A stretch of DNA of 64,000 nucleotides from Nitrosopumilus sp. GTDB lineage: Archaea; Thermoproteota; Nitrososphaeria; Nitrososphaerales; Nitrosopumilaceae. A program made the position numbers and the translations under genes. Below are positions 1 through 64,000 of the stretch, piece by piece. Position 1 is the first letter of the stretch, and the number at the start of each line of letters is the position of its first letter. Below the pieces are notes generated by a model. That model saw only the letters and a list, made by a program, of their open reading frames with translations. It ran no database searches and was not told the origin of the DNA. Location of the stretch: positions 124,001 to 188,000 of the forward strand of contig NZ_JAILWC010000002.1 of the NCBI RefSeq assembly GCF_025699125.1. The letters run 5' to 3'.

Positions 1-20
1 TCATGAGGTAATACTTTCAT
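1..20 (-). CDS. Start of a gene running off the left edge (partial)
   Basis: An ATG at 18-20 on the minus strand opens a frame (M-K-V-L-P-H) that leaves the window. A purine-rich GAGGAG, a good Shine-Dalgarno match, lies about nine bases before it, and the stop of the upstream response-regulator gene is 22 bases away. This suggests a coupled downstream gene in the same operon. Six residues are too few to name the product. Confidence 0.45.
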
Positions 21-42
21 ATTAATTCTCCTCTGTTTAAAA

Positions 43-645
43 TCAACCTACAATCTCCGATAATTTGCGAATGTTCGTCGTATTGTTCTTGCATGCTAAA
101 TCTAGTGCTTTCTGCATACTTTCTGTATATGATTCAAGATTGTTTTGCTCAGGCCCTATGATTTTACATTCTTGGATTATTGGCAATATTTTCAAATTCT
201 TGTATTGCTCATAAGTTACCACACATGAGTAAACGGAATCATCCTCTTTGAACATGTATTGAATCTTAATTGATGATTTGCGATCTTCATCAAGAAAAAC
301 ATCTGTTACTGTTTGTTTTATTGTATGGATATCAAATGGTTTGTCAATTACATGTACATTTAACGATTCAAGAAGTTCAGATTCTGTGGCATTAATGTCT
401 CCAGTAACCATGATTATCTTCGCATCTGGGTATTTCTCTTTTATATTCTCAACTGCATACAATCCGTCATATGCAGGCATCTGCAAATCTGTAAAAACTA
501 TGTCAGGTACGTGTTTTTCATACAATTTGACTGCATCTCTGCCATCATATCCTCTGGCCAGAACATCTACTTTGATTATAGATAATAGTTCGCAAAACAG
601 ATCCACAATATTTTGATCATCGTCTATTACAATACAGCTAACCAT
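43..645 (-). CDS. CheY-like response regulator with C-terminal extension
   Basis: A 200-residue protein whose first ~115 residues are a receiver domain: acidic pocket D8-D10, phospho-acceptor D53 (in FTDLQMP), T81 and K102. The remaining ~85 residues are charged, contain no DNA-binding motif I recognise, and may be a species-specific output or docking region. It would relay a phosphoryl signal in the cytoplasm, but no histidine kinase is visible nearby. Two more receivers follow upstream at 975-1767. The family call is firm; the partner and output are unknown. Confidence 0.88.
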   Translation of the reverse strand: MVSCIVIDDDQNIVDLFCELLSIIKVDVLARGYDGRDAVKLYEKHVPDIVFTDLQMPAYDGLYAVENIKEKYPDAKIIMVTGDINATESELLESLNVHVIDKPFDIHTIKQTVTDVFLDEDRKSSIKIQYMFKEDDSVYSCVVTYEQYKNLKILPIIQECKIIGPEQNNLESYTESMQKALDLACKNNTTNIRKLSEIVG

Positions 646-670
646 TGTACAGTTTTCTCCCAGTCACAAT

Positions 671-728
671 ATATAATGTTAACATGTTATATTCATACTT
701 TATCGTGTTACATTATTATATCATGTTA
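671..728. promoter_or_regulatory. AT-rich promoter region with four TGTTA repeats
   Basis: Upstream of the response regulator at 43-645 the pentamer TGTTA occurs at 677, 685, 706 and 724, the first two forming an AACATGTT palindrome at 681-688. The spacing is irregular. It could be a regulator site or chance in AT-rich DNA. Confidence 0.25.
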
Positions 729-752
729 ATAATTATCCAGATCAATAAGAAG

Positions 753-878
753 TCAAAACTGAGTGAGAGGTTTTTTATTTCCAAAGTAATGCGATATAGT
801 GTGTCCTTCATACAATAAGCATCTTTTTTCATCATCAGCGCACTTGGCTTTGCATCTATCTGGCGGACTAAATGGCAT
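753..878 (-). CDS. Small Cys-containing protein, 41 aa (hypothetical)
   Basis: An ATG frame of 41 residues in the gap between two response-regulator genes. It contains C-x3-C and a third Cys plus two His (C9, C13, C20), suggesting a small metal-binding or disulfide protein. A TATA-like stretch at about 900-908 sits ~26 bases before the ATG, as expected for a leaderless archaeal transcript. No homolog is recognised. The promoter spacing and Cys pattern argue for a real gene, but the length leaves room for chance. Confidence 0.4.
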   Translation of the reverse strand: MPFSPPDRCKAKCADDEKRCLLYEGHTISHYFGNKKPLTQF

Positions 879-974
879 AAAATAAAACACAGATGTCCAT
901 ATTTAGATCAATCGCAGGTATTTTTTAATGACATCATTTGGAATAGAATGTCTTCAGGGATTTCAAGGCGATTA

Positions 975-1406
975 TTACCTGTGTCTGTTCATTACTATTT
1001 GCTTTGATACAGACATTACAATTGCACTTGAATCACATGGTTTGAGAATATAGTCCTTGGCGCCTCCTTTCTTAACTACATCTTCTACTGTTTCTTTATT
1101 TTCTTTTGCAGATATGACAATGATTTTTGCATTAGGATCATAGTGGTTTATGGCCATTGAAGCTTTTACTCCATCAACGTTGGGCATTATGATATCCATT
1201 ATTGTTACATCGGGTTTGAAAGCAATATATTTTGAAATTGCTTCTTTTCCATCATTTGCCTCATAATATCTACTTCCAATTTGTGCATCACTGAGGGTTC
1301 TTTTAATGAACGTTCGCATATATGCTGAATCATCAACTATGAGAATTTTACAAAATCGTAACGGATTCATTGTTTTCATGCTCATTTTTTCCACATCAAT
1401 TAACAT
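975..1406 (-). CDS. CheY-like response regulator, single domain
   Basis: A 143-residue protein with one receiver domain after a short N-terminal tail: D25/D26 acidic pair, phospho-acceptor D71 (in TIMDIIMP), S99 and K122. There is no output domain, so it probably acts by protein-protein contact like CheY. The reading frame overlaps the 3' end of the next receiver gene (1396-1767) by 11 bases, so the two are co-transcribed and probably translationally coupled. The true start may be Met8 or Met10. No chemotaxis or archaellum genes are present in the window. Confidence 0.85.
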   Translation of the reverse strand: MLIDVEKMSMKTMNPLRFCKILIVDDSAYMRTFIKRTLSDAQIGSRYYEANDGKEAISKYIAFKPDVTIMDIIMPNVDGVKASMAINHYDPNAKIIVISAKENKETVEDVVKKGGAKDYILKPCDSSAIVMSVSKQIVMNRHR

Positions 1407-1767
1407 CCTGTCTTAGTTTAGATAATGCTTCTTTGATCATGATTGGATCTATGGGTTTTGTAACATATCCTAGATTTGGAATCTTTCCGCTTTTTACTGC
1501 TATCATATTTGATTTGATGGAGGTGACAATTATCATCATGACGTTCTTGTCGATTTCTCGAATTTTTATTGCAGTCTCAATGCCGTTTAGGCCTGGCATC
1601 TCATAGTCAAGTGTCACCAAAGACGGCCTGTGTTTAATAAAAGCCCTGACTCCTTCAATGCCGTTTTTAGCCTCAATTATTGAGCCAATTTTCAAATAAG
1701 ATAGCGTCTCTCTGATGCTTTCTCTCATGAATTTAGAGTCATCTATAACTAAAGCACTCAATCCCAT
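1396..1767 (-). CDS. CheY-like response regulator, single domain
   Basis: A 123-residue stand-alone receiver: D9/D10 pocket, phospho-acceptor D54 (in TLDYEMPG), T82 and K104. Length fits a minimal CheY. It is first in a two-gene operon with the receiver at 975-1406, whose start lies inside this gene's end. The pair could form a phosphorelay branch or compete for a single kinase encoded elsewhere. An AT-rich promoter region lies upstream (1768-1860). Confidence 0.88.
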   Translation of the reverse strand: MGLSALVIDDSKFMRESIRETLSYLKIGSIIEAKNGIEGVRAFIKHRPSLVTLDYEMPGLNGIETAIKIREIDKNVMMIIVTSIKSNMIAVKSGKIPNLGYVTKPIDPIMIKEALSKLRQDVN

Positions 1768-1981
1768 GAATTGTTATGATGTTACTACCACATGATATTG
1801 TGTCTGTATAAAAAATCCAAACAATATCAAAATTTTATTAGACTCATACGATATTATATTCTTGGAAGTTAGATTACACAACGCCAACATTAGATTTTCT
1901 TGGCAAGATACTCCCATTCTACAAGAATAATCTGTCTGGTTTCAGACATTGTTACGTTGTAGATTGATTATTGCAAAAAAA

Positions 1982-2284
1982 TTAATTTGTAGGATTCATC
2001 AAGGCAGCGCGTTCTTTTGTTTTTTGATCAACTAATGCATTGACATATTTGCCTGGTTCTGCATTACAATCGCCAATATTTACTGCAAAGCCATCCATAG
2101 TTTCAGCAATACAACCACTTTCAGTATTTGCAATTACCTTGACCATCTCCATATTGTGCTCAGGTGCAGTATAGAACATCAAATATGCAAAAAGAAGACC
2201 AGCTCCTAACGCAATTACTCCGGCAATGATGAAGGTAGTGTTTTTACTTGATTTTTTATCAGATCTGTTATTTATTGCAGACAT
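1982..2284 (-). CDS. Small single-pass membrane protein, ~100 aa
   Basis: A lysine-rich cytoplasmic tail is followed by one hydrophobic segment (about residues 17-38 counted from the chosen start) and an extracytoplasmic part with two Cys spaced 14 apart, which could form a disulfide. I start it at the ATG at 2284 rather than 48 bases upstream because a TATA-like TTTATAAG lies ~26 bases before 2284, inside the longer frame. No known family recognised. It stands alone between the receivers and tRNA-Asp. Confidence 0.65.
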   Translation of the reverse strand: MSAINNRSDKKSSKNTTFIIAGVIALGAGLLFAYLMFYTAPEHNMEMVKVIANTESGCIAETMDGFAVNIGDCNAEPGKYVNALVDQKTKERAALMNPTN

Positions 2285-2521
2285 ATCACTTCTTCTTCTA
2301 AATTGCTTATAAACTACGTAGATATTTTTCATTAATAATTTTCAAACATGAAAGTATATAGGATAATTATTTCTGCGTGTTACCTTGTTTTTATATACTG
2401 TTAAATCAGAATGATAATTTATTGCCATAGTTCCTTGTTGAGTAGAATCATGGTTCTTGATATTCGCTTGTCATAGTCATAAATGCCGATATTTTTTGGA
2501 TTTGAGGCTTTTTGGCTCAAT

Positions 2522-2557
2522 AATTCTCTTTTGTAATGTAGGAATTTAAAGAGAATT
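2522..2557 (-). terminator. 10-bp perfect stem-loop just after tRNA-Asp
   Basis: AATTCTCTTT (2522-2531) and its exact reverse complement (2548-2557) flank a 16-base loop. On the minus strand the stem begins three bases after the encoded CCA of tRNA-Asp. It may mark the transcript end or guide 3' trimming; archaeal termination normally needs only U-runs, so the role is inferred. Confidence 0.4.
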
Positions 2558-2559
2558 GA

Positions 2560-2637
2560 TGGCGCCCTCGGCGGGATTTGAACACGCGTCTCAGCCGTGA
2601 CAGGGCCGAATTCTAGACCGGGCTATACTACAAGGGC
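2560..2637 (-). tRNA. tRNA-Asp (GTC), CCA encoded
   Basis: Acceptor GCCCTTG pairs with CGAGGGC, the anticodon stem CGGCC/GGCTG encloses loop CTGTCAC giving anticodon GTC, the discriminator is G, and CCA is encoded at the 3' end. The T arm GCGTG/CCCGC has one T-C mismatch beside the loop. No intron. Confidence 0.93.
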
Positions 2638-2733
2638 ACAAGTTGTTTGAACAAAATTGCCAGATTAAAAGTTTCTGTCACAACAAAAAATTTTGTAAAA
2701 GACTAAATTATACGCGAAAAGCATTTTTGATGA

Positions 2734-2807
2734 GGGTCTATGGCGCAGCCAGGTAGCGCACCGGACTTTTAATCCGGTTGTCAAGGGTCCGAATCCCTTT
2801 AGACCCG
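2734..2807 (+). tRNA. tRNA-Lys (TTT)
   Basis: Acceptor GGGTCTA/TAGACCC, anticodon stem CCGGA/TCCGG with loop CTTTTAA (anticodon TTT), T stem AAGGG/CCCTT, discriminator G. CCA is not encoded and no intron is seen. It diverges from tRNA-Asp across about 96 bases. Confidence 0.95.
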
Positions 2808-2822
2808 CTACTTTTCTTTATT

Positions 2823-4283
2823 TTATTCAATAATTTCATTGACTTGTTTTGTCAATGATTCAATAGCAGAACTAATTTTATTTTCTCTTTTAGTGACATC
2901 TATTCTATATTGATTAATCTTTTGAGTTCTGTCAGAAATCATTCTTTTTTGTTCATCATATCCCGAAGATCCAAATGATTTCCTATCCTTCAAAGAAGAA
3001 ACAACAGTAGTATTTGAGATGATTTTCGATACAAGTTTTGGATCAACCTTAGTATCAGACACAGATTTTTTTATTTGATCTGGAGTTAATTTTGAAATAG
3101 ATTTTTTTGATTGGTAAGCCATCTGGACTAAAGATCCTGAAATTTGATGAGTCACTCTGAAAGGAATTCCTTCCTTAACTAATTTTTCAGCAATATCAAG
3201 CGCAATTAGATTACTTGATTCAGTAACTTTTTTCATTTGTTTTTCATTTACTTTCAAAGTAAGAAGTATAGATTTTAGTATCAACAATGCACTGATGGAT
3301 GTTTTTGATGTTGACCAAATAGAAGATTTAATCTGTTGTAAATCACGTCCGTAACCAGATGCTAAACCTTTGATGGTTGTAAGTATTGCAGTAAGATTGC
3401 CAATAATTTCAGATGTTTTACCACGGGTTAATTCTAAAATATCTGGATTTTTCTTTTGTGGCATAACACTAGATGGAGACGTAAATTCATCAGCAAGCTC
3501 AATAAAAGAAAATTCAGATGTTGACCAAATTACAAAATCTTCAGACATCTTGCTTAGATTGGTCATCAAAATTGAAATCATTGCAATATATTCAGCTACA
3601 AAATCACGCGTACTTGTTGCATCAATAGAATTCTCAACAACATCGTCAAAACCAAGCATCTTTGCTGTACTATGTCTATCAATAGGAATACTTGTCCCAC
3701 CAACAGGTCCTGCACCAAGTGGACTTTGATTTACTCGTTCAAAGGTTCCATAAAGTCTCTGAAAATCTCTAGACAATACATCTGCGTGAGCTAAAAGATA
3801 ATGAGAAAACAAACCAGCTTGAGCTTGCTGAAGATGAGTGTAAAGAGGCATGATTGTTTTTTGATGATTTTTAGCAACCGAAACTAGTGCTTCAATAGTA
3901 TCTAAAAGACAACTACAAATGATGTTAATATCATCTCTAATTTTCATTCTCATATCTAAAGAAACTTGATCATTACGTGATCTTGCAGTATGCATCTTGC
4001 CACCGCTTGCCATACCAGCTTTTTTGATAACTAGTGATTCAATTAATTCATGAATGTCTTCTGCTCCTGATGATACATCAAATTTTTCATTTTTTAAAAA
4101 ATTCAATGTAGATAAGATCTTTTTTGCATCATTTTTTGTAATTATGTTATTTTGATATAACATCAAAGTGTGAGCTTGACTTCCAATAATATCATAATAA
4201 GCAATTTCAGAATCATCATTAATTGATGAAACATAATCTAAAGTTATATCACTCAAATCAGTACCAAGACGTGAACGATACAT
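2823..4283 (-). CDS. argH: Argininosuccinate lyase
   Basis: Splits argininosuccinate into arginine and fumarate, the last step of arginine biosynthesis, in the cytoplasm. The 486-residue length and the superfamily signature SPSSVMPQKKNPD around residues 270-282 identify the fumarase/ASL fold; the N-terminal start MYRSRLG and the segment HTARSRNDQ around residue 100 are typical of ArgH. The gene stands alone in the window; other arg genes are not present. It is divergent from the MIP18-like gene at 4333, with about 49 bases between them carrying both promoters. Fumarate links it loosely to the neighbouring succinate dehydrogenase. Confidence 0.96.
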   Translation of the reverse strand: MYRSRLGTDLSDITLDYVSSINDDSEIAYYDIIGSQAHTLMLYQNNIITKNDAKKILSTLNFLKNEKFDVSSGAEDIHELIESLVIKKAGMASGGKMHTARSRNDQVSLDMRMKIRDDINIICSCLLDTIEALVSVAKNHQKTIMPLYTHLQQAQAGLFSHYLLAHADVLSRDFQRLYGTFERVNQSPLGAGPVGGTSIPIDRHSTAKMLGFDDVVENSIDATSTRDFVAEYIAMISILMTNLSKMSEDFVIWSTSEFSFIELADEFTSPSSVMPQKKNPDILELTRGKTSEIIGNLTAILTTIKGLASGYGRDLQQIKSSIWSTSKTSISALLILKSILLTLKVNEKQMKKVTESSNLIALDIAEKLVKEGIPFRVTHQISGSLVQMAYQSKKSISKLTPDQIKKSVSDTKVDPKLVSKIISNTTVVSSLKDRKSFGSSGYDEQKRMISDRTQKINQYRIDVTKRENKISSAIESLTKQVNEIIE

Positions 4284-4303
4284 TATCTAAGGTTCTAGAA
4301 TGG

Positions 4304-4312
4304 TTATATATA
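4304..4312 (+). promoter_or_regulatory. TATA box of the MIP18-like gene
   Basis: TTATATATA is centred about 25 bases before the ATG at 4333, the spacing expected for a leaderless archaeal transcript. This decides the start: the in-frame ATG at 4300 would place the promoter inside the coding region. Confidence 0.7.
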
Positions 4313-4332
4313 GCATCGACGCTTTTGCCCAC

Positions 4333-4656
4333 ATGAGTCAAGATATCAAACAGCTTAGAGTGAAAATCTTCGATGAATTATCAAAGATTGTAGATCCAGA
4401 AATCAATACGTCAATTGTAGAATTAGAATTAATTGATGAAGTAGATATCAATAATGACAATGTTAAAGTGGATTTGCATCTTACCAGTCCATTCTGTCCT
4501 GCAGTATTTGGTTTTAAGATTTGTCAGGATATTCATGATAATCTATTGAAAGTAGATGGCGTAGATGATGTGAAAGTGAATGTTTCAAATCACTTTATGG
4601 CAGAACAGATTAACAACCAAGTTAACAATAGTCCAAATCCAAAAAAATCAGGCTAG
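4333..4656 (+). CDS. MIP18/SufT-like (DUF59) Fe-S assembly protein
   Basis: A 107-residue protein of the DUF59/MIP18 family. It carries the family's pattern VDPEINTSIVELELI near the N-terminus and a central TSPFCPAVFG with the conserved Cys. Family members help load or mature iron-sulfur clusters. It ends 3' to 3' with sdhB, sharing four bases (4653-4656), next to a complex that needs three Fe-S clusters; this fits an accessory role, though the link is inference. The C-terminal tail is Asn-rich and looks disordered. Confidence 0.85.
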   Translation: MSQDIKQLRVKIFDELSKIVDPEINTSIVELELIDEVDINNDNVKVDLHLTSPFCPAVFGFKICQDIHDNLLKVDGVDDVKVNVSNHFMAEQINNQVNNSPNPKKSG

Positions 4657-5420
4657 CCTCTAAAACCGAGCAGGTATCCTCTAAGTAACTGAATGCCCAT
4701 TGCGGGATCAACGCCTTTTGGACATACCTGACTACAGGAGCCAGCAAAATGACATCTCCAGATACCATGAGATTCATCAATAATTTTTAGTCTAGAGTCT
4801 TTTCCTTTATCTCTGCTATCTGCAACATATCTATATGCCTGAGCTAATGCCTGAGGTCCAACAAAAGAGGAATCAGTTGCCATGGTTGGACATGCAGAGT
4901 TACACAACCCACATTTTATACAGTTTGCAAATTGTATGTATTGTTCAACTTCTTCAGGAGATTGTAAAAATTCCCGCTCATCAGATACTAAATCAGCATC
5001 ATCTCGAATTAGATATGGTTTGATTTTATGATGAGTATCAAATAATCGTTCAAATTTTACTGCAAGATCCCGGATAATTGGAAAATTATTCATTGGTTCG
5101 ACTGTGATAACATCAGAATTTAGTTCACTGATTTTTGTAAAACATGCCAATCTGGGTTTCCCATTAATCATCATTCCACACGAACCGCAAGTGGCTTGTC
5201 TGCATGAATAACGAACTGCTACAGAATGATCAAGATGTTTTTTGACTTCAAGAATAGCTTCCAAAACTGTAGTCCATCTTTCATATGGAATTGTAAACTC
5301 CATGAATTTACTTGAATCATCGTGTTCTGGATTATATCTTGCAATTCTAAGTGTAATTGATTTTGATGAAGATATTGGTGTCGATGTTTGTTCATTTGCA
5401 ATATGAGATACTTGTGCCAT
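4653..5420 (-). CDS. sdhB: Succinate dehydrogenase iron-sulfur subunit
   Basis: Carries electrons from the flavin subunit to the membrane quinone site in complex II. The 255-residue protein shows all three cluster motifs: CRQATCGSCG...C (2Fe-2S, about residues 73-93), CIKCGLCNSACP (4Fe-4S, ~167-178) and CHFAGSCSQVCPKG (3Fe-4S, ~223-236). Last gene of sdhA-C-D-B, following the 118-aa anchor by one base. Its 3' end overlaps the convergent MIP18-like gene by four bases. Confidence 0.96.
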   Translation of the reverse strand: MAQVSHIANEQTSTPISSSKSITLRIARYNPEHDDSSKFMEFTIPYERWTTVLEAILEVKKHLDHSVAVRYSCRQATCGSCGMMINGKPRLACFTKISELNSDVITVEPMNNFPIIRDLAVKFERLFDTHHKIKPYLIRDDADLVSDEREFLQSPEEVEQYIQFANCIKCGLCNSACPTMATDSSFVGPQALAQAYRYVADSRDKGKDSRLKIIDESHGIWRCHFAGSCSQVCPKGVDPAMGIQLLRGYLLGFRG

Positions 5421-5421
5421 G

Positions 5422-5778
5422 TTATATCATCCCCATGTTAGTCATAATAATTGTTCTTGAGCCATACGCTATTAAACCAAACATTGCAGCTAAGCAACCA
5501 TATGAAACAGCTTTTTCATAAAGTTGGCCTTGTTTTAATTCCAATAAAATAACTCGTAATCCATTAAATCCATGAATTGAAAGTAGAATGAGAATTAATT
5601 CTAACATTGCAGCATATGGAATAAATTTGTAGTTTGCAATAACGGATTCATATTCTAAAGACTCTGCAAAACCCATCGTAAGTCGCATTAAAACATGTAC
5701 TGCAACTAAAGCCACAGCTGCCAGGGCAGTTCCATAATGAATTTTCATAATTGTGCTTTCTCTCATATTATTCACCAA
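5422..5778 (-). CDS. sdhD: Succinate dehydrogenase membrane anchor (SdhD-like)
   Basis: A 118-residue protein with three hydrophobic segments (about residues 14-32, 48-70 and 88-112) and a conserved His in HYGTALAAVALVAVHV that could bind haem. Sequence alone would not name it; position between the C-type anchor and sdhB does. Its start overlaps the end of the upstream anchor gene by 11 bases, a sign of translational coupling. The second anchor could equally be called SdhC by other conventions. Confidence 0.85.
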   Translation of the reverse strand: MVNNMRESTIMKIHYGTALAAVALVAVHVLMRLTMGFAESLEYESVIANYKFIPYAAMLELILILLSIHGFNGLRVILLELKQGQLYEKAVSYGCLAAMFGLIAYGSRTIIMTNMGMI

Positions 5779-6199
5779 ACATTACCGCTAGTCCGTACAT
5801 CATAGCAATTGCTGCAAGAACTATTGCAGAATAGATACCTATTTTGTGTCTGTAGTTTTGGGATGCAGGATCATACGGATAATCAGGTCTTGCAGGCTTT
5901 CCTACACCAACACCTCCATGTCCCAGCATTACTCTAATTCCATTAACTGTATGAAACACACACATTGCAATTACAATTGCCAAGAAAATGTGTCCTTCAG
6001 TAGTTTGAGTTAATTCAAGAAATTCATTCCATCCTACTTGTCCTCTTAGAATATTACTTGTTTCATAAATATGAGCCACAAAATATGCCAATAGTCCTAA
6101 TCCACTTAGTCGCATTAACCAATAAGCTACTCTTTCAATTCCATAACGGCTAGGATTAGCCATTCCTTTGATTCCTTCTTTGTGTTCGTCTTCAGTCAT
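5768..6199 (-). CDS. sdhC: Succinate dehydrogenase cytochrome b subunit (SdhC-like)
   Basis: A 143-residue three-helix membrane anchor: RYGIERVAYWLMRLSG at the N-terminus resembles the SdhC opening, followed by helix 1 with AYFVAHIYE (candidate haem His), helix 2 with FHTVNGIRV, and a final helix near the C-terminus. It would form the quinone and haem site with the 118-aa partner. It starts directly after the sdhA stop with no gap, within the sdhA-C-D-B operon. Confidence 0.88.
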   Translation of the reverse strand: MTEDEHKEGIKGMANPSRYGIERVAYWLMRLSGLGLLAYFVAHIYETSNILRGQVGWNEFLELTQTTEGHIFLAIVIAMCVFHTVNGIRVMLGHGGVGVGKPARPDYPYDPASQNYRHKIGIYSAIVLAAIAMMYGLAVMFGE

Positions 6200-7912
6200 C
6201 TAATATTTCCTCTCCACGGGCTGATATTTTGTAATTGTTACAGGATGTGTTTTCATAATTGGTTCATTTGGATCATAGTAAGCTAGGGTATGATGTAAAA
6301 AGTTTGCATCATCACGTTTAGTATAATCAGTTCTTGCATGTGCACCACGAGATTCTTTTCTATTAATTGCGCCAAGTAAAACAATCTCTGCTACCCTAAA
6401 CATGGAATCTAGTTCCATCACATTTGCAAAATTAGTATTGTACTCTTTTGCTTTATCATCAACGTGTTTCCAAGTCATTGTTTTTAGTTCACGAATTTTC
6501 TTCAGACCTGCAACTAGATCAGTTTCATTTCTATAAACATAGGCTTTTTCATTCATTGTGTCAGTCAATTCCTGTCTAATTTCATATGGATTTACATCCC
6601 CATTCCCACGAAAGATTCCATCGTAGATTCTCTTTTCTTCTGCTGCAACTAAGTGGTGTGGCCAAGGATTTGATGATGTATTATTCATTGCATATTCTGC
6701 AGCCAATTCACCGGTAATTTTTCCCCAAACAATACACTCAGATGTGGAATTTGCACCTAATCTATTTGAGCCATGAACGCTATTACATGCTGCCTCTCCA
6801 GCAGCCCAAACGCCTTGGATTTCTGTTGCACCATCAATATCAGTATGAAGTCCACCCATCATATAATGGCAAACAGGTCTAATGTCAAGTAAATCGGTAG
6901 CAGGATCAACACCAGAAAACTTGATGGATATTTCTCTAATACCGCCTAATTTCTCTTTGATTTTTTCATCACCAATATGTCTCAAATCAAGTTTCATGCA
7001 ATCAACACCTGTTTCATGTTTGAATCCACGTCCTTCTTGAATTTCTGTCATAATTGATCTTGATACAATGTCACGAGGAGCTAATTCCATTTTTCCTGCA
7101 GCATAATTTTTCATAAATCGTTCCCCTTTGTTATTTAGAAGATAGCCGCCTTCTCCTCGTGCACCCTCCGTAATCAAAATTCCAGATGGCATGATTCCTG
7201 TCGGATGGAATTGTACAAACTCCATATCTTTGAGTGCCATACCAGCACGTAATCCCATATCCAAACCATCAGGTGTAGATGAAAGTGCATAAGTTGAAAA
7301 ACTATACAATCGTCCAGCACCACCCGTTGCAATGATGAGAGCCTTTCCCTTAATTGTGTAAAACGTTCCTGAAGATAATTCAATAGCAGTGACTCCCATG
7401 AAACGTTTTCCATCATGTATTATTGATGTGACAAACCATTCGTTGAGATATTCAATATTTTCAAATTTTTGACATGTGTCATACAATGTCTGCATTTCAA
7501 AGAAACCAACTTTGTCAGATGCATATGTAGCTCTTGGAAAACTATATCCTCCAAAGTTTCGTTGATCAATTCTGCCATCAGGTCTTCTAGACCATGGCAT
7601 TCCCCAATGATCTAACTGATGAATTTGTTGTGGCATTTCAACACAAAGTCTTTCAGCAACATCTTGGTCTGCAAGAAAGTCACTTCCTTTAACAGTATCA
7701 TAAACATGGGATTCAATTGTATCGCCTTCGTCCTCAAATAGAACTGCAGCGGTTCCTCCCTCAGCTGAGACAGAATGAGAACGCATAACTTGTACCTTTG
7801 AAACAACCCCAATTTTGAGATGAGGTCCTTTTTTAGCAGCAGATATTGCAGCTCTCAAACCTGCAAGGCCCGAACCACAAATAATTAAATCAAATTCTAG
7901 TGAATCAACCAT
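6200..7912 (-). CDS. sdhA: Succinate dehydrogenase/fumarate reductase flavoprotein subunit
   Basis: Oxidises succinate to fumarate in the energy metabolism of the cell, and could run backwards as fumarate reductase. The 570-residue protein has an N-terminal FAD dinucleotide motif (IICGSGLAGLRAA), the RSHSVSAEGGT segment whose His normally binds FAD covalently, an active-site region with HPTG and GARGEGG, and HGSNRLGANS near residue 380. First gene of sdhA-C-D-B. A TATA-like element at about 7939-7948 on the minus strand lies ~26-35 bases before its start; the PadR palindrome at 7983-7998 is about 40 bases further. Confidence 0.97.
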   Translation of the reverse strand: MVDSLEFDLIICGSGLAGLRAAISAAKKGPHLKIGVVSKVQVMRSHSVSAEGGTAAVLFEDEGDTIESHVYDTVKGSDFLADQDVAERLCVEMPQQIHQLDHWGMPWSRRPDGRIDQRNFGGYSFPRATYASDKVGFFEMQTLYDTCQKFENIEYLNEWFVTSIIHDGKRFMGVTAIELSSGTFYTIKGKALIIATGGAGRLYSFSTYALSSTPDGLDMGLRAGMALKDMEFVQFHPTGIMPSGILITEGARGEGGYLLNNKGERFMKNYAAGKMELAPRDIVSRSIMTEIQEGRGFKHETGVDCMKLDLRHIGDEKIKEKLGGIREISIKFSGVDPATDLLDIRPVCHYMMGGLHTDIDGATEIQGVWAAGEAACNSVHGSNRLGANSTSECIVWGKITGELAAEYAMNNTSSNPWPHHLVAAEEKRIYDGIFRGNGDVNPYEIRQELTDTMNEKAYVYRNETDLVAGLKKIRELKTMTWKHVDDKAKEYNTNFANVMELDSMFRVAEIVLLGAINRKESRGAHARTDYTKRDDANFLHHTLAYYDPNEPIMKTHPVTITKYQPVERKY

Positions 7913-7982
7913 TTTTAGACAAACTTTCTTGAGGTGAGTTAAATATGTAGTAATTGTCAGGCACGAGCCAAAAATTTAAAAT

Positions 7983-7998
7983 ATATCACTAGTGATAT
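7983..7998. promoter_or_regulatory. Perfect 16-bp palindrome, likely PadR operator
   Basis: ATATCACTAGTGATAT is its own reverse complement. It lies between the TATA-like stretch (about 7971-7984) and the start codon of the PadR-family gene at 8004, where bound protein would block initiation. Autorepression is the simplest reading; control of the divergent sdh operon is also possible. Confidence 0.6.
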
Positions 7999-8003
7999 TA
8001 TTA

Positions 8004-8513
8004 ATGATGATTTCTGAATGGTTTCAGAGAGTAGGTAGCTCAGTTCCAAGAGGATTTTCCAGATATTTCATTTTAGAATTATTAAAAAAGAAGGAAAGGA
8101 CTGGCAAGGAGATCATAGATTATGCGGTAGAACAAAGTAATGGGATATGGAAACCATCTCCAGGATTGATCTATCCATTGTTGGGAAGATTATTGGATGA
8201 AGGACTAATTGATGAAACAAAAGACGGAAAATACAAACTAACAAAAAAAGGCCTAGATACTGCTGCAGATGTAGATAAAATTAATGACATTGTAAAAAAA
8301 CAGCTAGAGGTTCTTTTTAGATTGGGGAATGTAGGAAGATTTGTTGCATTAGATTTGTTAGAAAAGATCTCTACAATGGGATCAATTCTAAGTTCAAATT
8401 TAACAAATATGACTGATGATGAAACTCAAAAATATAAAAAATTCCTTCAAGATGAATTAAAAAAAATAGAGGAAAAAAGATCAAAGAAAGGAAAAGAGAT
8501 CAAAATAGAATAA
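8004..8513 (+). CDS. PadR-family transcriptional regulator
   Basis: A 169-residue protein with the PadR winged helix in its first ~90 residues: RYFILELLKKKERTGKEIID, then SPGLIYPLLGRLLDEGLI with the recognition helix and wing. The C-terminal part is a Lys/Glu-rich helix that would dimerise. I start it at ATG 8004 (ATG 8007 follows at once); a GTG at 7992 is in frame but lies inside the palindrome at 7983-7998. It is divergent from sdhA, so it may control itself, sdh, or both. Ligand unknown. Confidence 0.88.
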   Translation: MMISEWFQRVGSSVPRGFSRYFILELLKKKERTGKEIIDYAVEQSNGIWKPSPGLIYPLLGRLLDEGLIDETKDGKYKLTKKGLDTAADVDKINDIVKKQLEVLFRLGNVGRFVALDLLEKISTMGSILSSNLTNMTDDETQKYKKFLQDELKKIEEKRSKKGKEIKIE

Positions 8514-8775
8514 TATTTTTGAAAAGTAAATTAATCTATTTTTTAGAAAGCCGATGATTCTTACTAAACAAAAGTTCAAAATTTTTGGTTCATAGGCATC
8601 ATTAATTGCAGTAAATAACATCAAAAGAGAAGGAGTTGATTCCAATACTTGGAATTGATGTAATTATTGATTCAATCATTATTTTAATTGGTGCTAAAAT
8701 CAAGTCCGAAACAAAAGATGGGTATAGTTGAGATTATTTTTAAAATGATAAATAATTCAACAAGAGAACACAATT

Positions 8776-9642
8776 ATGAAAAATTTGAAAAGTATGTTTA
8801 AATCAAAAAAACCACTTGTAATTCCAGGAGTTTATGACGCAATAGGTGCAAAGATTGCAGAAAAAGTTGGATTTGATGCAATGTTCCAAACAGGATATGG
8901 CACATCAGCAACCCTGTTTGGAATGCCAGATTATGGATTTATTGGTGCATCTGAAACAGTGGATAATGCAAGAAGAATATGTAGAGCAGTTTCAGTTCCA
9001 GTAATTGTTGATTCAGATACAGGTTATGGAAATGCACTAAGTGTTTGGAAGTTGGTAAAAGAATTAGAATCCTCAGGAGCATCGGGAATATTTCTAGAGG
9101 ATCAGCGATGGCCTAAGAGGTGTGGACATATGCAAGGAAAAGAAGTTATCCCACAAGAAGAATACACAGAAAAGCTAGGTGCTGCAATTGATGCAAGAGA
9201 AAGTAAAGACTTCATCATTGTTGCAAGAACGGATGCCAGAGCAACCGAAGGATTAGATGCTGCAATAGAGAGAGGGATTCAAAATAAAAAAACAGGAGCT
9301 GATGCAGTGTTTATTGAAGCGCCTAAAACATTAGATGAAATGAAAAAAATTGGAAAAGCAATCAAAGCACCACTTGTTGCAAACATGATTGAAGGAGGAG
9401 CTACACCGCTAAGTTCAGCCGAAGCGTTAAACAAAATGGGATTTAAAATAATACTGTATCCACTGTCCGTATTGTTTGCCAACACATTTGCAACAATGAA
9501 TATTTTACAAGAGCTAAAGAAAACAGGTTCCACTGCGAAATTCAAACAAAAAGTGGTTAATTTTGATCAATTCAATGATCTTGTAGAACTACCAAAGTTT
9601 AGAAAGATGGAAAAAAAGTACGGGTTTTCAAAGAGAGAATAA
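8776..9642 (+). CDS. Isocitrate lyase/PEP mutase family (methylisocitrate-lyase-like)
   Basis: A 288-residue TIM-barrel enzyme of the ICL/PEPM superfamily, which make or break C-C or C-P bonds of 2-carboxy acids. Visible motifs are DSDTGYGNA (Mg-binding acidic loop), FLEDQ, KRCGHMQGK (the catalytic-loop signature with the lyase Cys) and VARTDA. The KRCGH loop favours a lyase (methylisocitrate or dimethylmalate type) over a mutase. Length matches PrpB rather than the longer AceA. No methylcitrate-cycle partner is present nearby, so substrate is uncertain. Confidence 0.85.
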   Translation: MKNLKSMFKSKKPLVIPGVYDAIGAKIAEKVGFDAMFQTGYGTSATLFGMPDYGFIGASETVDNARRICRAVSVPVIVDSDTGYGNALSVWKLVKELESSGASGIFLEDQRWPKRCGHMQGKEVIPQEEYTEKLGAAIDARESKDFIIVARTDARATEGLDAAIERGIQNKKTGADAVFIEAPKTLDEMKKIGKAIKAPLVANMIEGGATPLSSAEALNKMGFKIILYPLSVLFANTFATMNILQELKKTGSTAKFKQKVVNFDQFNDLVELPKFRKMEKKYGFSKRE

Positions 9643-9670
9643 AAGAAAAAATTTCAAGTAAAGCATACAG

Positions 9671-9958
9671 TTATGCTGTATTTCTCTTTACTTCAATTTC
9701 TATTGTTGAAACGTTTCTGGTTCTACCGTCTTGGGACTCTAGTGATTCAGAGCCAATTTTTATTTCTCCGATAGAGTAGCCTGCATTTTCAGTTTTTCTT
9801 GCAATGATTTGAGCTACATCTACAGCACGGCCTATGCTGAGTCCTCTAGCTTTGATGTTGACGGATGGTAAGTTTGCCAATTGAATTAGCGTTGATGTAA
9901 CATATGCCATCAATGGTTTCTTACCAATGAATATGGTGTCTCTGGCTTCGTTTGACAT
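9671..9958 (-). CDS. albA: Alba DNA/RNA-binding chromatin protein
   Basis: Alba coats and bridges DNA and also binds RNA in archaea. The 95-residue protein has the full Alba fold: N-terminal FIGKKPLMAYVTS, with the lysine pair that contacts nucleic acid and is acetylated or methylated in relatives, then the helix SIGRAVDVAQIIARK and C-terminal strands ending VSTIEIEVKR. The gene is monocistronic, convergent with the ICL-family gene. Only one alba copy is in the window. Confidence 0.95.
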   Translation of the reverse strand: MSNEARDTIFIGKKPLMAYVTSTLIQLANLPSVNIKARGLSIGRAVDVAQIIARKTENAGYSIGEIKIGSESLESQDGRTRNVSTIEIEVKRNTA

Positions 9959-10072
9959 AGAATTTTTACTATTTAAGGATAATTTAAAGCTAAAAGGGTT
10001 TTTTGGAATTTGATAAAAAAATATTGAAAAATTCTAACTAATATTAACCAGAAACAAGGATTTCTTAAGAAC

Positions 10073-10606
10073 TTGGAAAATATTTCAAAAGTTTTAGAAT
10101 CAGGAAATAGTCAAGAAAAAATCAAAATTTTAGAAACGCTAGACAAAACAGATAATCCAATAATTTTAGAAAAAATTATTTCAAAATTGAATGATGATGA
10201 TATTCAAGTAAGAGGAGAAGCATTTAGTTCCCTCGTATTAAATAAAAATAATATTTCAAATTTTTTGATTAAAAGTTTGAATTCCACCAGTAAAAACATC
10301 AGAGGTTTTGCATTACTAGTATTAGCAAACAGAAATGAAACAGAGGCAATTCCAGAAATAGTAAAACTGGTCAAAGACGAGAGTTCTATGGTCAGATCAT
10401 GTGCAATAGGCGCGTTACGACATCTCAAGGCAAAGGAAGATAAGGAAATTTTCCTTCAATCTCTTTTAGATTCAAATTTAGAAGTAAGAAAAAGTGCTCT
10501 TCAAGCAATTATTGATCTAAAAATTTCAATTCCAGAAGACAAAAGAAATGAAATCAATAAACTGAAAGATTTGGAAATGGAAAAATTAATTTCTAAATTA
10601 AAATAG
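10073..10606 (+). CDS. HEAT-repeat protein
   Basis: A 177-residue, all-helical protein from a TTG start. Four to five HEAT-like repeats of ~30 residues can be followed, with the repeating pattern D-x-x-x-x-V-R-x-x-A (DIQVRGEAF, SKNIRGFAL, SSMVRSCAIGAL, NLEVRKSALQAI). Such solenoids are scaffolds or, in the PBS-lyase group, bind cofactors. No active site is visible. Its stop touches the 3' end of the opposite-strand tRNA-Ala. Confidence 0.8.
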   Translation: MENISKVLESGNSQEKIKILETLDKTDNPIILEKIISKLNDDDIQVRGEAFSSLVLNKNNISNFLIKSLNSTSKNIRGFALLVLANRNETEAIPEIVKLVKDESSMVRSCAIGALRHLKAKEDKEIFLQSLLDSNLEVRKSALQAIIDLKISIPEDKRNEINKLKDLEMEKLISKLK

Positions 10607-10680
10607 TGGACCGGAAGGGATTTGAACCCTTGATCCGATGCATGCCATGCACCTATCCTACCAGACTAGACGACCGGCCC
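10607..10680 (-). tRNA. tRNA-Ala (GGC)
   Basis: Acceptor GGGCCGG pairs with CCGGTCC, including the G3-U70 pair that identifies alanine tRNA. Anticodon stem GGTGC/GCATC encloses ATGGCAT (anticodon GGC). Discriminator A; CCA not encoded; no intron. Confidence 0.94.
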
Positions 10681-10804
10681 AATAATCAGAAATCTGATTG
10701 AATAAGATTTTTCAAATTGGTTATTAACGTTTAGCGGTTTTATTGAAATCTACCTATGAAATTAACACAATATATTTAACCTCGAGAATGATGATTCAAT
10801 CGTT

Positions 10805-11650
10805 ATGGTAGTAGATAACAAAGCGACTGTCACCTATGTACAATTACTAAAAGAAGATCTTGTAATAATTAGATTAGTTCCAAAAGAAGGACCTGTTCCA
10901 GATTATCAAGCCGGCCAATTTATCACACTAGGATTACCAAATCCTGCAGAAGGTGGAAAAATTGTTAGACGTGCATATTCTATTGCATCTCATCCAGAAA
11001 ATAGAGATTACATTGAGCTGGTAATTAGGTGGGTAAGAAAACCCCTTCCTGGAAGATTAACTACGCAGATATTTAATACAAAAGAGGGAGATGAGATTCT
11101 TTGGTTAAAGCCTACAGGTAGAGCGTTGTTAATTAATGAAGAACTTCCAAACGGAGAAAAAGACAACAGGAGAATTATTTGTATCGGTGGCGGTACTGGT
11201 CTTGCACCATTTGTTAGCTATGCGCAACATCTTCACGATATAGGAGATAAACGAGAGATCATTGTTTTGCATGGTGCAAGTTATGTTGATGAGTTAAGTT
11301 ACAAAGATTTGCTTACTGGACTTGAAAATGAAAGTATTGCAAGAGGCAAGGATGAATGGAATTTCAAATATAGAGCCGCCATCAGTAGACCACAAGAATG
11401 GTTTAACAGATCATGGGCAGGTCAAGTTGGCAGAGTTGAGACATTCCTTAGACCTAGAGACAATGGAATGTCACCACTGGAAGAATTAATCGGGGATAAA
11501 ATCACAAAAGAAAATACAATGTTTTATGTTTGTGGTTGGCAGGGAACCATTGACGGAGTAATGGACTTCCTAAAACCAAAAGGCTTTGTAACAGAACACG
11601 ATAAACGTGAAGACGGAAGCTTTGAAGTCAAATACGAATCTTACGGATGA
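10805..11650 (+). CDS. Ferredoxin--NAD(P)+ reductase-like flavoprotein
   Basis: A 281-residue FNR-superfamily enzyme that passes electrons between NAD(P)H and a ferredoxin or flavodoxin. The FAD site is the RRAYSIAS motif (~residues 56-63), the NAD(P) site GGGTGLAPFVSY (~128-139), and the C-terminal YVCGW (~245) is the usual closing motif. Length suits the plant-type/bacterial Fpr group. A TATA-like AATATATTTA lies ~26-36 bases before the ATG. The two Zfx-like ferredoxins at 22.2-23.4 kb are possible partners; that link is inference. Confidence 0.88.
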   Translation: MVVDNKATVTYVQLLKEDLVIIRLVPKEGPVPDYQAGQFITLGLPNPAEGGKIVRRAYSIASHPENRDYIELVIRWVRKPLPGRLTTQIFNTKEGDEILWLKPTGRALLINEELPNGEKDNRRIICIGGGTGLAPFVSYAQHLHDIGDKREIIVLHGASYVDELSYKDLLTGLENESIARGKDEWNFKYRAAISRPQEWFNRSWAGQVGRVETFLRPRDNGMSPLEELIGDKITKENTMFYVCGWQGTIDGVMDFLKPKGFVTEHDKREDGSFEVKYESYG

Positions 11651-11716
11651 TTTTAAAAAAAGAAAATTCTCTAAAAATCAATCATTGAAATATGAGATTT
11701 ATCTAAGAAAACTAAT

Positions 11717-12331
11717 TTGATTACAGCATTATATCTTGCACATCTTAATCCAGTTACTAATGCTCATGTAGAAATAATTTCTGATCTAAAAAAAGAGGCA
11801 GACATAGTCAAGGTAATGCCAGTAGTTTTCAGAGATGGAGACAAGGAGATTAACAGTAAAAGTTTTCCATTTAATTTTGAAATCAGGAAAAAAATGCTTT
11901 TGTCAGTTTTTGGGGATTCAATTCAAATAACAGATGATTATGCTTTTTTTGCTCCGTTTAAGAAATACATGCCACCGTTATTAGCACCAAAATCATGGAA
12001 ACTACGAAAACAAATTCTCAGAGGAGTTCAAGGGGATTTTTTCTCATATACGGGTGACAAAGCAGAAGGATACATGCTAAAAATATACAGATTAAATCCC
12101 AAAGTAGGAGAAAGAAAATCCCTTTCAGCTGCATCGGTTAAAGAGAAATTATATGATGCGGCTCTTGGAAAAGAATCTTCATGGAAAGAATACGTTCCAG
12201 AAAGTATTGCCAAGATAATTGAAGAAGAGTGGGAAACGGTTGAGAGATTTTCAAATTCTGAAGATTTGACTACCCGTGTAGTAGGAATGAAATTTCCTAA
12301 AGAAGGGTGGTCAAAGAATAGCTCAAAGTGA
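11717..12331 (+). CDS. Nucleotidyltransferase-fold protein (NMNAT/cytidylyltransferase-like)
   Basis: A 204-residue protein from a TTG start. It opens TALYLAHLNPVTNAH, a variant of the G-x-F-x-P-x-H-x-G-H nucleotide motif in which NPVTNAH keeps the key Asn and final His, and has a later SAASVKEKL in the place of the ISSTxxR motif. The first His of HxGH is replaced (T-N-A-H), so activity is uncertain. Substrate cannot be read from sequence. It lies between the ferredoxin reductase and ilvE, separately spaced. Confidence 0.6.
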   Translation: MITALYLAHLNPVTNAHVEIISDLKKEADIVKVMPVVFRDGDKEINSKSFPFNFEIRKKMLLSVFGDSIQITDDYAFFAPFKKYMPPLLAPKSWKLRKQILRGVQGDFFSYTGDKAEGYMLKIYRLNPKVGERKSLSAASVKEKLYDAALGKESSWKEYVPESIAKIIEEEWETVERFSNSEDLTTRVVGMKFPKEGWSKNSSK

Positions 12332-12405
12332 TTTTTTCCAATTACTAAATTAGTGAAATATGAATAATTGAAAATAGATTAATACACATCAAGTAAAATT
12401 TTCTT

Positions 12406-13323
12406 ATGAAACTTCCACTTTCAAAATATGTATGGTTTGATGGAAAATATGTCCTTACTGAAAAGGCAAAAGTGCCAATTACTACACATGCAATTCACTA
12501 TGGGACATCAATATTTGAAGGAATTAGAGGTTATTGGAATGGAAAAAACCTTTATGTTTTTAGATTAGATGAGCATGTAAAACGATTTAGGAGATCAGGA
12601 CAATTCTACAATATCTCATTGAATTTTTCAGATAAAGAAATAACAGATGCTATTGTTGGGATCTGTAGGAAGAACACTATCAAAAAATCATGTTACATAA
12701 GACCATTTTATTTTGTAGGTGATTATGGGATTAATCTCCATGTTACTGAAAAGGCTCCAACAAATGTTGCAATTTTTACATTTCCTTTTGGGGATTTATT
12801 TAACAAAAATGGAATTACGGCAGGAGTTGTATCTTGGAGAAAATTCTCAGACATGTCTACACCGCCACAAGCAAAAATGGGTGGAAATTATCTGAATTCA
12901 ATCATTGCAACTCAAGAAGCAAAAAGAAATGGTTTTGATGAAGCAATTTTACTTGATCATAATGGAAATGTGAGTGAAGCACCAGGAGAAAATGTCTTCA
13001 TTGTAAGAGAAGGACAACTAGTAACACCTACATTATCATCATCTGCACTTGAAGGAATTACACGTGATGCGATTATCAAAATTGCAAAAGATTTGGATAT
13101 TGATGTTATAGAAAGAGATGTTACTAGAAGTGAACTGATCATTTCAGAAGAGATTTTTCTTACTGGAACAGCAGCTGAAATCACACCCATCATATCAATG
13201 GATGCAAAAAAGATCGGTGATGGCAAACCAGGCGACATTACAAAGAAAATGATGCAGGAATATACAGACATAGTTATGAACAAAAATGGCGATTATTCTC
13301 ATTGGCTAACGGAAGTGTACTAA
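12406..13323 (+). CDS. ilvE: Branched-chain amino acid aminotransferase
   Basis: A PLP fold-type IV aminotransferase making valine, leucine and isoleucine from their keto acids with glutamate. The 305 residues include HAIHYGTSIFEGIRGY near the N-terminus, the catalytic Lys in QAKMGGNYLNS (~residue 159), and EAPGENVF and LTGTAAEITP for phosphate and substrate binding. Length is normal. It is directly followed (stop then ATG with no gap) by a Gfo/Idh oxidoreductase, so they are probably co-transcribed; D-amino-acid or sugar-aminating roles cannot be excluded. Confidence 0.92.
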   Translation: MKLPLSKYVWFDGKYVLTEKAKVPITTHAIHYGTSIFEGIRGYWNGKNLYVFRLDEHVKRFRRSGQFYNISLNFSDKEITDAIVGICRKNTIKKSCYIRPFYFVGDYGINLHVTEKAPTNVAIFTFPFGDLFNKNGITAGVVSWRKFSDMSTPPQAKMGGNYLNSIIATQEAKRNGFDEAILLDHNGNVSEAPGENVFIVREGQLVTPTLSSSALEGITRDAIIKIAKDLDIDVIERDVTRSELIISEEIFLTGTAAEITPIISMDAKKIGDGKPGDITKKMMQEYTDIVMNKNGDYSHWLTEVY

Positions 13324-14259
13324 ATGAAAATTGTTCAAATTGGGACAGGAGGATGGGGGAAAAATCATACTAGAATTTTATCTCAACTAGGAGTTCTTTC
13401 AGCAATTTGTGATGCAAACCCTCAAAAAAGTAAAGAATACGGAGATAAATATTCTGTAAAGTATTATGATTCATTAGATGAATTGCTAAATTCTGAAGAA
13501 TTTGATGGTGCCTTTGTTGTAACACCAACATCTACTCATACTGAAATTGCAAAAAAATTGTTAGAGGCAAAAAAACATGTTTTTGTAGAAAAACCAATGA
13601 CCTACAAATCGGAGGACGGTGAATTACTTGCTAAACTTGCAGAAAAGAACAAAGTTATTCTCACATGTGGATACATAGAGAGATTTAATCCAGCAGTGGA
13701 TGAAGTGAAAAAATTAGTTAAAGGAAAAAAATTTGGTGATTTAGTAATGTTAGAATTTCATCGTGAAAATAGAATGCCTCTACATATCAAAGATGTTGGA
13801 ATAATTTATGACACATCAGTCCATGATATTGATACTGCTAATTGGTTGTTTGATGACATGCCACACGTAGTTTTTGCAAGGGCAGGTAAAATTAAGCATG
13901 AACATGAAGATTTTGCAAGCATAATGCTAGGATACAAAGATGACAGGGTCGCAATAATTTCATCAAATTGGATTACACCCAAAAAAGTTAGAAAATTTAA
14001 TGCAGTATGTACAGATGCGATTATTTCATCAGATTTTATCACTCAAGAGATTATTATAGAAAAAGACAATCATAATGAAACTATTCAAAATGAGAAACAA
14101 GAGCCATTATTACTAGAGATTCAAAGTTTCCTTGGAGCAATCGAGGGCAAAAATGAGCATATTGTAAAATCACAAGAAGCAGTAAATGTGACAAAAATAG
14201 CAGAAGCGGCACTCTTATCTAGTTTAAAGGGAATTCCAATTTATCTGGATTTAAAATGA
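13324..14259 (+). CDS. Gfo/Idh/MocA-family sugar oxidoreductase
   Basis: A 311-residue NAD(P)-dependent dehydrogenase. The N-terminal Rossmann motif is GTGGWGKNH (residues 7-15), followed by VVTPTSTH and the family's EKP (HVFVEKPMTY, ~88-97), the Lys of which is catalytic; DTSVHDIDTANW near residue 165 supplies the active-site His/Asp. With the Trm112-like gene (4-bp overlap) and a hexapeptide acyltransferase after it, the set resembles WbpB/WbpD-type pathways that make N-acetylated amino sugars for surface glycans. Specific substrate unknown. Confidence 0.88.
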   Translation: MKIVQIGTGGWGKNHTRILSQLGVLSAICDANPQKSKEYGDKYSVKYYDSLDELLNSEEFDGAFVVTPTSTHTEIAKKLLEAKKHVFVEKPMTYKSEDGELLAKLAEKNKVILTCGYIERFNPAVDEVKKLVKGKKFGDLVMLEFHRENRMPLHIKDVGIIYDTSVHDIDTANWLFDDMPHVVFARAGKIKHEHEDFASIMLGYKDDRVAIISSNWITPKKVRKFNAVCTDAIISSDFITQEIIIEKDNHNETIQNEKQEPLLLEIQSFLGAIEGKNEHIVKSQEAVNVTKIAEAALLSSLKGIPIYLDLK

Positions 14260-14525
14260 ATAAAACAATGATGGATATTTTAGCATGCCCAATTGATAAA
14301 AATCACCCGTTAGAATTATTTGAAATTAAAGAAAAAGACAACGTAATTTCCGAAGGGGCGTTATTTTGTGAAAAATGTTCTAGATTTTATCCGATTATAG
14401 AAGGTATTCCAATAATGCTTCCAGATGAATTAAGGGACAAAAAGCAAGAGATGGATTTCCTAAAAAATTACAAAAAAGAATTACCTGAAAAAATTATTAC
14501 ACATGGAAATCCATGGCACTTGTGA
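14256..14525 (+). CDS. Trm112-like (UPF0434) zinc-binding protein
   Basis: An 89-residue protein with the Trm112 pattern: ILACPIDK near the N-terminus, LFCEKCSRFYPIIEGIPIMLPDE in the middle (three Cys: C11, C38, C41). Trm112 proteins activate methyltransferases by binding them; here no methyltransferase is adjacent. It overlaps the oxidoreductase stop by four bases (ATGA) and is followed five bases later by the acyltransferase ATG. A function tied to the sugar cluster is possible but unproven. Confidence 0.82.
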   Translation: MNKTMMDILACPIDKNHPLELFEIKEKDNVISEGALFCEKCSRFYPIIEGIPIMLPDELRDKKQEMDFLKNYKKELPEKIITHGNPWHL

Positions 14526-14529
14526 GACA

Positions 14530-15006
14530 ATGGTTACAAATTTCATTTCAGATAAAGCAAAAATAGGTCAAAATGTGCAGATTTGGCATTTTTCATATGT
14601 GGGGGATAATGTAGAGATTGGAGACAATGTCAAAATTGGATCTCTTGCACATATTGATTATGATGTAAAGATTGGAGAAAACACAAAGATAGAAGGACAA
14701 GCATACATTCCACCATTATCTAGAATTGGAAAAAATGTTTTCATAGGTCCAGCAGCAGCCCTGACAAATGATCCTTATCCAATGTGTGATAAAATGATCG
14801 GAGTTACAATTGAGGATAATGTAATAATTGGTGCAAGAGCAGTAATCAAAGCTGGTGTCACTGTAAGAAAGAATAGCGTTGTTGCAATGGGGGCAGTTGT
14901 AACAAGAGATGTTCCTGAAAATTCTGTGGTAATTGGTTCTCCTGCTACGATAAGATACAGCAGAGAAGAATACGACAAGAAACAAAGAAAATGGAAAGAA
15001 AGTTAA
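14530..15006 (+). CDS. Hexapeptide-repeat acyltransferase (WbpD-like)
   Basis: A 158-residue left-handed beta-helix protein: isoleucine-rich hexapeptides run from VQIWHFSYVGDNVEIGDNVKIG through NVIIGARAVIKAGVTVRKNSVVAMGAVVTRDVPENSVVIGSPA. The last segment is the standard ending of sugar O- or N-acetyltransferases. Start chosen at 14530, just after the stop at 14525; an ATG at 14503 would overlap the Trm112-like gene. It would acetylate the product of the neighbouring Gfo/Idh oxidoreductase for cell-surface glycan. Its stop overlaps the convergent 76-aa gene by four bases. Confidence 0.88.
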   Translation: MVTNFISDKAKIGQNVQIWHFSYVGDNVEIGDNVKIGSLAHIDYDVKIGENTKIEGQAYIPPLSRIGKNVFIGPAAALTNDPYPMCDKMIGVTIEDNVIIGARAVIKAGVTVRKNSVVAMGAVVTRDVPENSVVIGSPATIRYSREEYDKKQRKWKES

Positions 15007-15233
15007 GATTTAATTTCTTTTCTAAATATCCAATTTTTCAGTTTTGATAATATTAGAATCCAGACTACAACAAGAACAATAGCAACTATAGCTTTAATGA
15101 TAGATGCTATAAACAGATTAAATTCTCCGTAACCGGTAATTGAGATTGGGCCTAAAATTGTAACAAGAATTCCACCCCCAAGAAGAATCAGAATCCACAT
15201 TGCAAACAAGAATCCAAACAGACCAGATTTCAA
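15003..15233 (-). CDS. Small two-helix membrane protein, 76 aa
   Basis: A TTG-started protein with two hydrophobic helices (about residues 5-30 and 42-64) and a basic C-terminus. Its start overlaps the stop of the GPT-like gene by four bases, so it is the last gene of the gins23-mcm-hel308-gpt operon. It may be a subunit or stabiliser of that membrane enzyme; no family recognised. Confidence 0.7.
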   Translation of the reverse strand: MKSGLFGFLFAMWILILLGGGILVTILGPISITGYGEFNLFIASIIKAIVAIVLVVVWILILSKLKNWIFRKEIKS

Positions 15234-16222
15234 AGAGATGCTCCCATCAAAAATGCCGTAATTATTGCCAAAATTCCTGAAAAAATAGCCAGTCTAAAGA
15301 TAGCAAATCCAACCTGTTTTTCAGTTAGTGGACCTCCAGCAAGAATTAATCTCACCAAAGTTACGGGTGCGGTTTTGTCATCAGTTGCTTTTAGTTTAAA
15401 ATCATCAGTATGCTCTACAGGTTTTCCTTTGATTTGTCTATGTTCAACTATACGTTTTACACTTGACAGAAACAAAAAGGAGTTGATCACTGCAGGCAGC
15501 AGTGCTACTGCTGCAATTATTTCAACGCCACCAACAATTGCAATTGCTCCGTACATTGCACCAAGAGTTAGTGCACCAGAGTCGCCAGGAAAAATTTTGC
15601 TTGGGATTTTATGGTATTTGTAAAATGCTAGAGAAACAAATCCCAATGGCAGACTTATGATTGCAATGTCATAATTTTGAATTATAAACAAACATAATGA
15701 TAATGAAAAACTTGCAATTACCATAAAGCCACTTGCAACTCCATTTAGAACATCAATTGAATTAATTGTATTACCAGTAATCGGGATCATGAAAATTATT
15801 AACCCAAGATATAATGCTGGAATTTGAACAGTTCCAAATATAGGAAAAGCAAGATCTGAATCATATGCACCAAAAACGATTATTGGAATTGCAGCAATTC
15901 CAAGCGCTACGGGTTTAAACCATCCACCCATAACTCTTCGATCATCAACGTATCCTATTAGAAAAGCTGCAAATGTGGTAATAGTTATCGCAAGAATTTC
16001 ATTTAACTGTAAAAATGCATAAAGTGTAATTTCAGATGCAATAATTCCCACAATAATAGATATTCCACCAGGTCTTGCAACCATCACGTTCTCTTTCTTA
16101 TTCATATCTTTGACTGTAAGATTTCTTTTTTCAAGAAATTTAATCAGCGGTGGTGTCATTACAAAAACTAGAAAAAATGCAATAAAGCATGAAACTATTA
16201 CAGGAAGTATTAATTCAATCAA
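15230..16222 (-). CDS. Polyprenyl-phosphate sugar-1-phosphate transferase (GPT/WecA/MraY family)
   Basis: A 330-residue polytopic membrane enzyme, ~10 helices, of glycosyltransferase family 4. It moves a sugar-1-phosphate from a UDP-sugar to dolichyl phosphate, the first step of N-glycan or surface polysaccharide assembly. Visible motifs are the early ARPGGISI loop, GYVDDRR (the DDxxD-like metal site), a NSIDVLNG segment in a helix and FPGDSGALTLGA. TTG start directly after the hel308 stop. The acyltransferase cluster across the convergent junction may feed the same glycan pathway. Confidence 0.87.
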   Translation of the reverse strand: MIELILPVIVSCFIAFFLVFVMTPPLIKFLEKRNLTVKDMNKKENVMVARPGGISIIVGIIASEITLYAFLQLNEILAITITTFAAFLIGYVDDRRVMGGWFKPVALGIAAIPIIVFGAYDSDLAFPIFGTVQIPALYLGLIIFMIPITGNTINSIDVLNGVASGFMVIASFSLSLCLFIIQNYDIAIISLPLGFVSLAFYKYHKIPSKIFPGDSGALTLGAMYGAIAIVGGVEIIAAVALLPAVINSFLFLSSVKRIVEHRQIKGKPVEHTDDFKLKATDDKTAPVTLVRLILAGGPLTEKQVGFAIFRLAIFSGILAIITAFLMGASL

Positions 16223-18349
16223 TTATCTAACCTTTCGTAACTCCGTCTTTATGTTATCCGCTATGGTTGAACCAATTTTATCAATTTCTGCCAATTTATT
16301 TACAGGAATCTTGGCCAAATCATCCAGATTTTTTATCCCATGTTTGAATAGAACTCTTGCTCTCACCCTTCCAATTCCTTTGACTTTAACTAGGTCCAAT
16401 AACTCCTCTCGAATTCCATAGACAATTCTATTTCTCAGATCGGCTAATTCTTCAAGCAAATCTGCTCTTTCAACATGTTTTGAAATTTCCCTAAGGCAAT
16501 AGGATAGCCAATTGGCATTTTCAACCATCCTATGCATGTCTCCCGACTCTATTCCAAGGGTGTCAGACAAAGACAATTCAGAAGATTCGGTAATCCAAGA
16601 CTGTAAGGCCAAAAGGCTTCGTGAGCAGTCATACTCAGAAATTGGTTCAAGTAATTCTGAAGAATTATTTTCTATCATCAAGCTTGCTGACTCATAATCC
16701 TTTTGGCGTAATGAAAATTTTGGAAAAAATTCATCGCAATTTGTAATCAAATGCAAAAATCCGAACGTGTGTTTTCTTTCTTGAGATACGTTTTCAATTG
16801 CATCTCTAAAATATGTAGCAGTTAAAGGATCAATGTACAACATTGATGTTTTTTTGCCAAACTCAGTAGCTGCGTATCGTTCACCTTTTTTGATTATCAA
16901 AAATTTGCTAGAAAGAAAACGTAGAGATATATCAATCGCAAATTTCAGAGTGGGTTTTCTTGATTGTAGTCCCCCCAACGTTTGCAAAAAGAATTCCAAA
17001 ATTTCTTCTTTTTTAATTCCAGGGTGTGTTACTATTACACTAAGTATGTGTGTTCGCAAAGATTTATCATCAGTGATCTTTGAAACTATTGGTTCTGGTT
17101 CCCCATTAATGTAATATTCTATAAGATCATCAGTGTTTCCATTTCCAACAATTATTGATTCGCCAAAATCATCATATTGTGGTCTACCAGCTCTGCCACA
17201 AAGTTGTTTGTATTCTAGAATACTAATTGGTCTATTTGCACCAACTTTTGCATTGTATCGATTAATATTTGAAATTACAACTCTTCTTGCAGGAAGATTG
17301 ACACCTGCAGCTAAAGTTGGAGTCGAGGACAATAGTTTGATTGTGCCTTTTCTAAATTCAGTCTCTATTATCTCTCTGCATTTTTGATTCAGTCCTGCAT
17401 GATGAAATGCAACTCCTTTTTTTACAAGGTGTGCTAATGTTTTTACTAATTCTGTATGCTCATTTTCAGATAGAATTTTTTTTGATGTTTTTTCTAATTC
17501 AACCAATTCATTTTTTTTTAGAATCTGAAATATAGCATCAGCAGCTTTTGTAGCAAGGGATTTTGAGCGAGTCCTGGTTTCAGCAAATACCAATGATTGG
17601 CCACCTTGTTGTACTGATTGCACACCTAAATCAATTGGCGTTCCCCGTAAACTCCGCTCAACTTCAAAGGTTTTACCATCACTCATAGTAACCTCACCCC
17701 CATCACATACTCCTTCAGAGAGAGGCACTGGTCGCCAGTCATTTCTTACTAGTTTACAGTTTAGCCAATCTGCAATCTCATCAGAATTTGTAATTGTTGC
17801 ACTAAGGCCTACAAGTTGAGGCTTTGTATCTAATAGTTTTAGCTGTGTCAAAATCATTTCAAGTGTTGGACCTCTGCTTTCATCTCCAATCAAATGCACT
17901 TCATCAGAAATCACCAATCCAATTTCTTCAACCCATTCAACACCATGTCTAATAATTGAATCCATCTTCTCATTTGTCAGAATTAAGACATTGCTTTTCT
18001 CAAGATTTTTCTCAATATTTTCAAAATCACCAGTTGAAATTCCAACTTTGATTTTTTTCCCTAACGTGACTTTTTCTAATTTTTTAAATTCTGAAAACTT
18101 TTCAGCCGCTAATGCTCGCAAAGGACTAAGATAAATCACCTTACCGTCATTTTTAGAAAGAAAACTAATCATGGCAAGCATTGCAATCAGAGTCTTTCCA
18201 CTTGCTGTTGGAGCAGAAACTAGAATACTTTTTCCAGATAATAATCCAGACTCTACACTATCTGCTTGTGGAGGATATAATTTTTCAAAACCTTGTGATT
18301 GTAAAAAATCAATTGCTGATTTTGGAAGATCTAGTTGCTCAATTTTCAT
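16223..18349 (-). CDS. hel308: Hel308-type DNA helicase
   Basis: A 3'-5' superfamily 2 helicase of the Ski2/HelQ group that unwinds lagging-strand forks and D-loops during repair. The 708 residues contain Walker A APTASGKTL (~49-57), DEVH box (SDEVHLIGD), a SATI motif, GRAGRPQYDDFGE motif VI, a winged-helix and ratchet region, and a C-terminal helix-hairpin-helix (VKGIGRVRARVLFKHG). It overlaps mcm by four bases, so both are made from one message. Hel308 linked to MCM-GINS fits fork-repair coupling. Confidence 0.95.
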   Translation of the reverse strand: MKIEQLDLPKSAIDFLQSQGFEKLYPPQADSVESGLLSGKSILVSAPTASGKTLIAMLAMISFLSKNDGKVIYLSPLRALAAEKFSEFKKLEKVTLGKKIKVGISTGDFENIEKNLEKSNVLILTNEKMDSIIRHGVEWVEEIGLVISDEVHLIGDESRGPTLEMILTQLKLLDTKPQLVGLSATITNSDEIADWLNCKLVRNDWRPVPLSEGVCDGGEVTMSDGKTFEVERSLRGTPIDLGVQSVQQGGQSLVFAETRTRSKSLATKAADAIFQILKKNELVELEKTSKKILSENEHTELVKTLAHLVKKGVAFHHAGLNQKCREIIETEFRKGTIKLLSSTPTLAAGVNLPARRVVISNINRYNAKVGANRPISILEYKQLCGRAGRPQYDDFGESIIVGNGNTDDLIEYYINGEPEPIVSKITDDKSLRTHILSVIVTHPGIKKEEILEFFLQTLGGLQSRKPTLKFAIDISLRFLSSKFLIIKKGERYAATEFGKKTSMLYIDPLTATYFRDAIENVSQERKHTFGFLHLITNCDEFFPKFSLRQKDYESASLMIENNSSELLEPISEYDCSRSLLALQSWITESSELSLSDTLGIESGDMHRMVENANWLSYCLREISKHVERADLLEELADLRNRIVYGIREELLDLVKVKGIGRVRARVLFKHGIKNLDDLAKIPVNKLAEIDKIGSTIADNIKTELRKVR

Positions 18350-20433
18350 ACTCGGTTATAGTGACCGGGTTTTGATTCATAAATAGATGCTTCTCTGAGC
18401 ATTCTTCGGATATAGTTTCTTGCCTCTTCTTCTGTGAATTTTTCACTCTTTTCAAGTTCTTTGACAAATGTTCTTTCTTCAACTGGAACTTTGTTGTCTC
18501 CTTCAAGACTCTTTAGAACATCCATGAATAGTTGCATCTTTGAAACTTCACTTCTTGGTTTTCCTTGTAATACTCCAAGGTCTACCTTGCCAGTATTCAC
18601 ATCAACACCAGCATCTTGAAGCATGCTTTGAATAAGAAATATTGCACGCTCAGCATCTTCTTCTTCTACCTTGTCTTTCATGAGTAATCTTGCTCGTGCA
18701 GTAGAAAGTCGAATAATTCCTTCTAGTTGTCTTGGAGTTACAGTAATCATTTCTTCAGATTCTACATTTCTCATTTGAAGGTAATACGACAGAATTTTTT
18801 CTTCTGCTTCTTTTGTTAATTCAGGAATACCACGTTTTGCATAAGATAGGTACTTTGTAAGTAAATCAACCTCAATGACAGATTTTTTATCGGTTCCTTG
18901 AGTGGTGTTTCTTTGTATAATGTGTCTTGCAATCTTTTCATCTCTTTCTTTAGTTGGAATGTCTCTTACAACAAAGATCAAATCAAATCTTGTAAGTAAT
19001 GGAATTGGCAAATTTACATTTTCAGTGATATTTTTGAAAGGATCATATTTTCCATACATGGGGTTTGCAGCAGCTAAGATTGAAGTTCGAGCATTTAGTG
19101 TCGCAACAATACCGCCCTTTGCAATACTTGCTGACTGCTGCTCCATTACTTCGTGCAATGCACTTCTGTCTTCAGGCTTCATCTTGTCAAATTCGTCTAT
19201 ACTTACAAGACCTTGATCCCCTAGAACTACTGCACCAGCTTCTAACATCATAATTCCTGTTTTATCTCTAACTACAGCAGCTGTAAGTCCTGCAGCAGTT
19301 GAACCTCTACCCGAAGTATACAAACCTCGTGGTGCAATTCTTGCACAGAATTTTAACATCTCACTTTTTGCAGTACCAGGATCTCCAACTAGAAATACGT
19401 TAATGTCCCCTCTAATCTTACTTCCATCACCAAGTAATCTCTGATTAGAACCTACAATGAGTAGCAAAATAGATTCCTTGATTAATGACTGTCCTTGAAT
19501 GTGTGGCGCAAATGAATCAATTAGTCTTTGATATACATCAGAACTTTGACTGAGAGCTTTGATCATTTTTTCTTCCTCAGGTGAAATCTCTTCTCTTCCT
19601 ATTTTTCTATCAGTTTTAGAACCACGACCACTCAAAAATTCGATATTATTTCCCTCAATTCTTAATCGATATAATCCGCTGTGACCTCGCTGAATTCCTG
19701 CAACAGACTCTTGTTCTACTCTAACTACACCAGTAAGAATAATTCTATCACCAGGCCTTGAATTATCTACTAAATCCTGCCTAATTGTGACATCAATATA
19801 ATGAGGAAGTTGACCTGGAGGCAAATCCTCAGGAAGTTCCTGTAATCTGAGTATTTGAAAATCAATAAACTTGCTTGCTTCCGGTTTTAACTCAAAATCT
19901 CTCTGTTTACAATTTGGATTATCGCATACAACAGGAATTTTCACATCCATCCCCTTTAGTTGAATTACTTTTGTTGTATGTTCATCAGGGCATACAAAGA
20001 CCAGCTCTTTTGCAAGTGGTTTTACTTCTGATGCTCTAACTACCATGCCTGAAACACTTGTAATGTGTCCAATTGTTTCAGCATTGATTTGTCTTAGACT
20101 ACGCTCTAGTGGGAAATTAATTAATCTTACACGAACTTCATCTTTGATTTTTTCTGCATAATCAGGAAATCTAGTTTGTAATGCTTCTTTGATTGCTCTA
20201 GAGAATGCATCAAATATCCTATCAGGATTTTTAGAAAACATTACTTCAATTTGTGGCTCTACTACCAAATCATTATAATCAACGATAATGTATTTTGCAT
20301 TCTTTGGCATCATCTCATCGATTGCATCTACATACTTGTAGACACCATTCTTATCTTTGAATCTAGTCAGAAATTCTTTTACTTTATCTGATAAGGCAGA
20401 ATCTGTAAAAGTACTAGTCTGTTTACTGCTCAT
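18346..20433 (-). CDS. mcm: Replicative helicase MCM
   Basis: Homohexameric 3'-5' helicase that opens the replication fork. The 695-residue protein has the N-terminal DNA-binding part with a zinc site (CPDEH...CDNPNC, ~residues 149-180), Walker A GDPGTAKSEML (~350), Walker B SIDEFDKM (~408), arginine finger LTRFDLIF (~475) and a C-terminal winged helix. No intein is seen. It overlaps gins23 by 11 bases upstream and hel308 by four downstream. Confidence 0.97.
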   Translation of the reverse strand: MSSKQTSTFTDSALSDKVKEFLTRFKDKNGVYKYVDAIDEMMPKNAKYIIVDYNDLVVEPQIEVMFSKNPDRIFDAFSRAIKEALQTRFPDYAEKIKDEVRVRLINFPLERSLRQINAETIGHITSVSGMVVRASEVKPLAKELVFVCPDEHTTKVIQLKGMDVKIPVVCDNPNCKQRDFELKPEASKFIDFQILRLQELPEDLPPGQLPHYIDVTIRQDLVDNSRPGDRIILTGVVRVEQESVAGIQRGHSGLYRLRIEGNNIEFLSGRGSKTDRKIGREEISPEEEKMIKALSQSSDVYQRLIDSFAPHIQGQSLIKESILLLIVGSNQRLLGDGSKIRGDINVFLVGDPGTAKSEMLKFCARIAPRGLYTSGRGSTAAGLTAAVVRDKTGIMMLEAGAVVLGDQGLVSIDEFDKMKPEDRSALHEVMEQQSASIAKGGIVATLNARTSILAAANPMYGKYDPFKNITENVNLPIPLLTRFDLIFVVRDIPTKERDEKIARHIIQRNTTQGTDKKSVIEVDLLTKYLSYAKRGIPELTKEAEEKILSYYLQMRNVESEEMITVTPRQLEGIIRLSTARARLLMKDKVEEEDAERAIFLIQSMLQDAGVDVNTGKVDLGVLQGKPRSEVSKMQLFMDVLKSLEGDNKVPVEERTFVKELEKSEKFTEEEARNYIRRMLREASIYESKPGHYNRV

Positions 20434-20944
20434 TTAAGCCCCCAGTTATTTGTTTTTCAAACTCTTTGCTGTTATCATAGATAGTTTTGTAAAAGATGTT
20501 TTCTTCAACAGTTAGTTTGTTGTATAATTCAGAATTCAGTTTGATAGAGTCTGCCGTCTTTACTAGTTTTCCTCTTCTCATTCTAAATAATTCTAGCATC
20601 ATGCTTTCAACTTTATCAAAATCATCACGATTCAATTCTTTCATAGACTCTCTTAATTTTATGTAAAAATGGGGATCAAGTGTAGATATTTGATACTCTC
20701 CAACCATCTTTTCTTTTGACAGTGCTTGTTTTAATTCAGTAATCATATCAGGAGAATCCAGTACACCCAAGTTATTATCAGATAGAATCTTTCCTACCCA
20801 TCGTGGAATGTTATCAGTATCACCCTGAGTTGCATCAATTTTTACACCTGCCACATTAAATTTAAAATCCTGATTTACAGTGAATTTAGCATCCTTTAGG
20901 CGATATCCAATACTGTGAACTTTTTCTACTTTATCAATTTCCAT
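20423..20944 (-). CDS. gins23: GINS complex subunit, Gins23 type
   Basis: Part of the CMG helicase, holding MCM and Cdc45/RecJ-like protein together. The 173-residue protein has the small B domain first (residues ~25-65, with IPRWVGKILSDNNLGVL) and the helical A domain after it (DPHFYIKLRESM, then ELFRMRRGKL and a final LTVEENIFYKTIYD). The B-then-A order is that of Gins23 rather than Gins51. It heads the operon with mcm, as in Sulfolobus. Sequence conservation is weak, so the subtype rests on domain order and context. Confidence 0.82.
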   Translation of the reverse strand: MEIDKVEKVHSIGYRLKDAKFTVNQDFKFNVAGVKIDATQGDTDNIPRWVGKILSDNNLGVLDSPDMITELKQALSKEKMVGEYQISTLDPHFYIKLRESMKELNRDDFDKVESMMLELFRMRRGKLVKTADSIKLNSELYNKLTVEENIFYKTIYDNSKEFEKQITGGLNEQ

Positions 20945-20967
20945 GCGAGACTACTTATCCTCTTTTA

Positions 20968-21045
20968 GATCCTCAAGTATCGGATCGATCAATTCTGTTA
21001 ACAATTTAGTGAGATCAATTGATCCTAATTAATCTCAGGCTGATC
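20968..21045. promoter_or_regulatory. GATC-rich divergent promoter region
   Basis: The tetramer GATC occurs six times in under 80 bases (20968, 20983, 20987, 21013, 21021, 21042), including the 12-bp palindrome GATCAATTGATC at 21013-21024 and GATCGATC at 20983-20990. The region lies between the divergent gins23-mcm operon and rfcS. A regulator site or methylation target is possible; nothing here proves an origin. Confidence 0.35.
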
Positions 21046-21136
21046 GCATCTTGATTATAATGAATTTGATTTTAAAATATGGTATGATACAATAACCAAT
21101 TCGGATTTATTAATGGGGATTAGGCCTTAAGAACTC

Positions 21137-22087
21137 ATGTTAGGAAGCGGCATGTGGGTTGAAAAGTATCGACCAACAAAACTTTCAGAGATTGTAAACC
21201 AAACTGAGATTATTGGGAGCTTGGAGGCCCTAATCAAAGATCCAACAGATATGCCTCATCTGATGTTTTCAGGATCTGCAGGAGTAGGAAAGACAACTGC
21301 TGCACTATGTATTGCAAATCAAATTTTAGGAGACAATTTCAAAGACTATACGCTTGAGCTAAACGCATCAGATGAGAGAGGAATTGGCATGGTCAGAGAA
21401 AAAGTTAAGAAATTTTCAAGATTTGCTGGAATGGGTGAAGTTCCATTCAAGATTATCATTTTAGATGAAGCAGATGAGATGACAGCAGATGCACAAACTG
21501 CCCTAAGAAGAATCATAGAAGACACTGCAAAAATTTGTAGATTTATTTTCATTGCAAATAACATTTCAAAAATCATCGACCCCATTCAAAGTAGGTGTGC
21601 CACATTCAAGTTCACAACCATTCCAGAAGAAGATCTCATTAAAAGACTAGAAGAGATTGCAAAAAATGAAAAAATAAAATTTGATAAAAAAGGCCTCAAG
21701 GCAATTTATGATTACTCAGAAGGAGACATGAGGCACGCAATTAATCTAATGCAGGCAACTGCAAGTCTTGGCGGGATTACAGAAGAGCATGTAAAGGGAT
21801 CAGCTGGCCTAACTAAAACTAGCGATGTAGACGAGGTTCTAAAGATTGCTCTTTTGGGTAAAGTTGCAGAAGCAAGAGAGAAGATGATAGAATTAATCAA
21901 AGTTTACGGAATGTCGGAATCTGATTTTTTAAAATATCTCAACTCGGCAGTTTTCAAGTCAAAGCATGAAAAGTTATCAGACATTTTAGAGATTATCGCA
22001 AAATACGATTACAGAGTTCTAGTTGGCGCAAATTCTGAAATTCAGTTATCTGCAATGCTAGCAGAACTTGGAAAGATAGAAAAATAA
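21137..22087 (+). CDS. rfcS: Replication factor C small subunit
   Basis: Clamp-loader ATPase that opens PCNA and places it on primed DNA. The 316-residue protein shows WVEKYRP at the N-terminus, Walker A GSAGVGKTT, Walker B LDEADEMT, the SRC arginine-finger motif (QSRCATFKF) and the C-terminal collar helices. Homologs begin at MWVEKYRP, so the ATG at 21152 is the likelier start. rfcL is not in the window. It is divergent from the gins23-mcm-hel308 operon across the GATC-rich region. Confidence 0.95.
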   Translation: MLGSGMWVEKYRPTKLSEIVNQTEIIGSLEALIKDPTDMPHLMFSGSAGVGKTTAALCIANQILGDNFKDYTLELNASDERGIGMVREKVKKFSRFAGMGEVPFKIIILDEADEMTADAQTALRRIIEDTAKICRFIFIANNISKIIDPIQSRCATFKFTTIPEEDLIKRLEEIAKNEKIKFDKKGLKAIYDYSEGDMRHAINLMQATASLGGITEEHVKGSAGLTKTSDVDEVLKIALLGKVAEAREKMIELIKVYGMSESDFLKYLNSAVFKSKHEKLSDILEIIAKYDYRVLVGANSEIQLSAMLAELGKIEK

Positions 22088-22090
22088 GAA

Positions 22091-22174
22091 CGCAGAGAGA
22101 GGGATTTGAACCCCCGTATGCTTGCGCACACAGGCTCTCAAGGCCCGCGCCCTACCGAGCTAGGCGACCTCTGC
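22091..22174 (-). tRNA. tRNA-Ser (TGA)
   Basis: An 84-base class II tRNA: acceptor GCAGAGG/TCTCTGC, anticodon stem CGGGC/GCCTG with loop CTTGAGA (anticodon TGA), a long variable arm and T stem GGGGG/CCCTC. Discriminator G fits archaeal serine tRNA rather than leucine. CCA not encoded. Confidence 0.92.
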
Positions 22175-22247
22175 GAAAACTCTTCGATAGAAGTGATTAA
22201 AATTTGTTGGTGTGAAATAGAAAAATAAGAAAAAAGAAAAAATTTCT

Positions 22248-22802
22248 TTAATCGTGTGCGTGTGGGTTTTCAGAGCCAGATTTCATAAGTACATATGTAC
22301 CGGCTGCTTTCTCGTGCCATTCTTGGTTAGCTGATTCAATTCGAATTGCGCCTTCAGGACAGATTTCTTGACATGCCATGCAAACAGTACAATCATGTTC
22401 TCTGATTGGTTGTGATTTGTCTGTATAGTCTAATCTTTCATCTTGTTCTGTTTTACCAGTACCTTCAAAAGTTTCACCCAGACATTTTTCTGCTGGAATA
22501 TCTTTTTCGGTTCTGTACCATTGGAATGTTTGAACTGGGCATACACTCATGCATGCACCTGCTGCAACACAGGAATCCCAATCTACTGCGACAGTTGTTC
22601 CATGAATTCCAAGAGGAACTTGTTTTTCTCCTCGAGCTTCATAAGCTGCCTTTACATCTTCATTTGAAAATGCGGCACCGTCAGTTCTTCCCTTGCCCCA
22701 AATCCAGTGGAAATTTTCACCATCTGCATGGCTCGTTTTTCCTATTGGTTTTACATCATTGTGACAAAAGTCTTCTGGTATTTGTAATTCTGCCATATAC
22801 AA
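22248..22802 (-). CDS. Zfx-like ferredoxin with likely zinc site
   Basis: A soluble seven-iron-type ferredoxin of 184 residues: cluster I motif C78-x5-C84-x3-C88-P and cluster II C138-x2-C141-x2-C144-x3-C148-P. The core [17 protein letters not shown] closely resembles the zinc-containing ferredoxin of Sulfolobus. Four His (H14, H25, H32, H67) precede the clusters; H67 in GIHG matches a known zinc ligand of that protein. An insertion of ~35 residues separates the two clusters. It lies 95 bases from a paralog (22898-23407) that lacks most of these His. It would shuttle low-potential electrons. Confidence 0.88.
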   Translation of the reverse strand: MYMAELQIPEDFCHNDVKPIGKTSHADGENFHWIWGKGRTDGAAFSNEDVKAAYEARGEKQVPLGIHGTTVAVDWDSCVAAGACMSVCPVQTFQWYRTEKDIPAEKCLGETFEGTGKTEQDERLDYTDKSQPIREHDCTVCMACQEICPEGAIRIESANQEWHEKAAGTYVLMKSGSENPHAHD

Positions 22803-22897
22803 ACTACCCCCAAAATATTATTTAAATCTAGATATAATTAGTCAAGACTAAATAAAAAAGAAAATAAAAATTACAGATATGATTTTGTCTTGAATTT

Positions 22898-23431
<534 letters not shown>

Positions 23432-23531
23432 TTAAAGCTAGATAAGGTAAATTACGAATGCACCAGTAACAATCGATCTTTCAGGAATGAATTCCTTACG
23501 TTCATAACGCTGAACGATCAATTCTCTGGAT

Positions 23532-24197
23532 ATGGATATTATCAAGTACGATGTATATCGTGGACCAAACATTGGAGTTTACACTAAAGTAAATGACAGT
23601 GTAATTTTACTTCCGATGGGATATGCACAATCAAAAGCAGAAAAACTTGCAAAATATCTTGGTGTAGAATATAGATTCATGTCAATTGCCAACACAAGAT
23701 TAATTGGAGCATTATGTGTAATGAACAACAAAGGAATACTGATTCCAAAAACTGCATATCAAGATGAATTTGACTTTCTCAAAAACGAAACAGATCTGGA
23801 AGTAGGTGTTCTTGATTCAAAATTATCTGCTTTAGGAAATGTCATTTGTACTAATGACAAAGGAGCAGTTGTGTCTCCTTGGTTATCTCCTCAAGACTGC
23901 AAAAACATTTCAGATGTTTTGGGAGTTGAGGTAATTCAGAAAAAAATTGCAGGTTTTAATCAGACAGGAGCTGTAATGGTAGCAAACAATTCCGGTGCAG
24001 CAATTCATCCGGAAGCAGATGAAGAAGATATGAAGACATTCTCCAATTTGTTAGGCGTAAAAATCGAGCAATGCTCCATAAATAATGGAATTCCATATGT
24101 GGCATCAGGAATTCTAGTAAACAATCATTCTCTTGTTGTCGGGTCATTAACTACTGGTCCTGAAATAATGATGTTGACTAGGGCTTTTCTAAATTAA
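23532..24197 (+). CDS. eif6: Translation initiation factor 6 (aIF6)
   Basis: Anti-association factor that binds the large ribosomal subunit and keeps subunits apart. The 221 residues form five similar ~45-residue blades (pentein fold) visible in the repeating pattern N-x-x-G-x-x-x-x-P (NNKGILIPK, NDKGAVVSP, NNSGAAIHP, NNHSLVVGS). Length matches archaeal aIF6. Its last 20 bases overlap the convergent hisS 3' end. Confidence 0.95.
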   Translation: MDIIKYDVYRGPNIGVYTKVNDSVILLPMGYAQSKAEKLAKYLGVEYRFMSIANTRLIGALCVMNNKGILIPKTAYQDEFDFLKNETDLEVGVLDSKLSALGNVICTNDKGAVVSPWLSPQDCKNISDVLGVEVIQKKIAGFNQTGAVMVANNSGAAIHPEADEEDMKTFSNLLGVKIEQCSINNGIPYVASGILVNNHSLVVGSLTTGPEIMMLTRAFLN

Positions 24198-25461
24198 GAA
24201 CAGACTTTGGATCCTCAGTTAATTTCTCCAGTGAAATGGTTCCTTCAGTTCCATTAATCATATCTTTGAGTACGACATTTCCTTCTTCAAGTTCATCAGG
24301 ACCAACTATAATTGAGAATTGTGCATTGCTTGCAATATCCATTTGTTTTTTTAGATTTCGCCCTGCCAAGTCAATATCAGTTGGAATGTTGTTTAGTCTT
24401 AACAGCGATGCAATTGAATATGCAACTTTTTGCATTTCTTCATTTATGTACAATACTGCAACCCGCTTTTGTAAAATATTTGGAATTATTTTTTGTTCTT
24501 GCATTGTAAGGATTATTCTTTCAACACCTCCTGCAACTCCAGTTGCACCAATATCATCCCTTCCAAATGCTTTAGTTAGTGTGTCATATCTACCACCACC
24601 TGCTAGTGCGCCTAGTGTGGAATTTTTGTCAAATACTTCAAAGACAGTACCGGAATAGTAATCCAGTCCTCTAACAATACCAAAATTAATTCTAACATTG
24701 GATACTCCTCGATTCTCAAGCGAATCAAATAGTTGTTTTAGTTCATCCCATGATTCTAATTGTGTCGTGTCAAATATTTTTTCAACTTCTGAAATTGTTC
24801 CTTTGATTTGCGAGAACTCTAGTATTCTTTCTATTTTTTCTGTTTGGTAACCTTTTTCTTGAAATTCCTTTAGGATTTCGTCTTTTGATTTTTTTGCAAT
24901 TTTGTCAACTGCTCGTAAAATATCAGCAACTAATTCTGGATCATTAGAATCGAATATTTTGTTAATGTAGGACTCTACCAGATTTCGGTGATTAATGTCA
25001 ATTGTGATTTCCCTGAGTAAAAGCGAATCAAACAATCTAGAGGTTAATTCAATGATTTCAGCTTCTGATTCAATGCTTGGTTTTCCATATACTTCGATAT
25101 CCCATTGATGAAAGTATCGATATCTACCTTTTTGTGGTTCGTCGTATCTGAAGACACCTCCAAAACTGGATAGCTTTGCAGGAAGTTTCATCGATTTTTG
25201 AGATGCAGCATATCTTGTTAGTCCCATTGTAAAGTCAAATCTTAATGCAACCTCTCGATCTCCTTTGTCTTTGAAATAGTAAATTTCGTCTCGTATTCCT
25301 GGACCTGACTTTGTCTCTAGAGTTGATAGCAGTTCAATGGGAGATGGATCCATAAATGAAAACCCATACAAATTTGATAACTGCTTGAAATGATACCTGA
25401 CATGCTCAATGTTTGCATTTTCTGCTCCCTCAAAATCTTTCATTCCTCGTGGTAGTTCCAA
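24178..25461 (-). CDS. hisS: Histidyl-tRNA synthetase
   Basis: Class II synthetase charging tRNA-His. The 427 residues contain motif 2 in RYRYFHQWDIEVYG (~residue 113), the histidine-specific LDYYSGTVFEVF and GGGRYDTL segments (~270-295), motif 3 GVERI (~315) and a C-terminal anticodon-binding domain. Length is typical. The gene is single, convergent with aIF6 (20-base overlap) and divergent from the aldo/keto reductase. Confidence 0.95.
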   Translation of the reverse strand: MELPRGMKDFEGAENANIEHVRYHFKQLSNLYGFSFMDPSPIELLSTLETKSGPGIRDEIYYFKDKGDREVALRFDFTMGLTRYAASQKSMKLPAKLSSFGGVFRYDEPQKGRYRYFHQWDIEVYGKPSIESEAEIIELTSRLFDSLLLREITIDINHRNLVESYINKIFDSNDPELVADILRAVDKIAKKSKDEILKEFQEKGYQTEKIERILEFSQIKGTISEVEKIFDTTQLESWDELKQLFDSLENRGVSNVRINFGIVRGLDYYSGTVFEVFDKNSTLGALAGGGRYDTLTKAFGRDDIGATGVAGGVERIILTMQEQKIIPNILQKRVAVLYINEEMQKVAYSIASLLRLNNIPTDIDLAGRNLKKQMDIASNAQFSIIVGPDELEEGNVVLKDMINGTEGTISLEKLTEDPKSVLNLEKP

Positions 25462-25544
25462 GATGATTCTTTCTTAGATGGTTGTGATTTAGATATTTCT
25501 CTAAGAATGCCAGTTTTTTAAAGAGATTTTTTCTAAGAATACTT

Positions 25545-26531
25545 GTGACAGTTGAGAAAATCACTATTGCAAAAGATTTGGAAATTTGTAGAATTCTAAA
25601 TGGAATGTGGCAAGTTGCGGGAGGTCACGGTCAAATTGACAAAGAACTGGCAATAGCAGACATGATAGAATACCACAAATCAGGATTTACAACTTGGGAC
25701 TTGGCAGACATTTATGGTCCTGCAGAATCATTAATTGGAGAATTCCAAGAAAAAATAGACAAGACTCAATCTCAAGCACTTACTAAGTTTGTTCCCAATC
25801 CAGGCCCTATGAGCAATAGTATTGTTACCTATCATATAGAGCAATCATTAAAAAAAATGAAAACAGATCGTATAGATTTACTCCAGTTTCACTGGTGGGA
25901 TTATAATGATTCTAGTTATCTTGATGCATTGAATCATTTATCAAAATTACAAAAAGATGGGAAAATTAAACATCTGGGATTGACAAACTTTGATACCAAA
26001 CGAGTAAAAATAATGATCGAGCGTGGTTTTCAAATTGTATCAAACCAAGTTCAGTATTCAATTTTAGATCAAAGGCCAGAAAAAATCATGACTCCGTTTT
26101 TTGCAAAACACGGAATAAAGATTTTAACATATGGAACATTACTTGGAGGATTCTTTTCTGAAAAATATCTTGGTTTAGATGAACCGCATAGAGGAGAATT
26201 AACCACATCCAGTCTGCAAAAATACAAGAACATGATTGATGTTTGGGGAGGATGGAATTTATTTCAAGAATTGCTTTGTACCTTAGATCAAATTTCAAAG
26301 AAACATGGTTGCAGCATTGCCAATATTGCAACAAGATTTGTATTAGATAGGCCACAAGTTGCAGGAGTGATTATTGGTGCAAGACTCGGAATCAATAATC
26401 ACAGAAATGATAATGCCAAAGTTTTTGATATAAAATTAGATAACAATGATATTTCAATGATTAATGCCATCACTGAAAAATCAAATGATTTGTTTGAGAT
26501 TATTGGTGATTGTGGAGACGAATACAGATAA
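25545..26531 (+). CDS. Aldo/keto reductase
   Basis: A 328-residue NAD(P)H-dependent (beta/alpha)8 reductase from a GTG start. The catalytic set is visible: Asp and Tyr in DLADIYG, Lys in LTKFVP, His in LLQFHWWDY; GVIIGARLGIN near the C-terminus binds the cofactor phosphate. Substrate unknown. The gene is monocistronic and divergent from hisS with ~80 bases between. Confidence 0.88.
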   Translation: MTVEKITIAKDLEICRILNGMWQVAGGHGQIDKELAIADMIEYHKSGFTTWDLADIYGPAESLIGEFQEKIDKTQSQALTKFVPNPGPMSNSIVTYHIEQSLKKMKTDRIDLLQFHWWDYNDSSYLDALNHLSKLQKDGKIKHLGLTNFDTKRVKIMIERGFQIVSNQVQYSILDQRPEKIMTPFFAKHGIKILTYGTLLGGFFSEKYLGLDEPHRGELTTSSLQKYKNMIDVWGGWNLFQELLCTLDQISKKHGCSIANIATRFVLDRPQVAGVIIGARLGINNHRNDNAKVFDIKLDNNDISMINAITEKSNDLFEIIGDCGDEYR

Positions 26532-26872
26532 AAATTAGTGAAAAAGAGGGTTGTTACTTTTGCAATAAATTTTCTGTATGTACATATATCAGAAGGAGTA
26601 ATGAAATAACATCCTTCAAGAATCCTGTAAAGTTAATTTTTTGCAGGCTTGAGGTTTTGATAAAAATTATTCATGGAATTTTGATGATTGCTCATCAAAA
26701 CCCATGGTGTGTTAGGTGATTTGATTTTCAAAATTTGTATTTAACCCCGATGGTCGATTTCTCAGTAAATTACGTAATCCTAACTGTGGAATTTTAGCTA
26801 TAACTATGCAGTTTTTGAAAATGAATTGGTTTGGTTTTAATGCCCCCTTAATTTAGGTGTAAAAATACAGTT
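26532..26872. other. Intergenic region, no supported gene
   Basis: 341 bases between the convergent aldo/keto reductase and the PNPOx-like gene. The only longer frame (26510-26719) overlaps the reductase out of frame, lacks a promoter at the right spacing and is not convincing. No tRNA, hairpin of note or repeat seen. Confidence 0.5.
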
Positions 26873-27337
26873 TTAATTATTATAAAAAAATGTAGAATCA
26901 ATGTCAGAACCAATTGACAGATCAGAGTATTGTTCTGGATTCAAAGAATAACACACACTGGGCTCAAATTGTATTATAGTAGCTTCTTTTTCAGATAATG
27001 ATTTTATTTTTGGGAAGGGATTTTTTTGCAGTATATTTTTAATTATTGATTCTTTAATCTCGGTTCTGGTAGGTTCGTCTGTAATAAAACTTACATTTCC
27101 ACGAAGCTGATAACCTTCCAAATCATCTTTGTTAAAAACAGCAACAGTAACCCATGAATTTATTTGGAAATTCTTGTATGATTTGTGTTTAAAAAAATCA
27201 AGCCAATAAATTGCATTTTCGTCCACCTTGAAGAATATTCTAGGAGACACATTTGCAATTGTAGTGCCACTAACGGTTCCTACAACAAAAATTCCTTGCG
27301 TATCAATGAAATCTTTAATCGTGTCTGGAATCTGCAC
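26873..27337 (-). CDS. Pyridoxamine 5'-phosphate oxidase-like FMN-binding protein
   Basis: A 154-residue split-barrel protein of the PNPOx-like group, which bind FMN, F420 or haem. The N-terminal pattern FIDTQGIFVVGTVSGTTIANVSPRIFFKVDENAIYWLD is the usual first strands, followed by SWVTVAVFN and the barrel strand GYQLRGNVSFI. Since these archaea make F420, an F420-binding role is possible. Substrate cannot be told from the sequence. The gene stands alone. Confidence 0.78.
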   Translation of the reverse strand: MQIPDTIKDFIDTQGIFVVGTVSGTTIANVSPRIFFKVDENAIYWLDFFKHKSYKNFQINSWVTVAVFNKDDLEGYQLRGNVSFITDEPTRTEIKESIIKNILQKNPFPKIKSLSEKEATIIQFEPSVCYSLNPEQYSDLSIGSDIDSTFFYNN

Positions 27338-27598
27338 ACGATATAATGAATTGAAGTTGGTAATAAAGACATAATTTTAATTTAAAATACGAGGAATGTT
27401 GGATGTTTTTCAAAAATGGTATTCAAGTATGAAGGTTTTTTGCAGTAATTGAATTTAAAAAATTCTAATTTTTCATAGACGAATCTGATAAAAGATAACC
27501 GCCAAGCAAACAAAAAATGCAAACATCATATAATAAATATTTGAGATCTTTCTAGTACACCCAATTTGCAGGAATAAATCTTGTTTTAAAGTTAAATT

Positions 27599-28135
27599 CT
27601 ATTCATCTATTTCAAAAAACTCTTCACATTTTGAGCAATACAATCTAAAAGTACCGTCAGTCAATTCGGTTTTCACAAGTCTCTCATCAGTATGAAGGGG
27701 ACATGTGTTTTTGAGTTGTTCTGTTGTTGAAAATCTAAAAAATCGCAATATGTCCGTGGCAGTAATAATTCCCGAAATTTCTCCTGCATCAAAAACAGGA
27801 ATCTTTCGAATCTTTTTCTCAATCATGATATCAGAAGCCTGTAAAACAGATGCCTCAGCTGAAATATGAATAACAGGAGAGGTCATGATCTCAGAGATTT
27901 TTGTAGACGGAGAAATTTCATCAACAACCACTTTAACTGCAAAATCCCTTTCAGTCATGATTCCTACAGGTTCTTTGTTTTTCATCACTATCACAGAACC
28001 TACTCCGTCATTTTTCATAATTTTTGCCGCCTGTTGAATTGTATGCTCTGAATGAACCATTTCAACATCATGAGTCATCAAATCTTTTACCAAAGTTCTC
28101 AGAGGATCAGGATTCATGATGGTATTTTCATCCAC
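27599..28135 (-). CDS. CBS-domain pair protein with C-terminal zinc ribbon
   Basis: A 178-residue cytoplasmic sensor: two CBS motifs (residues ~15-70 and ~78-133, each ending in the IMTERDF / IITATDI type strand) form one Bateman module that would bind adenosyl ligands. The C-terminal ~35 residues hold C145, H148, C167 and C170, a likely zinc ribbon that may bind nucleic acid or protein. Met7 is an alternative start. Downstream of the stress-related genes on the same strand, but 43 bases from the nearest. Confidence 0.88.
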   Translation of the reverse strand: MDENTIMNPDPLRTLVKDLMTHDVEMVHSEHTIQQAAKIMKNDGVGSVIVMKNKEPVGIMTERDFAVKVVVDEISPSTKISEIMTSPVIHISAEASVLQASDIMIEKKIRKIPVFDAGEISGIITATDILRFFRFSTTEQLKNTCPLHTDERLVKTELTDGTFRLYCSKCEEFFEIDE

Positions 28136-28177
28136 ATAAAATTAATTTAACATGTGTTATAATTTCCAAATTTGAAA

Positions 28178-28609
28178 TTAACATGTTGCAGTATTGCATG
28201 TAATTTGATTAAGTTCATCCCATTGATTGTCAATTACAGCAGAAATGATTTTTCCATCAACTATCATCACATCAATTGTATGTAGTGTGATGTCTTCAGA
28301 AAGATCCAAGTTTTCTCTATTTCCAAAGCCAGCATGTAGTGTTTTGAATTTGCCTTTCAAAAAGAATTTTGAATCATCAACATTAGATGAGATGATTTCA
28401 ATTTCTAATGTATCAGAAATTCCATCATAAGAAAACGTAGGACTAGACACAATAAACTGTTTAGCAATAGCAATCATTTTTTTAGAATTATCTGAAGATA
28501 ATTCATCAAACTGAATCGGAGAGTCTTGAAAATCATATGATGTTAAAACAACTATAGAAATAGCAACCAATATGATTCCTGCCACAATTATTATACCTTT
28601 AAAGAACAT
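28178..28609 (-). CDS. Hypothetical secreted or membrane-anchored protein, 143 aa
   Basis: An N-terminal hydrophobic segment (residues 4-24) serves as anchor or signal; the rest is a beta-rich extracytoplasmic domain ending in CNTATC, a vicinal two-Cys tail that could form a disulfide or hold a metal. No family recognised. It sits between the UspA-type gene and the CBS gene on the same strand and may share their transcript (27-base gap). Confidence 0.7.
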   Translation of the reverse strand: MFFKGIIIVAGIILVAISIVVLTSYDFQDSPIQFDELSSDNSKKMIAIAKQFIVSSPTFSYDGISDTLEIEIISSNVDDSKFFLKGKFKTLHAGFGNRENLDLSEDITLHTIDVMIVDGKIISAVIDNQWDELNQITCNTATC

Positions 28610-28636
28610 TCAGAACCACATCAAGTATTTCTCATT

Positions 28637-29068
28637 TTATTTCACTATGGTTACAGGAGCATTTGCCTTGTGCAAAATAAAGTTGGACGTACTTCCAAAA
28701 AATACTTCTTTTGGAAATCCCATCCCTCTTGAACCAATTACAATTTGATCAATTTTGTTTATAGGGTCGTTGGCAAAGGTAGCCAAATCATATCCCGCAG
28801 TATGGCCACCAATTACAATCCCTTCAAAGTTAATTTTGTTTTTTTCTACTTTTTTTTGTGCAACATGCATAAACCCCCTTATTTCGTTTGTCCATTTTTC
28901 TTCCTTGAGTTTTGGTGTACGAACAGCAGAAAATGCACTGTAGCTTGTATCACTATGAACCCCAACAATCATAGCATCTGATTCTTTTGCAAATGAAACT
29001 GCAGTGTCTAGTCCTCGAAGAGAGTTTTTTGAACCATCCAGACAGACCATTATTCTCTTATTGCCCAT
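28637..29068 (-). CDS. Universal stress protein, UspA family
   Basis: A 143-residue Rossmann-like ATP-binding stress protein. The ATP motif G-x2-G-x9-G-S is present as GSRGMGFPKEVFFGSTS (~residues 112-128), and the N-terminal MVCLDGSKNS strand and C-terminal ANAPVTIVK are standard. It starts three bases after the stop of the YVTN-propeller gene, so the two are co-transcribed. Role in stress response is known for the family only in general terms. Confidence 0.92.
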   Translation of the reverse strand: MGNKRIMVCLDGSKNSLRGLDTAVSFAKESDAMIVGVHSDTSYSAFSAVRTPKLKEEKWTNEIRGFMHVAQKKVEKNKINFEGIVIGGHTAGYDLATFANDPINKIDQIVIGSRGMGFPKEVFFGSTSNFILHKANAPVTIVK

Positions 29069-29071
29069 ATC

Positions 29072-30652
29072 TTACTCCAGTATTGTTCCCCATCCACGCT
29101 CTACTAGTTTCTTGGCAGTTTCAGGAAATGTGCATGCTATTTTTCCTTTGAGGCTTTCAACCCAAACTTTGCCTTCGCAGATTATATCATATCCTTTTGA
29201 AATTGATGGTTCCTGTGTAATAGGAGTTGCAATAGTTTGAAGAGACTCTTGTGTTTCTATGGACATGGTGGTTCCAGAAACAGATATGATTTTAGAACCA
29301 GATTCCACATCTAAAGAAACAATTCTACTATTGTCAGGACCTGTGGATTCTTGATGCTTTGCAGTCTTACCGTCTACCGAAATCTCAAATGGTAAATCGG
29401 TGTCAAGTAGTTTAGAATCTAAGACATATCTTGGAATGGTAATTGCGATTTTTCCACCATCATCTGTTCCTATATTCATAGAAAGTACATTGTTTTCAAC
29501 ATCAACAACAGCATTTGATGCAATTACATCCTGGCCGTGAACATGAATCATTCCTGCAAGTGCAGCAGGAGTCTGCATAGTCAACACAGGCAAATGAATA
29601 GAGTATGATGTAGGACCTAAAACAAGTACGCTGTCTTCAGATTTTAATGCAACATAGAGTTTTTGGGATTTTGAGTCTACTTTGAGATCCCAAGGATTTG
29701 ATTGAAGATCTAACTTAGACATGATTTTGTTTGTTTGCCCATCAATCTTTACAATTTTGTTTTGAGTTAGATATGATGCATAAATCACATGGTCGTTAGT
29801 GTCAACTGCAATTGCCATTGCTTTGTCTCCTAAAGGAATCTCTCCGGTAATTTCTTTTTCCAAAATATTTATCACAGTAATGCATTCACAGCCCCTGTTT
29901 GTGACATAAGCAAGATGATGTAGTGGATCAAGTTCTAGACCCCATGGACCTCCAGATGCAGTTAGTGTTCCTGTTATTTCGTGTATTGGAAAAACAGAAT
30001 ATTCATCAGTTACATCTTCTAAGAAAGTAATTTCATTTCCGGCAAGACTTGCAACCAATACAACATTGCTCAGAGGATCTGCACGTACGTTAAATGGATG
30101 TCTAGGGACATCTATGGTTTGAATAACTTCATCAGTTTTTCCATCAATTACATGAATGGAATTAGAATTGTAATCTGCTACATACAAGAGTTCATTTGAT
30201 GGATTGTAATCAAGAGACCAGCCTCCAGTGACAAAATGGACATTAGATCTGTGTCCGTATGGTTGGTTTGAGGTTGTGGGAAAATCAATCTCAGAACCAG
30301 GTAATGAAATTGTTTTGATAAGGAATCTAGTATTTAGATCATAAACGTCAATTCCGCCACTTTCAAATGGTGCAGCATAAATCTTGTTTTGTTCAGGTAC
30401 TGCCTCAACAGCCATAATTCCAGAAGAAGAGGTAGTGATAAAGTCAACATTTGTGTTTTCATCAATGTCAATTATATCGATATGAGGATATTGGAAACTG
30501 GAAACATATAGAAAGTCATCAGTAAGTGACATTCCCATTGGATTCTCAGATACTGAAATCTTTTCAAGCACATGATGTGCAAATGCATTTTGATTTACAG
30601 ATAACGAGAAAATAATTGCCAAGCTCAATACTAGCACAATAATAGTTCTCAT
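29072..30652 (-). CDS. Secreted YVTN beta-propeller protein with C-terminal two-Cys module
   Basis: A 526-residue exported protein: signal peptide (residues 1-25), then a seven-bladed YVTN-type propeller (~28-345, with repeats such as NKIYAAPFESGGIDVYD, NELLYVADYNSNSIHVID, HLAYVTNRGCECITVIN), a beta domain (~350-470), and a final ~38-residue module with C492 and C507 ending KKLVERGWG. That last module is also found in the genes at 36021 and 61192. Propellers of this type bind proteins or ligands at the cell surface. Co-transcribed with the UspA gene. Confidence 0.85.
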   Translation of the reverse strand: MRTIIVLVLSLAIIFSLSVNQNAFAHHVLEKISVSENPMGMSLTDDFLYVSSFQYPHIDIIDIDENTNVDFITTSSSGIMAVEAVPEQNKIYAAPFESGGIDVYDLNTRFLIKTISLPGSEIDFPTTSNQPYGHRSNVHFVTGGWSLDYNPSNELLYVADYNSNSIHVIDGKTDEVIQTIDVPRHPFNVRADPLSNVVLVASLAGNEITFLEDVTDEYSVFPIHEITGTLTASGGPWGLELDPLHHLAYVTNRGCECITVINILEKEITGEIPLGDKAMAIAVDTNDHVIYASYLTQNKIVKIDGQTNKIMSKLDLQSNPWDLKVDSKSQKLYVALKSEDSVLVLGPTSYSIHLPVLTMQTPAALAGMIHVHGQDVIASNAVVDVENNVLSMNIGTDDGGKIAITIPRYVLDSKLLDTDLPFEISVDGKTAKHQESTGPDNSRIVSLDVESGSKIISVSGTTMSIETQESLQTIATPITQEPSISKGYDIICEGKVWVESLKGKIACTFPETAKKLVERGWGTILE

Positions 30653-30881
30653 GACCTAAATTTTGGAGAAAGTATACTAAAATAGAAAGCACGATTCTCA
30701 AATATGAATATAAAAAATATCTTTAGTACTAGTTAGAATTTGTTTCATATGATGTATGACAATAAAAATAATAAAAGCAGGGTAGATGATTCTCAGAAAG
30801 GGTTTTGAAAAAATTACAATAATTTTCATTGTTGGTAATTAGATGATAACTTTAATGTAGTAAATAATTGAATTTGCTCAT

Positions 30882-31478
30882 ATGACATCAATAGATAAAA
30901 TGGCCATAACTTGGTCACTCGGAATTGTAGCAGTATTTGTTGCCTTGGCCGCTGCAGGAGATTCCATTCAGGGAATTGCAGACGTTCCAGCACCTGAACC
31001 AGTAATACGACCGGGAACTGTAGAAACCCCAAGCTATGAAGAAACAAAACCCAAAACAGATCCATTTGCAGATCTTGCTGCTGAAGTAAAAGAACAAAAC
31101 AAAGAGATGACATCTGAATCAATGTCAAAACAAGACAAAGAGCAGAAGCAGATGAAAGAACAGGAGCAGAAAGGCCCTAAGACAGTTAACGTGTCAATAC
31201 CATCTGGAACATCAGTACCAGGATGTGAAGAAACAAACGAATGTTATCTTCCATATTCAGTCACAATCTCAAAAGGAGATACAGTGAGTTGGTCAAACGA
31301 TGATACTGCAGCACATACTGTAACTAGTGGTTCTCCTTCAGAAGGTCCTGATGGAAACTTTGACAGTAGTCTAGTCATGAGTGGGGCTGTTTACGAGTTT
31401 ACGTTTGAGCAAACAGGAAGTTATGATTACTTCTGCATGGTTCATCCCTGGATGACTGGAATTGTTCAAGTAAACTAA
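30882..31478 (+). CDS. Membrane-anchored blue copper (plastocyanin-like) protein
   Basis: An electron carrier on the outer face of the membrane. Residues 8-25 form an N-terminal anchor, ~35-100 a charged Lys/Glu/Gln-rich linker, and ~102-198 a cupredoxin domain with type 1 copper ligands H145, C185, H188 and M191 (motif YFCMVHPWM). Two extra Cys (C115, C121) may form a disulfide. Ammonia-oxidising archaea use many such proteins in place of cytochromes c. Monocistronic; a T-rich stretch follows the stop. Confidence 0.92.
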   Translation: MTSIDKMAITWSLGIVAVFVALAAAGDSIQGIADVPAPEPVIRPGTVETPSYEETKPKTDPFADLAAEVKEQNKEMTSESMSKQDKEQKQMKEQEQKGPKTVNVSIPSGTSVPGCEETNECYLPYSVTISKGDTVSWSNDDTAAHTVTSGSPSEGPDGNFDSSLVMSGAVYEFTFEQTGSYDYFCMVHPWMTGIVQVN

Positions 31479-31542
31479 CTTTTTTTATTTCATTTTTGAA
31501 AAACAACATCAATATTAAATAAAATTATGTGAAAAGAACTAC

Positions 31543-31607
31543 GACGAGGGTAATCGATTCAAAAGCTTTGTCTATACTGCCTACGATTTGATTAAAATGT
31601 CCTCGTC
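31543..31607. terminator. Imperfect stem-loop between convergent genes
   Basis: GACGAGG (31543-31549) pairs with CCTCGTC (31601-31607); TAATC (31551-31555) then pairs with GATTA (31590-31594), leaving a five-base bulge. The 3' arm touches the stop codon of the cupin gene. On the minus strand a T-rich stretch follows, so it may end the cupin message; a small RNA is an alternative. Confidence 0.35.
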
Positions 31608-31995
31608 AAAACCAAAATGTCTTACCGCTTTTCATAAAGGATAGTTGTGATGAGGAGTGATTTTCAGTTGCACCATGCCAATGTGGTGTTCCAGACGGAA
31701 TTAAAACAGATTCATTTTCTCCAAGTTCCAGAGATTCATCTATCTTGAATTTATGATCATTAATTTTTGAAAAAGTTACTATTTGACCAATGCCTTTCAT
31801 TCCAATAATGATTTGATCTGAATCGTGAAGATGAATCTTGGATTTCGAACCCTTTTCAAATTTAATAAAATACGATTTTAATTCATCTGTAGATAAGTTT
31901 TCAGATATACGATTAAGGTAGACATTGCCAGACTCACGCCCAGTTTTATCATCCTCCAGATTTTCATTAATTATGATTTTCTTAATGTTTGTCAT
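31606..31995 (-). CDS. Cupin-domain protein, 129 aa
   Basis: A single beta-barrel cupin with metal-ligand pattern H55, H57, Q61 in the first motif and PHWHG (H105, H107) in the second. Start taken at the ATG at 31995, which overlaps by 14 bases the stop of a 40-residue His/Cys-rich peptide gene just upstream; a longer frame from 32079 would run through that gene and lacks a well-placed TATA box. Cupins of this size bind a metal or a small ligand. Coupling to a metal-binding peptide suggests metal sensing or storage; substrate unknown. Confidence 0.8.
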   Translation of the reverse strand: MTNIKKIIINENLEDDKTGRESGNVYLNRISENLSTDELKSYFIKFEKGSKSKIHLHDSDQIIIGMKGIGQIVTFSKINDHKFKIDESLELGENESVLIPSGTPHWHGATENHSSSQLSFMKSGKTFWF

Positions 31996-32104
31996 GAATA
32001 GGATGTTTTGTGCCATCTGCATGGATGCAGTTTCCAGCATCATGTTTGTGTGTACTTTTGTCTCCCTTACAATGTTCATCTGAACAGTTACATTTGTCTG
32101 CCAT
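31982..32104 (-). CDS. His/Cys-rich metallothionein-like peptide, 40 aa
   Basis: A 40-residue frame in which 4 Cys (C5, C7, C12, C26) and 7 His (H11, H19, H21, H28, H34, H37, H40) make up over a quarter of the protein; the start reads M-A-D-K-C-N-C. A TATA-like AATTAAAAG at about 32118-32128 lies the right distance before the ATG for leaderless transcription. The stop overlaps the cupin start by 14 bases, so translation is probably coupled. The composition points to binding of copper, zinc or nickel in the cytoplasm (no signal peptide). No named family recognised. Confidence 0.65.
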   Translation of the reverse strand: MADKCNCSDEHCKGDKSTHKHDAGNCIHADGTKHPIHDKH

Positions 32105-32201
32105 GAGAAAAATATCTTTTAATTGTTAAAAAAGATTGTGCAATATTCCAAAGTTGGTTTTCGTAGAAATGTTTGAGATATGCAGTGTTCTAGTTGTCAT
32201 A

Positions 32202-32924
32202 ATGATCATTACTGATGAAATCAAAATTACAGAGATAGAGGATTTTGATTTGAATGATGGTTACATAATAGATGGTTTTCCATATGATGGATACGTAGGA
32301 AGCATATCTGCCGAATCAATGGTTAGAACTTCACAATTTAAATTTGTAGGATTTATGGATTCAAAGTCTTTTCCTCCAGTAAGTATCATCCGAGAAGGAA
32401 TAGCAAATTATCCTATCAACATATTTGTAAATGAAAAACTCAAAGTTGCAGTATTTCTATCCCACCTTCATTTGCCTGAATCATTTTCAAAAGAAATCGC
32501 TAAATCTATTTTACAATTTGCAAAAAAACACAATTGCAGACTAATTATCAGCAGTATGAAGATTACCGGTGCCAAAATTTCAAAAGAATTCAATGCAGTA
32601 GGCAGTACAAAAAATGCTAGAGATACAATTAAAAAACTAGGAATGGATATTGCTTTGAATGCAACCATGCCTGGAATTCCAGGGGTATTGTTGGTCGAAG
32701 GAAGGTTTTCAAATCAAGATGTAATAGTATTATTGTTTTCCCAGAAAAGCGGCAAGAATACAGACTTGGAATATGGTGCAAAGTTATGCTTGACAATAGG
32801 CATGCTTGTTCCAAATTTACCTTGTAACATTAAACTCATCGAAGGAGAAACAGTAAAAGTTGAAAAAATGATCAAACAAACACAAAAAGAATCAAAAGAT
32901 CTCTATGATGTAATATACCGATAA
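32202..32924 (+). CDS. PAC2-family (proteasome assembly chaperone-like) protein
   Basis: A 240-residue protein of the PAC2 family, related to eukaryotic proteasome assembly chaperones and common in archaea. The usual landmarks are visible: an N-terminal DGFPYDGYVGSISAE, a central HLHLPESFSKEIAKSILQFAKK and a C-terminal PGIPGVLLVEG with a final helical part. Start placed at the ATG at 32202, since the 22 residues before it in the longer frame are not typical. Proteasome genes are not adjacent. Cellular role in archaea is not settled. Confidence 0.82.
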   Translation: MIITDEIKITEIEDFDLNDGYIIDGFPYDGYVGSISAESMVRTSQFKFVGFMDSKSFPPVSIIREGIANYPINIFVNEKLKVAVFLSHLHLPESFSKEIAKSILQFAKKHNCRLIISSMKITGAKISKEFNAVGSTKNARDTIKKLGMDIALNATMPGIPGVLLVEGRFSNQDVIVLLFSQKSGKNTDLEYGAKLCLTIGMLVPNLPCNIKLIEGETVKVEKMIKQTQKESKDLYDVIYR

Positions 32925-33167
32925 ATTGTTATTTAGAGAAAATTAAAAATAATATTTTTAATATGATTTTCAATATTGGTTTTCAAATCAAATAAAAATT
33001 ATTTCATCACAATAAAAGACCATTTGGAGAATAGTAAAGACAGCATTCAAATCTCAGAAAGGATGAATGTTTCTATTATTATCAATAATCAGTTAAAATC
33101 CAAAATAAGATTTTCAAGTTCGAGAACATGTACCTATTCTTATTACATATACATAAATTGATAAATT

Positions 33168-34484
33168 ATGGTCATAAAGTCTTTCAAATATCCCATTCCA
33201 CAGATTACTTATCTAGTAAAGAAAAGACTTTGGGCTCAAGTTCTATTTGCATTGTTTTTAGGATTAGTGGTAGGGATAATTTTAGGTCCAGAAATAGGAT
33301 TAGTTGAGAAAGAAACTGCTGAGGTCATCACTGATTGGCTATCAATTCCAGCAAATCTGTTTTTAAAAATTATTCAAATGATCATTATTCCGTTAATTTT
33401 TGCATCAATCATTCGAGGAATAACATCATCTGGAAGTATGGAACAATTACAAAAACTAGGATTAGGTGTATCAGTATATTTTGTTGCAACAACAATCATT
33501 GCATTAACAATAGGAATTCTACTTGTATCAACAATAGAACCAGGAAATTTTATTGACAGTTCTTTGATTAGAGAAAGTTTTGGAATTGAAGATGTCGAAC
33601 CTGTTGAAAAAGCGGAATTTAGCATACAAGATATTCCTCAAAGCATAGTGGGTTTGATCCCAAGTAATCCTTTAGCTTCTTTTATGTCTGGAGAGATGTT
33701 AAGCATCATAATTTTTGCATTAATTGTAGGTGTGTCTATGATTTCAATTCCTAAACAAAGTTCTCTACCAATTCTAGATTTGTTAGAATCCATACAAAAA
33801 ATTACCCTGAAAGTAGTTTCATGGGCCATGCGTCTTGCACCATTTGCAGCATTTGGTCTAATCGCAGGAATTACGTCTAAAATCGGTCTTTCTGCATTGG
33901 GGGTACTTGGGGCATACATGCTGACTGTTGTGATAGGTCTTTTTGTAATGATATTGGTGTACATGCTAATCATCAAGTTTTTTGCAAAGAGACCACTATC
34001 TTCCACATTTAAAATGATGAAAGATGCTCAGCTTCTTGCATTCTCAACTTCTAGTTCGGCAGCTGTTATGCCATTATCAATTAAAACTGCTGAAGAAAAA
34101 ATGAAAATCAAACCAAAAGTTTCTCAGTTTATCATCCCATTGGGTGCTACAATTAATATGGATGGAACTGCACTTTATCAAATTGTAGCAGTATTTTTTC
34201 TTGCGCAGCTTTTCAGTATAGATTTAGGATTTACAACAATTCTTTTGATAACATTAACTGCACTTGCCGCATCTATTGGTGCACCGTCAGCACCTGGGAC
34301 AGGCATTGTAATTCTTTCAACAATTCTCATCACTGCAGGCATTCCGCCTGTTGCAGTTGTATTATTACTTGGAGTAGACAGAATATTAGATATGACAAGA
34401 ACAATGGTCAATGTTACAGGAGATCTTACTGCATGTTTGGTTTTCGATAAGAGGATAAAAGAAGAGGACAATGTCGAAGATTAA
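33168..34484 (+). CDS. Dicarboxylate/glutamate:cation symporter (DAACS family)
   Basis: A 438-residue secondary transporter with eight helices and two re-entrant loops. The family's marks are the serine-rich hairpin TSSSAAVMPLSI (~residue 290) and NMDGTALYQ (~331), followed by SIGAPSAPGTG in the second hairpin. Such carriers import glutamate, aspartate or C4-dicarboxylates with Na+ or H+. For a mainly autotrophic ammonia oxidiser this suggests some uptake of organic acids. Monocistronic. Confidence 0.93.
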   Translation: MVIKSFKYPIPQITYLVKKRLWAQVLFALFLGLVVGIILGPEIGLVEKETAEVITDWLSIPANLFLKIIQMIIIPLIFASIIRGITSSGSMEQLQKLGLGVSVYFVATTIIALTIGILLVSTIEPGNFIDSSLIRESFGIEDVEPVEKAEFSIQDIPQSIVGLIPSNPLASFMSGEMLSIIIFALIVGVSMISIPKQSSLPILDLLESIQKITLKVVSWAMRLAPFAAFGLIAGITSKIGLSALGVLGAYMLTVVIGLFVMILVYMLIIKFFAKRPLSSTFKMMKDAQLLAFSTSSSAAVMPLSIKTAEEKMKIKPKVSQFIIPLGATINMDGTALYQIVAVFFLAQLFSIDLGFTTILLITLTALAASIGAPSAPGTGIVILSTILITAGIPPVAVVLLLGVDRILDMTRTMVNVTGDLTACLVFDKRIKEEDNVED

Positions 34485-34647
34485 TTTTCATATTGATGCA
34501 AATTACACTTTTTTTAATTCAACAAGTCGGGATTTGAAATTATTTCAATTACTTTTTAATTATCTCTAGGATCAACTGTAGGAATCACATCAAATGGATG
34601 AGATCATAGGTTGAATTATAGAATAATGATAATCATTTTTTATAATA

Positions 34648-34809
34648 TTATTTCCAAGGATCAGATTCTTCATTCCATGATTCTATACCTTTTGATGATT
34701 CATCAGCAGGTTTACTATTTCTGATGTCAGATAAAAGACATTCATCAGAGCAATGGGTGGCCTCTACATTCTTCATTAATCTTCCACATTTCTTGCAGAA
34801 TTTGCCCAT
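34648..34809 (-). CDS. Small zinc-ribbon protein, 53 aa
   Basis: MGKFCKKCG at the start with C5-x2-C8 and C20-x3-C24 forms a compact zinc knuckle pair; the rest is an acidic, Trp-containing tail ending in DPWK. No family name assigned. It diverges from the ribbon-helix-helix regulator at 34924, sharing a 114-base promoter region that holds an inverted repeat. Confidence 0.6.
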   Translation of the reverse strand: MGKFCKKCGRLMKNVEATHCSDECLLSDIRNSKPADESSKGIESWNEESDPWK

Positions 34810-34871
34810 GTGTGATGATTGATTCTAAAAATAAAGCAAGTTCGCAGTTTTTCATATTTGATAATGAGCTA

Positions 34872-34903
34872 ATACTTAATTCGTTTGATCCTAGTTTAAG
34901 TAT
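34872..34903. promoter_or_regulatory. Inverted repeat, likely operator of the adjacent regulator
   Basis: ATACTTAA (34872-34879) and TTAAGTAT (34896-34903) are exact reverse complements, centres 24 bp apart (about two helical turns). The right arm overlaps the TATA-like TTTAAGTA lying ~26 bases before the GTG at 34924. A dimeric regulator bound here would block that promoter; the ribbon-helix-helix protein it precedes is the obvious candidate. Confidence 0.5.
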
Positions 34904-34923
34904 GATCATATGATAGTATTGAA

Positions 34924-35511
34924 GTGGATGTCTCAACAGTAAAACGAAAACCTCACATACCAAAAAAGGAAAAAACAAGAACTATAACATACAGGCTTTC
35001 AGAAAAACTTGTTGCAGAACTAGAAAACGAGGCTATGCAAAAAGGAATTTCTCACAATGTTTTGATGAATCAGATTGCAGAAAAATATATCCAGTGGGAT
35101 AGGTTTGGCGACAAAATCGGAATGATACCTGTTCCAAAGGGGGTGCTGACAGCACTTGGTATTGATTTGGAAAGCCAAGACATCAACATGGTTGTAGACC
35201 TTCTAAAGCCTGTCATCAAAGATAATGTGATGTTCATGAAAGGAAAGTATGATCTAAAAAGATGCATAGAGACGATGGAGGATTACATGAGGGCATCTGG
35301 AATGAAATCAGATCACAGAGTGGAAGGATCGCTGCACCACTTTATCGTTCAGCACGGACTTGGGATGAATTGGTCATTACTCACTGAACAACTGCTAAAA
35401 GAAATATTCCACGAATTCTTGCCAGAAAAGAATGTAAAATCACAAACAACTGAAACTACTGTGATCACCACTATCTCATTGGGCGAGGACTTTAACGAGC
35501 ATGATTATTAG
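34924..35511 (+). CDS. Ribbon-helix-helix regulator with C-terminal effector-like domain
   Basis: A 195-residue protein from a GTG start. Residues ~18-55 (TRTITYRLSEKLVAELENEA..., SHNVLMNQI) match a CopG-type ribbon-helix-helix DNA-binding unit; the remaining ~140 residues are a mixed domain with conserved-looking VEGSLHHFIVQHGLGMNWS and may sense a ligand or oligomerise. The H-H-x4-H-G pattern could hold a metal. It lies next to an inverted repeat in its own promoter and ends nine bases before the convergent winged-helix gene. No target known. Confidence 0.75.
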   Translation: MDVSTVKRKPHIPKKEKTRTITYRLSEKLVAELENEAMQKGISHNVLMNQIAEKYIQWDRFGDKIGMIPVPKGVLTALGIDLESQDINMVVDLLKPVIKDNVMFMKGKYDLKRCIETMEDYMRASGMKSDHRVEGSLHHFIVQHGLGMNWSLLTEQLLKEIFHEFLPEKNVKSQTTETTVITTISLGEDFNEHDY

Positions 35512-35519
35512 AAAAATAA

Positions 35520-35846
35520 CTAGTTGAGAATTAACTCAACTTCCGTCTTGCCATCATTGTATCTACTTTGAATTCCTTTGATCTTGCTTTTGTACATGAA
35601 TAGTCTTTTACCATCATCTGTAATTATTCCGGATGTTTTGAGTAATTTGTTGTCATGAAGTGTTTGAATTCTTCTATACACCGTACTCATTGGGATTCCA
35701 GCCTCTGCGGTTATCTCAATTGCGGACTTTGGCTTGTCCATAGTAGATTCTAGGATGGCTCTACAATACTTGTCAGATAAAATTTCAAGTAGGCTATCTT
35801 TTTGCTCTGCTTCTTCAACTTTGAAGACATGTTGTAATGTTTGCAT
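35520..35846 (-). CDS. Winged-helix transcriptional regulator, ~108 aa
   Basis: An ArsR/TrmB-like winged helix: LLEILSDKYCRAIL, SAIEITAEAGIPMSTVYRRIQTLHDNKLLKTSG (helix-turn-helix and recognition helix), then a wing with DDGKRLFMYKSKI. No extra ligand domain. Start at the ATG at 35846, because a TATA-like element and a 21-bp inverted repeat (35852-35872) lie directly before it. Autorepression is likely. It converges on the ribbon-helix-helix gene and lies downstream of the acidic repeat-protein promoter, which it could control. Confidence 0.85.
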   Translation of the reverse strand: MQTLQHVFKVEEAEQKDSLLEILSDKYCRAILESTMDKPKSAIEITAEAGIPMSTVYRRIQTLHDNKLLKTSGIITDDGKRLFMYKSKIKGIQSRYNDGKTEVELILN

Positions 35847-35851
35847 AAGTA

Positions 35852-35872
35852 ATATCAAACAACATTTGATAT
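35852..35872. promoter_or_regulatory. 21-bp inverted repeat operator of the winged-helix gene
   Basis: ATATCAAA-CAACA-TTTGATAT: two perfect 8-bp arms with a 5-bp spacer, overlapping the minus-strand TATA region of the gene starting at 35846. A degenerate second site, ATTGCAAA-TA-TTTGATAT, lies at 35893-35910 with one identical half. Confidence 0.6.
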
Positions 35873-36020
35873 AACGACTCAGTACACACTGTATTGCAAA
35901 TATTTGATATTATTTTTAATGCCTAAACAATTTACTTTAAAAAGATCAACAAATCAACCATCGTCTTGCTATAGAATGCAGGTTTTCATACCAAAATGAC
36001 TCAAAAATAAAAAAGAAAGA

Positions 36021-37487
36021 TTAGTTAGCAGGAACTACAATTCCCCTATCTATCATCTTAAGAGCAGTATCTGATTTGAGACACATTGGTACTCCGTTTG
36101 ATGCTTTCATTACCAGACTGAATCCTTCACGACACTCTACGTCTGAAGCATCAATGCCTGCAGTAATTTGTGTACGTGGGGAAATCCATGCTAATTGCAT
36201 GTCTTTTGCCTTTTCAATGAATTCTTCTCTAAGTTTTTGTTTTTCCTCGTCAGTCATTTCAGATGCTTTCTCACGAAGTTCTGCCTTGAATGCCTTCATG
36301 TCAGCCAGTCTGTCATGAATTGCAGATCTTCGCTCATCAGACATTTTGATTTTGACTTTTGTCATGTGATCTTTGAACTTCATCTTTAATTCTGATTTTA
36401 TCTCATCTGTTATCTCACCGTGTTTTTCTCTGTATTTCATCTTGATTTCTTCACGTTTCTCATCTGAAATTTCATGGTTTTCCATGATCATTGCCTTGAG
36501 TCGTGGGGACATGTCAGACATTCGGATTCTGTCAGTAACTTTGTCTTTGATGTCATCATGATGTTCTTCTTTGTAGTCATCTCTTTCTTCAGGTGTCATA
36601 TTACACCATTTTGAGATTCTATCAAGTGTTGCAACATCAGTAATTTCTGCGGCTCTATCAGATGCTGTCATTGAGCACAATCTATCATAATCCATGATGT
36701 CTGTCACTTTATCATGAATTTTCTCGTTCATGTAATCACGCATAACATCTTTGTGTTCTGCAATAAGTTTGTCAATTGCGTCATCTCTTTCATTTTCGGA
36801 TATTTCACAATAGTTCAGAATTCTGTCAGAAAACTGTTCTAGTCTTGGATAGTTATCAAAGAATTTTCGTTTGTCCTCGTTTGTCATATCACAGAATCGT
36901 TCCAGCATATCATCAAGATCATATTTGTCATGAACTCTAGTATCTGGGGCATTCTCTCTGATGAAATCGTCAATTTTGTCGTCACGTTCATCTTCAGACA
37001 AATCACAATAGTTTGCTAGTCTGTCTGAGAACTGTTCTAGTCTTGGATAGTCTGCAAATAATTGACGTTTTTCCTCGTCAGTCATGTCACAGAAATATTT
37101 CAGTCTATCTTCAAGATCTGCATGTCGGTCATATTTGTCGTCTACATCGTTTTCTTCGTCTCTATCATCTTCTAGTTCATCATATTCGTCATCAAAGTCG
37201 TCTTCAATTTCGTCTCTAGCTAGAACAACATCGAAAATGAAATCATCAAGAGCGTCTTCACGTTCATCCTCATCTTCTATCTCACAAATTGCAGAAAGTT
37301 TTTCATCATATTCTGCCATATCTGGATAGTCAGTTAAAAAGTCGCTTCTTTGCTCGATGTTCATTTCACAAAAGTCTTCTAGTCTATCTTCAAGATCATC
37401 AGTATCAGCAAATGCTGTACTACTGGCAGTTACTCCAGTAAACATGATCAGTGAAAAAACAACGCTTAGAAGTTGTGTATTTTTCAT
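36021..37487 (-). CDS. Secreted acidic protein with tandem two-Cys helical repeats
   Basis: A 488-residue exported protein: signal peptide (1-27, ending AFA), then three ~53-residue repeats (about 31-84, 124-176, 190-242), each with two Cys exactly 28 positions apart (C40/C68, C133/C161, C199/C227) in the pattern F-C-[DE]-M-x-x-E and Y-C-[DE]-[IL]. A degenerate fourth follows (C271/C295). Residues ~95-122 are almost purely Asp/Glu/Tyr/Arg. A helical charged region (300-430) leads to a C-terminal two-Cys module (C452, C469, KMIDRG) shared with two other genes here. The acidic face could bind calcium or other cations. Function unknown. Confidence 0.8.
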   Translation of the reverse strand: MKNTQLLSVVFSLIMFTGVTASSTAFADTDDLEDRLEDFCEMNIEQRSDFLTDYPDMAEYDEKLSAICEIEDEDEREDALDDFIFDVVLARDEIEDDFDDEYDELEDDRDEENDVDDKYDRHADLEDRLKYFCDMTDEEKRQLFADYPRLEQFSDRLANYCDLSEDERDDKIDDFIRENAPDTRVHDKYDLDDMLERFCDMTNEDKRKFFDNYPRLEQFSDRILNYCEISENERDDAIDKLIAEHKDVMRDYMNEKIHDKVTDIMDYDRLCSMTASDRAAEITDVATLDRISKWCNMTPEERDDYKEEHHDDIKDKVTDRIRMSDMSPRLKAMIMENHEISDEKREEIKMKYREKHGEITDEIKSELKMKFKDHMTKVKIKMSDERRSAIHDRLADMKAFKAELREKASEMTDEEKQKLREEFIEKAKDMQLAWISPRTQITAGIDASDVECREGFSLVMKASNGVPMCLKSDTALKMIDRGIVVPAN

Positions 37488-37691
37488 TACAAGAATTTTT
37501 TATTTTAGTATATAAAGAATATCGGTCAACATCATAGCAAGTATTATTACAAATGAGACAATTTTTGAAAAATCATGCCTGACTGGCATTGTTTAATTTT
37601 AGTCAAAAAAATAATGTGTAATCAAATTGATTTTATGAACAAAAGATAAGTGAATAGTAATTTCTTTTATTCTATAATTGATAATTTTTTT

Positions 37692-37787
37692 ATGTTTTCT
37701 CAGAAAGAAAATGAGTTTGTAGATGAGATAGTGAAATGGGCAGAATCAGTTGGGATTAATCTAGATAGAGATCCTGAACAGGTGTAG
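37692..37787 (+). CDS. Possible 31-aa peptide
   Basis: An ATG frame of 31 acidic residues (E/D-rich, one Trp pair context VKWAESVG), with no Cys. An AT-rich stretch precedes it, but nothing marks it clearly as translated. Kept as a weak candidate because this region is otherwise empty. Confidence 0.25.
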   Translation: MFSQKENEFVDEIVKWAESVGINLDRDPEQV

Positions 37788-37833
37788 TTTTTGAACACGC
37801 ATTTTGTTAAGTAAAGAAATTTGAAGGAAAGTC

Positions 37834-37938
37834 ATGAAACTAATAGGACAAACAAAACTACCACATGGAATTGTATATCACTATTCAAACAGTAGTGGAA
37901 ATATAGAATCCTATTTTATTGAACATGAATCTCAATAG
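37834..37938 (+). CDS. Possible 34-aa peptide
   Basis: An ATG frame of 34 residues (starts MKLIGQTKLPHG) preceded by AAGGAAAG seven bases before, a partial Shine-Dalgarno match. It lies 32 bases before the TTG start of the uracil-DNA glycosylase and could be a leader peptide. Weak evidence. Confidence 0.28.
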   Translation: MKLIGQTKLPHGIVYHYSNSSGNIESYFIEHESQ

Positions 37939-37970
37939 AATTTTTAATGGAATGAATCAATTCATTTCAG

Positions 37971-38630
37971 TTGGAATCAATTGAATCGCTAAACAAAAAA
38001 ATTGCAAGTTGTAAAAAATGTCCCAGATTATCAAAATACATCAGAGATGTTGCAAAAAATAAGGTCAGGCGATTCAAAGAGGACAGATACTATGGAAAGC
38101 CCCTTTCAGGATTTGGGGATGTCAATGCTAAATTACTCATAGTGGGTTTAGCCCCAGCTGCACATGGAGGAAACAGAACGGGAAGAATGTTTACGGGGGA
38201 TTCATCGGGGGATTGGGTCGCCAAAGTAATGCACAAACATGGATTTGCATCAATTCCTACCAGTCAGAGAATTGATGATGGACTGATCCTCAAAAATGCC
38301 TACATCACTGCTGCAGTTAGATGTGCACCACCACAAAACAAGCCTACACAGGAGGAGATGAATACGTGTTTTGGTTACTTGGAGAAAGAAAAAGAGATTC
38401 TAAAAAGCATCACAACAGTTCTTTGTCTTGGAAAAATAGCATATGATGCTGCTTGTAAATTGTACAAGATAAAACCTGAAAAATTTGGGCATAACAAGTT
38501 ATTCCAATATGATAAAATCAGAATTCTTACATCTTACCATCCCTCAAAACAAAACACCCAGACAGGACGACTGACTTGGGCACAATGGTCCGCAGTATTT
38601 GCAAAAGCTAAAAAACTTACTATGGCTTGA
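37971..38630 (+). CDS. Family 5 uracil-DNA glycosylase (UDGb)
   Basis: Removes uracil and other deaminated bases from DNA, starting base-excision repair. The 219-residue protein (TTG start) has the family 5 motif GLAPAAHGGNRTGRMFTGD (~59-77), which lacks the usual catalytic Asp/Asn as is normal for UDGb, and HPSKQNTQTGR (190-200). Cys C14, C17, C118 and C133 fit the 4Fe-4S cluster of families 4 and 5. Repair of cytosine deamination is its general role. Monocistronic. Confidence 0.93.
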   Translation: MESIESLNKKIASCKKCPRLSKYIRDVAKNKVRRFKEDRYYGKPLSGFGDVNAKLLIVGLAPAAHGGNRTGRMFTGDSSGDWVAKVMHKHGFASIPTSQRIDDGLILKNAYITAAVRCAPPQNKPTQEEMNTCFGYLEKEKEILKSITTVLCLGKIAYDAACKLYKIKPEKFGHNKLFQYDKIRILTSYHPSKQNTQTGRLTWAQWSAVFAKAKKLTMA

Positions 38631-38683
38631 ATTAATGATTTTTAGCGAAAAATAAAAATATTGTAAATACTCAGACTGCTAAA

Positions 38684-38794
38684 ATGGCCGCAGGTAAGGG
38701 TTGTTTGACATGCAATTCAGAGCATGACGGAGATTTTTACAGATTTTGCAAGTGTTCTTGTCATGATAGAATTGCAAGGGAAATTGTAGGTTAG
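38684..38794 (+). CDS. Cys-rich small protein, 36 aa
   Basis: A 36-residue frame with C7-x2-C10, then C22-x-C24-x-C26-H27 and H14: seven possible metal ligands. An AT-rich promoter-like stretch (AATAAAAATATT) lies ~20-35 bases before the ATG. Likely a zinc-binding protein; no family recognised. Confidence 0.55.
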   Translation: MAAGKGCLTCNSEHDGDFYRFCKCSCHDRIAREIVG

Positions 38795-38825
38795 AAATAA
38801 GTTAATTAAAATCTAAAGGTTTTTT

Positions 38826-38960
38826 TCAATCATTTTTTTCATAGAGTTTCTTAATTTGTTCAACAGTTGTGGGATCTAACTTTTCAAAAAACTTTTGTAA
38901 ATCTTGTTCATCTAATTCCTCATCATGAAATAACATTCTGTTTTCCATCTGATTTGCCAT
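38826..38960 (-). CDS. Small acidic protein, 44 aa
   Basis: A 44-residue frame with a clear amphipathic helical pattern (MANQMENRML, then ELDEQDLQKFFEKLDPTTVEQIKKLYEKND). The composition is protein-like and the codon use matches neighbours. Convergent with the Cys-rich 36-aa gene. Function unknown. Confidence 0.5.
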   Translation of the reverse strand: MANQMENRMLFHDEELDEQDLQKFFEKLDPTTVEQIKKLYEKND

Positions 38961-39030
38961 GTTTCAAAGATTATCTTGTTTGATTATAAACAATGTACCA
39001 ATGACTCAAAAAAATATACTTTTTCAGAAT

Positions 39031-39426
39031 TTACATCCCATGAAACTCAGACCATTGATGTTCTAGCTTGTAAATTATTTTCCAAGCAAGCCTATCTATG
39101 TTTACGCTGGGTTCAGCAATAACCAATAATATGTATCTGCCAAAAGGAAAACTCATCATCACAACCTTTTCTCTCCTTGAAGAGGAATATTTGACTCTGC
39201 CCAAATTGGCATCAAATCCTTTTCTGTTTGCAACTCGGTGAGCTAGTTCTTGAAATGTCTGCCTTCGTCTTGCATCATTTTCAAAAGGAATAACTCCTTC
39301 TTTAAAATCTCCTGCAATTAGTTCTCCTTGGCAATCAATCAAACCACAATATCGAATTTCAGGTTCTGCCAAAATATCTTTAATTTTATTTTTAACATCT
39401 TCAATTGAAAATTGCTCATCAGACAT
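39031..39426 (-). CDS. Roadblock/LC7-like small protein, 131 aa
   Basis: A 131-residue protein with an alpha/beta layout suggestive of the roadblock fold: YCGLIDCQGELIAGDF, a helix FQELAHRVANRKGFD, strands VKYSSSRREKVVMMSFPFGRYILLVIAEP and a final long helix. Many paralogs of this type occur in ammonia-oxidising archaea. Roadblock proteins usually regulate small GTPases; no GTPase is nearby, so the role is open. Monocistronic. Confidence 0.6.
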   Translation of the reverse strand: MSDEQFSIEDVKNKIKDILAEPEIRYCGLIDCQGELIAGDFKEGVIPFENDARRRQTFQELAHRVANRKGFDANLGRVKYSSSRREKVVMMSFPFGRYILLVIAEPSVNIDRLAWKIIYKLEHQWSEFHGM

Positions 39427-39614
39427 ATGAAATCAGATGTGTTTTTGTGTATTTAATACAACTATTCATAGATGAGATTAGTTAGAGAGAAAAATTAAAT
39501 AACAATTAAAATAATTAATTTGATGTATATTTGTTTGAATATTTTATAAATAATGAATAAATATTAAGAATTTTCTTAGAATACTTTAAATTTCATTTTT
39601 ACATAAAGTACATG

Positions 39615-39731
39615 ACGAGGTCTATCATATCTGCCGAAATTCAAAAAGGGAAATTTGAGGAGGTAGACAGATAGGAAAACACGAAAAAAGATGGAAGCAT
39701 CTAAAGTTCGTAGTTTTCCAGTATACCTCGT
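39615..39731 (+). ncRNA. Candidate structured RNA, ~117 nt
   Basis: Outer helix ACGAGGT (39615-39621) with ACCTCGT (39725-39731). Inside, a long hairpin at 39674-39719: GGAAAAC/GTTTTCC, then ACGAA/TTCGT offset by a single bulged A, then AGATG/CATCT closed by a GAAG tetraloop, 17 pairs in all. CTATC (39622-39626) can pair with GATAG (39670-39674). A TATA-like CTTTAAAT at about 39583-39590 lies ~26 bases before the outer helix. No known RNA family recognised, and no C/D or H/ACA box is obvious. Strand is inferred from the promoter. Confidence 0.45.
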
Positions 39732-39798
39732 TTCCTATTTCGTACCAATTCAATTACATAATTGAAAGAATGCCCGGATTCACAGTATCCAAAAAGAT

Positions 39799-40022
39799 AT
39801 GAAAAAATGCCAATGTAACAAATGTGATTATTCAAATTAGATCAAGGAGCTTGATCATATGTATGAAGAAAATATGATAGTTCAAGCAGAATTTGAAAAC
39901 GATTCAAAGCTGTGTCAATAATCAAAGAGATTTGTGAATCTTGCGAGGAAGGACAACACAAGGTAAACAAAGTAATTAAAAATATAAAATATTCATTAAA
40001 CCTTAATTGGAAAAGAAACTAA
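39799..40022 (+). pseudogene. Remnant of a Cys-rich protein gene
   Basis: From ATG 39799 a frame opens M-K-K-C-x-C-x-x-C, meets a TAG after 13 codons, continues in the same frame (KELDHMYEENMIVQAEFEND), then must shift frame near 39913 to read on through IKEICESCEEGQHK to a TAA at 40020-40022. The two halves together give CxCxxC ... CxxC, a sensible zinc ribbon. One stop and one shift indicate decay, or two short separate peptides. The promoter of the next gene overlaps its end. Confidence 0.4.
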
Positions 40023-40031
40023 CAAACTCTA

Positions 40032-41507
40032 GTGAAAGAGATAATTTTTGTAGTTATTTTATTTTCAATTCCAATAGCTTTTGCTCAAGAATATCCTGAA
40101 ATTGGTGTGAAAGTGGAGACGGTGGCTGAAAATCTAACCATACCTTGGAGTATTGATTGGTTACCTGATGGAACAATATTGTTTACAGAAAGAAATGGAC
40201 ATCTCAGAGTAATTCAAAACGGAGAATTGTTGGAAGACCCATTATTATCACTGGGAGTTGGTGGAGTAGAAGGAGGGATGCTAGGAGTTGCAGTTGATCC
40301 AGATTTTGAGGAGAATAATTTCATATATCTATATTATACATACAATGAATTTCTATCAACCATAAACAAACTTGTTCGGTTTCAACTTGCAGATGGAAAA
40401 TTGACTGAAGATAAAATATTGCTAGATGGTATTCCCGGAGGGCCATTTCATGATGGAGGGAGAATTCAATTTGGACCGGATGGAAAATTATACATAACTA
40501 CAGGAGAAGCAGGGGATCCAAAATTAGCGCAAGATCTAAATTCACTTGGTGGGAAAATTCTTCGAATAAATTCAGATGGAACAATTCCAGAAGACAATCC
40601 CTGGGAGAATTCTTCCATTTACTCAATTGGTCATAGAAACCCACAAGGGATTGACTGGGATGAATTTGGAAATCTTGTTGCAACAGAGCATGGACCATCA
40701 GGATGGAGAGGGGTAGCACATGATGAAATCAATCTAATTTTTCCAGGCATGAATTATGGGTGGCCAGACATTATTGGGGACGAAACTGCAGAGGGTTTGC
40801 AAAATCCAATCTTGCATACAGGGGATGATACATGGGCACCATCTGGTTCAGAATTCTATTATGATGATAAAATTCCACAATGGACTGGAAAATATTTTGT
40901 TGCAACATTAAGGGGAAGTCATTTGCATATGATTGATTTTGATTTACAAGAAAAAAAGGTGCTGTCACATGAAAAACTTTTTCAGGATGAATTTGGAAGG
41001 CTGCGAGATGTGCAAACAGGGCCAGATGGATTTTTGTATATTCTCACAAGTAATCAAGACGGCAGGGGATTTCCAAATGCTAATGATGATAAAATTCTCC
41101 GAATCATTCCAATAAATTCAATTAATAATTTTGAGGATTGTGTTGCATTTGGAAACCCTATAATGGAATCATATCCTAGACAATGTAGGACTGAAGATGG
41201 AAAACATTTCGTGGAAGTGATTTCTGAAATTCCTGATTGGGTCAGAAAAACTGCAAAATGGTGGTCATTAAATCAAATTGCAGATGAAGAATACGCTTCA
41301 GGCTTACAATACCTCATAGAAAAAAATATCATTATTATTCCGGCAGGAACTCTAGCTGAAGGATCCTCCGAGCAGCAACTGCCATCATGGTTAAGAAAAG
41401 ATGCAGGATGGTGGAGTCAGGGATTAATATCAGATGAAGAATATTTTAAAAGTATCCAATGGATGATAAATAACAATTTTATCAAAACAGAACTTAGGTT
41501 AAAATAA
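40032..41507 (+). CDS. Secreted PQQ-type sugar dehydrogenase with two C-terminal WW repeats
   Basis: A 491-residue exported protein: signal peptide (1-18), then a six-bladed propeller of the soluble glucose dehydrogenase (GDH/HHIP) type (~22-362) with TIPWSIDWLPDG, GGMLGVAVDPDF, GHRNPQGIDWD and ATEHGP. These enzymes oxidise aldose sugars using PQQ; cofactor use here is inferred. Residues ~367-397 hold a C370/C385 unit (GNPIMESYPRQC). Two repeats, 400-436 and 450-486, are offset by exactly 50 residues and share P-x-W, K-WW and DEEY, ending QYLIEKNII-like; they recur in thaumarchaeal surface proteins. Monocistronic. Confidence 0.87.
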   Translation: MKEIIFVVILFSIPIAFAQEYPEIGVKVETVAENLTIPWSIDWLPDGTILFTERNGHLRVIQNGELLEDPLLSLGVGGVEGGMLGVAVDPDFEENNFIYLYYTYNEFLSTINKLVRFQLADGKLTEDKILLDGIPGGPFHDGGRIQFGPDGKLYITTGEAGDPKLAQDLNSLGGKILRINSDGTIPEDNPWENSSIYSIGHRNPQGIDWDEFGNLVATEHGPSGWRGVAHDEINLIFPGMNYGWPDIIGDETAEGLQNPILHTGDDTWAPSGSEFYYDDKIPQWTGKYFVATLRGSHLHMIDFDLQEKKVLSHEKLFQDEFGRLRDVQTGPDGFLYILTSNQDGRGFPNANDDKILRIIPINSINNFEDCVAFGNPIMESYPRQCRTEDGKHFVEVISEIPDWVRKTAKWWSLNQIADEEYASGLQYLIEKNIIIIPAGTLAEGSSEQQLPSWLRKDAGWWSQGLISDEEYFKSIQWMINNNFIKTELRLK

Positions 41508-41513
41508 TAAAAA

Positions 41514-41660
41514 TTACTTTTTTAGAGACTTGCTTAATTCTGCATTAATTACATGTGAGAAACTTATGTTTTTAGAGGATTCTTGGATCATTTTAGCTTG
41601 TTTGAGTCTTAGCCTCTTTACAATATCATCCTGTAAAACTACGGTTATTCTTTGTGCCAT
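41514..41660 (-). CDS. Small ribbon-helix-helix protein, 48 aa
   Basis: A 48-residue frame beginning MAQRITVVLQDDIVKRLRLKQ: a beta strand then two helices, the minimal CopG/Arc-type DNA-binding fold (INAELSKSL as second helix). The stop lies seven bases beyond the stop of the convergent sugar-dehydrogenase gene. Likely a dimeric repressor; target unknown, perhaps itself. Confidence 0.65.
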   Translation of the reverse strand: MAQRITVVLQDDIVKRLRLKQAKMIQESSKNISFSHVINAELSKSLKK

Positions 41661-42156
41661 CTTAACTTCTCTATTTATGTAAAGATGATTTTCAGTATAA
41701 AAACCACATCTATTTCGTATAAAATTATTTCAAAATAAAAAATGCAAACAGTTGTTATGAGATGATTAACAAGAGTAAAACCAAACTGATTTTAATCTTT
41801 GTACTTCGAATCTAGTTTTGATAAATTTGATTTTTTGATACGGGTGGAATGTAGATGAATTTGGATTCTCTTTTCTTTTTTAGATTAAACATAGATTAAT
41901 TTATCAAAATTTTCATATAAACTTCAAGTAGAAATCATCCATTTAACTTTGAAATTATACATACCAACATATGAAAAATATCATAAATACTAAGATCATA
42001 TTCAATTGTAGCCTTTTCCTTCTTTGAACATTGATTTAAGGTTCAAACATGTCTATTACCAACACAAAAAGAAACATCATGCTTTAGATCTATAATCATT
42101 GGCACATCTGAGAATGAGGATCTACTTTTTATTTAATAACTGCGTATAGTAGTGTG
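41661..42156. other. A/T-rich intergenic region, no gene seen
   Basis: About 500 bases between the small ribbon-helix-helix gene and the RNA candidate at 42157. Frames are short and interrupted on both strands; no tRNA or repeat was found. It includes the minus-strand promoter of the regulator and, at 42131-42140, the presumed promoter of the RNA. Confidence 0.5.
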
Positions 42157-42266
42157 GAAAGCTGACACAATATCCTATTGTCTGAATGCAGGTGATTGTT
42201 TACCGGTCTGTGCATACAGCAGGGCTGTGTAAAGATTAATCCGCTCTAGTCAGCTTTCAAATTTTT
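42157..42266 (+). ncRNA. Candidate structured RNA, ~105 nt
   Basis: A perfect 10-bp terminal helix joins GAAAGCTGAC (42157-42166) to GTCAGCTTTC (42249-42258). Inside lie ACAATA/TATTGT (42167-42181, loop TCC), a weak GGTGA/TTACC stem-loop (42191-42204) and ATACAGC/GCTGTGT (42214-42230, loop AGG). A TATA-like TTTAATAA sits ~26 bases before the helix and an oligo-T run (42261-42266) follows it, so promoter, folded body and terminator are all present. It is not a tRNA, 5S rRNA or a C/D RNA by inspection. Confidence 0.55.
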
Positions 42267-42293
42267 AAAAACAGAGTTTACCCTATTCATTTA

Positions 42294-43073
42294 ATGAATA
42301 TCAAAATTGGGTGTACCGGATGGAGCTATAAAGGATGGTCCGGCACATTTTATCCCAGAAATCTAAAGAGTTCAGAATGGCTCAAATACTATTCACAGAT
42401 TTTTGAAATTACTGAAATTAATTCCACATTTTACAAGATACCTTCTCAAGAAATAGTAAGAAAATGGAATGCAGACACTCCAAGACATTTTAGATTTACA
42501 GCCAAATTTCCATCATTAATTACGCATGAAAAGAGACTAGAAAGGGTAAATTCAGAGATTTTCTCATTCATGTCATCACTCATTCCAATTCATGAAAAGA
42601 TTTCAGCATTAGTTTTTCAACTGCCTCCATCATTATCATTTGATGAGGCAAAACCAAGACTGGAAGAATTGTTTGATATTTTGCCTAACGATTTTTTATA
42701 TCCCATCGAGGGCAGACACGAATCATGGTTTACTGATGAAGCGACATCATATCTTAAACAAAACAAACATTGTCTTGTATGGAATGATGTCGAGGGAGTA
42801 TCAAATCCAATGCCAATAACTGCAAGCTATCTGTATGTAAGATTAATTGGAGATCACTCTATTCCAGATTCAGAATTTGGTAAAGTTTCAAAAAGCAAAA
42901 AAGAAGCAATTAGAAACTGGGCAGAGAGACTAGGAAACATTCAAGATGTTCCACTTGCAATGGTAATGACAAATAATCACTATGAAGGATTTGGTCCTGC
43001 AACTGCTAATTCTTTAAGAATGGAATTAGGAATGAGGGAATTAATGTGGGACGAAAAAAACAGAAAACATTAG
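42294..43073 (+). CDS. DUF72 (YecE-like) protein
   Basis: A 259-residue TIM-barrel-like protein of the DUF72 family. Typical pieces are IGCTGWSYKGWSGTFYP at the N-terminus, FEITEINSTFYKIPSQEIVRKW, FRFTAKFP, FQLPPS and YVRLIGDH. The biochemical role of the family is not established. A TATA-like TTTTAAAAA (42262-42270) lies ~26 bases before the ATG, immediately after the candidate RNA. Monocistronic; convergent with the DedA-family gene across a strong hairpin. Confidence 0.9.
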   Translation: MNIKIGCTGWSYKGWSGTFYPRNLKSSEWLKYYSQIFEITEINSTFYKIPSQEIVRKWNADTPRHFRFTAKFPSLITHEKRLERVNSEIFSFMSSLIPIHEKISALVFQLPPSLSFDEAKPRLEELFDILPNDFLYPIEGRHESWFTDEATSYLKQNKHCLVWNDVEGVSNPMPITASYLYVRLIGDHSIPDSEFGKVSKSKKEAIRNWAERLGNIQDVPLAMVMTNNHYEGFGPATANSLRMELGMRELMWDEKNRKH

Positions 43074-43084
43074 GTAATTTTTAA

Positions 43085-43128
43085 ACAGGAATTCTTCAAC
43101 AACTAGGGGAGCATTGAAGAATTCCTGT
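43085..43128. terminator. 15-bp perfect inverted repeat between convergent genes
   Basis: ACAGGAATTCTTCAA (43085-43099) and its exact reverse complement (43114-43128) enclose a 14-base loop containing GGGG. It lies just after the DUF72 stop and before the DedA stop, so it could end both messages; an element of mobile origin or an RNA is also possible. No T-run follows on the plus strand. Confidence 0.5.
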
Positions 43129-43180
43129 CAAACATCCGCCAAACAATAGGATGGTATTATACATAGAGCATTTTTGATAT

Positions 43181-43729
43181 TTAAGGCAATGATGAAATAG
43201 CACTGGTACCAAGTCCTACCGCTTCTCCAAAATAATATCCAGATAGAATTGTTCCAGTAGACCAAACACATGATCCAGCAAATGTATAAGCCACAAATTT
43301 AGGAATTCTCATTTTCAATAATCCAGCAGGAATTGAAATCATTTCTCTCATCACTGGAACCATTCTTCCCAAAAATACAGCTTTGTCACCATATTTTTCA
43401 AACCATATTTCAACTCGTTCTAATTTTTTTTCAGATACGCGAACATATCGTAAATAACGAATTAGAACAACTCGTCCAAGTTTTAATGCAATTAGGTAAA
43501 TAGCCGAAGTACCAATAGTAGCACCAATTGCTCCCAGTATAATCATTGGAATAAGACCAATGACAGAAATTCCCTGTTGTGATGCCAAGAATCCAGCAGT
43601 AGGAAAAACAGCAAGTGTCGGGATAGGCGGAACTATAGTCTCAAGCAAGGCAGCGAGGAAAATTCCTTCGTAGAGATGTTCACCCAGAAACTCTGCAATC
43701 CAGACTAGAAACGAATCAAATGGTTCCAT
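43181..43729 (-). CDS. DedA/SNARE-associated family membrane protein
   Basis: A 182-residue integral membrane protein with about five helices. Marks of the DedA family are the early acidic PPIPTLAVFPTAGFLASQ re-entrant segment and GRMVPVMREMISIPAGLLKM (the R-x2-P-x2-R signature, ~residues 115-134). Family members are proposed lipid or ion flippases linked to membrane homeostasis and proton gradient. Monocistronic. Confidence 0.9.
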   Translation of the reverse strand: MEPFDSFLVWIAEFLGEHLYEGIFLAALLETIVPPIPTLAVFPTAGFLASQQGISVIGLIPMIILGAIGATIGTSAIYLIALKLGRVVLIRYLRYVRVSEKKLERVEIWFEKYGDKAVFLGRMVPVMREMISIPAGLLKMRIPKFVAYTFAGSCVWSTGTILSGYYFGEAVGLGTSAISSLP

Positions 43730-43857
43730 TTGCTTCTGCCAGTGAAATCTTACTAAATTACTTTACGAGTGTAAACTAAGACAGACTAGTCACTTTGAGA
43801 TGACAACTTGAGATGATGTGTTAATTAGAATTATTGAGCATGTGTTGATTTTATAAT

Positions 43858-44028
43858 ATGGCAAACCACATTATTCATTTTGCAGTGCCAACTAAAAACC
43901 CTATTTCAGATCAGGAAAATGCAGGATTATGTGAATTTGAAAAACTAGCAAGTTTCAGAAAATTAAAAAATATTTTGGATTATGATCGATCTTTTAAAAA
44001 ATATTTTTTGGAAATTGGGATCACTTGA
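43858..44028 (+). CDS. Hypothetical protein, 56 aa
   Basis: An ATG frame of 56 residues (starts MANHIIHFAVPTKN) with one Cys and a helical second half. The TGA follows a clear protein-like stretch. No family recognised and no neighbour in operon. Upstream TTTTATAATATG is AT-rich but lies directly at the ATG, so promoter support is weak. Confidence 0.4.
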   Translation: MANHIIHFAVPTKNPISDQENAGLCEFEKLASFRKLKNILDYDRSFKKYFLEIGIT

Positions 44029-44158
44029 TTATTCGAGTTAAAATTTGTAAAATGAATAAATTTTGTCGATCTTTATTTTGAATAATTGTGATCCATAAAA
44101 TGGAAAATAACAAAATAAAGGATTTATACTCAAAATATTTTTGTATGCTAGGGGAGTA

Positions 44159-44293
44159 ATGGAACAAAAAGAATTTCACCTAATGGTAGACATGTTAAAG
44201 ACTGCAATTAAACAAGAAAGAGAATTTACAAAAGACGAATTAAAAAAGTTTGACGACTTGTTTGAAAAGATAATAGATGTCAAAGTAACTTGA
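44159..44293 (+). CDS. Small helical protein, 44 aa
   Basis: A 44-residue frame with GGGGAG three bases before the ATG and a TATA-like ATTTATAC ~26 bases upstream. The sequence (MEQKEFHLMVDMLKTAIKQ...) reads as two amphipathic helices. A 19-codon frame (44100-44159) ends in TAATG, overlapping this start by one base, and might be a leader peptide. Function unknown. Confidence 0.5.
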   Translation: MEQKEFHLMVDMLKTAIKQEREFTKDELKKFDDLFEKIIDVKVT

Positions 44294-44444
44294 TATTTTA
44301 GATTTTACTGTTTAGTGACTTAATTTTTCAGAATTCATTCATTTTTTCTACCAATGTTAAAAAAATCAAGAATGCTAAACATATTGAAGTATTTGTGAAT
44401 ATTTGTACGAATATGGATAAAAGTAATGAAATGTACATCATATT

Positions 44445-44576
44445 GTGGAAGAACAAGACGATGAAGAAATAACCTGTTTGGTATGCAGCGCTGAGATTAT
44501 TGAATATTTTGAGGAACGATACAAAGGTCAAAGAGGCAAATGCACAATATGTAAAATTGATTTTCCCTTAGAATGA
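44445..44576 (+). CDS. Small zinc-ribbon protein, 43 aa
   Basis: From a GTG start the frame holds C11-x2-C14 and C33-x2-C36, the classic four-Cys zinc ribbon, with acidic N-terminus (EEQDDEE). An in-frame stop lies six codons before the GTG, fixing the start region. Likely nucleic-acid or protein adaptor; no family assigned. Confidence 0.6.
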   Translation: MEEQDDEEITCLVCSAEIIEYFEERYKGQRGKCTICKIDFPLE

Positions 44577-44817
44577 TTCTTGAATTATAGAAATATTATC
44601 AAAGAGAATGTCAAGACAGAGCAAAAACATATTGTCCTCTATGTATATGCATTGTACAAACCATCCAATTTTAGGAATTACCGTTTGTCGAACAATCAGC
44701 TGTCTCCTTTTTGACAATTTTCTATATTCATCAAGAATTATCGAAATGACTGAAAAAGTACAATAGTACTAAACTAGAATAAGGAATAATTCAAATTTTA
44801 CAATAGAGGAAAAAGGT

Positions 44818-45378
44818 TTGGAATTAGTTAAAAGTGCCGAATTGTTTGCGAAAGCAAAACATTCTGGACAATATAGAAAAGATAGCAACACGCCATATTC
44901 AAAACATCTAGACGATGTTGTTAACAGACTCAAAAGTTTGGGTGTAATAGATCAAGAGATTCTTAGTGCAGGATGGCTTCATGACATTATTGAAGAGACG
45001 GATACAAATTTTGATGATTTGTATGAGCAATTTGGAAACAGAATAGCAGTAATTGTATCATCATTAAGTAAAAATAAAACACTGCCAAGAAAGAAAAAAG
45101 AGAAAGAATACAGCATACAACTCAGAGAAGCATCATTTGACGCAAAATTAATCAAACTCTGTGATATTTCTGCAAACTTGAGTGATTTAAAAAATTATGA
45201 AACGTCAAAATCTCAAAAAATCCGTCAAGCAAAACAAAAAAGACATTATCTAACAATAATCAAAACGGATTTGACAAATAGCAACTATCCCAAGATTACA
45301 ACATTACTAGAAACAATCAATCAAATCCTAAAGAGATATGGACTGAAATCTGTTTCTTTCCAACCAGAATTAAGATAA
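44818..45378 (+). CDS. HD-domain phosphohydrolase, MESH1/SpoT-hydrolase-like
   Basis: A 186-residue protein from a TTG start, with the small-alarmone-hydrolase layout: GQYRKDSNTPYSKH (H30), WLHDIIEETD (H55, D56) and KLCDISANLSDLK (D116), the four Mn ligands of MESH1-type enzymes. There is no synthetase, TGS or ACT domain. It may remove the 3'-pyrophosphate of ppGpp, or in this setting NADPH phosphate as reported for MESH1; archaea are not known to use ppGpp widely, so the substrate is open. Archease follows 71 bases later. Confidence 0.82.
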   Translation: MELVKSAELFAKAKHSGQYRKDSNTPYSKHLDDVVNRLKSLGVIDQEILSAGWLHDIIEETDTNFDDLYEQFGNRIAVIVSSLSKNKTLPRKKKEKEYSIQLREASFDAKLIKLCDISANLSDLKNYETSKSQKIRQAKQKRHYLTIIKTDLTNSNYPKITTLLETINQILKRYGLKSVSFQPELR

Positions 45379-45449
45379 ATCATAGTTCTCTCTCAACAGA
45401 GATTCAAAATAGACTAGATTAATAATCAGAAAGTTTCCAAAAAATACAA

Positions 45450-45866
45450 TTGAGTTACAAGTTTTTAGATCATGCAACTGATGCAATTATTGAAGTCACT
45501 GCAAAAGATATCAAAGAAGCATTTGCAGTAGCAGCAGATGCAGAAATTAATCTCACACTTGATCAAGACAAAGTTGAAGAAAAAGATAAAAAAGAATTCT
45601 CTGCCAATGGAAAAGATTTACGCTATCTTCTTTTCAGTTGGCTTGAAGAGATACCATTTCTTATAATTACCGAAGGATTTGCTATTAGAAGGATTGAATT
45701 TGACATTCAGGAAAATAATGGATATAAAATTAGCGCAACGGCATTTGGAGAACCACTTGATGTTCACAAGCACAATTTCAAAGTAGAGATTAAGGCTCCA
45801 ACATTTTATGACATGGAAATTAGAACAAACGGTCAAGTTTACATGAGATTCCTGCTTGATTTGTAA
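45450..45866 (+). CDS. Archease (RtcB-activating protein)
   Basis: Speeds guanylylation of the RNA ligase RtcB, used in tRNA splicing and repair. The 138-residue protein (TTG start) has the family N-terminus YKFLDHATDAIIEV with the metal Asp, a central SWLEEIPFLI and the C-terminal VYMRFLLDL with the final metal Asp. RtcB is not in this window. It precedes the large surface-protein gene, 43 bases upstream, but shared transcription is unclear. Confidence 0.93.
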   Translation: MSYKFLDHATDAIIEVTAKDIKEAFAVAADAEINLTLDQDKVEEKDKKEFSANGKDLRYLLFSWLEEIPFLIITEGFAIRRIEFDIQENNGYKISATAFGEPLDVHKHNFKVEIKAPTFYDMEIRTNGQVYMRFLLDL

Positions 45867-45909
45867 GTTTGGTGAAGATTTCTTTGCATAAAGCAAGAAG
45901 AAATTATAC

Positions 45910-47580
45910 GTGTTTTTTAAAAATAAACTCGGAATAAGCATTATTGTGCTCATTAAATTAACAGGATTTCTTGTATTATCATTATTTGTACTTGTAATGT
46001 CTCCAGCATACGCAAATGTAACATCAATGTCATTGGAAAAAGGATTTTACACAACTGATGAGAGCTTCAAATTAATTGGAACTCAAGATGGAAAAGAGAC
46101 AATTTTTATCATAATTCGTGATGCTGGTGGAAACTTCAAAGGAATGCTGTCTGATCCTTCTCCTGATCAGGGAGAATTTACCGCTATTCCAAGACCAGTT
46201 CCAAATTTCTTTAGTAGTGAAGGAATCTACAACGCAACGGCATTTGTTGATAATCAAAAAGAAGAAGAAGGTTTTACAATAAAACTAGAGTTTGATGGGA
46301 AAAAACTATTTGAAGTTCCAGACTTTGTGTTACAACTAAATACAATTGCAGATAAATCAGTTGAAGTAGAGAAAACTGTTTCATTTACTGCAAGTCTTAC
46401 TGATAGTTCAATTAGTGATGCAATATTTAGTTTAGAGAATGAACCAACTGGAGCTACAATTGATCCAAATTCAGGTCATTTTGTTTGGACTCCAACAAAA
46501 TCGCAAGGAAATATACAAGATGTTTTTTATACTTTCGATATTGTTGTAAATAAAGGAAATCAGGAAGACAGGGAGAAGATTACAATTACAGTCAAGAAAG
46601 CATATGAAGAACCAAAGCCTAAACCAAAACAAACAACACCTGAACCAGAGCCTGAACCTAAAGAATTAGAGATTCCAGCTTCATTTGTTGATGAAACAAA
46701 AGATCCACAAAGTTATGTTGACAGATACAACAATGAGGCAAGCTACAAAAAATGGTTTGATGATAATTTTGCAGAGTATGAGTCAATTTATCAAGCAGTA
46801 GGATTGGAGGAACCATTGCAAGTGCCGGCTTCATTTGTTGATGAAACAAAAGATCCACAAAGTTATGTTGACAGATACAACAATGAGGCAAGCTACAAAA
46901 AATGGTTTGATGATAATTTTGCAGAGTATGAGTCAATTTATCAAGCAGTAGGATTGGAGGAACCAAAAGAATTAGCAGCATTTGTCGATCCAAATCTGGA
47001 TCCTCAGTATTACATTGACAGATACAACAGAGAAGATACTTACAAAAAATGGTTTGATAAAACATATCCTGACATTACAATTTATGATGCAGTTGGAGTT
47101 CAAGAGCCTGAAATTGAAGAGCCAGTAGTTGAAGAATCTGAATTTGGCGAATGTGGTGAAGGAACAGAGTTGATTGATGGGATGTGTGTCATTATAGACA
47201 ATTCCGAAGGTGGCGGTTGTCTTATTGCAACTGCAACATATGGGACTGAATTAGCACCACAAGTTCAACTACTCAGAGAAATTCGAGACAATCAATTGAT
47301 GAATACACACTCAGGCGCATCATTTATGGCAGGATTCAACCAAATCTACTATTCATTCTCACCAATAATTGCAGACATGGAAAGAGAGAATCCAGTGTTT
47401 AGAGAAGCAGTAAAGATTGGAATCACTCCATTGCTATCATCACTAGTTATTTTATCACATGCTGAGTCTGAATCAGAGGTCTTGGGATATGGGATAGGCG
47501 TGATTTTGATGAACATAGGAATGTATTTTGTAGCACCAGTCATAGTGATTTTAAAATCTAGAAAATACATCAAAATTTAG
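45910..47580 (+). CDS. Surface protein: Ig-like domains, 46-residue repeats, CFI-box C-terminus
   Basis: A 556-residue exported protein from a GTG start. Order: signal peptide (~1-36); beta domain (~38-135); putative Ig/He_PIG domain (~143-232, GATIDPNSGHFVWTP); Pro/Glu/Lys linker; two identical and one degenerate 46-residue repeats (~257-302, 307-352, 357-400) with S-F-V-D-E-T-K-D-P and Y-V-D-R-Y-N; a C-G-E-G-T...C loop; GGCLIATATYG, the CFI-box motif; and a terminal helix (~520-548). The CFI box and helix suggest membrane retention or sorting at the cell surface. Followed by a related large gene. Confidence 0.82.
   Translation: MFFKNKLGISIIVLIKLTGFLVLSLFVLVMSPAYANVTSMSLEKGFYTTDESFKLIGTQDGKETIFIIIRDAGGNFKGMLSDPSPDQGEFTAIPRPVPNFFSSEGIYNATAFVDNQKEEEGFTIKLEFDGKKLFEVPDFVLQLNTIADKSVEVEKTVSFTASLTDSSISDAIFSLENEPTGATIDPNSGHFVWTPTKSQGNIQDVFYTFDIVVNKGNQEDREKITITVKKAYEEPKPKPKQTTPEPEPEPKELEIPASFVDETKDPQSYVDRYNNEASYKKWFDDNFAEYESIYQAVGLEEPLQVPASFVDETKDPQSYVDRYNNEASYKKWFDDNFAEYESIYQAVGLEEPKELAAFVDPNLDPQYYIDRYNREDTYKKWFDKTYPDITIYDAVGVQEPEIEEPVVEESEFGECGEGTELIDGMCVIIDNSEGGGCLIATATYGTELAPQVQLLREIRDNQLMNTHSGASFMAGFNQIYYSFSPIIADMERENPVFREAVKIGITPLLSSLVILSHAESESEVLGYGIGVILMNIGMYFVAPVIVILKSRKYIKI
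46638..46815 (+). repeat. 178-bp block identical to 49989-50166 (copy A)
   Basis: Codes for the linker and first 46-residue repeat of the surface protein. It is identical base for base with 49989-50166 in the next gene, and its last 138 bases (46678-46815) are also identical to copy B at 46828-46965. Confidence 0.95.
46828..46965 (+). repeat. 138-bp identical repeat (copy B)
   Basis: Tandem duplicate of 46678-46815 with no base change, encoding the second 46-residue repeat. Third codon positions are identical too, so the duplication is recent or kept uniform by gene conversion. Confidence 0.95.
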
Positions 47581-47673
47581 AAAAATCTGGAAATATTGTA
47601 AATCTCAATTGATCAAATGAGTAGTGAAATTAATTATTCAGTTTATTAAATTTGTATTCAAGGAAATTACAAC

Positions 47674-50277
47674 TTGAAGAGAAAAATAATTTTCAGTTTA
47701 TTGTTTGTGCTTTGTATAGCATCTATCCAAATAGCACATGCAGAACCAGAATTTGCTTTCAAGTTTGGTACATTAGGTTCAGATAATGACGAACTTGATA
47801 CTCCAACTGATCTTGTAATGGATAAAAATGGAAAAAATATCTATGTAATAGATAACAAGAACAGCAGAATCAATGTCTTTGAAGATGATGGAGATGATGA
47901 TTTTATTTATGGCTCATTTTGTGATATTACGGTAATTCAGAATTGTGATAACAATGCAGATGGAGCAAATGAAATAGGAGATGGTCAATTTAATGATCCA
48001 ATCAGTATTGCCAGAGATGCATTAGGAAAATTTTTTGTTGTGGATTCAGATAATTCAAGAATTCAGATATTTGATGATGATGGAGAGTTCCAATCAAAAT
48101 TTGGATCATCAGATAGTGGTATTGATGAATACCTAGGATCAGCTAAAGGAATTGCAATACAAGAATCAACAAAGAATATTCTAGTTTCAGATATTGAAAG
48201 AGATTCAGTTTCTGTTTTTGATTCTACAGGTGATTTTCTGTTCAAGTTTGACTCATTTGATGGAAATGATGATTTTCAAAATCCAACATACATGGTAATT
48301 GACAACTCGGAGGAAATGTTGTATGTTACAGACTCAGGAAATGACAGAATTGTAATCTTTGAGCTAGTTGACGGTACAACATGTCCTAGTGGAACAGAAG
48401 AAATAGTAGACGGCGTATGTTTTGTAGACGAGTTTGGTTCTTCAGGTGACGACAATGGAGAATTTGATGATCCATCAGGGCTAGCATTTGACTCAACCAA
48501 TAATTTGTTATATGTTGCAGATACAGACAACAATAGAATTCAGATATTTGAAATAATTGACGGTACAACATGTCCTAGTGGAACAGAAGAAATAGTAGAC
48601 GGCGTATGTTTTGTAGACGAGTTTGGTACTTTAGGAACAGGTAATGGAAATTTTGACGCTCCATTAGGAATAACACTAGATCCAACAAATGAATTACTGT
48701 TTGTTGCAGATTCTGACAATAATAGAATTCAGGCATTTAATGTAAATCCAGAACCAATTGCATTAATTCCAGAAAAACCAAGTAATCTCAAAGCATTTCC
48801 AATATCACCAACTTCAGTAATAATTTCGTGGGATGAACCCGTAATTGATGAAAACGTGCCTGAAATAACAGGATATAAAATTGAGTACAAAATTGGCTCA
48901 GAAGATTTTATGATAATTACTGCAAATACTGCTAGCACTTCTACATCATTTATTCATCAAGGACTTGATTCAAAGAATGTTTATTTTTATAGAGTGTATG
49001 CTATCAATTCAGAGGGAACAAGTGATTCATCATCAATTGTTTCTGTAAAACCAGAACACACCACAGCTCCTGCAGCATTAACGGCAACTGCTATTTCACC
49101 TAGTCAAATAAAGCTTTCATGGTCACCACCATCAGAAACTTTTGGACAAAAAATTAATGGATATGAAATTAAACGAGAGATTATTCCGGGCGTTTATGAC
49201 AATATAGGAGACACAGATGCTAACACTAGAACGTTTATTGTTAGTAATTTAGCAATTGACAAGACATATTCATTTGCAGTAAGTGCAAAGATTGGATTTG
49301 GATCAACAGAAGAATCAAACGCCGCATCTGCCACTCCTAGAGAAGATTCTACAGATACATCAGAAGAACCAGTTACATCTACTGCAGTACAAATGACTGT
49401 TTCTACACCGCCAATAAAATTAACAGCATCTGTTGTTTCTTCAACTCAAATCAATTTATCTTGGAGTCCACCAGTAGAGAATGGAAAAACTCCAATTACA
49501 GGTTATAAAATTGAAGTAAAAAAAGACAGTAATTCATACACAACACTAGTTGAAGATACTGAAAGTACAACTAGAACATATTCACATACAAATCTAGTTA
49601 CAAATACAAAGTATACCTACAGAGTATCAGCAATTAACAATGTGGGAATTAGTGAACCATCAAATGAATTTTCTGCAACACCAAAATCAACAAATGTGCA
49701 GATTAGTCCAATAGGAAAACTTTCAATCGATGAAGGAAAACTCCTATCATTTACAGTCAGGCTTTTAGATAATTCAGTCAAAGATGTGGTATTTAGTTTA
49801 GAGAAAAATCCACCTGCAGGTGCAAAAATCATATCAAATACAGGCATGTTTTCATGGATTCCATCCGCATCTGATGCTGGAAAAACCTACACATTTGACG
49901 TGGTAACAAAAAAAGACGGACTCGTAGATAGAGAAACAATCACAATAACTGTAAATGGCGTTATTGGGAATTCACAACCCACACCAGAACCTGAACCAGA
50001 GCCTGAACCTAAAGAATTAGAGATTCCAGCTTCATTTGTTGATGAAACAAAAGATCCACAAAGTTATGTTGACAGATACAACAATGAGGCAAGCTACAAA
50101 AAATGGTTTGATGATAATTTTGCAGAGTATGAGTCAATTTATCAAGCAGTAGGATTGGAGGAACCAAAAGTTGTAGAGAAAAAATTTGGCATATGCGGTC
50201 CTGGAACAAAGTTGATTGAAGGTGTTTGTACCATTGTTGTTAAACCATCTGTAAAGCCATGGTGGCAATTTTGGTAA
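47674..50277 (+). CDS. Large secreted protein: NHL propeller, three FN3 domains, Ig-like domain
   Basis: An 867-residue exported protein from a TTG start. Signal peptide (1-23); NHL-type beta-propeller (~28-365, repeats like GQFNDPISIARDALGKFFVVDSDNSRIQIF); three fibronectin type III domains (~370-465, 467-553, 580-670; each with PPxx-LTA and LSWSPP); He_PIG-type Ig domain (~685-770); one 46-residue repeat (~786-831); C-terminal C-G-P-G-T...C loop and WWQFW. Two NHL blades carry a C-P-S-G-T...C insert coded by identical DNA. It would act in adhesion or substrate binding at the cell surface. Pairs with the preceding surface gene. Confidence 0.85.
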   Translation: MKRKIIFSLLFVLCIASIQIAHAEPEFAFKFGTLGSDNDELDTPTDLVMDKNGKNIYVIDNKNSRINVFEDDGDDDFIYGSFCDITVIQNCDNNADGANEIGDGQFNDPISIARDALGKFFVVDSDNSRIQIFDDDGEFQSKFGSSDSGIDEYLGSAKGIAIQESTKNILVSDIERDSVSVFDSTGDFLFKFDSFDGNDDFQNPTYMVIDNSEEMLYVTDSGNDRIVIFELVDGTTCPSGTEEIVDGVCFVDEFGSSGDDNGEFDDPSGLAFDSTNNLLYVADTDNNRIQIFEIIDGTTCPSGTEEIVDGVCFVDEFGTLGTGNGNFDAPLGITLDPTNELLFVADSDNNRIQAFNVNPEPIALIPEKPSNLKAFPISPTSVIISWDEPVIDENVPEITGYKIEYKIGSEDFMIITANTASTSTSFIHQGLDSKNVYFYRVYAINSEGTSDSSSIVSVKPEHTTAPAALTATAISPSQIKLSWSPPSETFGQKINGYEIKREIIPGVYDNIGDTDANTRTFIVSNLAIDKTYSFAVSAKIGFGSTEESNAASATPREDSTDTSEEPVTSTAVQMTVSTPPIKLTASVVSSTQINLSWSPPVENGKTPITGYKIEVKKDSNSYTTLVEDTESTTRTYSHTNLVTNTKYTYRVSAINNVGISEPSNEFSATPKSTNVQISPIGKLSIDEGKLLSFTVRLLDNSVKDVVFSLEKNPPAGAKIISNTGMFSWIPSASDAGKTYTFDVVTKKDGLVDRETITITVNGVIGNSQPTPEPEPEPEPKELEIPASFVDETKDPQSYVDRYNNEASYKKWFDDNFAEYESIYQAVGLEEPKVVEKKFGICGPGTKLIEGVCTIVVKPSVKPWWQFW
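48368..48438 (+). repeat. 71-bp repeat within the propeller gene (first copy)
   Basis: Identical to 48557-48627, a distance of 189 bases (63 codons). It encodes the C-P-S-G-T-E-E-I-V-D-G-V-C insert between propeller blades. Confidence 0.95.
48557..48627 (+). repeat. 71-bp repeat within the propeller gene (second copy)
   Basis: Exact copy of 48368-48438. Flanking blade sequences have diverged while this insert has not. Confidence 0.95.
49989..50166 (+). repeat. 178-bp block identical to 46638-46815 (copy C)
   Basis: Encodes the Pro/Glu linker and 46-residue repeat of the large secreted protein. Identical over 178 bases to the block in the upstream gene, 3.35 kb away in direct orientation. 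Confidence 0.95.
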
Positions 50278-50324
50278 TTTTCATAAAAGTTAAGTTTTAA
50301 TCATAATGCTTATTCAGCATCAGT

Positions 50325-50471
50325 ATGGGGAAGTTGAGTCGAAATCTTAGAATTTGTGGAGACTGTGGGATTGCATACACTTCTGTAAGCTTTACAAAAT
50401 ACATAGATCAGTGTCCAATATGCAAATCACGAAGATTCGAATCTATTCCCATTAAAACAGATGATGATTGA
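50325..50471 (+). CDS. Small zinc-ribbon protein, 48 aa
   Basis: A 48-residue frame with C11-x2-C14 and C30-x2-C33 (ICGDCG ... CPICKS), a rubredoxin-like or ribosomal-type zinc ribbon, and a basic C-terminal part. A TATA-like TTTTAATC lies ~26 bases before the ATG. Likely a nucleic-acid-binding adaptor. Monocistronic. Confidence 0.7.
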   Translation: MGKLSRNLRICGDCGIAYTSVSFTKYIDQCPICKSRRFESIPIKTDDD

Positions 50472-50709
50472 TTTATAGAAATAGTTTAAGATTCAATCTG
50501 ACTAGATTTCTGAATCACGTAAAGAGTCATCCATGGAAAAATATAGTGAATAAAAATCAGTATCCATTCTCAAATTCAATGTTGTAATTTTTGATAGTTT
50601 CATAAGTGAATAATTTTTTTAATGCATGATAGACGAATTGTTTTTCTAGTGTTAATTTGTGATTAATAACGAGGTTAGATTTTTTAGTAGAAGTTTTTTC
50701 TTGTAATCA

Positions 50710-51111
50710 TTGTCTGAAGACCCAGAAATTCAAAAAATTATGCAAAAAAAATTAGCAGAGATGCTTAACCAGAAAAATCAGCCTAAAATTGAGCCTGGAA
50801 TAATTGATTTGAATGGTTCCAATTTTGACCAAATAATATCTGCTGAAAATCCAACATTAGTAGATTTTTGGGCAGAATGGTGTGGTCCGTGTAAATCTAT
50901 GCACCCAGTATTTGAAAGCCTCTCAAAAAAATATCCAAACATAAAGTTTGCCAGAGTAAATGTTGATCAAAATCAAAATATTTCAATGAGGTATGGAGTT
51001 CAATCTATTCCAACATTTATCATGTTCAGATCTGGTAAAGTAGTGGACAAAATGATGGGCGCAGTAGGAGCTCCTGGAATTCACATGATCTGTAAAAAAC
51101 ATTCAGACTAA
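50710..51111 (+). CDS. Thioredoxin with N-terminal helix
   Basis: A 133-residue thiol-disulfide oxidoreductase: active site WCGPC (C58, C61) in FWAEWCGPCKSMHP, cis-Pro region SIPTFIMFRSGK and the final helix. The first ~30 residues (TTG start; DPEIQKIMQKKLAEMLNQK) are an added charged helix as in many archaeal thioredoxins. No signal peptide, so cytoplasmic. Thioredoxin reductase is not in the window. Confidence 0.93.
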   Translation: MSEDPEIQKIMQKKLAEMLNQKNQPKIEPGIIDLNGSNFDQIISAENPTLVDFWAEWCGPCKSMHPVFESLSKKYPNIKFARVNVDQNQNISMRYGVQSIPTFIMFRSGKVVDKMMGAVGAPGIHMICKKHSD

Positions 51112-51142
51112 AAATCAGAAATTTTTATTTTTAAAATTTAAT

Positions 51143-52924
51143 CTAATAACCGTATATTGGTTCTTTTTCTCTCTGAATTCTAACAATATCATTCAGAACT
51201 TCTTGCTCTTCAGGACTTAGTTTATGCATATACTTGGTAAGTAATTTTTTTGCATCAGGGGAGGGAGGAAATGTGTAAAATATCTCTTCTTCAAAGATTT
51301 GCCTTCCTATTGTAACGTCATTTACAGAGCATGCAACCTCATCACCTGCTTTTGCTGATGATACTGTTTTTTTGTCAAGTTGTAATTGATGAATAGTTCC
51401 AACTTTGCGTCCAGACATATTCATAAATGGGATTTTATGTTTTAAAGTTCCAACATCTACACGAACCCCAAACACCGCAGGATTGTTATTTCTAAATATC
51501 ATTCCTTTAAGAAAAGTGAATTTAGCAATAGGAGTTAGTTCTGCAAACATTGCATCTTCTTCATTTGCAGTATCTTCTTCAACCCATGCGTTGTAGGTAT
51601 CAATCAAACTGTAGATAACTTTGTCTTCAAATATCTTAATATGACTATCTTCTGACTCATCTTTTGCATCTGGCAAAATTTTAACATTAAATGCCAAAAC
51701 AATTCCAAGATGTCGATCGTTTTCTTTGATTGCCTTTGCTTCCATAATATCACGTCTATTTACAGGTCCAATGTCGGCCTTTGCAATAGGAACTTGTGAG
51801 CGTCTTAGCATCTCAACTATAGCCTCAAGTGAGCCTATTGTATCACATTTGAGGATTATTCCATTAGTTTCAGTATCAATGAACACAGATTTCATTTCAG
51901 CTTCGATGAGCTTGGTGTATTTTTCAATCTCAGCATCATTTGTTGCAACATAAAGAGTACTTCCAGGAAGTACACCTTCAAGATCAGGTGACGCTATTTT
52001 TAGTCCTGCTGCTGCATCTACTTGTGAAACTGGTTTGAATTTATCTCGAGGATCTCGCATCTCATCAAGGGGTTTTGGCAAAAGTATTGCTTTGGGTTTT
52101 GTGACAATTACCGAATCTCTTTTTGCAACTACAATGCTGTTTTCTTTTTTAATTGTGCCATCAATTAAAATGATATTTGCAGTTTGACCCAATCCCACTT
52201 CATCATTAACTTCTAAAACAATACCGCGTGGTTCTTTTTCTTCCTGATTGAGTCTCTTCTGAAGATATTGTTGGGTCAATCCTACTAAAACACTTAGTAA
52301 TTCAGGAATTCCTACACCAGAGCGAGCAGAGATTGGAACTATTGCAATTTCAGATCTAAAGTCCTTGACACGATAAAATGCCTCTGATTGATACCCAAGA
52401 ATTGACAAAGTTCCGACAACATCATAGATTTTTTGATCAAGATCAGTTTGAATTGAAGCATCTTGTTCTTTGATTGCTTGTGAGATGAATTTTGTTTCAG
52501 ATTTCCTCCATCCAGAAATTTGATCACATTTGTTTAGTGCAACAACAAAAGGAACTTTTCTGCTCTGTAAAATTTTCAAACTTTCATTAGTTTGTGGTTG
52601 AAATCCGCGATTCACATCAACTACTAGAATTGCTATATCAGCGGCAGAGCCCCCACGTGAACGAAGATTTGTAAAAACTTCGTGTCCAGGAGTGTCAATC
52701 ACTAAAATTCCAGGAACCTTATGTTCTGCCTGTTCAAGTTTTTTGTATAGTATACCACAAGTTTCTTTGATTGTTTCAGATGGAAGAAAGCTTGCACCAA
52801 TATGTTGAGTGATACCTCCTGCTTCTCTACCTTGAACCCCAGTACCACGAATTCTATCTAAAAGAGATGTTTTTCCAGAGTCTACGTGACCAAGAACTGC
52901 CACTATGGGCTGACGAATTTGCAA
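51143..52924 (-). CDS. infB: Translation initiation factor IF-2/aIF5B
   Basis: GTPase that joins ribosomal subunits and positions initiator tRNA. The 593 residues start at the G domain: G1 GHVDSGKTSLLD, G2 area with T in GITQHIGA, G3 DTPGHE, G4 NKCD, then the beta-barrel domain II, domain III and C-terminal barrel. Length fits the archaeal short form. It is the last gene of L7Ae-S28e-L24e-ndk-infB, six bases after ndk. Confidence 0.96.
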   Translation of the reverse strand: MQIRQPIVAVLGHVDSGKTSLLDRIRGTGVQGREAGGITQHIGASFLPSETIKETCGILYKKLEQAEHKVPGILVIDTPGHEVFTNLRSRGGSAADIAILVVDVNRGFQPQTNESLKILQSRKVPFVVALNKCDQISGWRKSETKFISQAIKEQDASIQTDLDQKIYDVVGTLSILGYQSEAFYRVKDFRSEIAIVPISARSGVGIPELLSVLVGLTQQYLQKRLNQEEKEPRGIVLEVNDEVGLGQTANIILIDGTIKKENSIVVAKRDSVIVTKPKAILLPKPLDEMRDPRDKFKPVSQVDAAAGLKIASPDLEGVLPGSTLYVATNDAEIEKYTKLIEAEMKSVFIDTETNGIILKCDTIGSLEAIVEMLRRSQVPIAKADIGPVNRRDIMEAKAIKENDRHLGIVLAFNVKILPDAKDESEDSHIKIFEDKVIYSLIDTYNAWVEEDTANEEDAMFAELTPIAKFTFLKGMIFRNNNPAVFGVRVDVGTLKHKIPFMNMSGRKVGTIHQLQLDKKTVSSAKAGDEVACSVNDVTIGRQIFEEEIFYTFPPSPDAKKLLTKYMHKLSPEEQEVLNDIVRIQREKEPIYGY

Positions 52925-52930
52925 ATCAGA

Positions 52931-53332
52931 TCACTCAAATGCTACCCTCGATTCGTGATCAAAACTTTCTTGTGAATCTGATGCGTGAATGATGTTTTCA
53001 CTAAATCCTAATCCAAAGTCTCCTCTAATTGAGCCAGGTTCTGCTTCAAATGATTTTGTTGCGCCAATCATAATTCTAGTAGTTGCAATTGCATTATTTC
53101 CTTCAATTATTGCTGCAACAACAGGTCCTGATGTGATAAACGATGTAAGTTCACCAAAAAAGGGTTTATCTTTGTGTACACCGTAAAAATTCTCTGCTTG
53201 TTGTTGAGTAAATGTAAACATCTTCAATTTCAATAATTTGAACCCCTTCCTTTCAAATCGTGATATGACTTCACCAACTAGATTTCTAGCTACTGCATCA
53301 GGTTTTACAATGAATAATGATTGTTCAGTCAA
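52931..53332 (-). CDS. ndk: Nucleoside diphosphate kinase
   Basis: Transfers the gamma phosphate from ATP to other NDPs. The 133-residue protein shows LFIVKPDAVARNLVGEVI, the active-site histidine in NIIHASDSQES (~residue 113) and the Kpn loop region. Slightly shorter than many NDKs but complete. It sits between rpl24e (two-base gap) and infB in a ribosomal operon, a conserved archaeal arrangement. Confidence 0.96.
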   Translation of the reverse strand: MTEQSLFIVKPDAVARNLVGEVISRFERKGFKLLKLKMFTFTQQQAENFYGVHKDKPFFGELTSFITSGPVVAAIIEGNNAIATTRIMIGATKSFEAEPGSIRGDFGLGFSENIIHASDSQESFDHESRVAFE

Positions 53333-53334
53333 TT

Positions 53335-53535
53335 CTATTTCTTTCTAATTCCGCCTTTGACGTATTTCTTTGTCCACTTTAGTTTTCTTGGATCACGTTT
53401 TAGGTCTAGCATATTCTTTTTGCATTTTGAAGAGCAAAACCAAAGAACAGTTCCATCATTTTTTGCAAGCATCGTACCAGAGCCTTTGGCTACAGGTCTG
53501 TCACAGAAATTGCATGGTTTAACTAAAAGACTCAT
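53335..53535 (-). CDS. rpl24e: Ribosomal protein L24e
   Basis: A 66-residue large-subunit protein with zinc Cys motif CNFCDRPV...CSSKC and basic C-terminus. Part of the L7Ae-S28e-L24e-ndk-infB operon. Length is normal for archaeal L24e. Confidence 0.95.
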   Translation of the reverse strand: MSLLVKPCNFCDRPVAKGSGTMLAKNDGTVLWFCSSKCKKNMLDLKRDPRKLKWTKKYVKGGIRKK

Positions 53536-53545
53536 ATCTTATCAC

Positions 53546-53758
53546 CTATTTGATTTTCTTTGCTTCTCTCTCGGTTTCTCGTAGCATTAGAATTTCGCTT
53601 ACCCTAACAGAACCTTTGACGTTTCTTGTAAGAATTCTACCTTTATCTTTACCAGTAAGAACTTTAACTCTGACTTGAATAACTTCACCAGCAATACCAG
53701 TTCGTCCAACAATTTGAATAATTTCAGCTTGAACTACTTCTTCAGTTGTAGAGCTCAT
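53546..53758 (-). CDS. rps28e: Ribosomal protein S28e
   Basis: A 70-residue small-subunit protein; the OB-fold core [24 protein letters not shown] and the conserved [22 protein letters not shown] end are diagnostic. It overlaps rpl7ae by four bases and precedes rpl24e. Confidence 0.96.
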
Positions 53759-54141
53759 TGATCAGTCTTTCCACCTTTAATTTTAGCAATTGATGATACA
53801 ACTTGGTCTACAATGTGTTGTGCATCACCAGCATCCAAAATTGCTGCAGCGGCAGAAGTAATATCAATACCCAAAGACTTGCCTAATTCTTGTTTACTTG
53901 GTACAAATGCATATGCTGCCCCTTGTTCCTCACATAGAATTGGAAGATGTGCTACAACCTCTGGTGGTTCTACATCTTCAGCGATAACAATTAGTTTGCT
54001 AGTACCACGTTCTATTGCCTTTGTGGCCTCATTGGTTCCTTTCTTTACTTTACCGCTGGTAGATGCTACTCTAACGGCCTCTAAGATTGGATTTACGAGG
54101 TCTTCTGGCGTTTCAAATTTAACATAATATGATTTTCCCAT
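53755..54141 (-). CDS. rpl7ae: Ribosomal protein L7Ae
   Basis: Binds kink-turns in 23S rRNA, box C/D and H/ACA guide RNAs and RNase P RNA. The 128 residues contain the RNA-binding [11 protein letters not shown] stretch, [18 protein letters not shown] and the loop Y-A-F-V-P-S-K. First gene of a five-gene operon on the minus strand. Confidence 0.96.
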
Positions 54142-54203
54142 ACTTCGTCACCCTTAGGGTTCATTCTCCATTCTCTCAAAACGTTGGAATGGTTTTAAAA
54201 GTG

Positions 54204-55553
54204 TTATCGGGAAATGGTTGTCTTGACTTTTTTGAGGTATTCGGACATCAAAGAGTCTAGTTTTTCTTGACTTTCAGCTTCTGCATAGATTCTAACTATC
54301 GGTTCCGTACCACTTGGTCTAATCATTACCCAATTTTTTGGATCTATAGTAATTTTAATTCCATCTGTAAGATCAGAATTTGGAAACTCTTCTTTAAGAG
54401 AGGAAATTAATCCTGAAACTTTTTCAGAAGGGCACGGTACTTTGTCCTTGGTAGTAAAAGAGGGAGGTAAAAGAGAAATCTCATCAGACAATGTTTTTCC
54501 AGATGTAGCCAGAAGATCAAGCATTAGTCCTAACGTCATACAGCCATCTCTTACTTGGTTATGTTTTCCATACATGAATCCACCATTTTCTTCAAACCCA
54601 ATTAATGCATCAATTGGAACCATCTTCCTTGATACTTCTACACTTCCGACTTTAGTTCGAATAACTTTTGAATTAAATTTCTCAGTTATTTTTTCAATGT
54701 TAGATCCTGAATTCAAACAAGTTACGACTAGTGAGTTTGGATTCTTCTTTAAGATATGTTGAGTAAGTAAAAGTGCAGATTTATCACCAGTCAGAATGTT
54801 TCCCTTGTTATCACAGAATATACTTCTATCACCATCACCATCAAATGCTATACCTACGTCAGCGTTATTTTCAATTACAGTTTGTGAAAGCAGTGAAAGA
54901 TTTTCCGGTGTTGGTTCTGATCCACGACCTGGAAAATTGCCATCTATGTTTTCATTTACAAGAAATGTTTCACATTGTAGTTTTTTGCAAAAAGTAGGTG
55001 CAGATACTGCTTGTGCACCATTTCCTAAATCTAAAACAACTCTAAATTTTTTTGATTCTATCAATGTAGAATCAATGTGGGAAAAAATTCCATCGATATA
55101 GGTATCAATAGTTCTATTTTCTATTCCTGTAGTGCCCCATTTTGAAGGATTTGTAATCCAGTTTTTGTTCATGTAGATATTTTCAATTATTAATTCATCT
55201 TCTCTTGAAATTTCCACTCCATCTTTTGCAGCAGGTTTAATTCCATTGTATTGAGGAGGATTATGAGATGCAGTGATCATGATTCCACCAGAATATCCCA
55301 AAGTCTTTACTGCAAATTCAAGACAAGGTGTTGGAATAATTCCTGCAACGTTACAATCAATTCCAATTGAATTAAGAGCAGCACTTACAACCTTGCAAAC
55401 AATTGGACTTGATTCTCTTCCATCATATCCAATTAACACAGGTCCACACTCAAAGTAAGTTCCAATGGCCAAAGTCATATCATGAACAAATTCTAAAGTG
55501 AAATCGTCAGAAAACACTCCACGAATTCCATTAGTTCCAAAAAATTTTGCCAT
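54204..55553 (-). CDS. glmM: Phosphoglucosamine/phosphomannomutase family protein
   Basis: Moves phosphate between C6 and C1 of hexose or hexosamine, feeding UDP-GlcNAc or GDP-mannose synthesis for glycans. The 449-residue protein (ATG 55553 preferred over a TTG four codons earlier) has the phosphoserine loop TASHNPP (~100), metal loop DGDGDRS (~240), sugar loop EENGG (~323) and phosphate-binding RPSGTEP (~417). GlmM versus ManB cannot be settled by eye. It may supply sugar for the GPT-like enzyme at 15.2 kb. Confidence 0.9.
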   Translation of the reverse strand: MAKFFGTNGIRGVFSDDFTLEFVHDMTLAIGTYFECGPVLIGYDGRESSPIVCKVVSAALNSIGIDCNVAGIIPTPCLEFAVKTLGYSGGIMITASHNPPQYNGIKPAAKDGVEISREDELIIENIYMNKNWITNPSKWGTTGIENRTIDTYIDGIFSHIDSTLIESKKFRVVLDLGNGAQAVSAPTFCKKLQCETFLVNENIDGNFPGRGSEPTPENLSLLSQTVIENNADVGIAFDGDGDRSIFCDNKGNILTGDKSALLLTQHILKKNPNSLVVTCLNSGSNIEKITEKFNSKVIRTKVGSVEVSRKMVPIDALIGFEENGGFMYGKHNQVRDGCMTLGLMLDLLATSGKTLSDEISLLPPSFTTKDKVPCPSEKVSGLISSLKEEFPNSDLTDGIKITIDPKNWVMIRPSGTEPIVRIYAEAESQEKLDSLMSEYLKKVKTTISR

Positions 55554-55600
55554 GTCACTATTCAATAATAGATAAATTTGTGTTTAATGGCAAAGTCGTT

Positions 55601-55688
55601 GCGGGAGTCGCCCAGCCTGGTCAAAGGCGTAGGGCTTAGGACCCTATCTCTTAGGAGTTCGTGGGTTCAAATCCCACCTCCCGCACCA
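55601..55688 (+). tRNA. tRNA-Leu (TAG), CCA encoded
   Basis: An 85-base class II tRNA followed by encoded CCA: acceptor GCGGGAG/CTCCCGC, anticodon loop CTTAGGA (anticodon TAG), long variable arm, T stem GTGGG/CCCAC, discriminator A as expected for leucine. No intron. Confidence 0.94.
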
Positions 55689-55713
55689 TTTTAATTTCTG
55701 TGAATGATTAATA

Positions 55714-56583
55714 ATGAGAAAATCTTCACCAAACAAAGTCATGAAAAAGACAGTAGTAGGAATTACAATAGTAGGAAAAGATAGAGAGGGAATTGTTGCA
55801 TCATTTACTAATTTTGCATTTTCAAAAGGCGGAAACATTGAGAAAGTAAATCAAAATGTAATCAAAGGTCTTTTTGGAATGTATCTAGAGGTATCATTTT
55901 CAAAATCACTTGATGTAAAGAAATTTGATTCAGAGATTCAAAATTTGGCTAAAAAAGAAAAGATGGATGTTAGTACTCATCATGAAACAAACTCAGAGAA
56001 AAATATTGCAGTGTTTGTAACAAAAGAGCCATTGTGTCTTGAAACAATTCTTAAAAATACAAAATCCCTTAAAGGAAAAATATCCGTAATAATAGGTACA
56101 GAAAATACATTGGAATCACTTGCAAAAAAGGCCAAGATTCCATTTGTCACAGTAGAAGAAAATAATCAAGAAAAAGCCGAGGAGAAAATTATTCAGATAT
56201 GCAAAAAATATGATGTAGATTTAATTGCACTTGCAAGATACATGCGAATTCTTAGTCCCAACTTTGTTTGGAGATATCCAAATAGAATAATTAACATCCA
56301 TCCATCTCTGCTACCCGCATTTCCCGGTGCCCTAGCATACGCGCAAGCATTTGAGAGAGGCACAAAAATTGTAGGCGTAACTTCACATTACGTAACTGAA
56401 AACTTGGATCAGGGGCCAATCATATTCCAAGATTCCTTCAAAGTAGATCCTAATGACACATTAGAACAAATAAAAACAAAGGGGCAAAAATTGGAAGCAG
56501 ACACACTGCTCAAAGCAATGAAGATGCATCTAGAAAACAAACTTGAAGTACGTTGGAGAAAGGTTCACATCAAATCCAAGTGA
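55714..56583 (+). CDS. purU: Formyltetrahydrofolate deformylase
   Basis: Hydrolyses 10-formyl-THF to THF and formate. The 289-residue protein has an N-terminal ACT domain (~13-90, VGKDREGIVASFTNF) and a formyltransferase-fold C-terminus with the catalytic Asn-His-Asp set in INIHPSLLPAFPG (His ~197) and VTENLDQGPII (Asp ~233). It is followed five bases after its stop by a creatininase-family gene, so co-transcribed. Normal length for PurU. Confidence 0.93.
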   Translation: MRKSSPNKVMKKTVVGITIVGKDREGIVASFTNFAFSKGGNIEKVNQNVIKGLFGMYLEVSFSKSLDVKKFDSEIQNLAKKEKMDVSTHHETNSEKNIAVFVTKEPLCLETILKNTKSLKGKISVIIGTENTLESLAKKAKIPFVTVEENNQEKAEEKIIQICKKYDVDLIALARYMRILSPNFVWRYPNRIINIHPSLLPAFPGALAYAQAFERGTKIVGVTSHYVTENLDQGPIIFQDSFKVDPNDTLEQIKTKGQKLEADTLLKAMKMHLENKLEVRWRKVHIKSK

Positions 56584-56588
56584 ATTAA

Positions 56589-57311
56589 ATGACAGACATC
56601 AAATCACAGTTAGATCCAGATCTTAGAAAATTAATTTCAAAGAACAAACAAGTTGCAATAATTCCAGTGGGCTCAATTGAGCAACACGGACCACACTTGC
56701 CAATATCAACTGACACAGATATCGTAACTGAAGTTGCAAAAAGAATATCAGAAAAAAACAGATATCTTCTCCTTCCAACTATAACCTTTGGAGTATCATT
56801 TGAACATGCACCATTTTTTAATCTGAGTATTAGAGAATCTACTTTACGAGCAGTTCTTTCTGATTTGTGTATATCATTATTATCAAACAGAATCAATACT
56901 GTTTTCATTATTAATGGACATCATGGAAATCTAAAGCCAATAAAGAATATAGATATCAGACTAAAGAAACTCTCAAAAAACAAGCTTAAAGTTTTTCCAT
57001 TATCTTATTGGCATTTTATGAATAGAGAATTTGATCATGCAGGATTTGTGGAAACATCCCTAATGCTTGCAATCTCAAAAAATGTCAAAATGAAATTAGC
57101 TAAAAAAGGACTAACCACAGATAAAATGACAAAGCAGCAAATCCAAAAACTAGGGAAATTAGCAAATGAATCATTTCCAAAAGCTACCAAAAATGGGATT
57201 TGGGGTGATCCAACAAAGGCAACAAAGAAAGATGGACAGAGAATTTTAGACGAAATCATCAATAATCTATCAAAAAGGTGTCAAACTTGCCTTACTGGGC
57301 ATAGCTCATAG
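56589..57311 (+). CDS. Creatininase-family amidohydrolase (possible ArfB-like deformylase)
   Basis: A 240-residue metal hydrolase: IPVGSIEQHGPHLPISTDTDI gives Glu, His and Asp ligands (~26-44), and FIINGHHGN (~117) the second site. Archaeal members include the formamide hydrolase of flavin and F420 biosynthesis (ArfB), which also releases formate. Placement next to purU, another deformylase, supports that reading without proving it. It precedes the LSm-L37e operon by 58 bases. Confidence 0.82.
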   Translation: MTDIKSQLDPDLRKLISKNKQVAIIPVGSIEQHGPHLPISTDTDIVTEVAKRISEKNRYLLLPTITFGVSFEHAPFFNLSIRESTLRAVLSDLCISLLSNRINTVFIINGHHGNLKPIKNIDIRLKKLSKNKLKVFPLSYWHFMNREFDHAGFVETSLMLAISKNVKMKLAKKGLTTDKMTKQQIQKLGKLANESFPKATKNGIWGDPTKATKKDGQRILDEIINNLSKRCQTCLTGHSS

Positions 57312-57369
57312 TTTCACCAATGGAAATTTAATATAACGCCTCAATATCCAAGTCAATAAGTGATTATAG

Positions 57370-57606
57370 ATGTCCGTTGATATGGCAGTAAAAGTATTGG
57401 ATGAGAGTATCAATCAAGTTGTATTGATAAAACTCAAAGGAAATAAAACCATCAGAGGCATGCTTCTGGGTTTTGACCAACACATGAACCTGCTACTCGA
57501 TTCTTCAGAGGAAATTCCTACTGAGGGCGATTCTAAAAGCCTTGGAAGCATTGTAGTTAGAGGAGACAATGTCGTTATGATATCTCCTCCACCAGCACAA
57601 CATTAG
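57370..57606 (+). CDS. Sm-like (LSm) RNA-binding protein
   Basis: A 78-residue protein that forms heptameric rings binding U-rich RNA. Sm1 motif is in [29 protein letters not shown] and Sm2 in [16 protein letters not shown]. It is followed ten bases later by rpl37e, the usual archaeal pairing. Met5 is an alternative start. Confidence 0.94.
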
Positions 57607-57616
57607 GTGATTTGAG

Positions 57617-57784
57617 ATGACTAAAGGCACAACTTCTATGGGTGGTTTTACAAAGAAAAAAGTTCACATCAGATGTAGACGATGTGGTAAAAACTCACTT
57701 CATAAACGTCATCATGAATGCGCAAGTTGTGGATTCCCAGAGGCTAAACGCAGAAAGTATTCCTGGATTAAATGGTATACATAG
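57617..57784 (+). CDS. rpl37e: Ribosomal protein L37e
   Basis: A 55-residue zinc-finger protein of the large subunit: C20-x2-C23 and C35-x2-C38 in a very basic sequence, start [10 protein letters not shown] and end [12 protein letters not shown]. It directly follows the LSm gene and abuts the next ATG with no gap. Confidence 0.95.
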
Positions 57785-58738
57785 ATGCAAGAAATTGTAT
57801 TAATTCTTAGTTCATTAGCAGGCGTTGCTACTGCTGCTGCAGTACGAAAAATGCCTCGAGATAAAAACCAATTACTTAGTCTTGGTGCAAGCTCACATAT
57901 CAAAAGTCAGATTAATTCTCTAAAGATAGAAAAAGATATTCTCACTAAAACAATATCACGATTGTATCAAGCAGATACTGAATTTTCTAAAATTCAAAAA
58001 GACAAACTTTTACTGAAATACCAGCATCAATTAGGAATTGTTCTAGCGAAGCTAGAAAAACTAGAACAAGCAAGCAAACACCCAGACTTGGGTCCAGTGG
58101 GAGATGGTTTGATTACTTTGATGGATCAAAAATTATCAAAACTAGATGATAGACTTTATGAATTATCATCAAAGATCATCAGTTCAAAAGCTGAAACAGA
58201 AAGCATAGTAAAAGAATCAAAACAAGACATTTCAAAATCATTCAAAAATACATTCAACTTTGAAGTTCCAAAGAAAACAGAGACAAAACCAATTGAGATT
58301 CCTGCAACAAAATCAAGACAATCATTTGAGTTAACTACATTAACAAACATTTCAAGAAAAGAACCAAAGTTTCCACTCTTTGAAAAAGAAGAAAAACAAG
58401 TCGTAAAACCAATGCCACAGCCAAGAGTGATGCAAACAGAACTAATCAAACCAAAAGAAGAGATAGTTGAAGAAATTATTCAACCAAAACCAAAAGTTGA
58501 GGATAAAATTGAGATTATTCAATCAGTTACTCCAAAACCAGAAGTAAACTTTGAAACTAAACCAGATATCAACAAAGAAGTAGCAAAAATTACCGAGCAT
58601 AAAGCATTACCAGAACCAGAAAAACCAAAGACTACAACACTAGATGATGACTTTGATGATGATACAGATGATTTAGATAAAATCAAAGGAAACATCATGA
58701 GAGTATTATCAAAGCTTGATCAAGCAGAGGTAGAGTGA
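57785..58738 (+). CDS. Membrane-anchored coiled-coil protein, 317 aa
   Basis: Begins with a short hydrophobic segment (residues 3-20), then a long coiled coil (~45-155, LKIEKDILTKTISRLYQ and DQKLSKLDDRLYELSSKI), a Pro/Lys/Glu-rich low-complexity linker (~165-285) and an acidic end (DDDFDDDTDDLD) before a terminal helix IKGNIMRVLSKLDQ. No enzymatic motif. It could tether a partner, perhaps a ribosome or cell-division factor, to the membrane via the last helix. It begins at the base after the rpl37e stop and its TGA abuts the rpiA TTG, so all are co-transcribed. Function unknown. Confidence 0.72.
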   Translation: MQEIVLILSSLAGVATAAAVRKMPRDKNQLLSLGASSHIKSQINSLKIEKDILTKTISRLYQADTEFSKIQKDKLLLKYQHQLGIVLAKLEKLEQASKHPDLGPVGDGLITLMDQKLSKLDDRLYELSSKIISSKAETESIVKESKQDISKSFKNTFNFEVPKKTETKPIEIPATKSRQSFELTTLTNISRKEPKFPLFEKEEKQVVKPMPQPRVMQTELIKPKEEIVEEIIQPKPKVEDKIEIIQSVTPKPEVNFETKPDINKEVAKITEHKALPEPEKPKTTTLDDDFDDDTDDLDKIKGNIMRVLSKLDQAEVE

Positions 58739-59413
58739 TTGTCTTACGATGATGCCATTGCGGCATTGTCAAATGATGCATTAAAGTTAGTTAGAGACAA
58801 TTACATCATTGGATTGGGAAGTGGCAGAGCAGCTACTACACTTGTAAAATCACTTGGAAAACTAATCAGAATAAAAAATTACAATATTAGAGGAATTCCT
58901 ACATCTTTGCAAATCAAATTGGTTGCAGAAAAAGTTGGCATTCCACTTGTAGAAGCTGATCAGGTGAGCCACATTGATGTTGTTTTTGATGGTGCAGATC
59001 AAATTGATTCTCAAAAATATGTTATCAAGGGAGGAGGCGGTGCACTACTACGAGAAAATATTTTGTTTAGCCTTGCAAAAAAAGTAATTGTCATGGCAGA
59101 TAGTACAAAATTTGTAAAAAACTTTACAAGATCTGTTCCAGTAGAAGTTCATCCACTTGCAAGAAATTCAGTGACATCATCAATTCAAAAACTAGGAGGA
59201 AAAGCACAATTACGTTCGCTTGACAGAGGATATCCATTCTTTACAGAAAATGGAAATATCATTTTGGATTGTGATTTTGGAACAATAAAGAATCCCAAAG
59301 TTATCACTCAGAAAATCAAGCAAACCACAGGAGTTTTAGAGTCAGGAATTTTCCTGAGAAAACCAGACATTATTTACAGAGCCAAAACGGGCGGTAAATT
59401 TGACATACTATAG
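58739..59413 (+). CDS. rpiA: Ribose-5-phosphate isomerase A
   Basis: Interconverts ribose-5-phosphate and ribulose-5-phosphate. The 224-residue protein (TTG start) shows GLGSGRAATTLVKSLG at the N-terminus, DVVFDGADQID and VIKGGGGALLREN, the two active-site loops of RpiA. Last gene of LSm-L37e-coiled coil-rpiA. Confidence 0.95.
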   Translation: MSYDDAIAALSNDALKLVRDNYIIGLGSGRAATTLVKSLGKLIRIKNYNIRGIPTSLQIKLVAEKVGIPLVEADQVSHIDVVFDGADQIDSQKYVIKGGGGALLRENILFSLAKKVIVMADSTKFVKNFTRSVPVEVHPLARNSVTSSIQKLGGKAQLRSLDRGYPFFTENGNIILDCDFGTIKNPKVITQKIKQTTGVLESGIFLRKPDIIYRAKTGGKFDIL

Positions 59414-59530
59414 AAAGAGATAATTCAAATTTGTAAGAATTTCATTGTCAAACAAAGGATAATTCTAATAAGTTACAATATGTCATAAATATGACAACAT
59501 TAAAATATCAAAAAAAGGTTAATCTCGACA

Positions 59531-59737
59531 ATGCAAATTGCAACTTTTCAGCCAGATGAGTTACAATCAAAACCAAAATCAGAAAGACAAATCACATATT
59601 TTTGCAGATTGTGTAGACAATACAAAATTAAAACAAGAAAAGCCCATCTGCAAAATTTTCATAATGCAAATAGAGATACTGTTACAAAAAGAAGCAATAA
59701 TGATCTAGTTGACGTAATTTTCATTGAATCAAAATGA
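59531..59737 (+). CDS. C2H2-type small zinc finger protein, 68 aa
   Basis: A 68-residue protein with C25-x2-C28, ten residues, H39-x4-H44: a C2H2 finger like those in eukaryotes but also found in archaea. Flanking parts are charged and probably flexible. Likely a DNA- or RNA-binding protein. AT-rich promoter sequence precedes it. Monocistronic. Confidence 0.8.
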   Translation: MQIATFQPDELQSKPKSERQITYFCRLCRQYKIKTRKAHLQNFHNANRDTVTKRSNNDLVDVIFIESK

Positions 59738-59757
59738 TTTTTGAAAAATAGAAAAAA

Positions 59758-60246
59758 TTATTGTACAGACACTGATTTTTTGGCCTGTACTTTAGTTGGT
59801 GTTGATTTGGGTAAGACTATATCCAACACCCCATCTGTGAGTTTTGCCTTTGCTTGTCCAGAAACTACTTTTTCTGAAAGTGGCAATGTTCTATAATAGG
59901 AGACTTGACTACGTTCCTTTCTCAGATAGTTCTTTTTCTTTTCTTCTGATTCTTCTTTGTGTTCAGCAGATACTTCTAAGGAATTATCTGTCACATTTAG
60001 CTTGATGTCTTTTTTCTGAACTCCTGGAACATTCATCTTTACTCTGAGTTGTTTTCCCTCATCAATTACATCACATGAAGTCTCTTGCATATGTGGGAAT
60101 CTAGGCATTGAAATCGAAGGAAATGATGAAAATGATTTTTCAAGATCCCTCCTAAAATTTTCAAAGGTTTTGTCCAGTTCTTCCCAACTAGAATGCCATG
60201 GGGAAATTCCATGTGAAGATTTCTTTGGTGTATTTTTAGAAACCAT
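59758..60246 (-). CDS. Small heat-shock protein, Hsp20 family
   Basis: ATP-independent chaperone forming large oligomers. The 162 residues have a variable N-terminal arm, the alpha-crystallin domain (~55-150, DEGKQLRVKMNVPGVQKKDIKLNV and KLTDGVLDIVLPK, the A-x-x-x-G-V-L motif) and a short C-terminal tail lacking a clear I-x-I. Monocistronic with an AT-rich promoter on the minus strand. Confidence 0.93.
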   Translation of the reverse strand: MVSKNTPKKSSHGISPWHSSWEELDKTFENFRRDLEKSFSSFPSISMPRFPHMQETSCDVIDEGKQLRVKMNVPGVQKKDIKLNVTDNSLEVSAEHKEESEEKKKNYLRKERSQVSYYRTLPLSEKVVSGQAKAKLTDGVLDIVLPKSTPTKVQAKKSVSVQ

Positions 60247-60479
60247 GTATTATGTTTTTTTGGACATACTTAATGTGTGAATTTGATTCTCAAATATGGA
60301 AATTAATATCCGCTGATAAGAACCAAACTCCATTAAAAATGCCAAATTCACGACTATCATGAGAGAGATTTCCAGAGGGGAAACATTTTAGTAAAATTAT
60401 GAATATTGAAAATTTAACATATACTCTGTACACAATCTCATCAAACATATTAGCAGAATGAGAGGTTATTTTAGAACAT

Positions 60480-61130
60480 CTATTTTTTGCCAAACTTTCC
60501 CAATAGTGGAACAAAAACATAGTTTGATTGATTTTTAATTTCGACAATTCCTTGTGATGTCTTTTGTAACAAGATTAAAGATTGCATAGAATCACCTACG
60601 GGTGCAATAATTAATCCATTTTCTGCTAATTGATCAATTAATGGAAGCGGAATTTCAGAACATGCAGCAGTAATAATTATTCTATCATATGGAGATGCTT
60701 GAGGATAGCCAATACTTCCGTCACTTGAGATTACATTGACGTTTTTAATTCCAAGTTTGTCTAGATTTTTTCTTGCAAACTTTACTAGTTCTGGTTTAAT
60801 TTCAACAGAATAGACAGTTCCTTTCCCTACCATATATGATAAAATAGCAGTTTGCCATCCAGAACCAGTGCCTATTTCAAGAATTTTTTGTCCTTCTCTA
60901 ACATCTAACCATTCAGTCATTCTAGAAACTACTGCTGGCTGAGAAATCGTTTGGTTTTTCATTATGAGTAGTGGTTCATTGTAATACGCATAATCTAGAT
61001 CTGATTCTAGAACAAATTCATGTCTAGGAATTTTTCTAAATGCATTTTCCATATTTTTATCGTTAAGAAATCTTGAATTTTTTAAATAATTTATTAAATC
61101 ATTTAATGCGATTTGATATCTTTTTTCCAA
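60480..61130 (-). CDS. pcm: Protein-L-isoaspartate O-methyltransferase
   Basis: Repairs isoaspartate damage in aging proteins using SAM. The 216-residue protein has the SAM motif LEIGTGSGWQTAILS (~85-99), post-motif VYSVEI, and DRIIITAACSEIP near residue 155. The N-terminal MKNQTISQPAVVSRMTEWL is the family's substrate-loop. Length is normal. Monocistronic. Confidence 0.94.
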   Translation of the reverse strand: MEKRYQIALNDLINYLKNSRFLNDKNMENAFRKIPRHEFVLESDLDYAYYNEPLLIMKNQTISQPAVVSRMTEWLDVREGQKILEIGTGSGWQTAILSYMVGKGTVYSVEIKPELVKFARKNLDKLGIKNVNVISSDGSIGYPQASPYDRIIITAACSEIPLPLIDQLAENGLIIAPVGDSMQSLILLQKTSQGIVEIKNQSNYVFVPLLGKFGKK

Positions 61131-61191
61131 CTAGATTAATTTGCATTTTTAGCAATTAAAACACTCTGTAAATTCCAAATTAATTTAAAAT

Positions 61192-62061
61192 TCAGTGATT
61201 GGTTTCAGGATTTTCATGTCGTATAGAATTCATAAACTCAGGATTCTCCAACATTAATTTTATCATTTGCTGGCGTAAATCTTCATCATCCATTATTGCA
61301 TCAAGCATAGGATCCATTAGTTGGTGTGACATATGAGCCAAGTGAGTTGGGTTTTGAATCATCAGATTATGCATGTCATAGCTCATCCCAGAATTCACCC
61401 ATATCGCATGAATCACATCCATCATTCTATCTGAATTTTCAAACCCCATTGAATGAGAACTAGCATGCATTTGATAATTCGGACACCACGAACATGTACT
61501 ATGCATTCCAGAATTCATCATTTCATGATGAACTGAATCCATCCATTCTGAATGCATTTTTAGAGAATTTTCCATTTTAGGGTGATTCTTCATAGATTCA
61601 ATCATTTTTTCACGCAATTGCGGCTCACTTGTCATCGGACCCAACATATTTTTCATCAATTCAGGTTCTTCCTTCATTTGAGAAACCCAATCACTCATGG
61701 TATGCATCAGAATACTAGGATTCTTCTGCATCATCTCATGCCAATGATACATTAGCTTTTCATTTGTTACCATGTTTTGCATTAGTTGATTCATCATGTC
61801 TGGACGTTTGCTCATTATTGATGAATCATAGTTGCCATATCCTCGATCTATTAGTTTAAGGTACGTAGATGGCATAACACATGAAGGAATACCATCATTT
61901 TTTTGTATCAGAAGATATCCAGATTTGCATAAAACAGAGTCAGGATCTGCATATTTTTTCCATTGATGATGTGGCGACATGTTTTGCTGGGCAAAAGAAT
62001 TTTCAAAAATTACAGAAATGCTAAAAACAATCAAAAGAACAAAAAGAAATTTGAAATTCAA
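61192..62061 (-). CDS. Secreted Met/His-rich protein with two-Cys module
   Basis: A 289-residue exported protein: signal peptide (1-24, FAQ), a two-Cys module (C45, C61, then YLKLIDRG) of the type at the C-termini of the genes at 29072 and 36021, and a long helical region rich in Met and His with a loosely repeated pattern M-x-x-x-N-P-x-x-M (~90-185 and 225-280). A CSWC pair lies at 190-193. The composition is that of periplasmic copper-handling proteins, but no named family fits. It may buffer or deliver copper to the many cuproproteins of the cell. Monocistronic. Confidence 0.72.
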   Translation of the reverse strand: MNFKFLFVLLIVFSISVIFENSFAQQNMSPHHQWKKYADPDSVLCKSGYLLIQKNDGIPSCVMPSTYLKLIDRGYGNYDSSIMSKRPDMMNQLMQNMVTNEKLMYHWHEMMQKNPSILMHTMSDWVSQMKEEPELMKNMLGPMTSEPQLREKMIESMKNHPKMENSLKMHSEWMDSVHHEMMNSGMHSTCSWCPNYQMHASSHSMGFENSDRMMDVIHAIWVNSGMSYDMHNLMIQNPTHLAHMSHQLMDPMLDAIMDDEDLRQQMIKLMLENPEFMNSIRHENPETNH

Positions 62062-62122
62062 CAGAAAGATTTAGAGACATATTCATAAAAAGCAATCGCA
62101 TAAAATCACAAATGTTAAAAAT

Positions 62123-63514
62123 TTAACCAATTTTTCGCTCAACTAGTTTTCCATGACCAATCTTTCCAATAACCTCAAAGTTTTCTGCAATAATTTCTCC
62201 CCTAACAATTGTCTTTACAGGCCATCCTTTTAGATTTCTTCCCTCATATACAATATAATCAGAGAATCCACCAAACAAATCTGAAGTTACTTTTTTTTCT
62301 TTTTTCAAATCAATCATGGTTATGTCTGCATCAGAATTTTTCTCCAGGGTTCCTTTTTGCGGATACATTCCAAATATTTGAGCAGCGTTTTGACTAGTGA
62401 ATTTTACAAATTGTTCTAGAGTTATTTTGTTTTGATTAACTCCATCATTAAGTAATATTGGAAGAGACGTTCCAATTCCGGGAAACCCTGCAAGTGCACC
62501 CCATACATCAGTTCCACCTAGTTTTAGTTTGAGTCGATTTGCCACATGATCAGTGCCAATTGTATTTATGAAATTCTTTGACAATGCATTCCAAACCGCT
62601 TTGGAATCTTTTTCGGTTCGTATTGGAGGCATAACTTTTGCAAGATACCCATTTTGTTTTTCATAAGATAATGTAAGATAATGAGGACATGTTTCAACAT
62701 AAATTTTAGTTCCTAGTTTTCTCTCTTCTTCAATTTGTGCTAATGCTCGCTCAGATCCAATATGAACAAAGTAAATCACGCAATCATAATCTCGTCCAAA
62801 TTTTGACACAGTTTTGATTGCTTTTGCCTCATATTCAGGAGAGCGACTCTCAGACCAGGCATGCAATCCATCTTGTTTTTTCTCTTTTGCAGTTTTAATT
62901 CCACATCCACATGATTCATAATCTTCAGCATGAACTAATACGGGACAACCAAGTGATGCAGCAGTCTTTACTGTTTGTTCAACGATTTTATCTGTGACAT
63001 TTACCTCAGATTCAACTAGATGCGTAGAATCTGGCAACATATCCATGTATACATGACCAATTTCACCTCCAAGATTCATGTAAATTTTAAAAGACGTGAT
63101 TCCTTTATTTACACACAAATTCATCTCATTGATTTGTTCCTGTGTAAAAATTGAAGCATGAATTGCATAATCGACATAGTGATTTTTAGATGCAGCATCA
63201 AGCTGTGCTTGCAATGACTTGCTGAACGGATCTCCCAGTCGGAGCATTCTCATCATGGTTGTTATTCCACCTATAGCTGCTGCATGAGACTCAGTTTTTG
63301 CGGCTTCGTTAATTGGGGAGTAAACACCATAATGAACATGGGGATCAATCGGACCTGGAATTGAAATCAATCCGTTGCCATTAATTTTTTTATCACATGC
63401 AGGAGTATCATGAGTGAATCCAATAATTTTTCCTTCATCAATTACGATGTTTTTGTCAATCATTCCCTGAGGCAAAATAATGTGAGTGTCTGTAATCACA
63501 GTATCATACGTCAT
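62123..63514 (-). CDS. Dihydroorotase/hydantoinase-family amidohydrolase
   Basis: A 463-residue cyclic amidase of the dihydroorotase-allantoinase-hydantoinase group. The binuclear metal set is complete: H59 and H61 in PHVHYG, the carboxylated Lys K143 in SFKIYMNLGG, H195 in VHAEDYE, H251 in VHIGS and D322 in GTDHVAN. The length and SFKIYM are closer to hydantoinase/dihydropyrimidinase than to short PyrC. No pyr genes are adjacent, so the substrate is uncertain. Monocistronic. Confidence 0.87.
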   Translation of the reverse strand: MTYDTVITDTHIILPQGMIDKNIVIDEGKIIGFTHDTPACDKKINGNGLISIPGPIDPHVHYGVYSPINEAAKTESHAAAIGGITTMMRMLRLGDPFSKSLQAQLDAASKNHYVDYAIHASIFTQEQINEMNLCVNKGITSFKIYMNLGGEIGHVYMDMLPDSTHLVESEVNVTDKIVEQTVKTAASLGCPVLVHAEDYESCGCGIKTAKEKKQDGLHAWSESRSPEYEAKAIKTVSKFGRDYDCVIYFVHIGSERALAQIEEERKLGTKIYVETCPHYLTLSYEKQNGYLAKVMPPIRTEKDSKAVWNALSKNFINTIGTDHVANRLKLKLGGTDVWGALAGFPGIGTSLPILLNDGVNQNKITLEQFVKFTSQNAAQIFGMYPQKGTLEKNSDADITMIDLKKEKKVTSDLFGGFSDYIVYEGRNLKGWPVKTIVRGEIIAENFEVIGKIGHGKLVERKIG

Positions 63515-63590
63515 CTGAAAACATTATTCTTTGCAGTCTATTATGCGTTGAGAAAATGAATAAAAGTACAGCTCAAAGAGGTATTACGTT

Positions 63591-63665
63591 GGGCCGGTGA
63601 TTTAGGGGTATAATGCCTCGTTCGCAACGAGGATGTCGAGGGTTCGATTCTCTCCCGGTCCACCA
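63591..63665 (+). tRNA. tRNA-Ala (CGC), CCA encoded
   Basis: Acceptor GGGCCGG/CCGGTCC with the alanine G3-U70 pair, anticodon stem CCTCG/CGAGG with loop TTCGCAA (anticodon CGC), T stem GAGGG/CTCTC, discriminator A and encoded CCA. No intron. It ends 11 bases before the stop of the convergent partial gene. Confidence 0.94.
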
Positions 63666-63676
63666 TTACTTTAGAA

Positions 63677-64000
63677 TTAAATTCCTCGCGAACTAAGGTT
63701 TGTATTACCTACTAAATTAGCAGGCATTGAAATTATTGGTTTTGCAAAGATACGATAATAGAGAAATATTCCTAAGATCTCTACTTGTTCTACTAGTAAA
63801 ATAAAATACAAATGCTCTAGCCATCCTCCCGAAAACTCATTCATTATAGCATATGTAATTGAAAATGTATAATCAAATGTAGAATAAATTCGGTTATCAG
63901 AATCATAAATTATTTTAATATTTTTTAGATTATTTGGAGTTATTTGTTCAAAGTCATTTTTTAAAACAATTGCATCATAAAATAGAGCCTTGTCCTCAGA
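63677..64000 (-). CDS. C-terminal part of a hypothetical membrane protein (partial)
   Basis: An open frame of 107 codons enters from the right edge and ends in TAA at 63677-63679. It reads ALFYDAIVLKNDFEQITPNN and then a hydrophobic segment (HLYFILLVEQVEILGIFLYY) followed by a short tail. The protein start is outside the window. Likely an anchored extracytoplasmic protein; no family recognised. Confidence 0.65.
   Translation of the reverse strand, partial: SEDKALFYDAIVLKNDFEQITPNNLKNIKIIYDSDNRIYSTFDYTFSITYAIMNEFSGGWLEHLYFILLVEQVEILGIFLYYRIFAKPIISMPANLVGNTNLSSRGI

Follow-up and report, generated by a model that had tools for sequence, protein, structure and literature searches.

Undescribed, probably metal-binding micro-proteins of about 40 residues in ammonia-oxidising archaea

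Closest described systems and anatomy of the peptide

Like prokaryotic metallothioneins of the SmtA/BmtA type (Metallothio_Pro), the peptide described here is short and evidently cytosolic, with a CxC motif and both Cys and His as ligands; unlike them, it has only 4 Cys (many members of its family have fewer), more His than Cys and another ligand spacing, and 17 members are without a Pfam match. Haloarchaea possess zinc-finger micro-proteins of under 70 aa that carry two C(P)xCG motifs; zinc binding is predicted for them, and stress roles belong to some (PMC10716476, PMC11241148, PMC6562870). The peptide family shares with these an archaeal origin and a size under 70 aa (33-63 aa among members), but it has a CxC + HxH + CxH layout instead, and the aligned members contain no C(P)xCG motif. 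In Halobacterium, the small zinc-finger regulator Brz is encoded directly upstream of bop (PMC2253796), an arrangement that resembles ours in that a tiny gene with metal-ligand residues directly precedes a gene of the same orientation; unlike Brz, the peptide has a downstream gene that varies and matches no zinc-finger family. Lastly, an archaeal NifX/MinD-ferredoxin/DUF134 cluster is adjoined by three probable relatives of the peptide from DPANN archaea (L096, L109, L197), whereas the copies of ammonia oxidisers lie outside that setting.

The peptide gene occupies positions 31982-32104 on the reverse strand of a 64,000-nucleotide stretch of Nitrosopumilus sp. (hereafter the window), and ORF translation gives MADKCNCSDEHCKGDKSTHKHDAGNCIHADGTKHPIHDKH, with the 4 Cys and 7 His in 40 residues that an earlier sequence-only reading had counted. 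Across 16 aligned members, C5, H21, C26, H28, G31 and H34 are invariant and M1, C7 and D30 nearly so, within the consensus C-x-C-x(3-4)-[CH]-...-[HY]-x-H-x(4)-C-[IV]-H-x-D-G-x(2)-H-x-[IV]. Most conserved columns are thus possible metal ligands (CxC...HxH-x4-C[IV]HxDGxxH), and the ligand set varies between two broad forms: the window peptide represents the form that has a third Cys, and many members have His at that position. AlphaFold2 modelled the peptide with three short strands (residues 20-22, 25-27 and 33-35) at moderate confidence (mean pLDDT 73.5), and PDB searches by sequence and by fold returned nothing significant and no solved relative. No Pfam or NCBIfam family was matched by the peptide; weak Pfam hits to DUF6485 (E 0.17) and, in two members, to Tcp10_C (E 0.015) fell below cut-off and were taken as chance. 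The Metallothio_Pro profile was unmatched by the window peptide at E up to 1 and by 17 members at 0.1. The earlier description of the peptide as metallothionein-like holds in the sense of a conserved, probably metal-binding protein of no recognised family.

Ammonia-oxidising archaea depend heavily on copper, and to our knowledge little is known of their intracellular metal handling; in our literature searches no archaeal metallothionein turned up. With its fixed Cys/His ligands, the conserved small peptide presents itself as a direct candidate for such handling. The reading we lean towards, at somewhat better than even confidence, is a stress-linked cytosolic metal-binding mini-protein that would serve as a small buffer or carrier of metal. 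Having no signal peptide, it would stay in the cytosol, where the CxC near the N-terminus and the following HxH-x4-C-x-H-x-D-G-x2-H would most likely adopt a fold around one or two metal ions, with Zn(II) or Cu(I) the likeliest metals; it may be made under stress and may then buffer or carry metal. The main rival is a zinc-finger-like micro-protein in which the metal is structural and the peptide binds protein, RNA or DNA and regulates, rather than stores. We regard this rival as possible but rather unlikely: the D-G turn and the I/V residues beside the ligands suggest a defined fold and not a loose metallothionein, the small predicted model has strands, and regulatory or stress roles have been described for small zinc-finger proteins of archaea (PMC6562870, PMC2253796), but the peptide has no C(P)xCG pair, contains more His than Cys and matches solved structures neither by fold nor by sequence.

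Coding evidence and distribution of the family

Cys/His composition alone is little proof of a gene here; Cys/His-rich short ORFs do occur by chance in the window, and the antisense ORF over the same stretch has a Cys+His fraction even higher than that of the peptide ORF. The case for a real gene is instead made by its relatives, because 27 of 250 Nitrosopumilaceae genomes, from 6 genera, gave profile matches (a few copies decayed) and because these are under strong purifying selection, with a mean pS of 0.69 and a mean pN of 0.079 across 66 pairs from 12 genomes of one synteny class (the pairs L036-L037 and L036-L042, which are out of register, were left out of this reading). A protein search of the same 250 genomes returned clear homologues, the best being an 85% identical copy from another genus (G013) that sits in a different gene context and differs from the window peptide with pS 0.39 and pN 0.08. 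The frame is kept in relatives, a point that the sequence-only reading had singled out for checking, except in one copy of the window's own genus that carries in-frame TAA codons. That apparently decayed copy lies in genome G153 (L034, 5801-5848, reverse strand). Sequence conservation of this kind marks the peptide as a genuine conserved protein-coding gene. The opposite reading, in which a chance ORF happens to precede the cupin, can appeal to the chance Cys/His-rich ORFs of the window, but we give it almost no credence: it is refuted by the 85% identical copy in another genus and another context, by the strong purifying selection, and by the conserved position of start and promoter.

Outside Nitrosopumilaceae, a search of 398 genomes drawn across the phylum added no carrier, and a DNA pattern scan of an 84,980-species collection revealed further archaeal copies, including some in Nitrososphaerales, where a dedicated search found 3 carriers among 70 genomes, one of them weak. 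Scored against a profile built from Nitrosopumilaceae rows only, the Nitrososphaerales copies reached 52 bits, the candidates from Pacearchaeota 30 and from Micrarchaeota 28, and chance pattern matches up to 22. Because 30 and 28 bits are to be read against chance matches at 22, the two DPANN lineages are probable, not certain, members of the family. Many bacterial matches of the DNA pattern proved to be chance frames, the bacterial candidate L112, which adjoins a cysteine desulfurase, did not rise above chance level when scored with the archaeal profile, and the single match among viral contigs was likewise by chance.

The family is patchy, and since only 2 of about 95 genomes of the window's own genus carry the peptide, one of them with in-frame stops, it is dispensable there. 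Judged by record titles, groundwater, lakes, soil and probably estuaries are the sources of many named carriers, habitats that hint at adaptation to places with variable metals. We interpret the family as an undescribed one of roughly 40-residue, probably metal-binding micro-proteins of ammonia-oxidising archaea, often located among stress genes.

The cupin and other neighbouring genes

In the window, the peptide happens to head what would be a two-gene unit, whose second cistron, at 31606-31995 on the reverse strand, encodes a cupin of 129 aa and divergent sequence. The two genes overlap by 14 bases (31982-31995, peptide end and cupin start), and our data bear out both this overlap, as proposed earlier, and the cupin start at 31995. 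The cupin passes Pfam gathering scores (Cupin_2, 28.0 bits against 27.2; Cupin_1, 26.0 against 22) and possesses the ligands HxHx3Q together with the His of motif 2, with Gln where Glu is usual (HxHx3-4E), as also in its homologues; calling the metal-ligand pattern complete was therefore slightly generous, while the HxHx3Q...H pattern itself is present. Cupin homologues begin near 31995 and not upstream through the peptide, the other possibility that had been flagged, which means that the peptide region does not represent an overlooked N-terminal part of the cupin. Translation of the cupin here is probably aided by ribosomes finishing the peptide.

Relatives of the cupin occur in 192 of the 250 family genomes, all distant (only 28-42% identical where aligned) and located elsewhere, and these 250 genomes hold no close relative. 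The cupin is absent from the other 29 loci of the peptide search (3-kb loci, about 20 of them genuine) and from the neighbour clusters of the larger peptide loci, and we found none in plasmids. The sequence-only reading had envisaged a dedicated peptide-cupin pair for metal storage or sensing and had suggested looking for the peptide upstream of the cupin in relatives, where the pairing turned out not to be conserved (the G013 copy, for one, has a different context). In favour of such a system are the 14-base overlap and the retained metal-ligand residues of the cupin, but with the cupin missing from every other peptide locus examined, and lacking a close relative in 250 family genomes, a specific storage or sensing pair is very improbable and as a general system largely refuted; the arrangement is a local one-off of this genome rather than a system.

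Close coupling of the peptide to the gene behind it, which had also been claimed, does recur in several lineages, with a downstream gene whose identity varies. At 14 loci from three genera, an M17 leucyl aminopeptidase gene flanks the peptide on one side, with an ABCE1-type ATPase gene further down on the other; at 13 of these the peptide stop and the first codon of a conserved 62-aa ORF overlap (TAATG or ATGA). This 62-aa ORF (MTVENAIMRLSDLIMEREQ...), of unknown family, stands between the peptide and the ABCE1-type gene (L043, L045 and other loci of the synteny class). Two copies at the aminopeptidase-ABCE1 site (L127, L129) have lost several Cys and kept the promoter, and L129 also keeps the small ORF that follows. 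Elsewhere, a universal stress protein (USP) follows 2 nt downstream of the peptide (G190, G200), and in a Pacearchaeon a MinD-type ATPase with ferredoxin motifs follows after 3 nt, with NifX-type genes in front; two Micrarchaeota candidates have a DUF134 gene nearby, and one of them a MinD-type gene as well.

This stop-to-start spacing of -14 to +3 nt, seen in four settings with unlike downstream genes (cupin, 62-aa ORF, USP, MinD-type ATPase), is what a regulatory leader cistron would predict, in which the short first ORF, translated in a metal-dependent manner, would govern reinitiation at the gene behind it. Many other copies, however, stand alone with no close co-directional gene behind, and because these stand-alone copies conserve the same residues, we consider a leader-peptide role improbable.

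Among other neighbours, 8 peptide copies have a USP gene within 5 kb and 5 have one within 0.6 kb, against a background of only 16-24 USP genes per genome in these genomes. The blue-copper (cupredoxin) gene that had been noted beside the peptide and cupin is real (30882-31478, forward strand) and runs convergently to them on the other strand; cupredoxin genes also lie near several peptide copies, which we simply note. A Pfam-less protein with a His-rich C-terminus (MGFNQ...HAEQVPGT) occurs near the peptide at L037, L084 and L092, in Nitrosopumilaceae and Nitrososphaerales.

Promoters and a possible stress regulon

A TATA-like element some 29 nt ahead of the start is common to the peptide copies, for which reason their transcripts are probably leaderless, and upstream of it they share a further element. 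In the window the TATA-like element is TTTTTTAAC at 32125-32133 (reverse strand), 21-29 nt before the peptide ATG; the well-spaced TATA box of the sequence-only reading is thus upheld by its position, which is the same in other members, and less so by its sequence, which is weak.

USP promoters in the same genomes possess a full dyad, for example TTATCA-N4-TGAAATT or ATATCA-N4-TGATAT. With a matrix trained on ten USP promoters, peptide promoters being excluded from training, we found the dyad TTATCA-N4-TGAAAATT at 56-58 nt before the start in 11 of 18 peptide promoters (shuffle p < 0.05), and the best score of the matrix fell at -56 to -58 in 12 (four of them from one synteny class), with six others lacking the dyad. 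Of the 12 peptide promoters tested, 8 reached a score of 5.6 bits; 89 other genes preceded by a TATA-like element yielded 10 such scores (Fisher p 0.0005, Mann-Whitney p 0.0013), some of these 10 being universal stress proteins themselves. The start coordinates of L037 and L041 are slightly off in this comparison, with the result unchanged. Related loci are not independent. The window peptide's own copy, AAACCAACTTTGGAATAT at the conserved dyad position (32143-32160, reverse strand), is weak and indistinguishable from chance (2.6 bits, shuffle p 0.25), and the exact dyad pattern occurs at 4 places in the window's genome versus 2 in the control, with two of the 4 in one USP promoter region. Given this weak copy and these counts, the regulon idea rests on the relatives of the window peptide.

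The dyad common to peptide and USP promoters offers a starting point for approaching a possible stress regulon of these archaea. Taken to its full extent, the idea would be that a dyad-controlled stress regulon of ammonia-oxidising archaea (universal stress proteins, CBS-domain proteins, some cupredoxins) includes an undescribed family of metal-binding mini-proteins, and that these have been placed time and again, as a first cistron with translational coupling, before different partner genes, supplying metal to them or removing it from them; we put this forward tentatively, as a doubtful extension.

Dyads resembling those of USP promoters were also seen in the window before the CBS-domain gene (28161-28178, reverse strand, score 12.8; gene at 28117, reverse strand) and before the cupredoxin gene that begins at 30882 (30823-30840, forward strand, score 9.4), and the cupredoxin gene beside the peptide in G203 has the dyad too.
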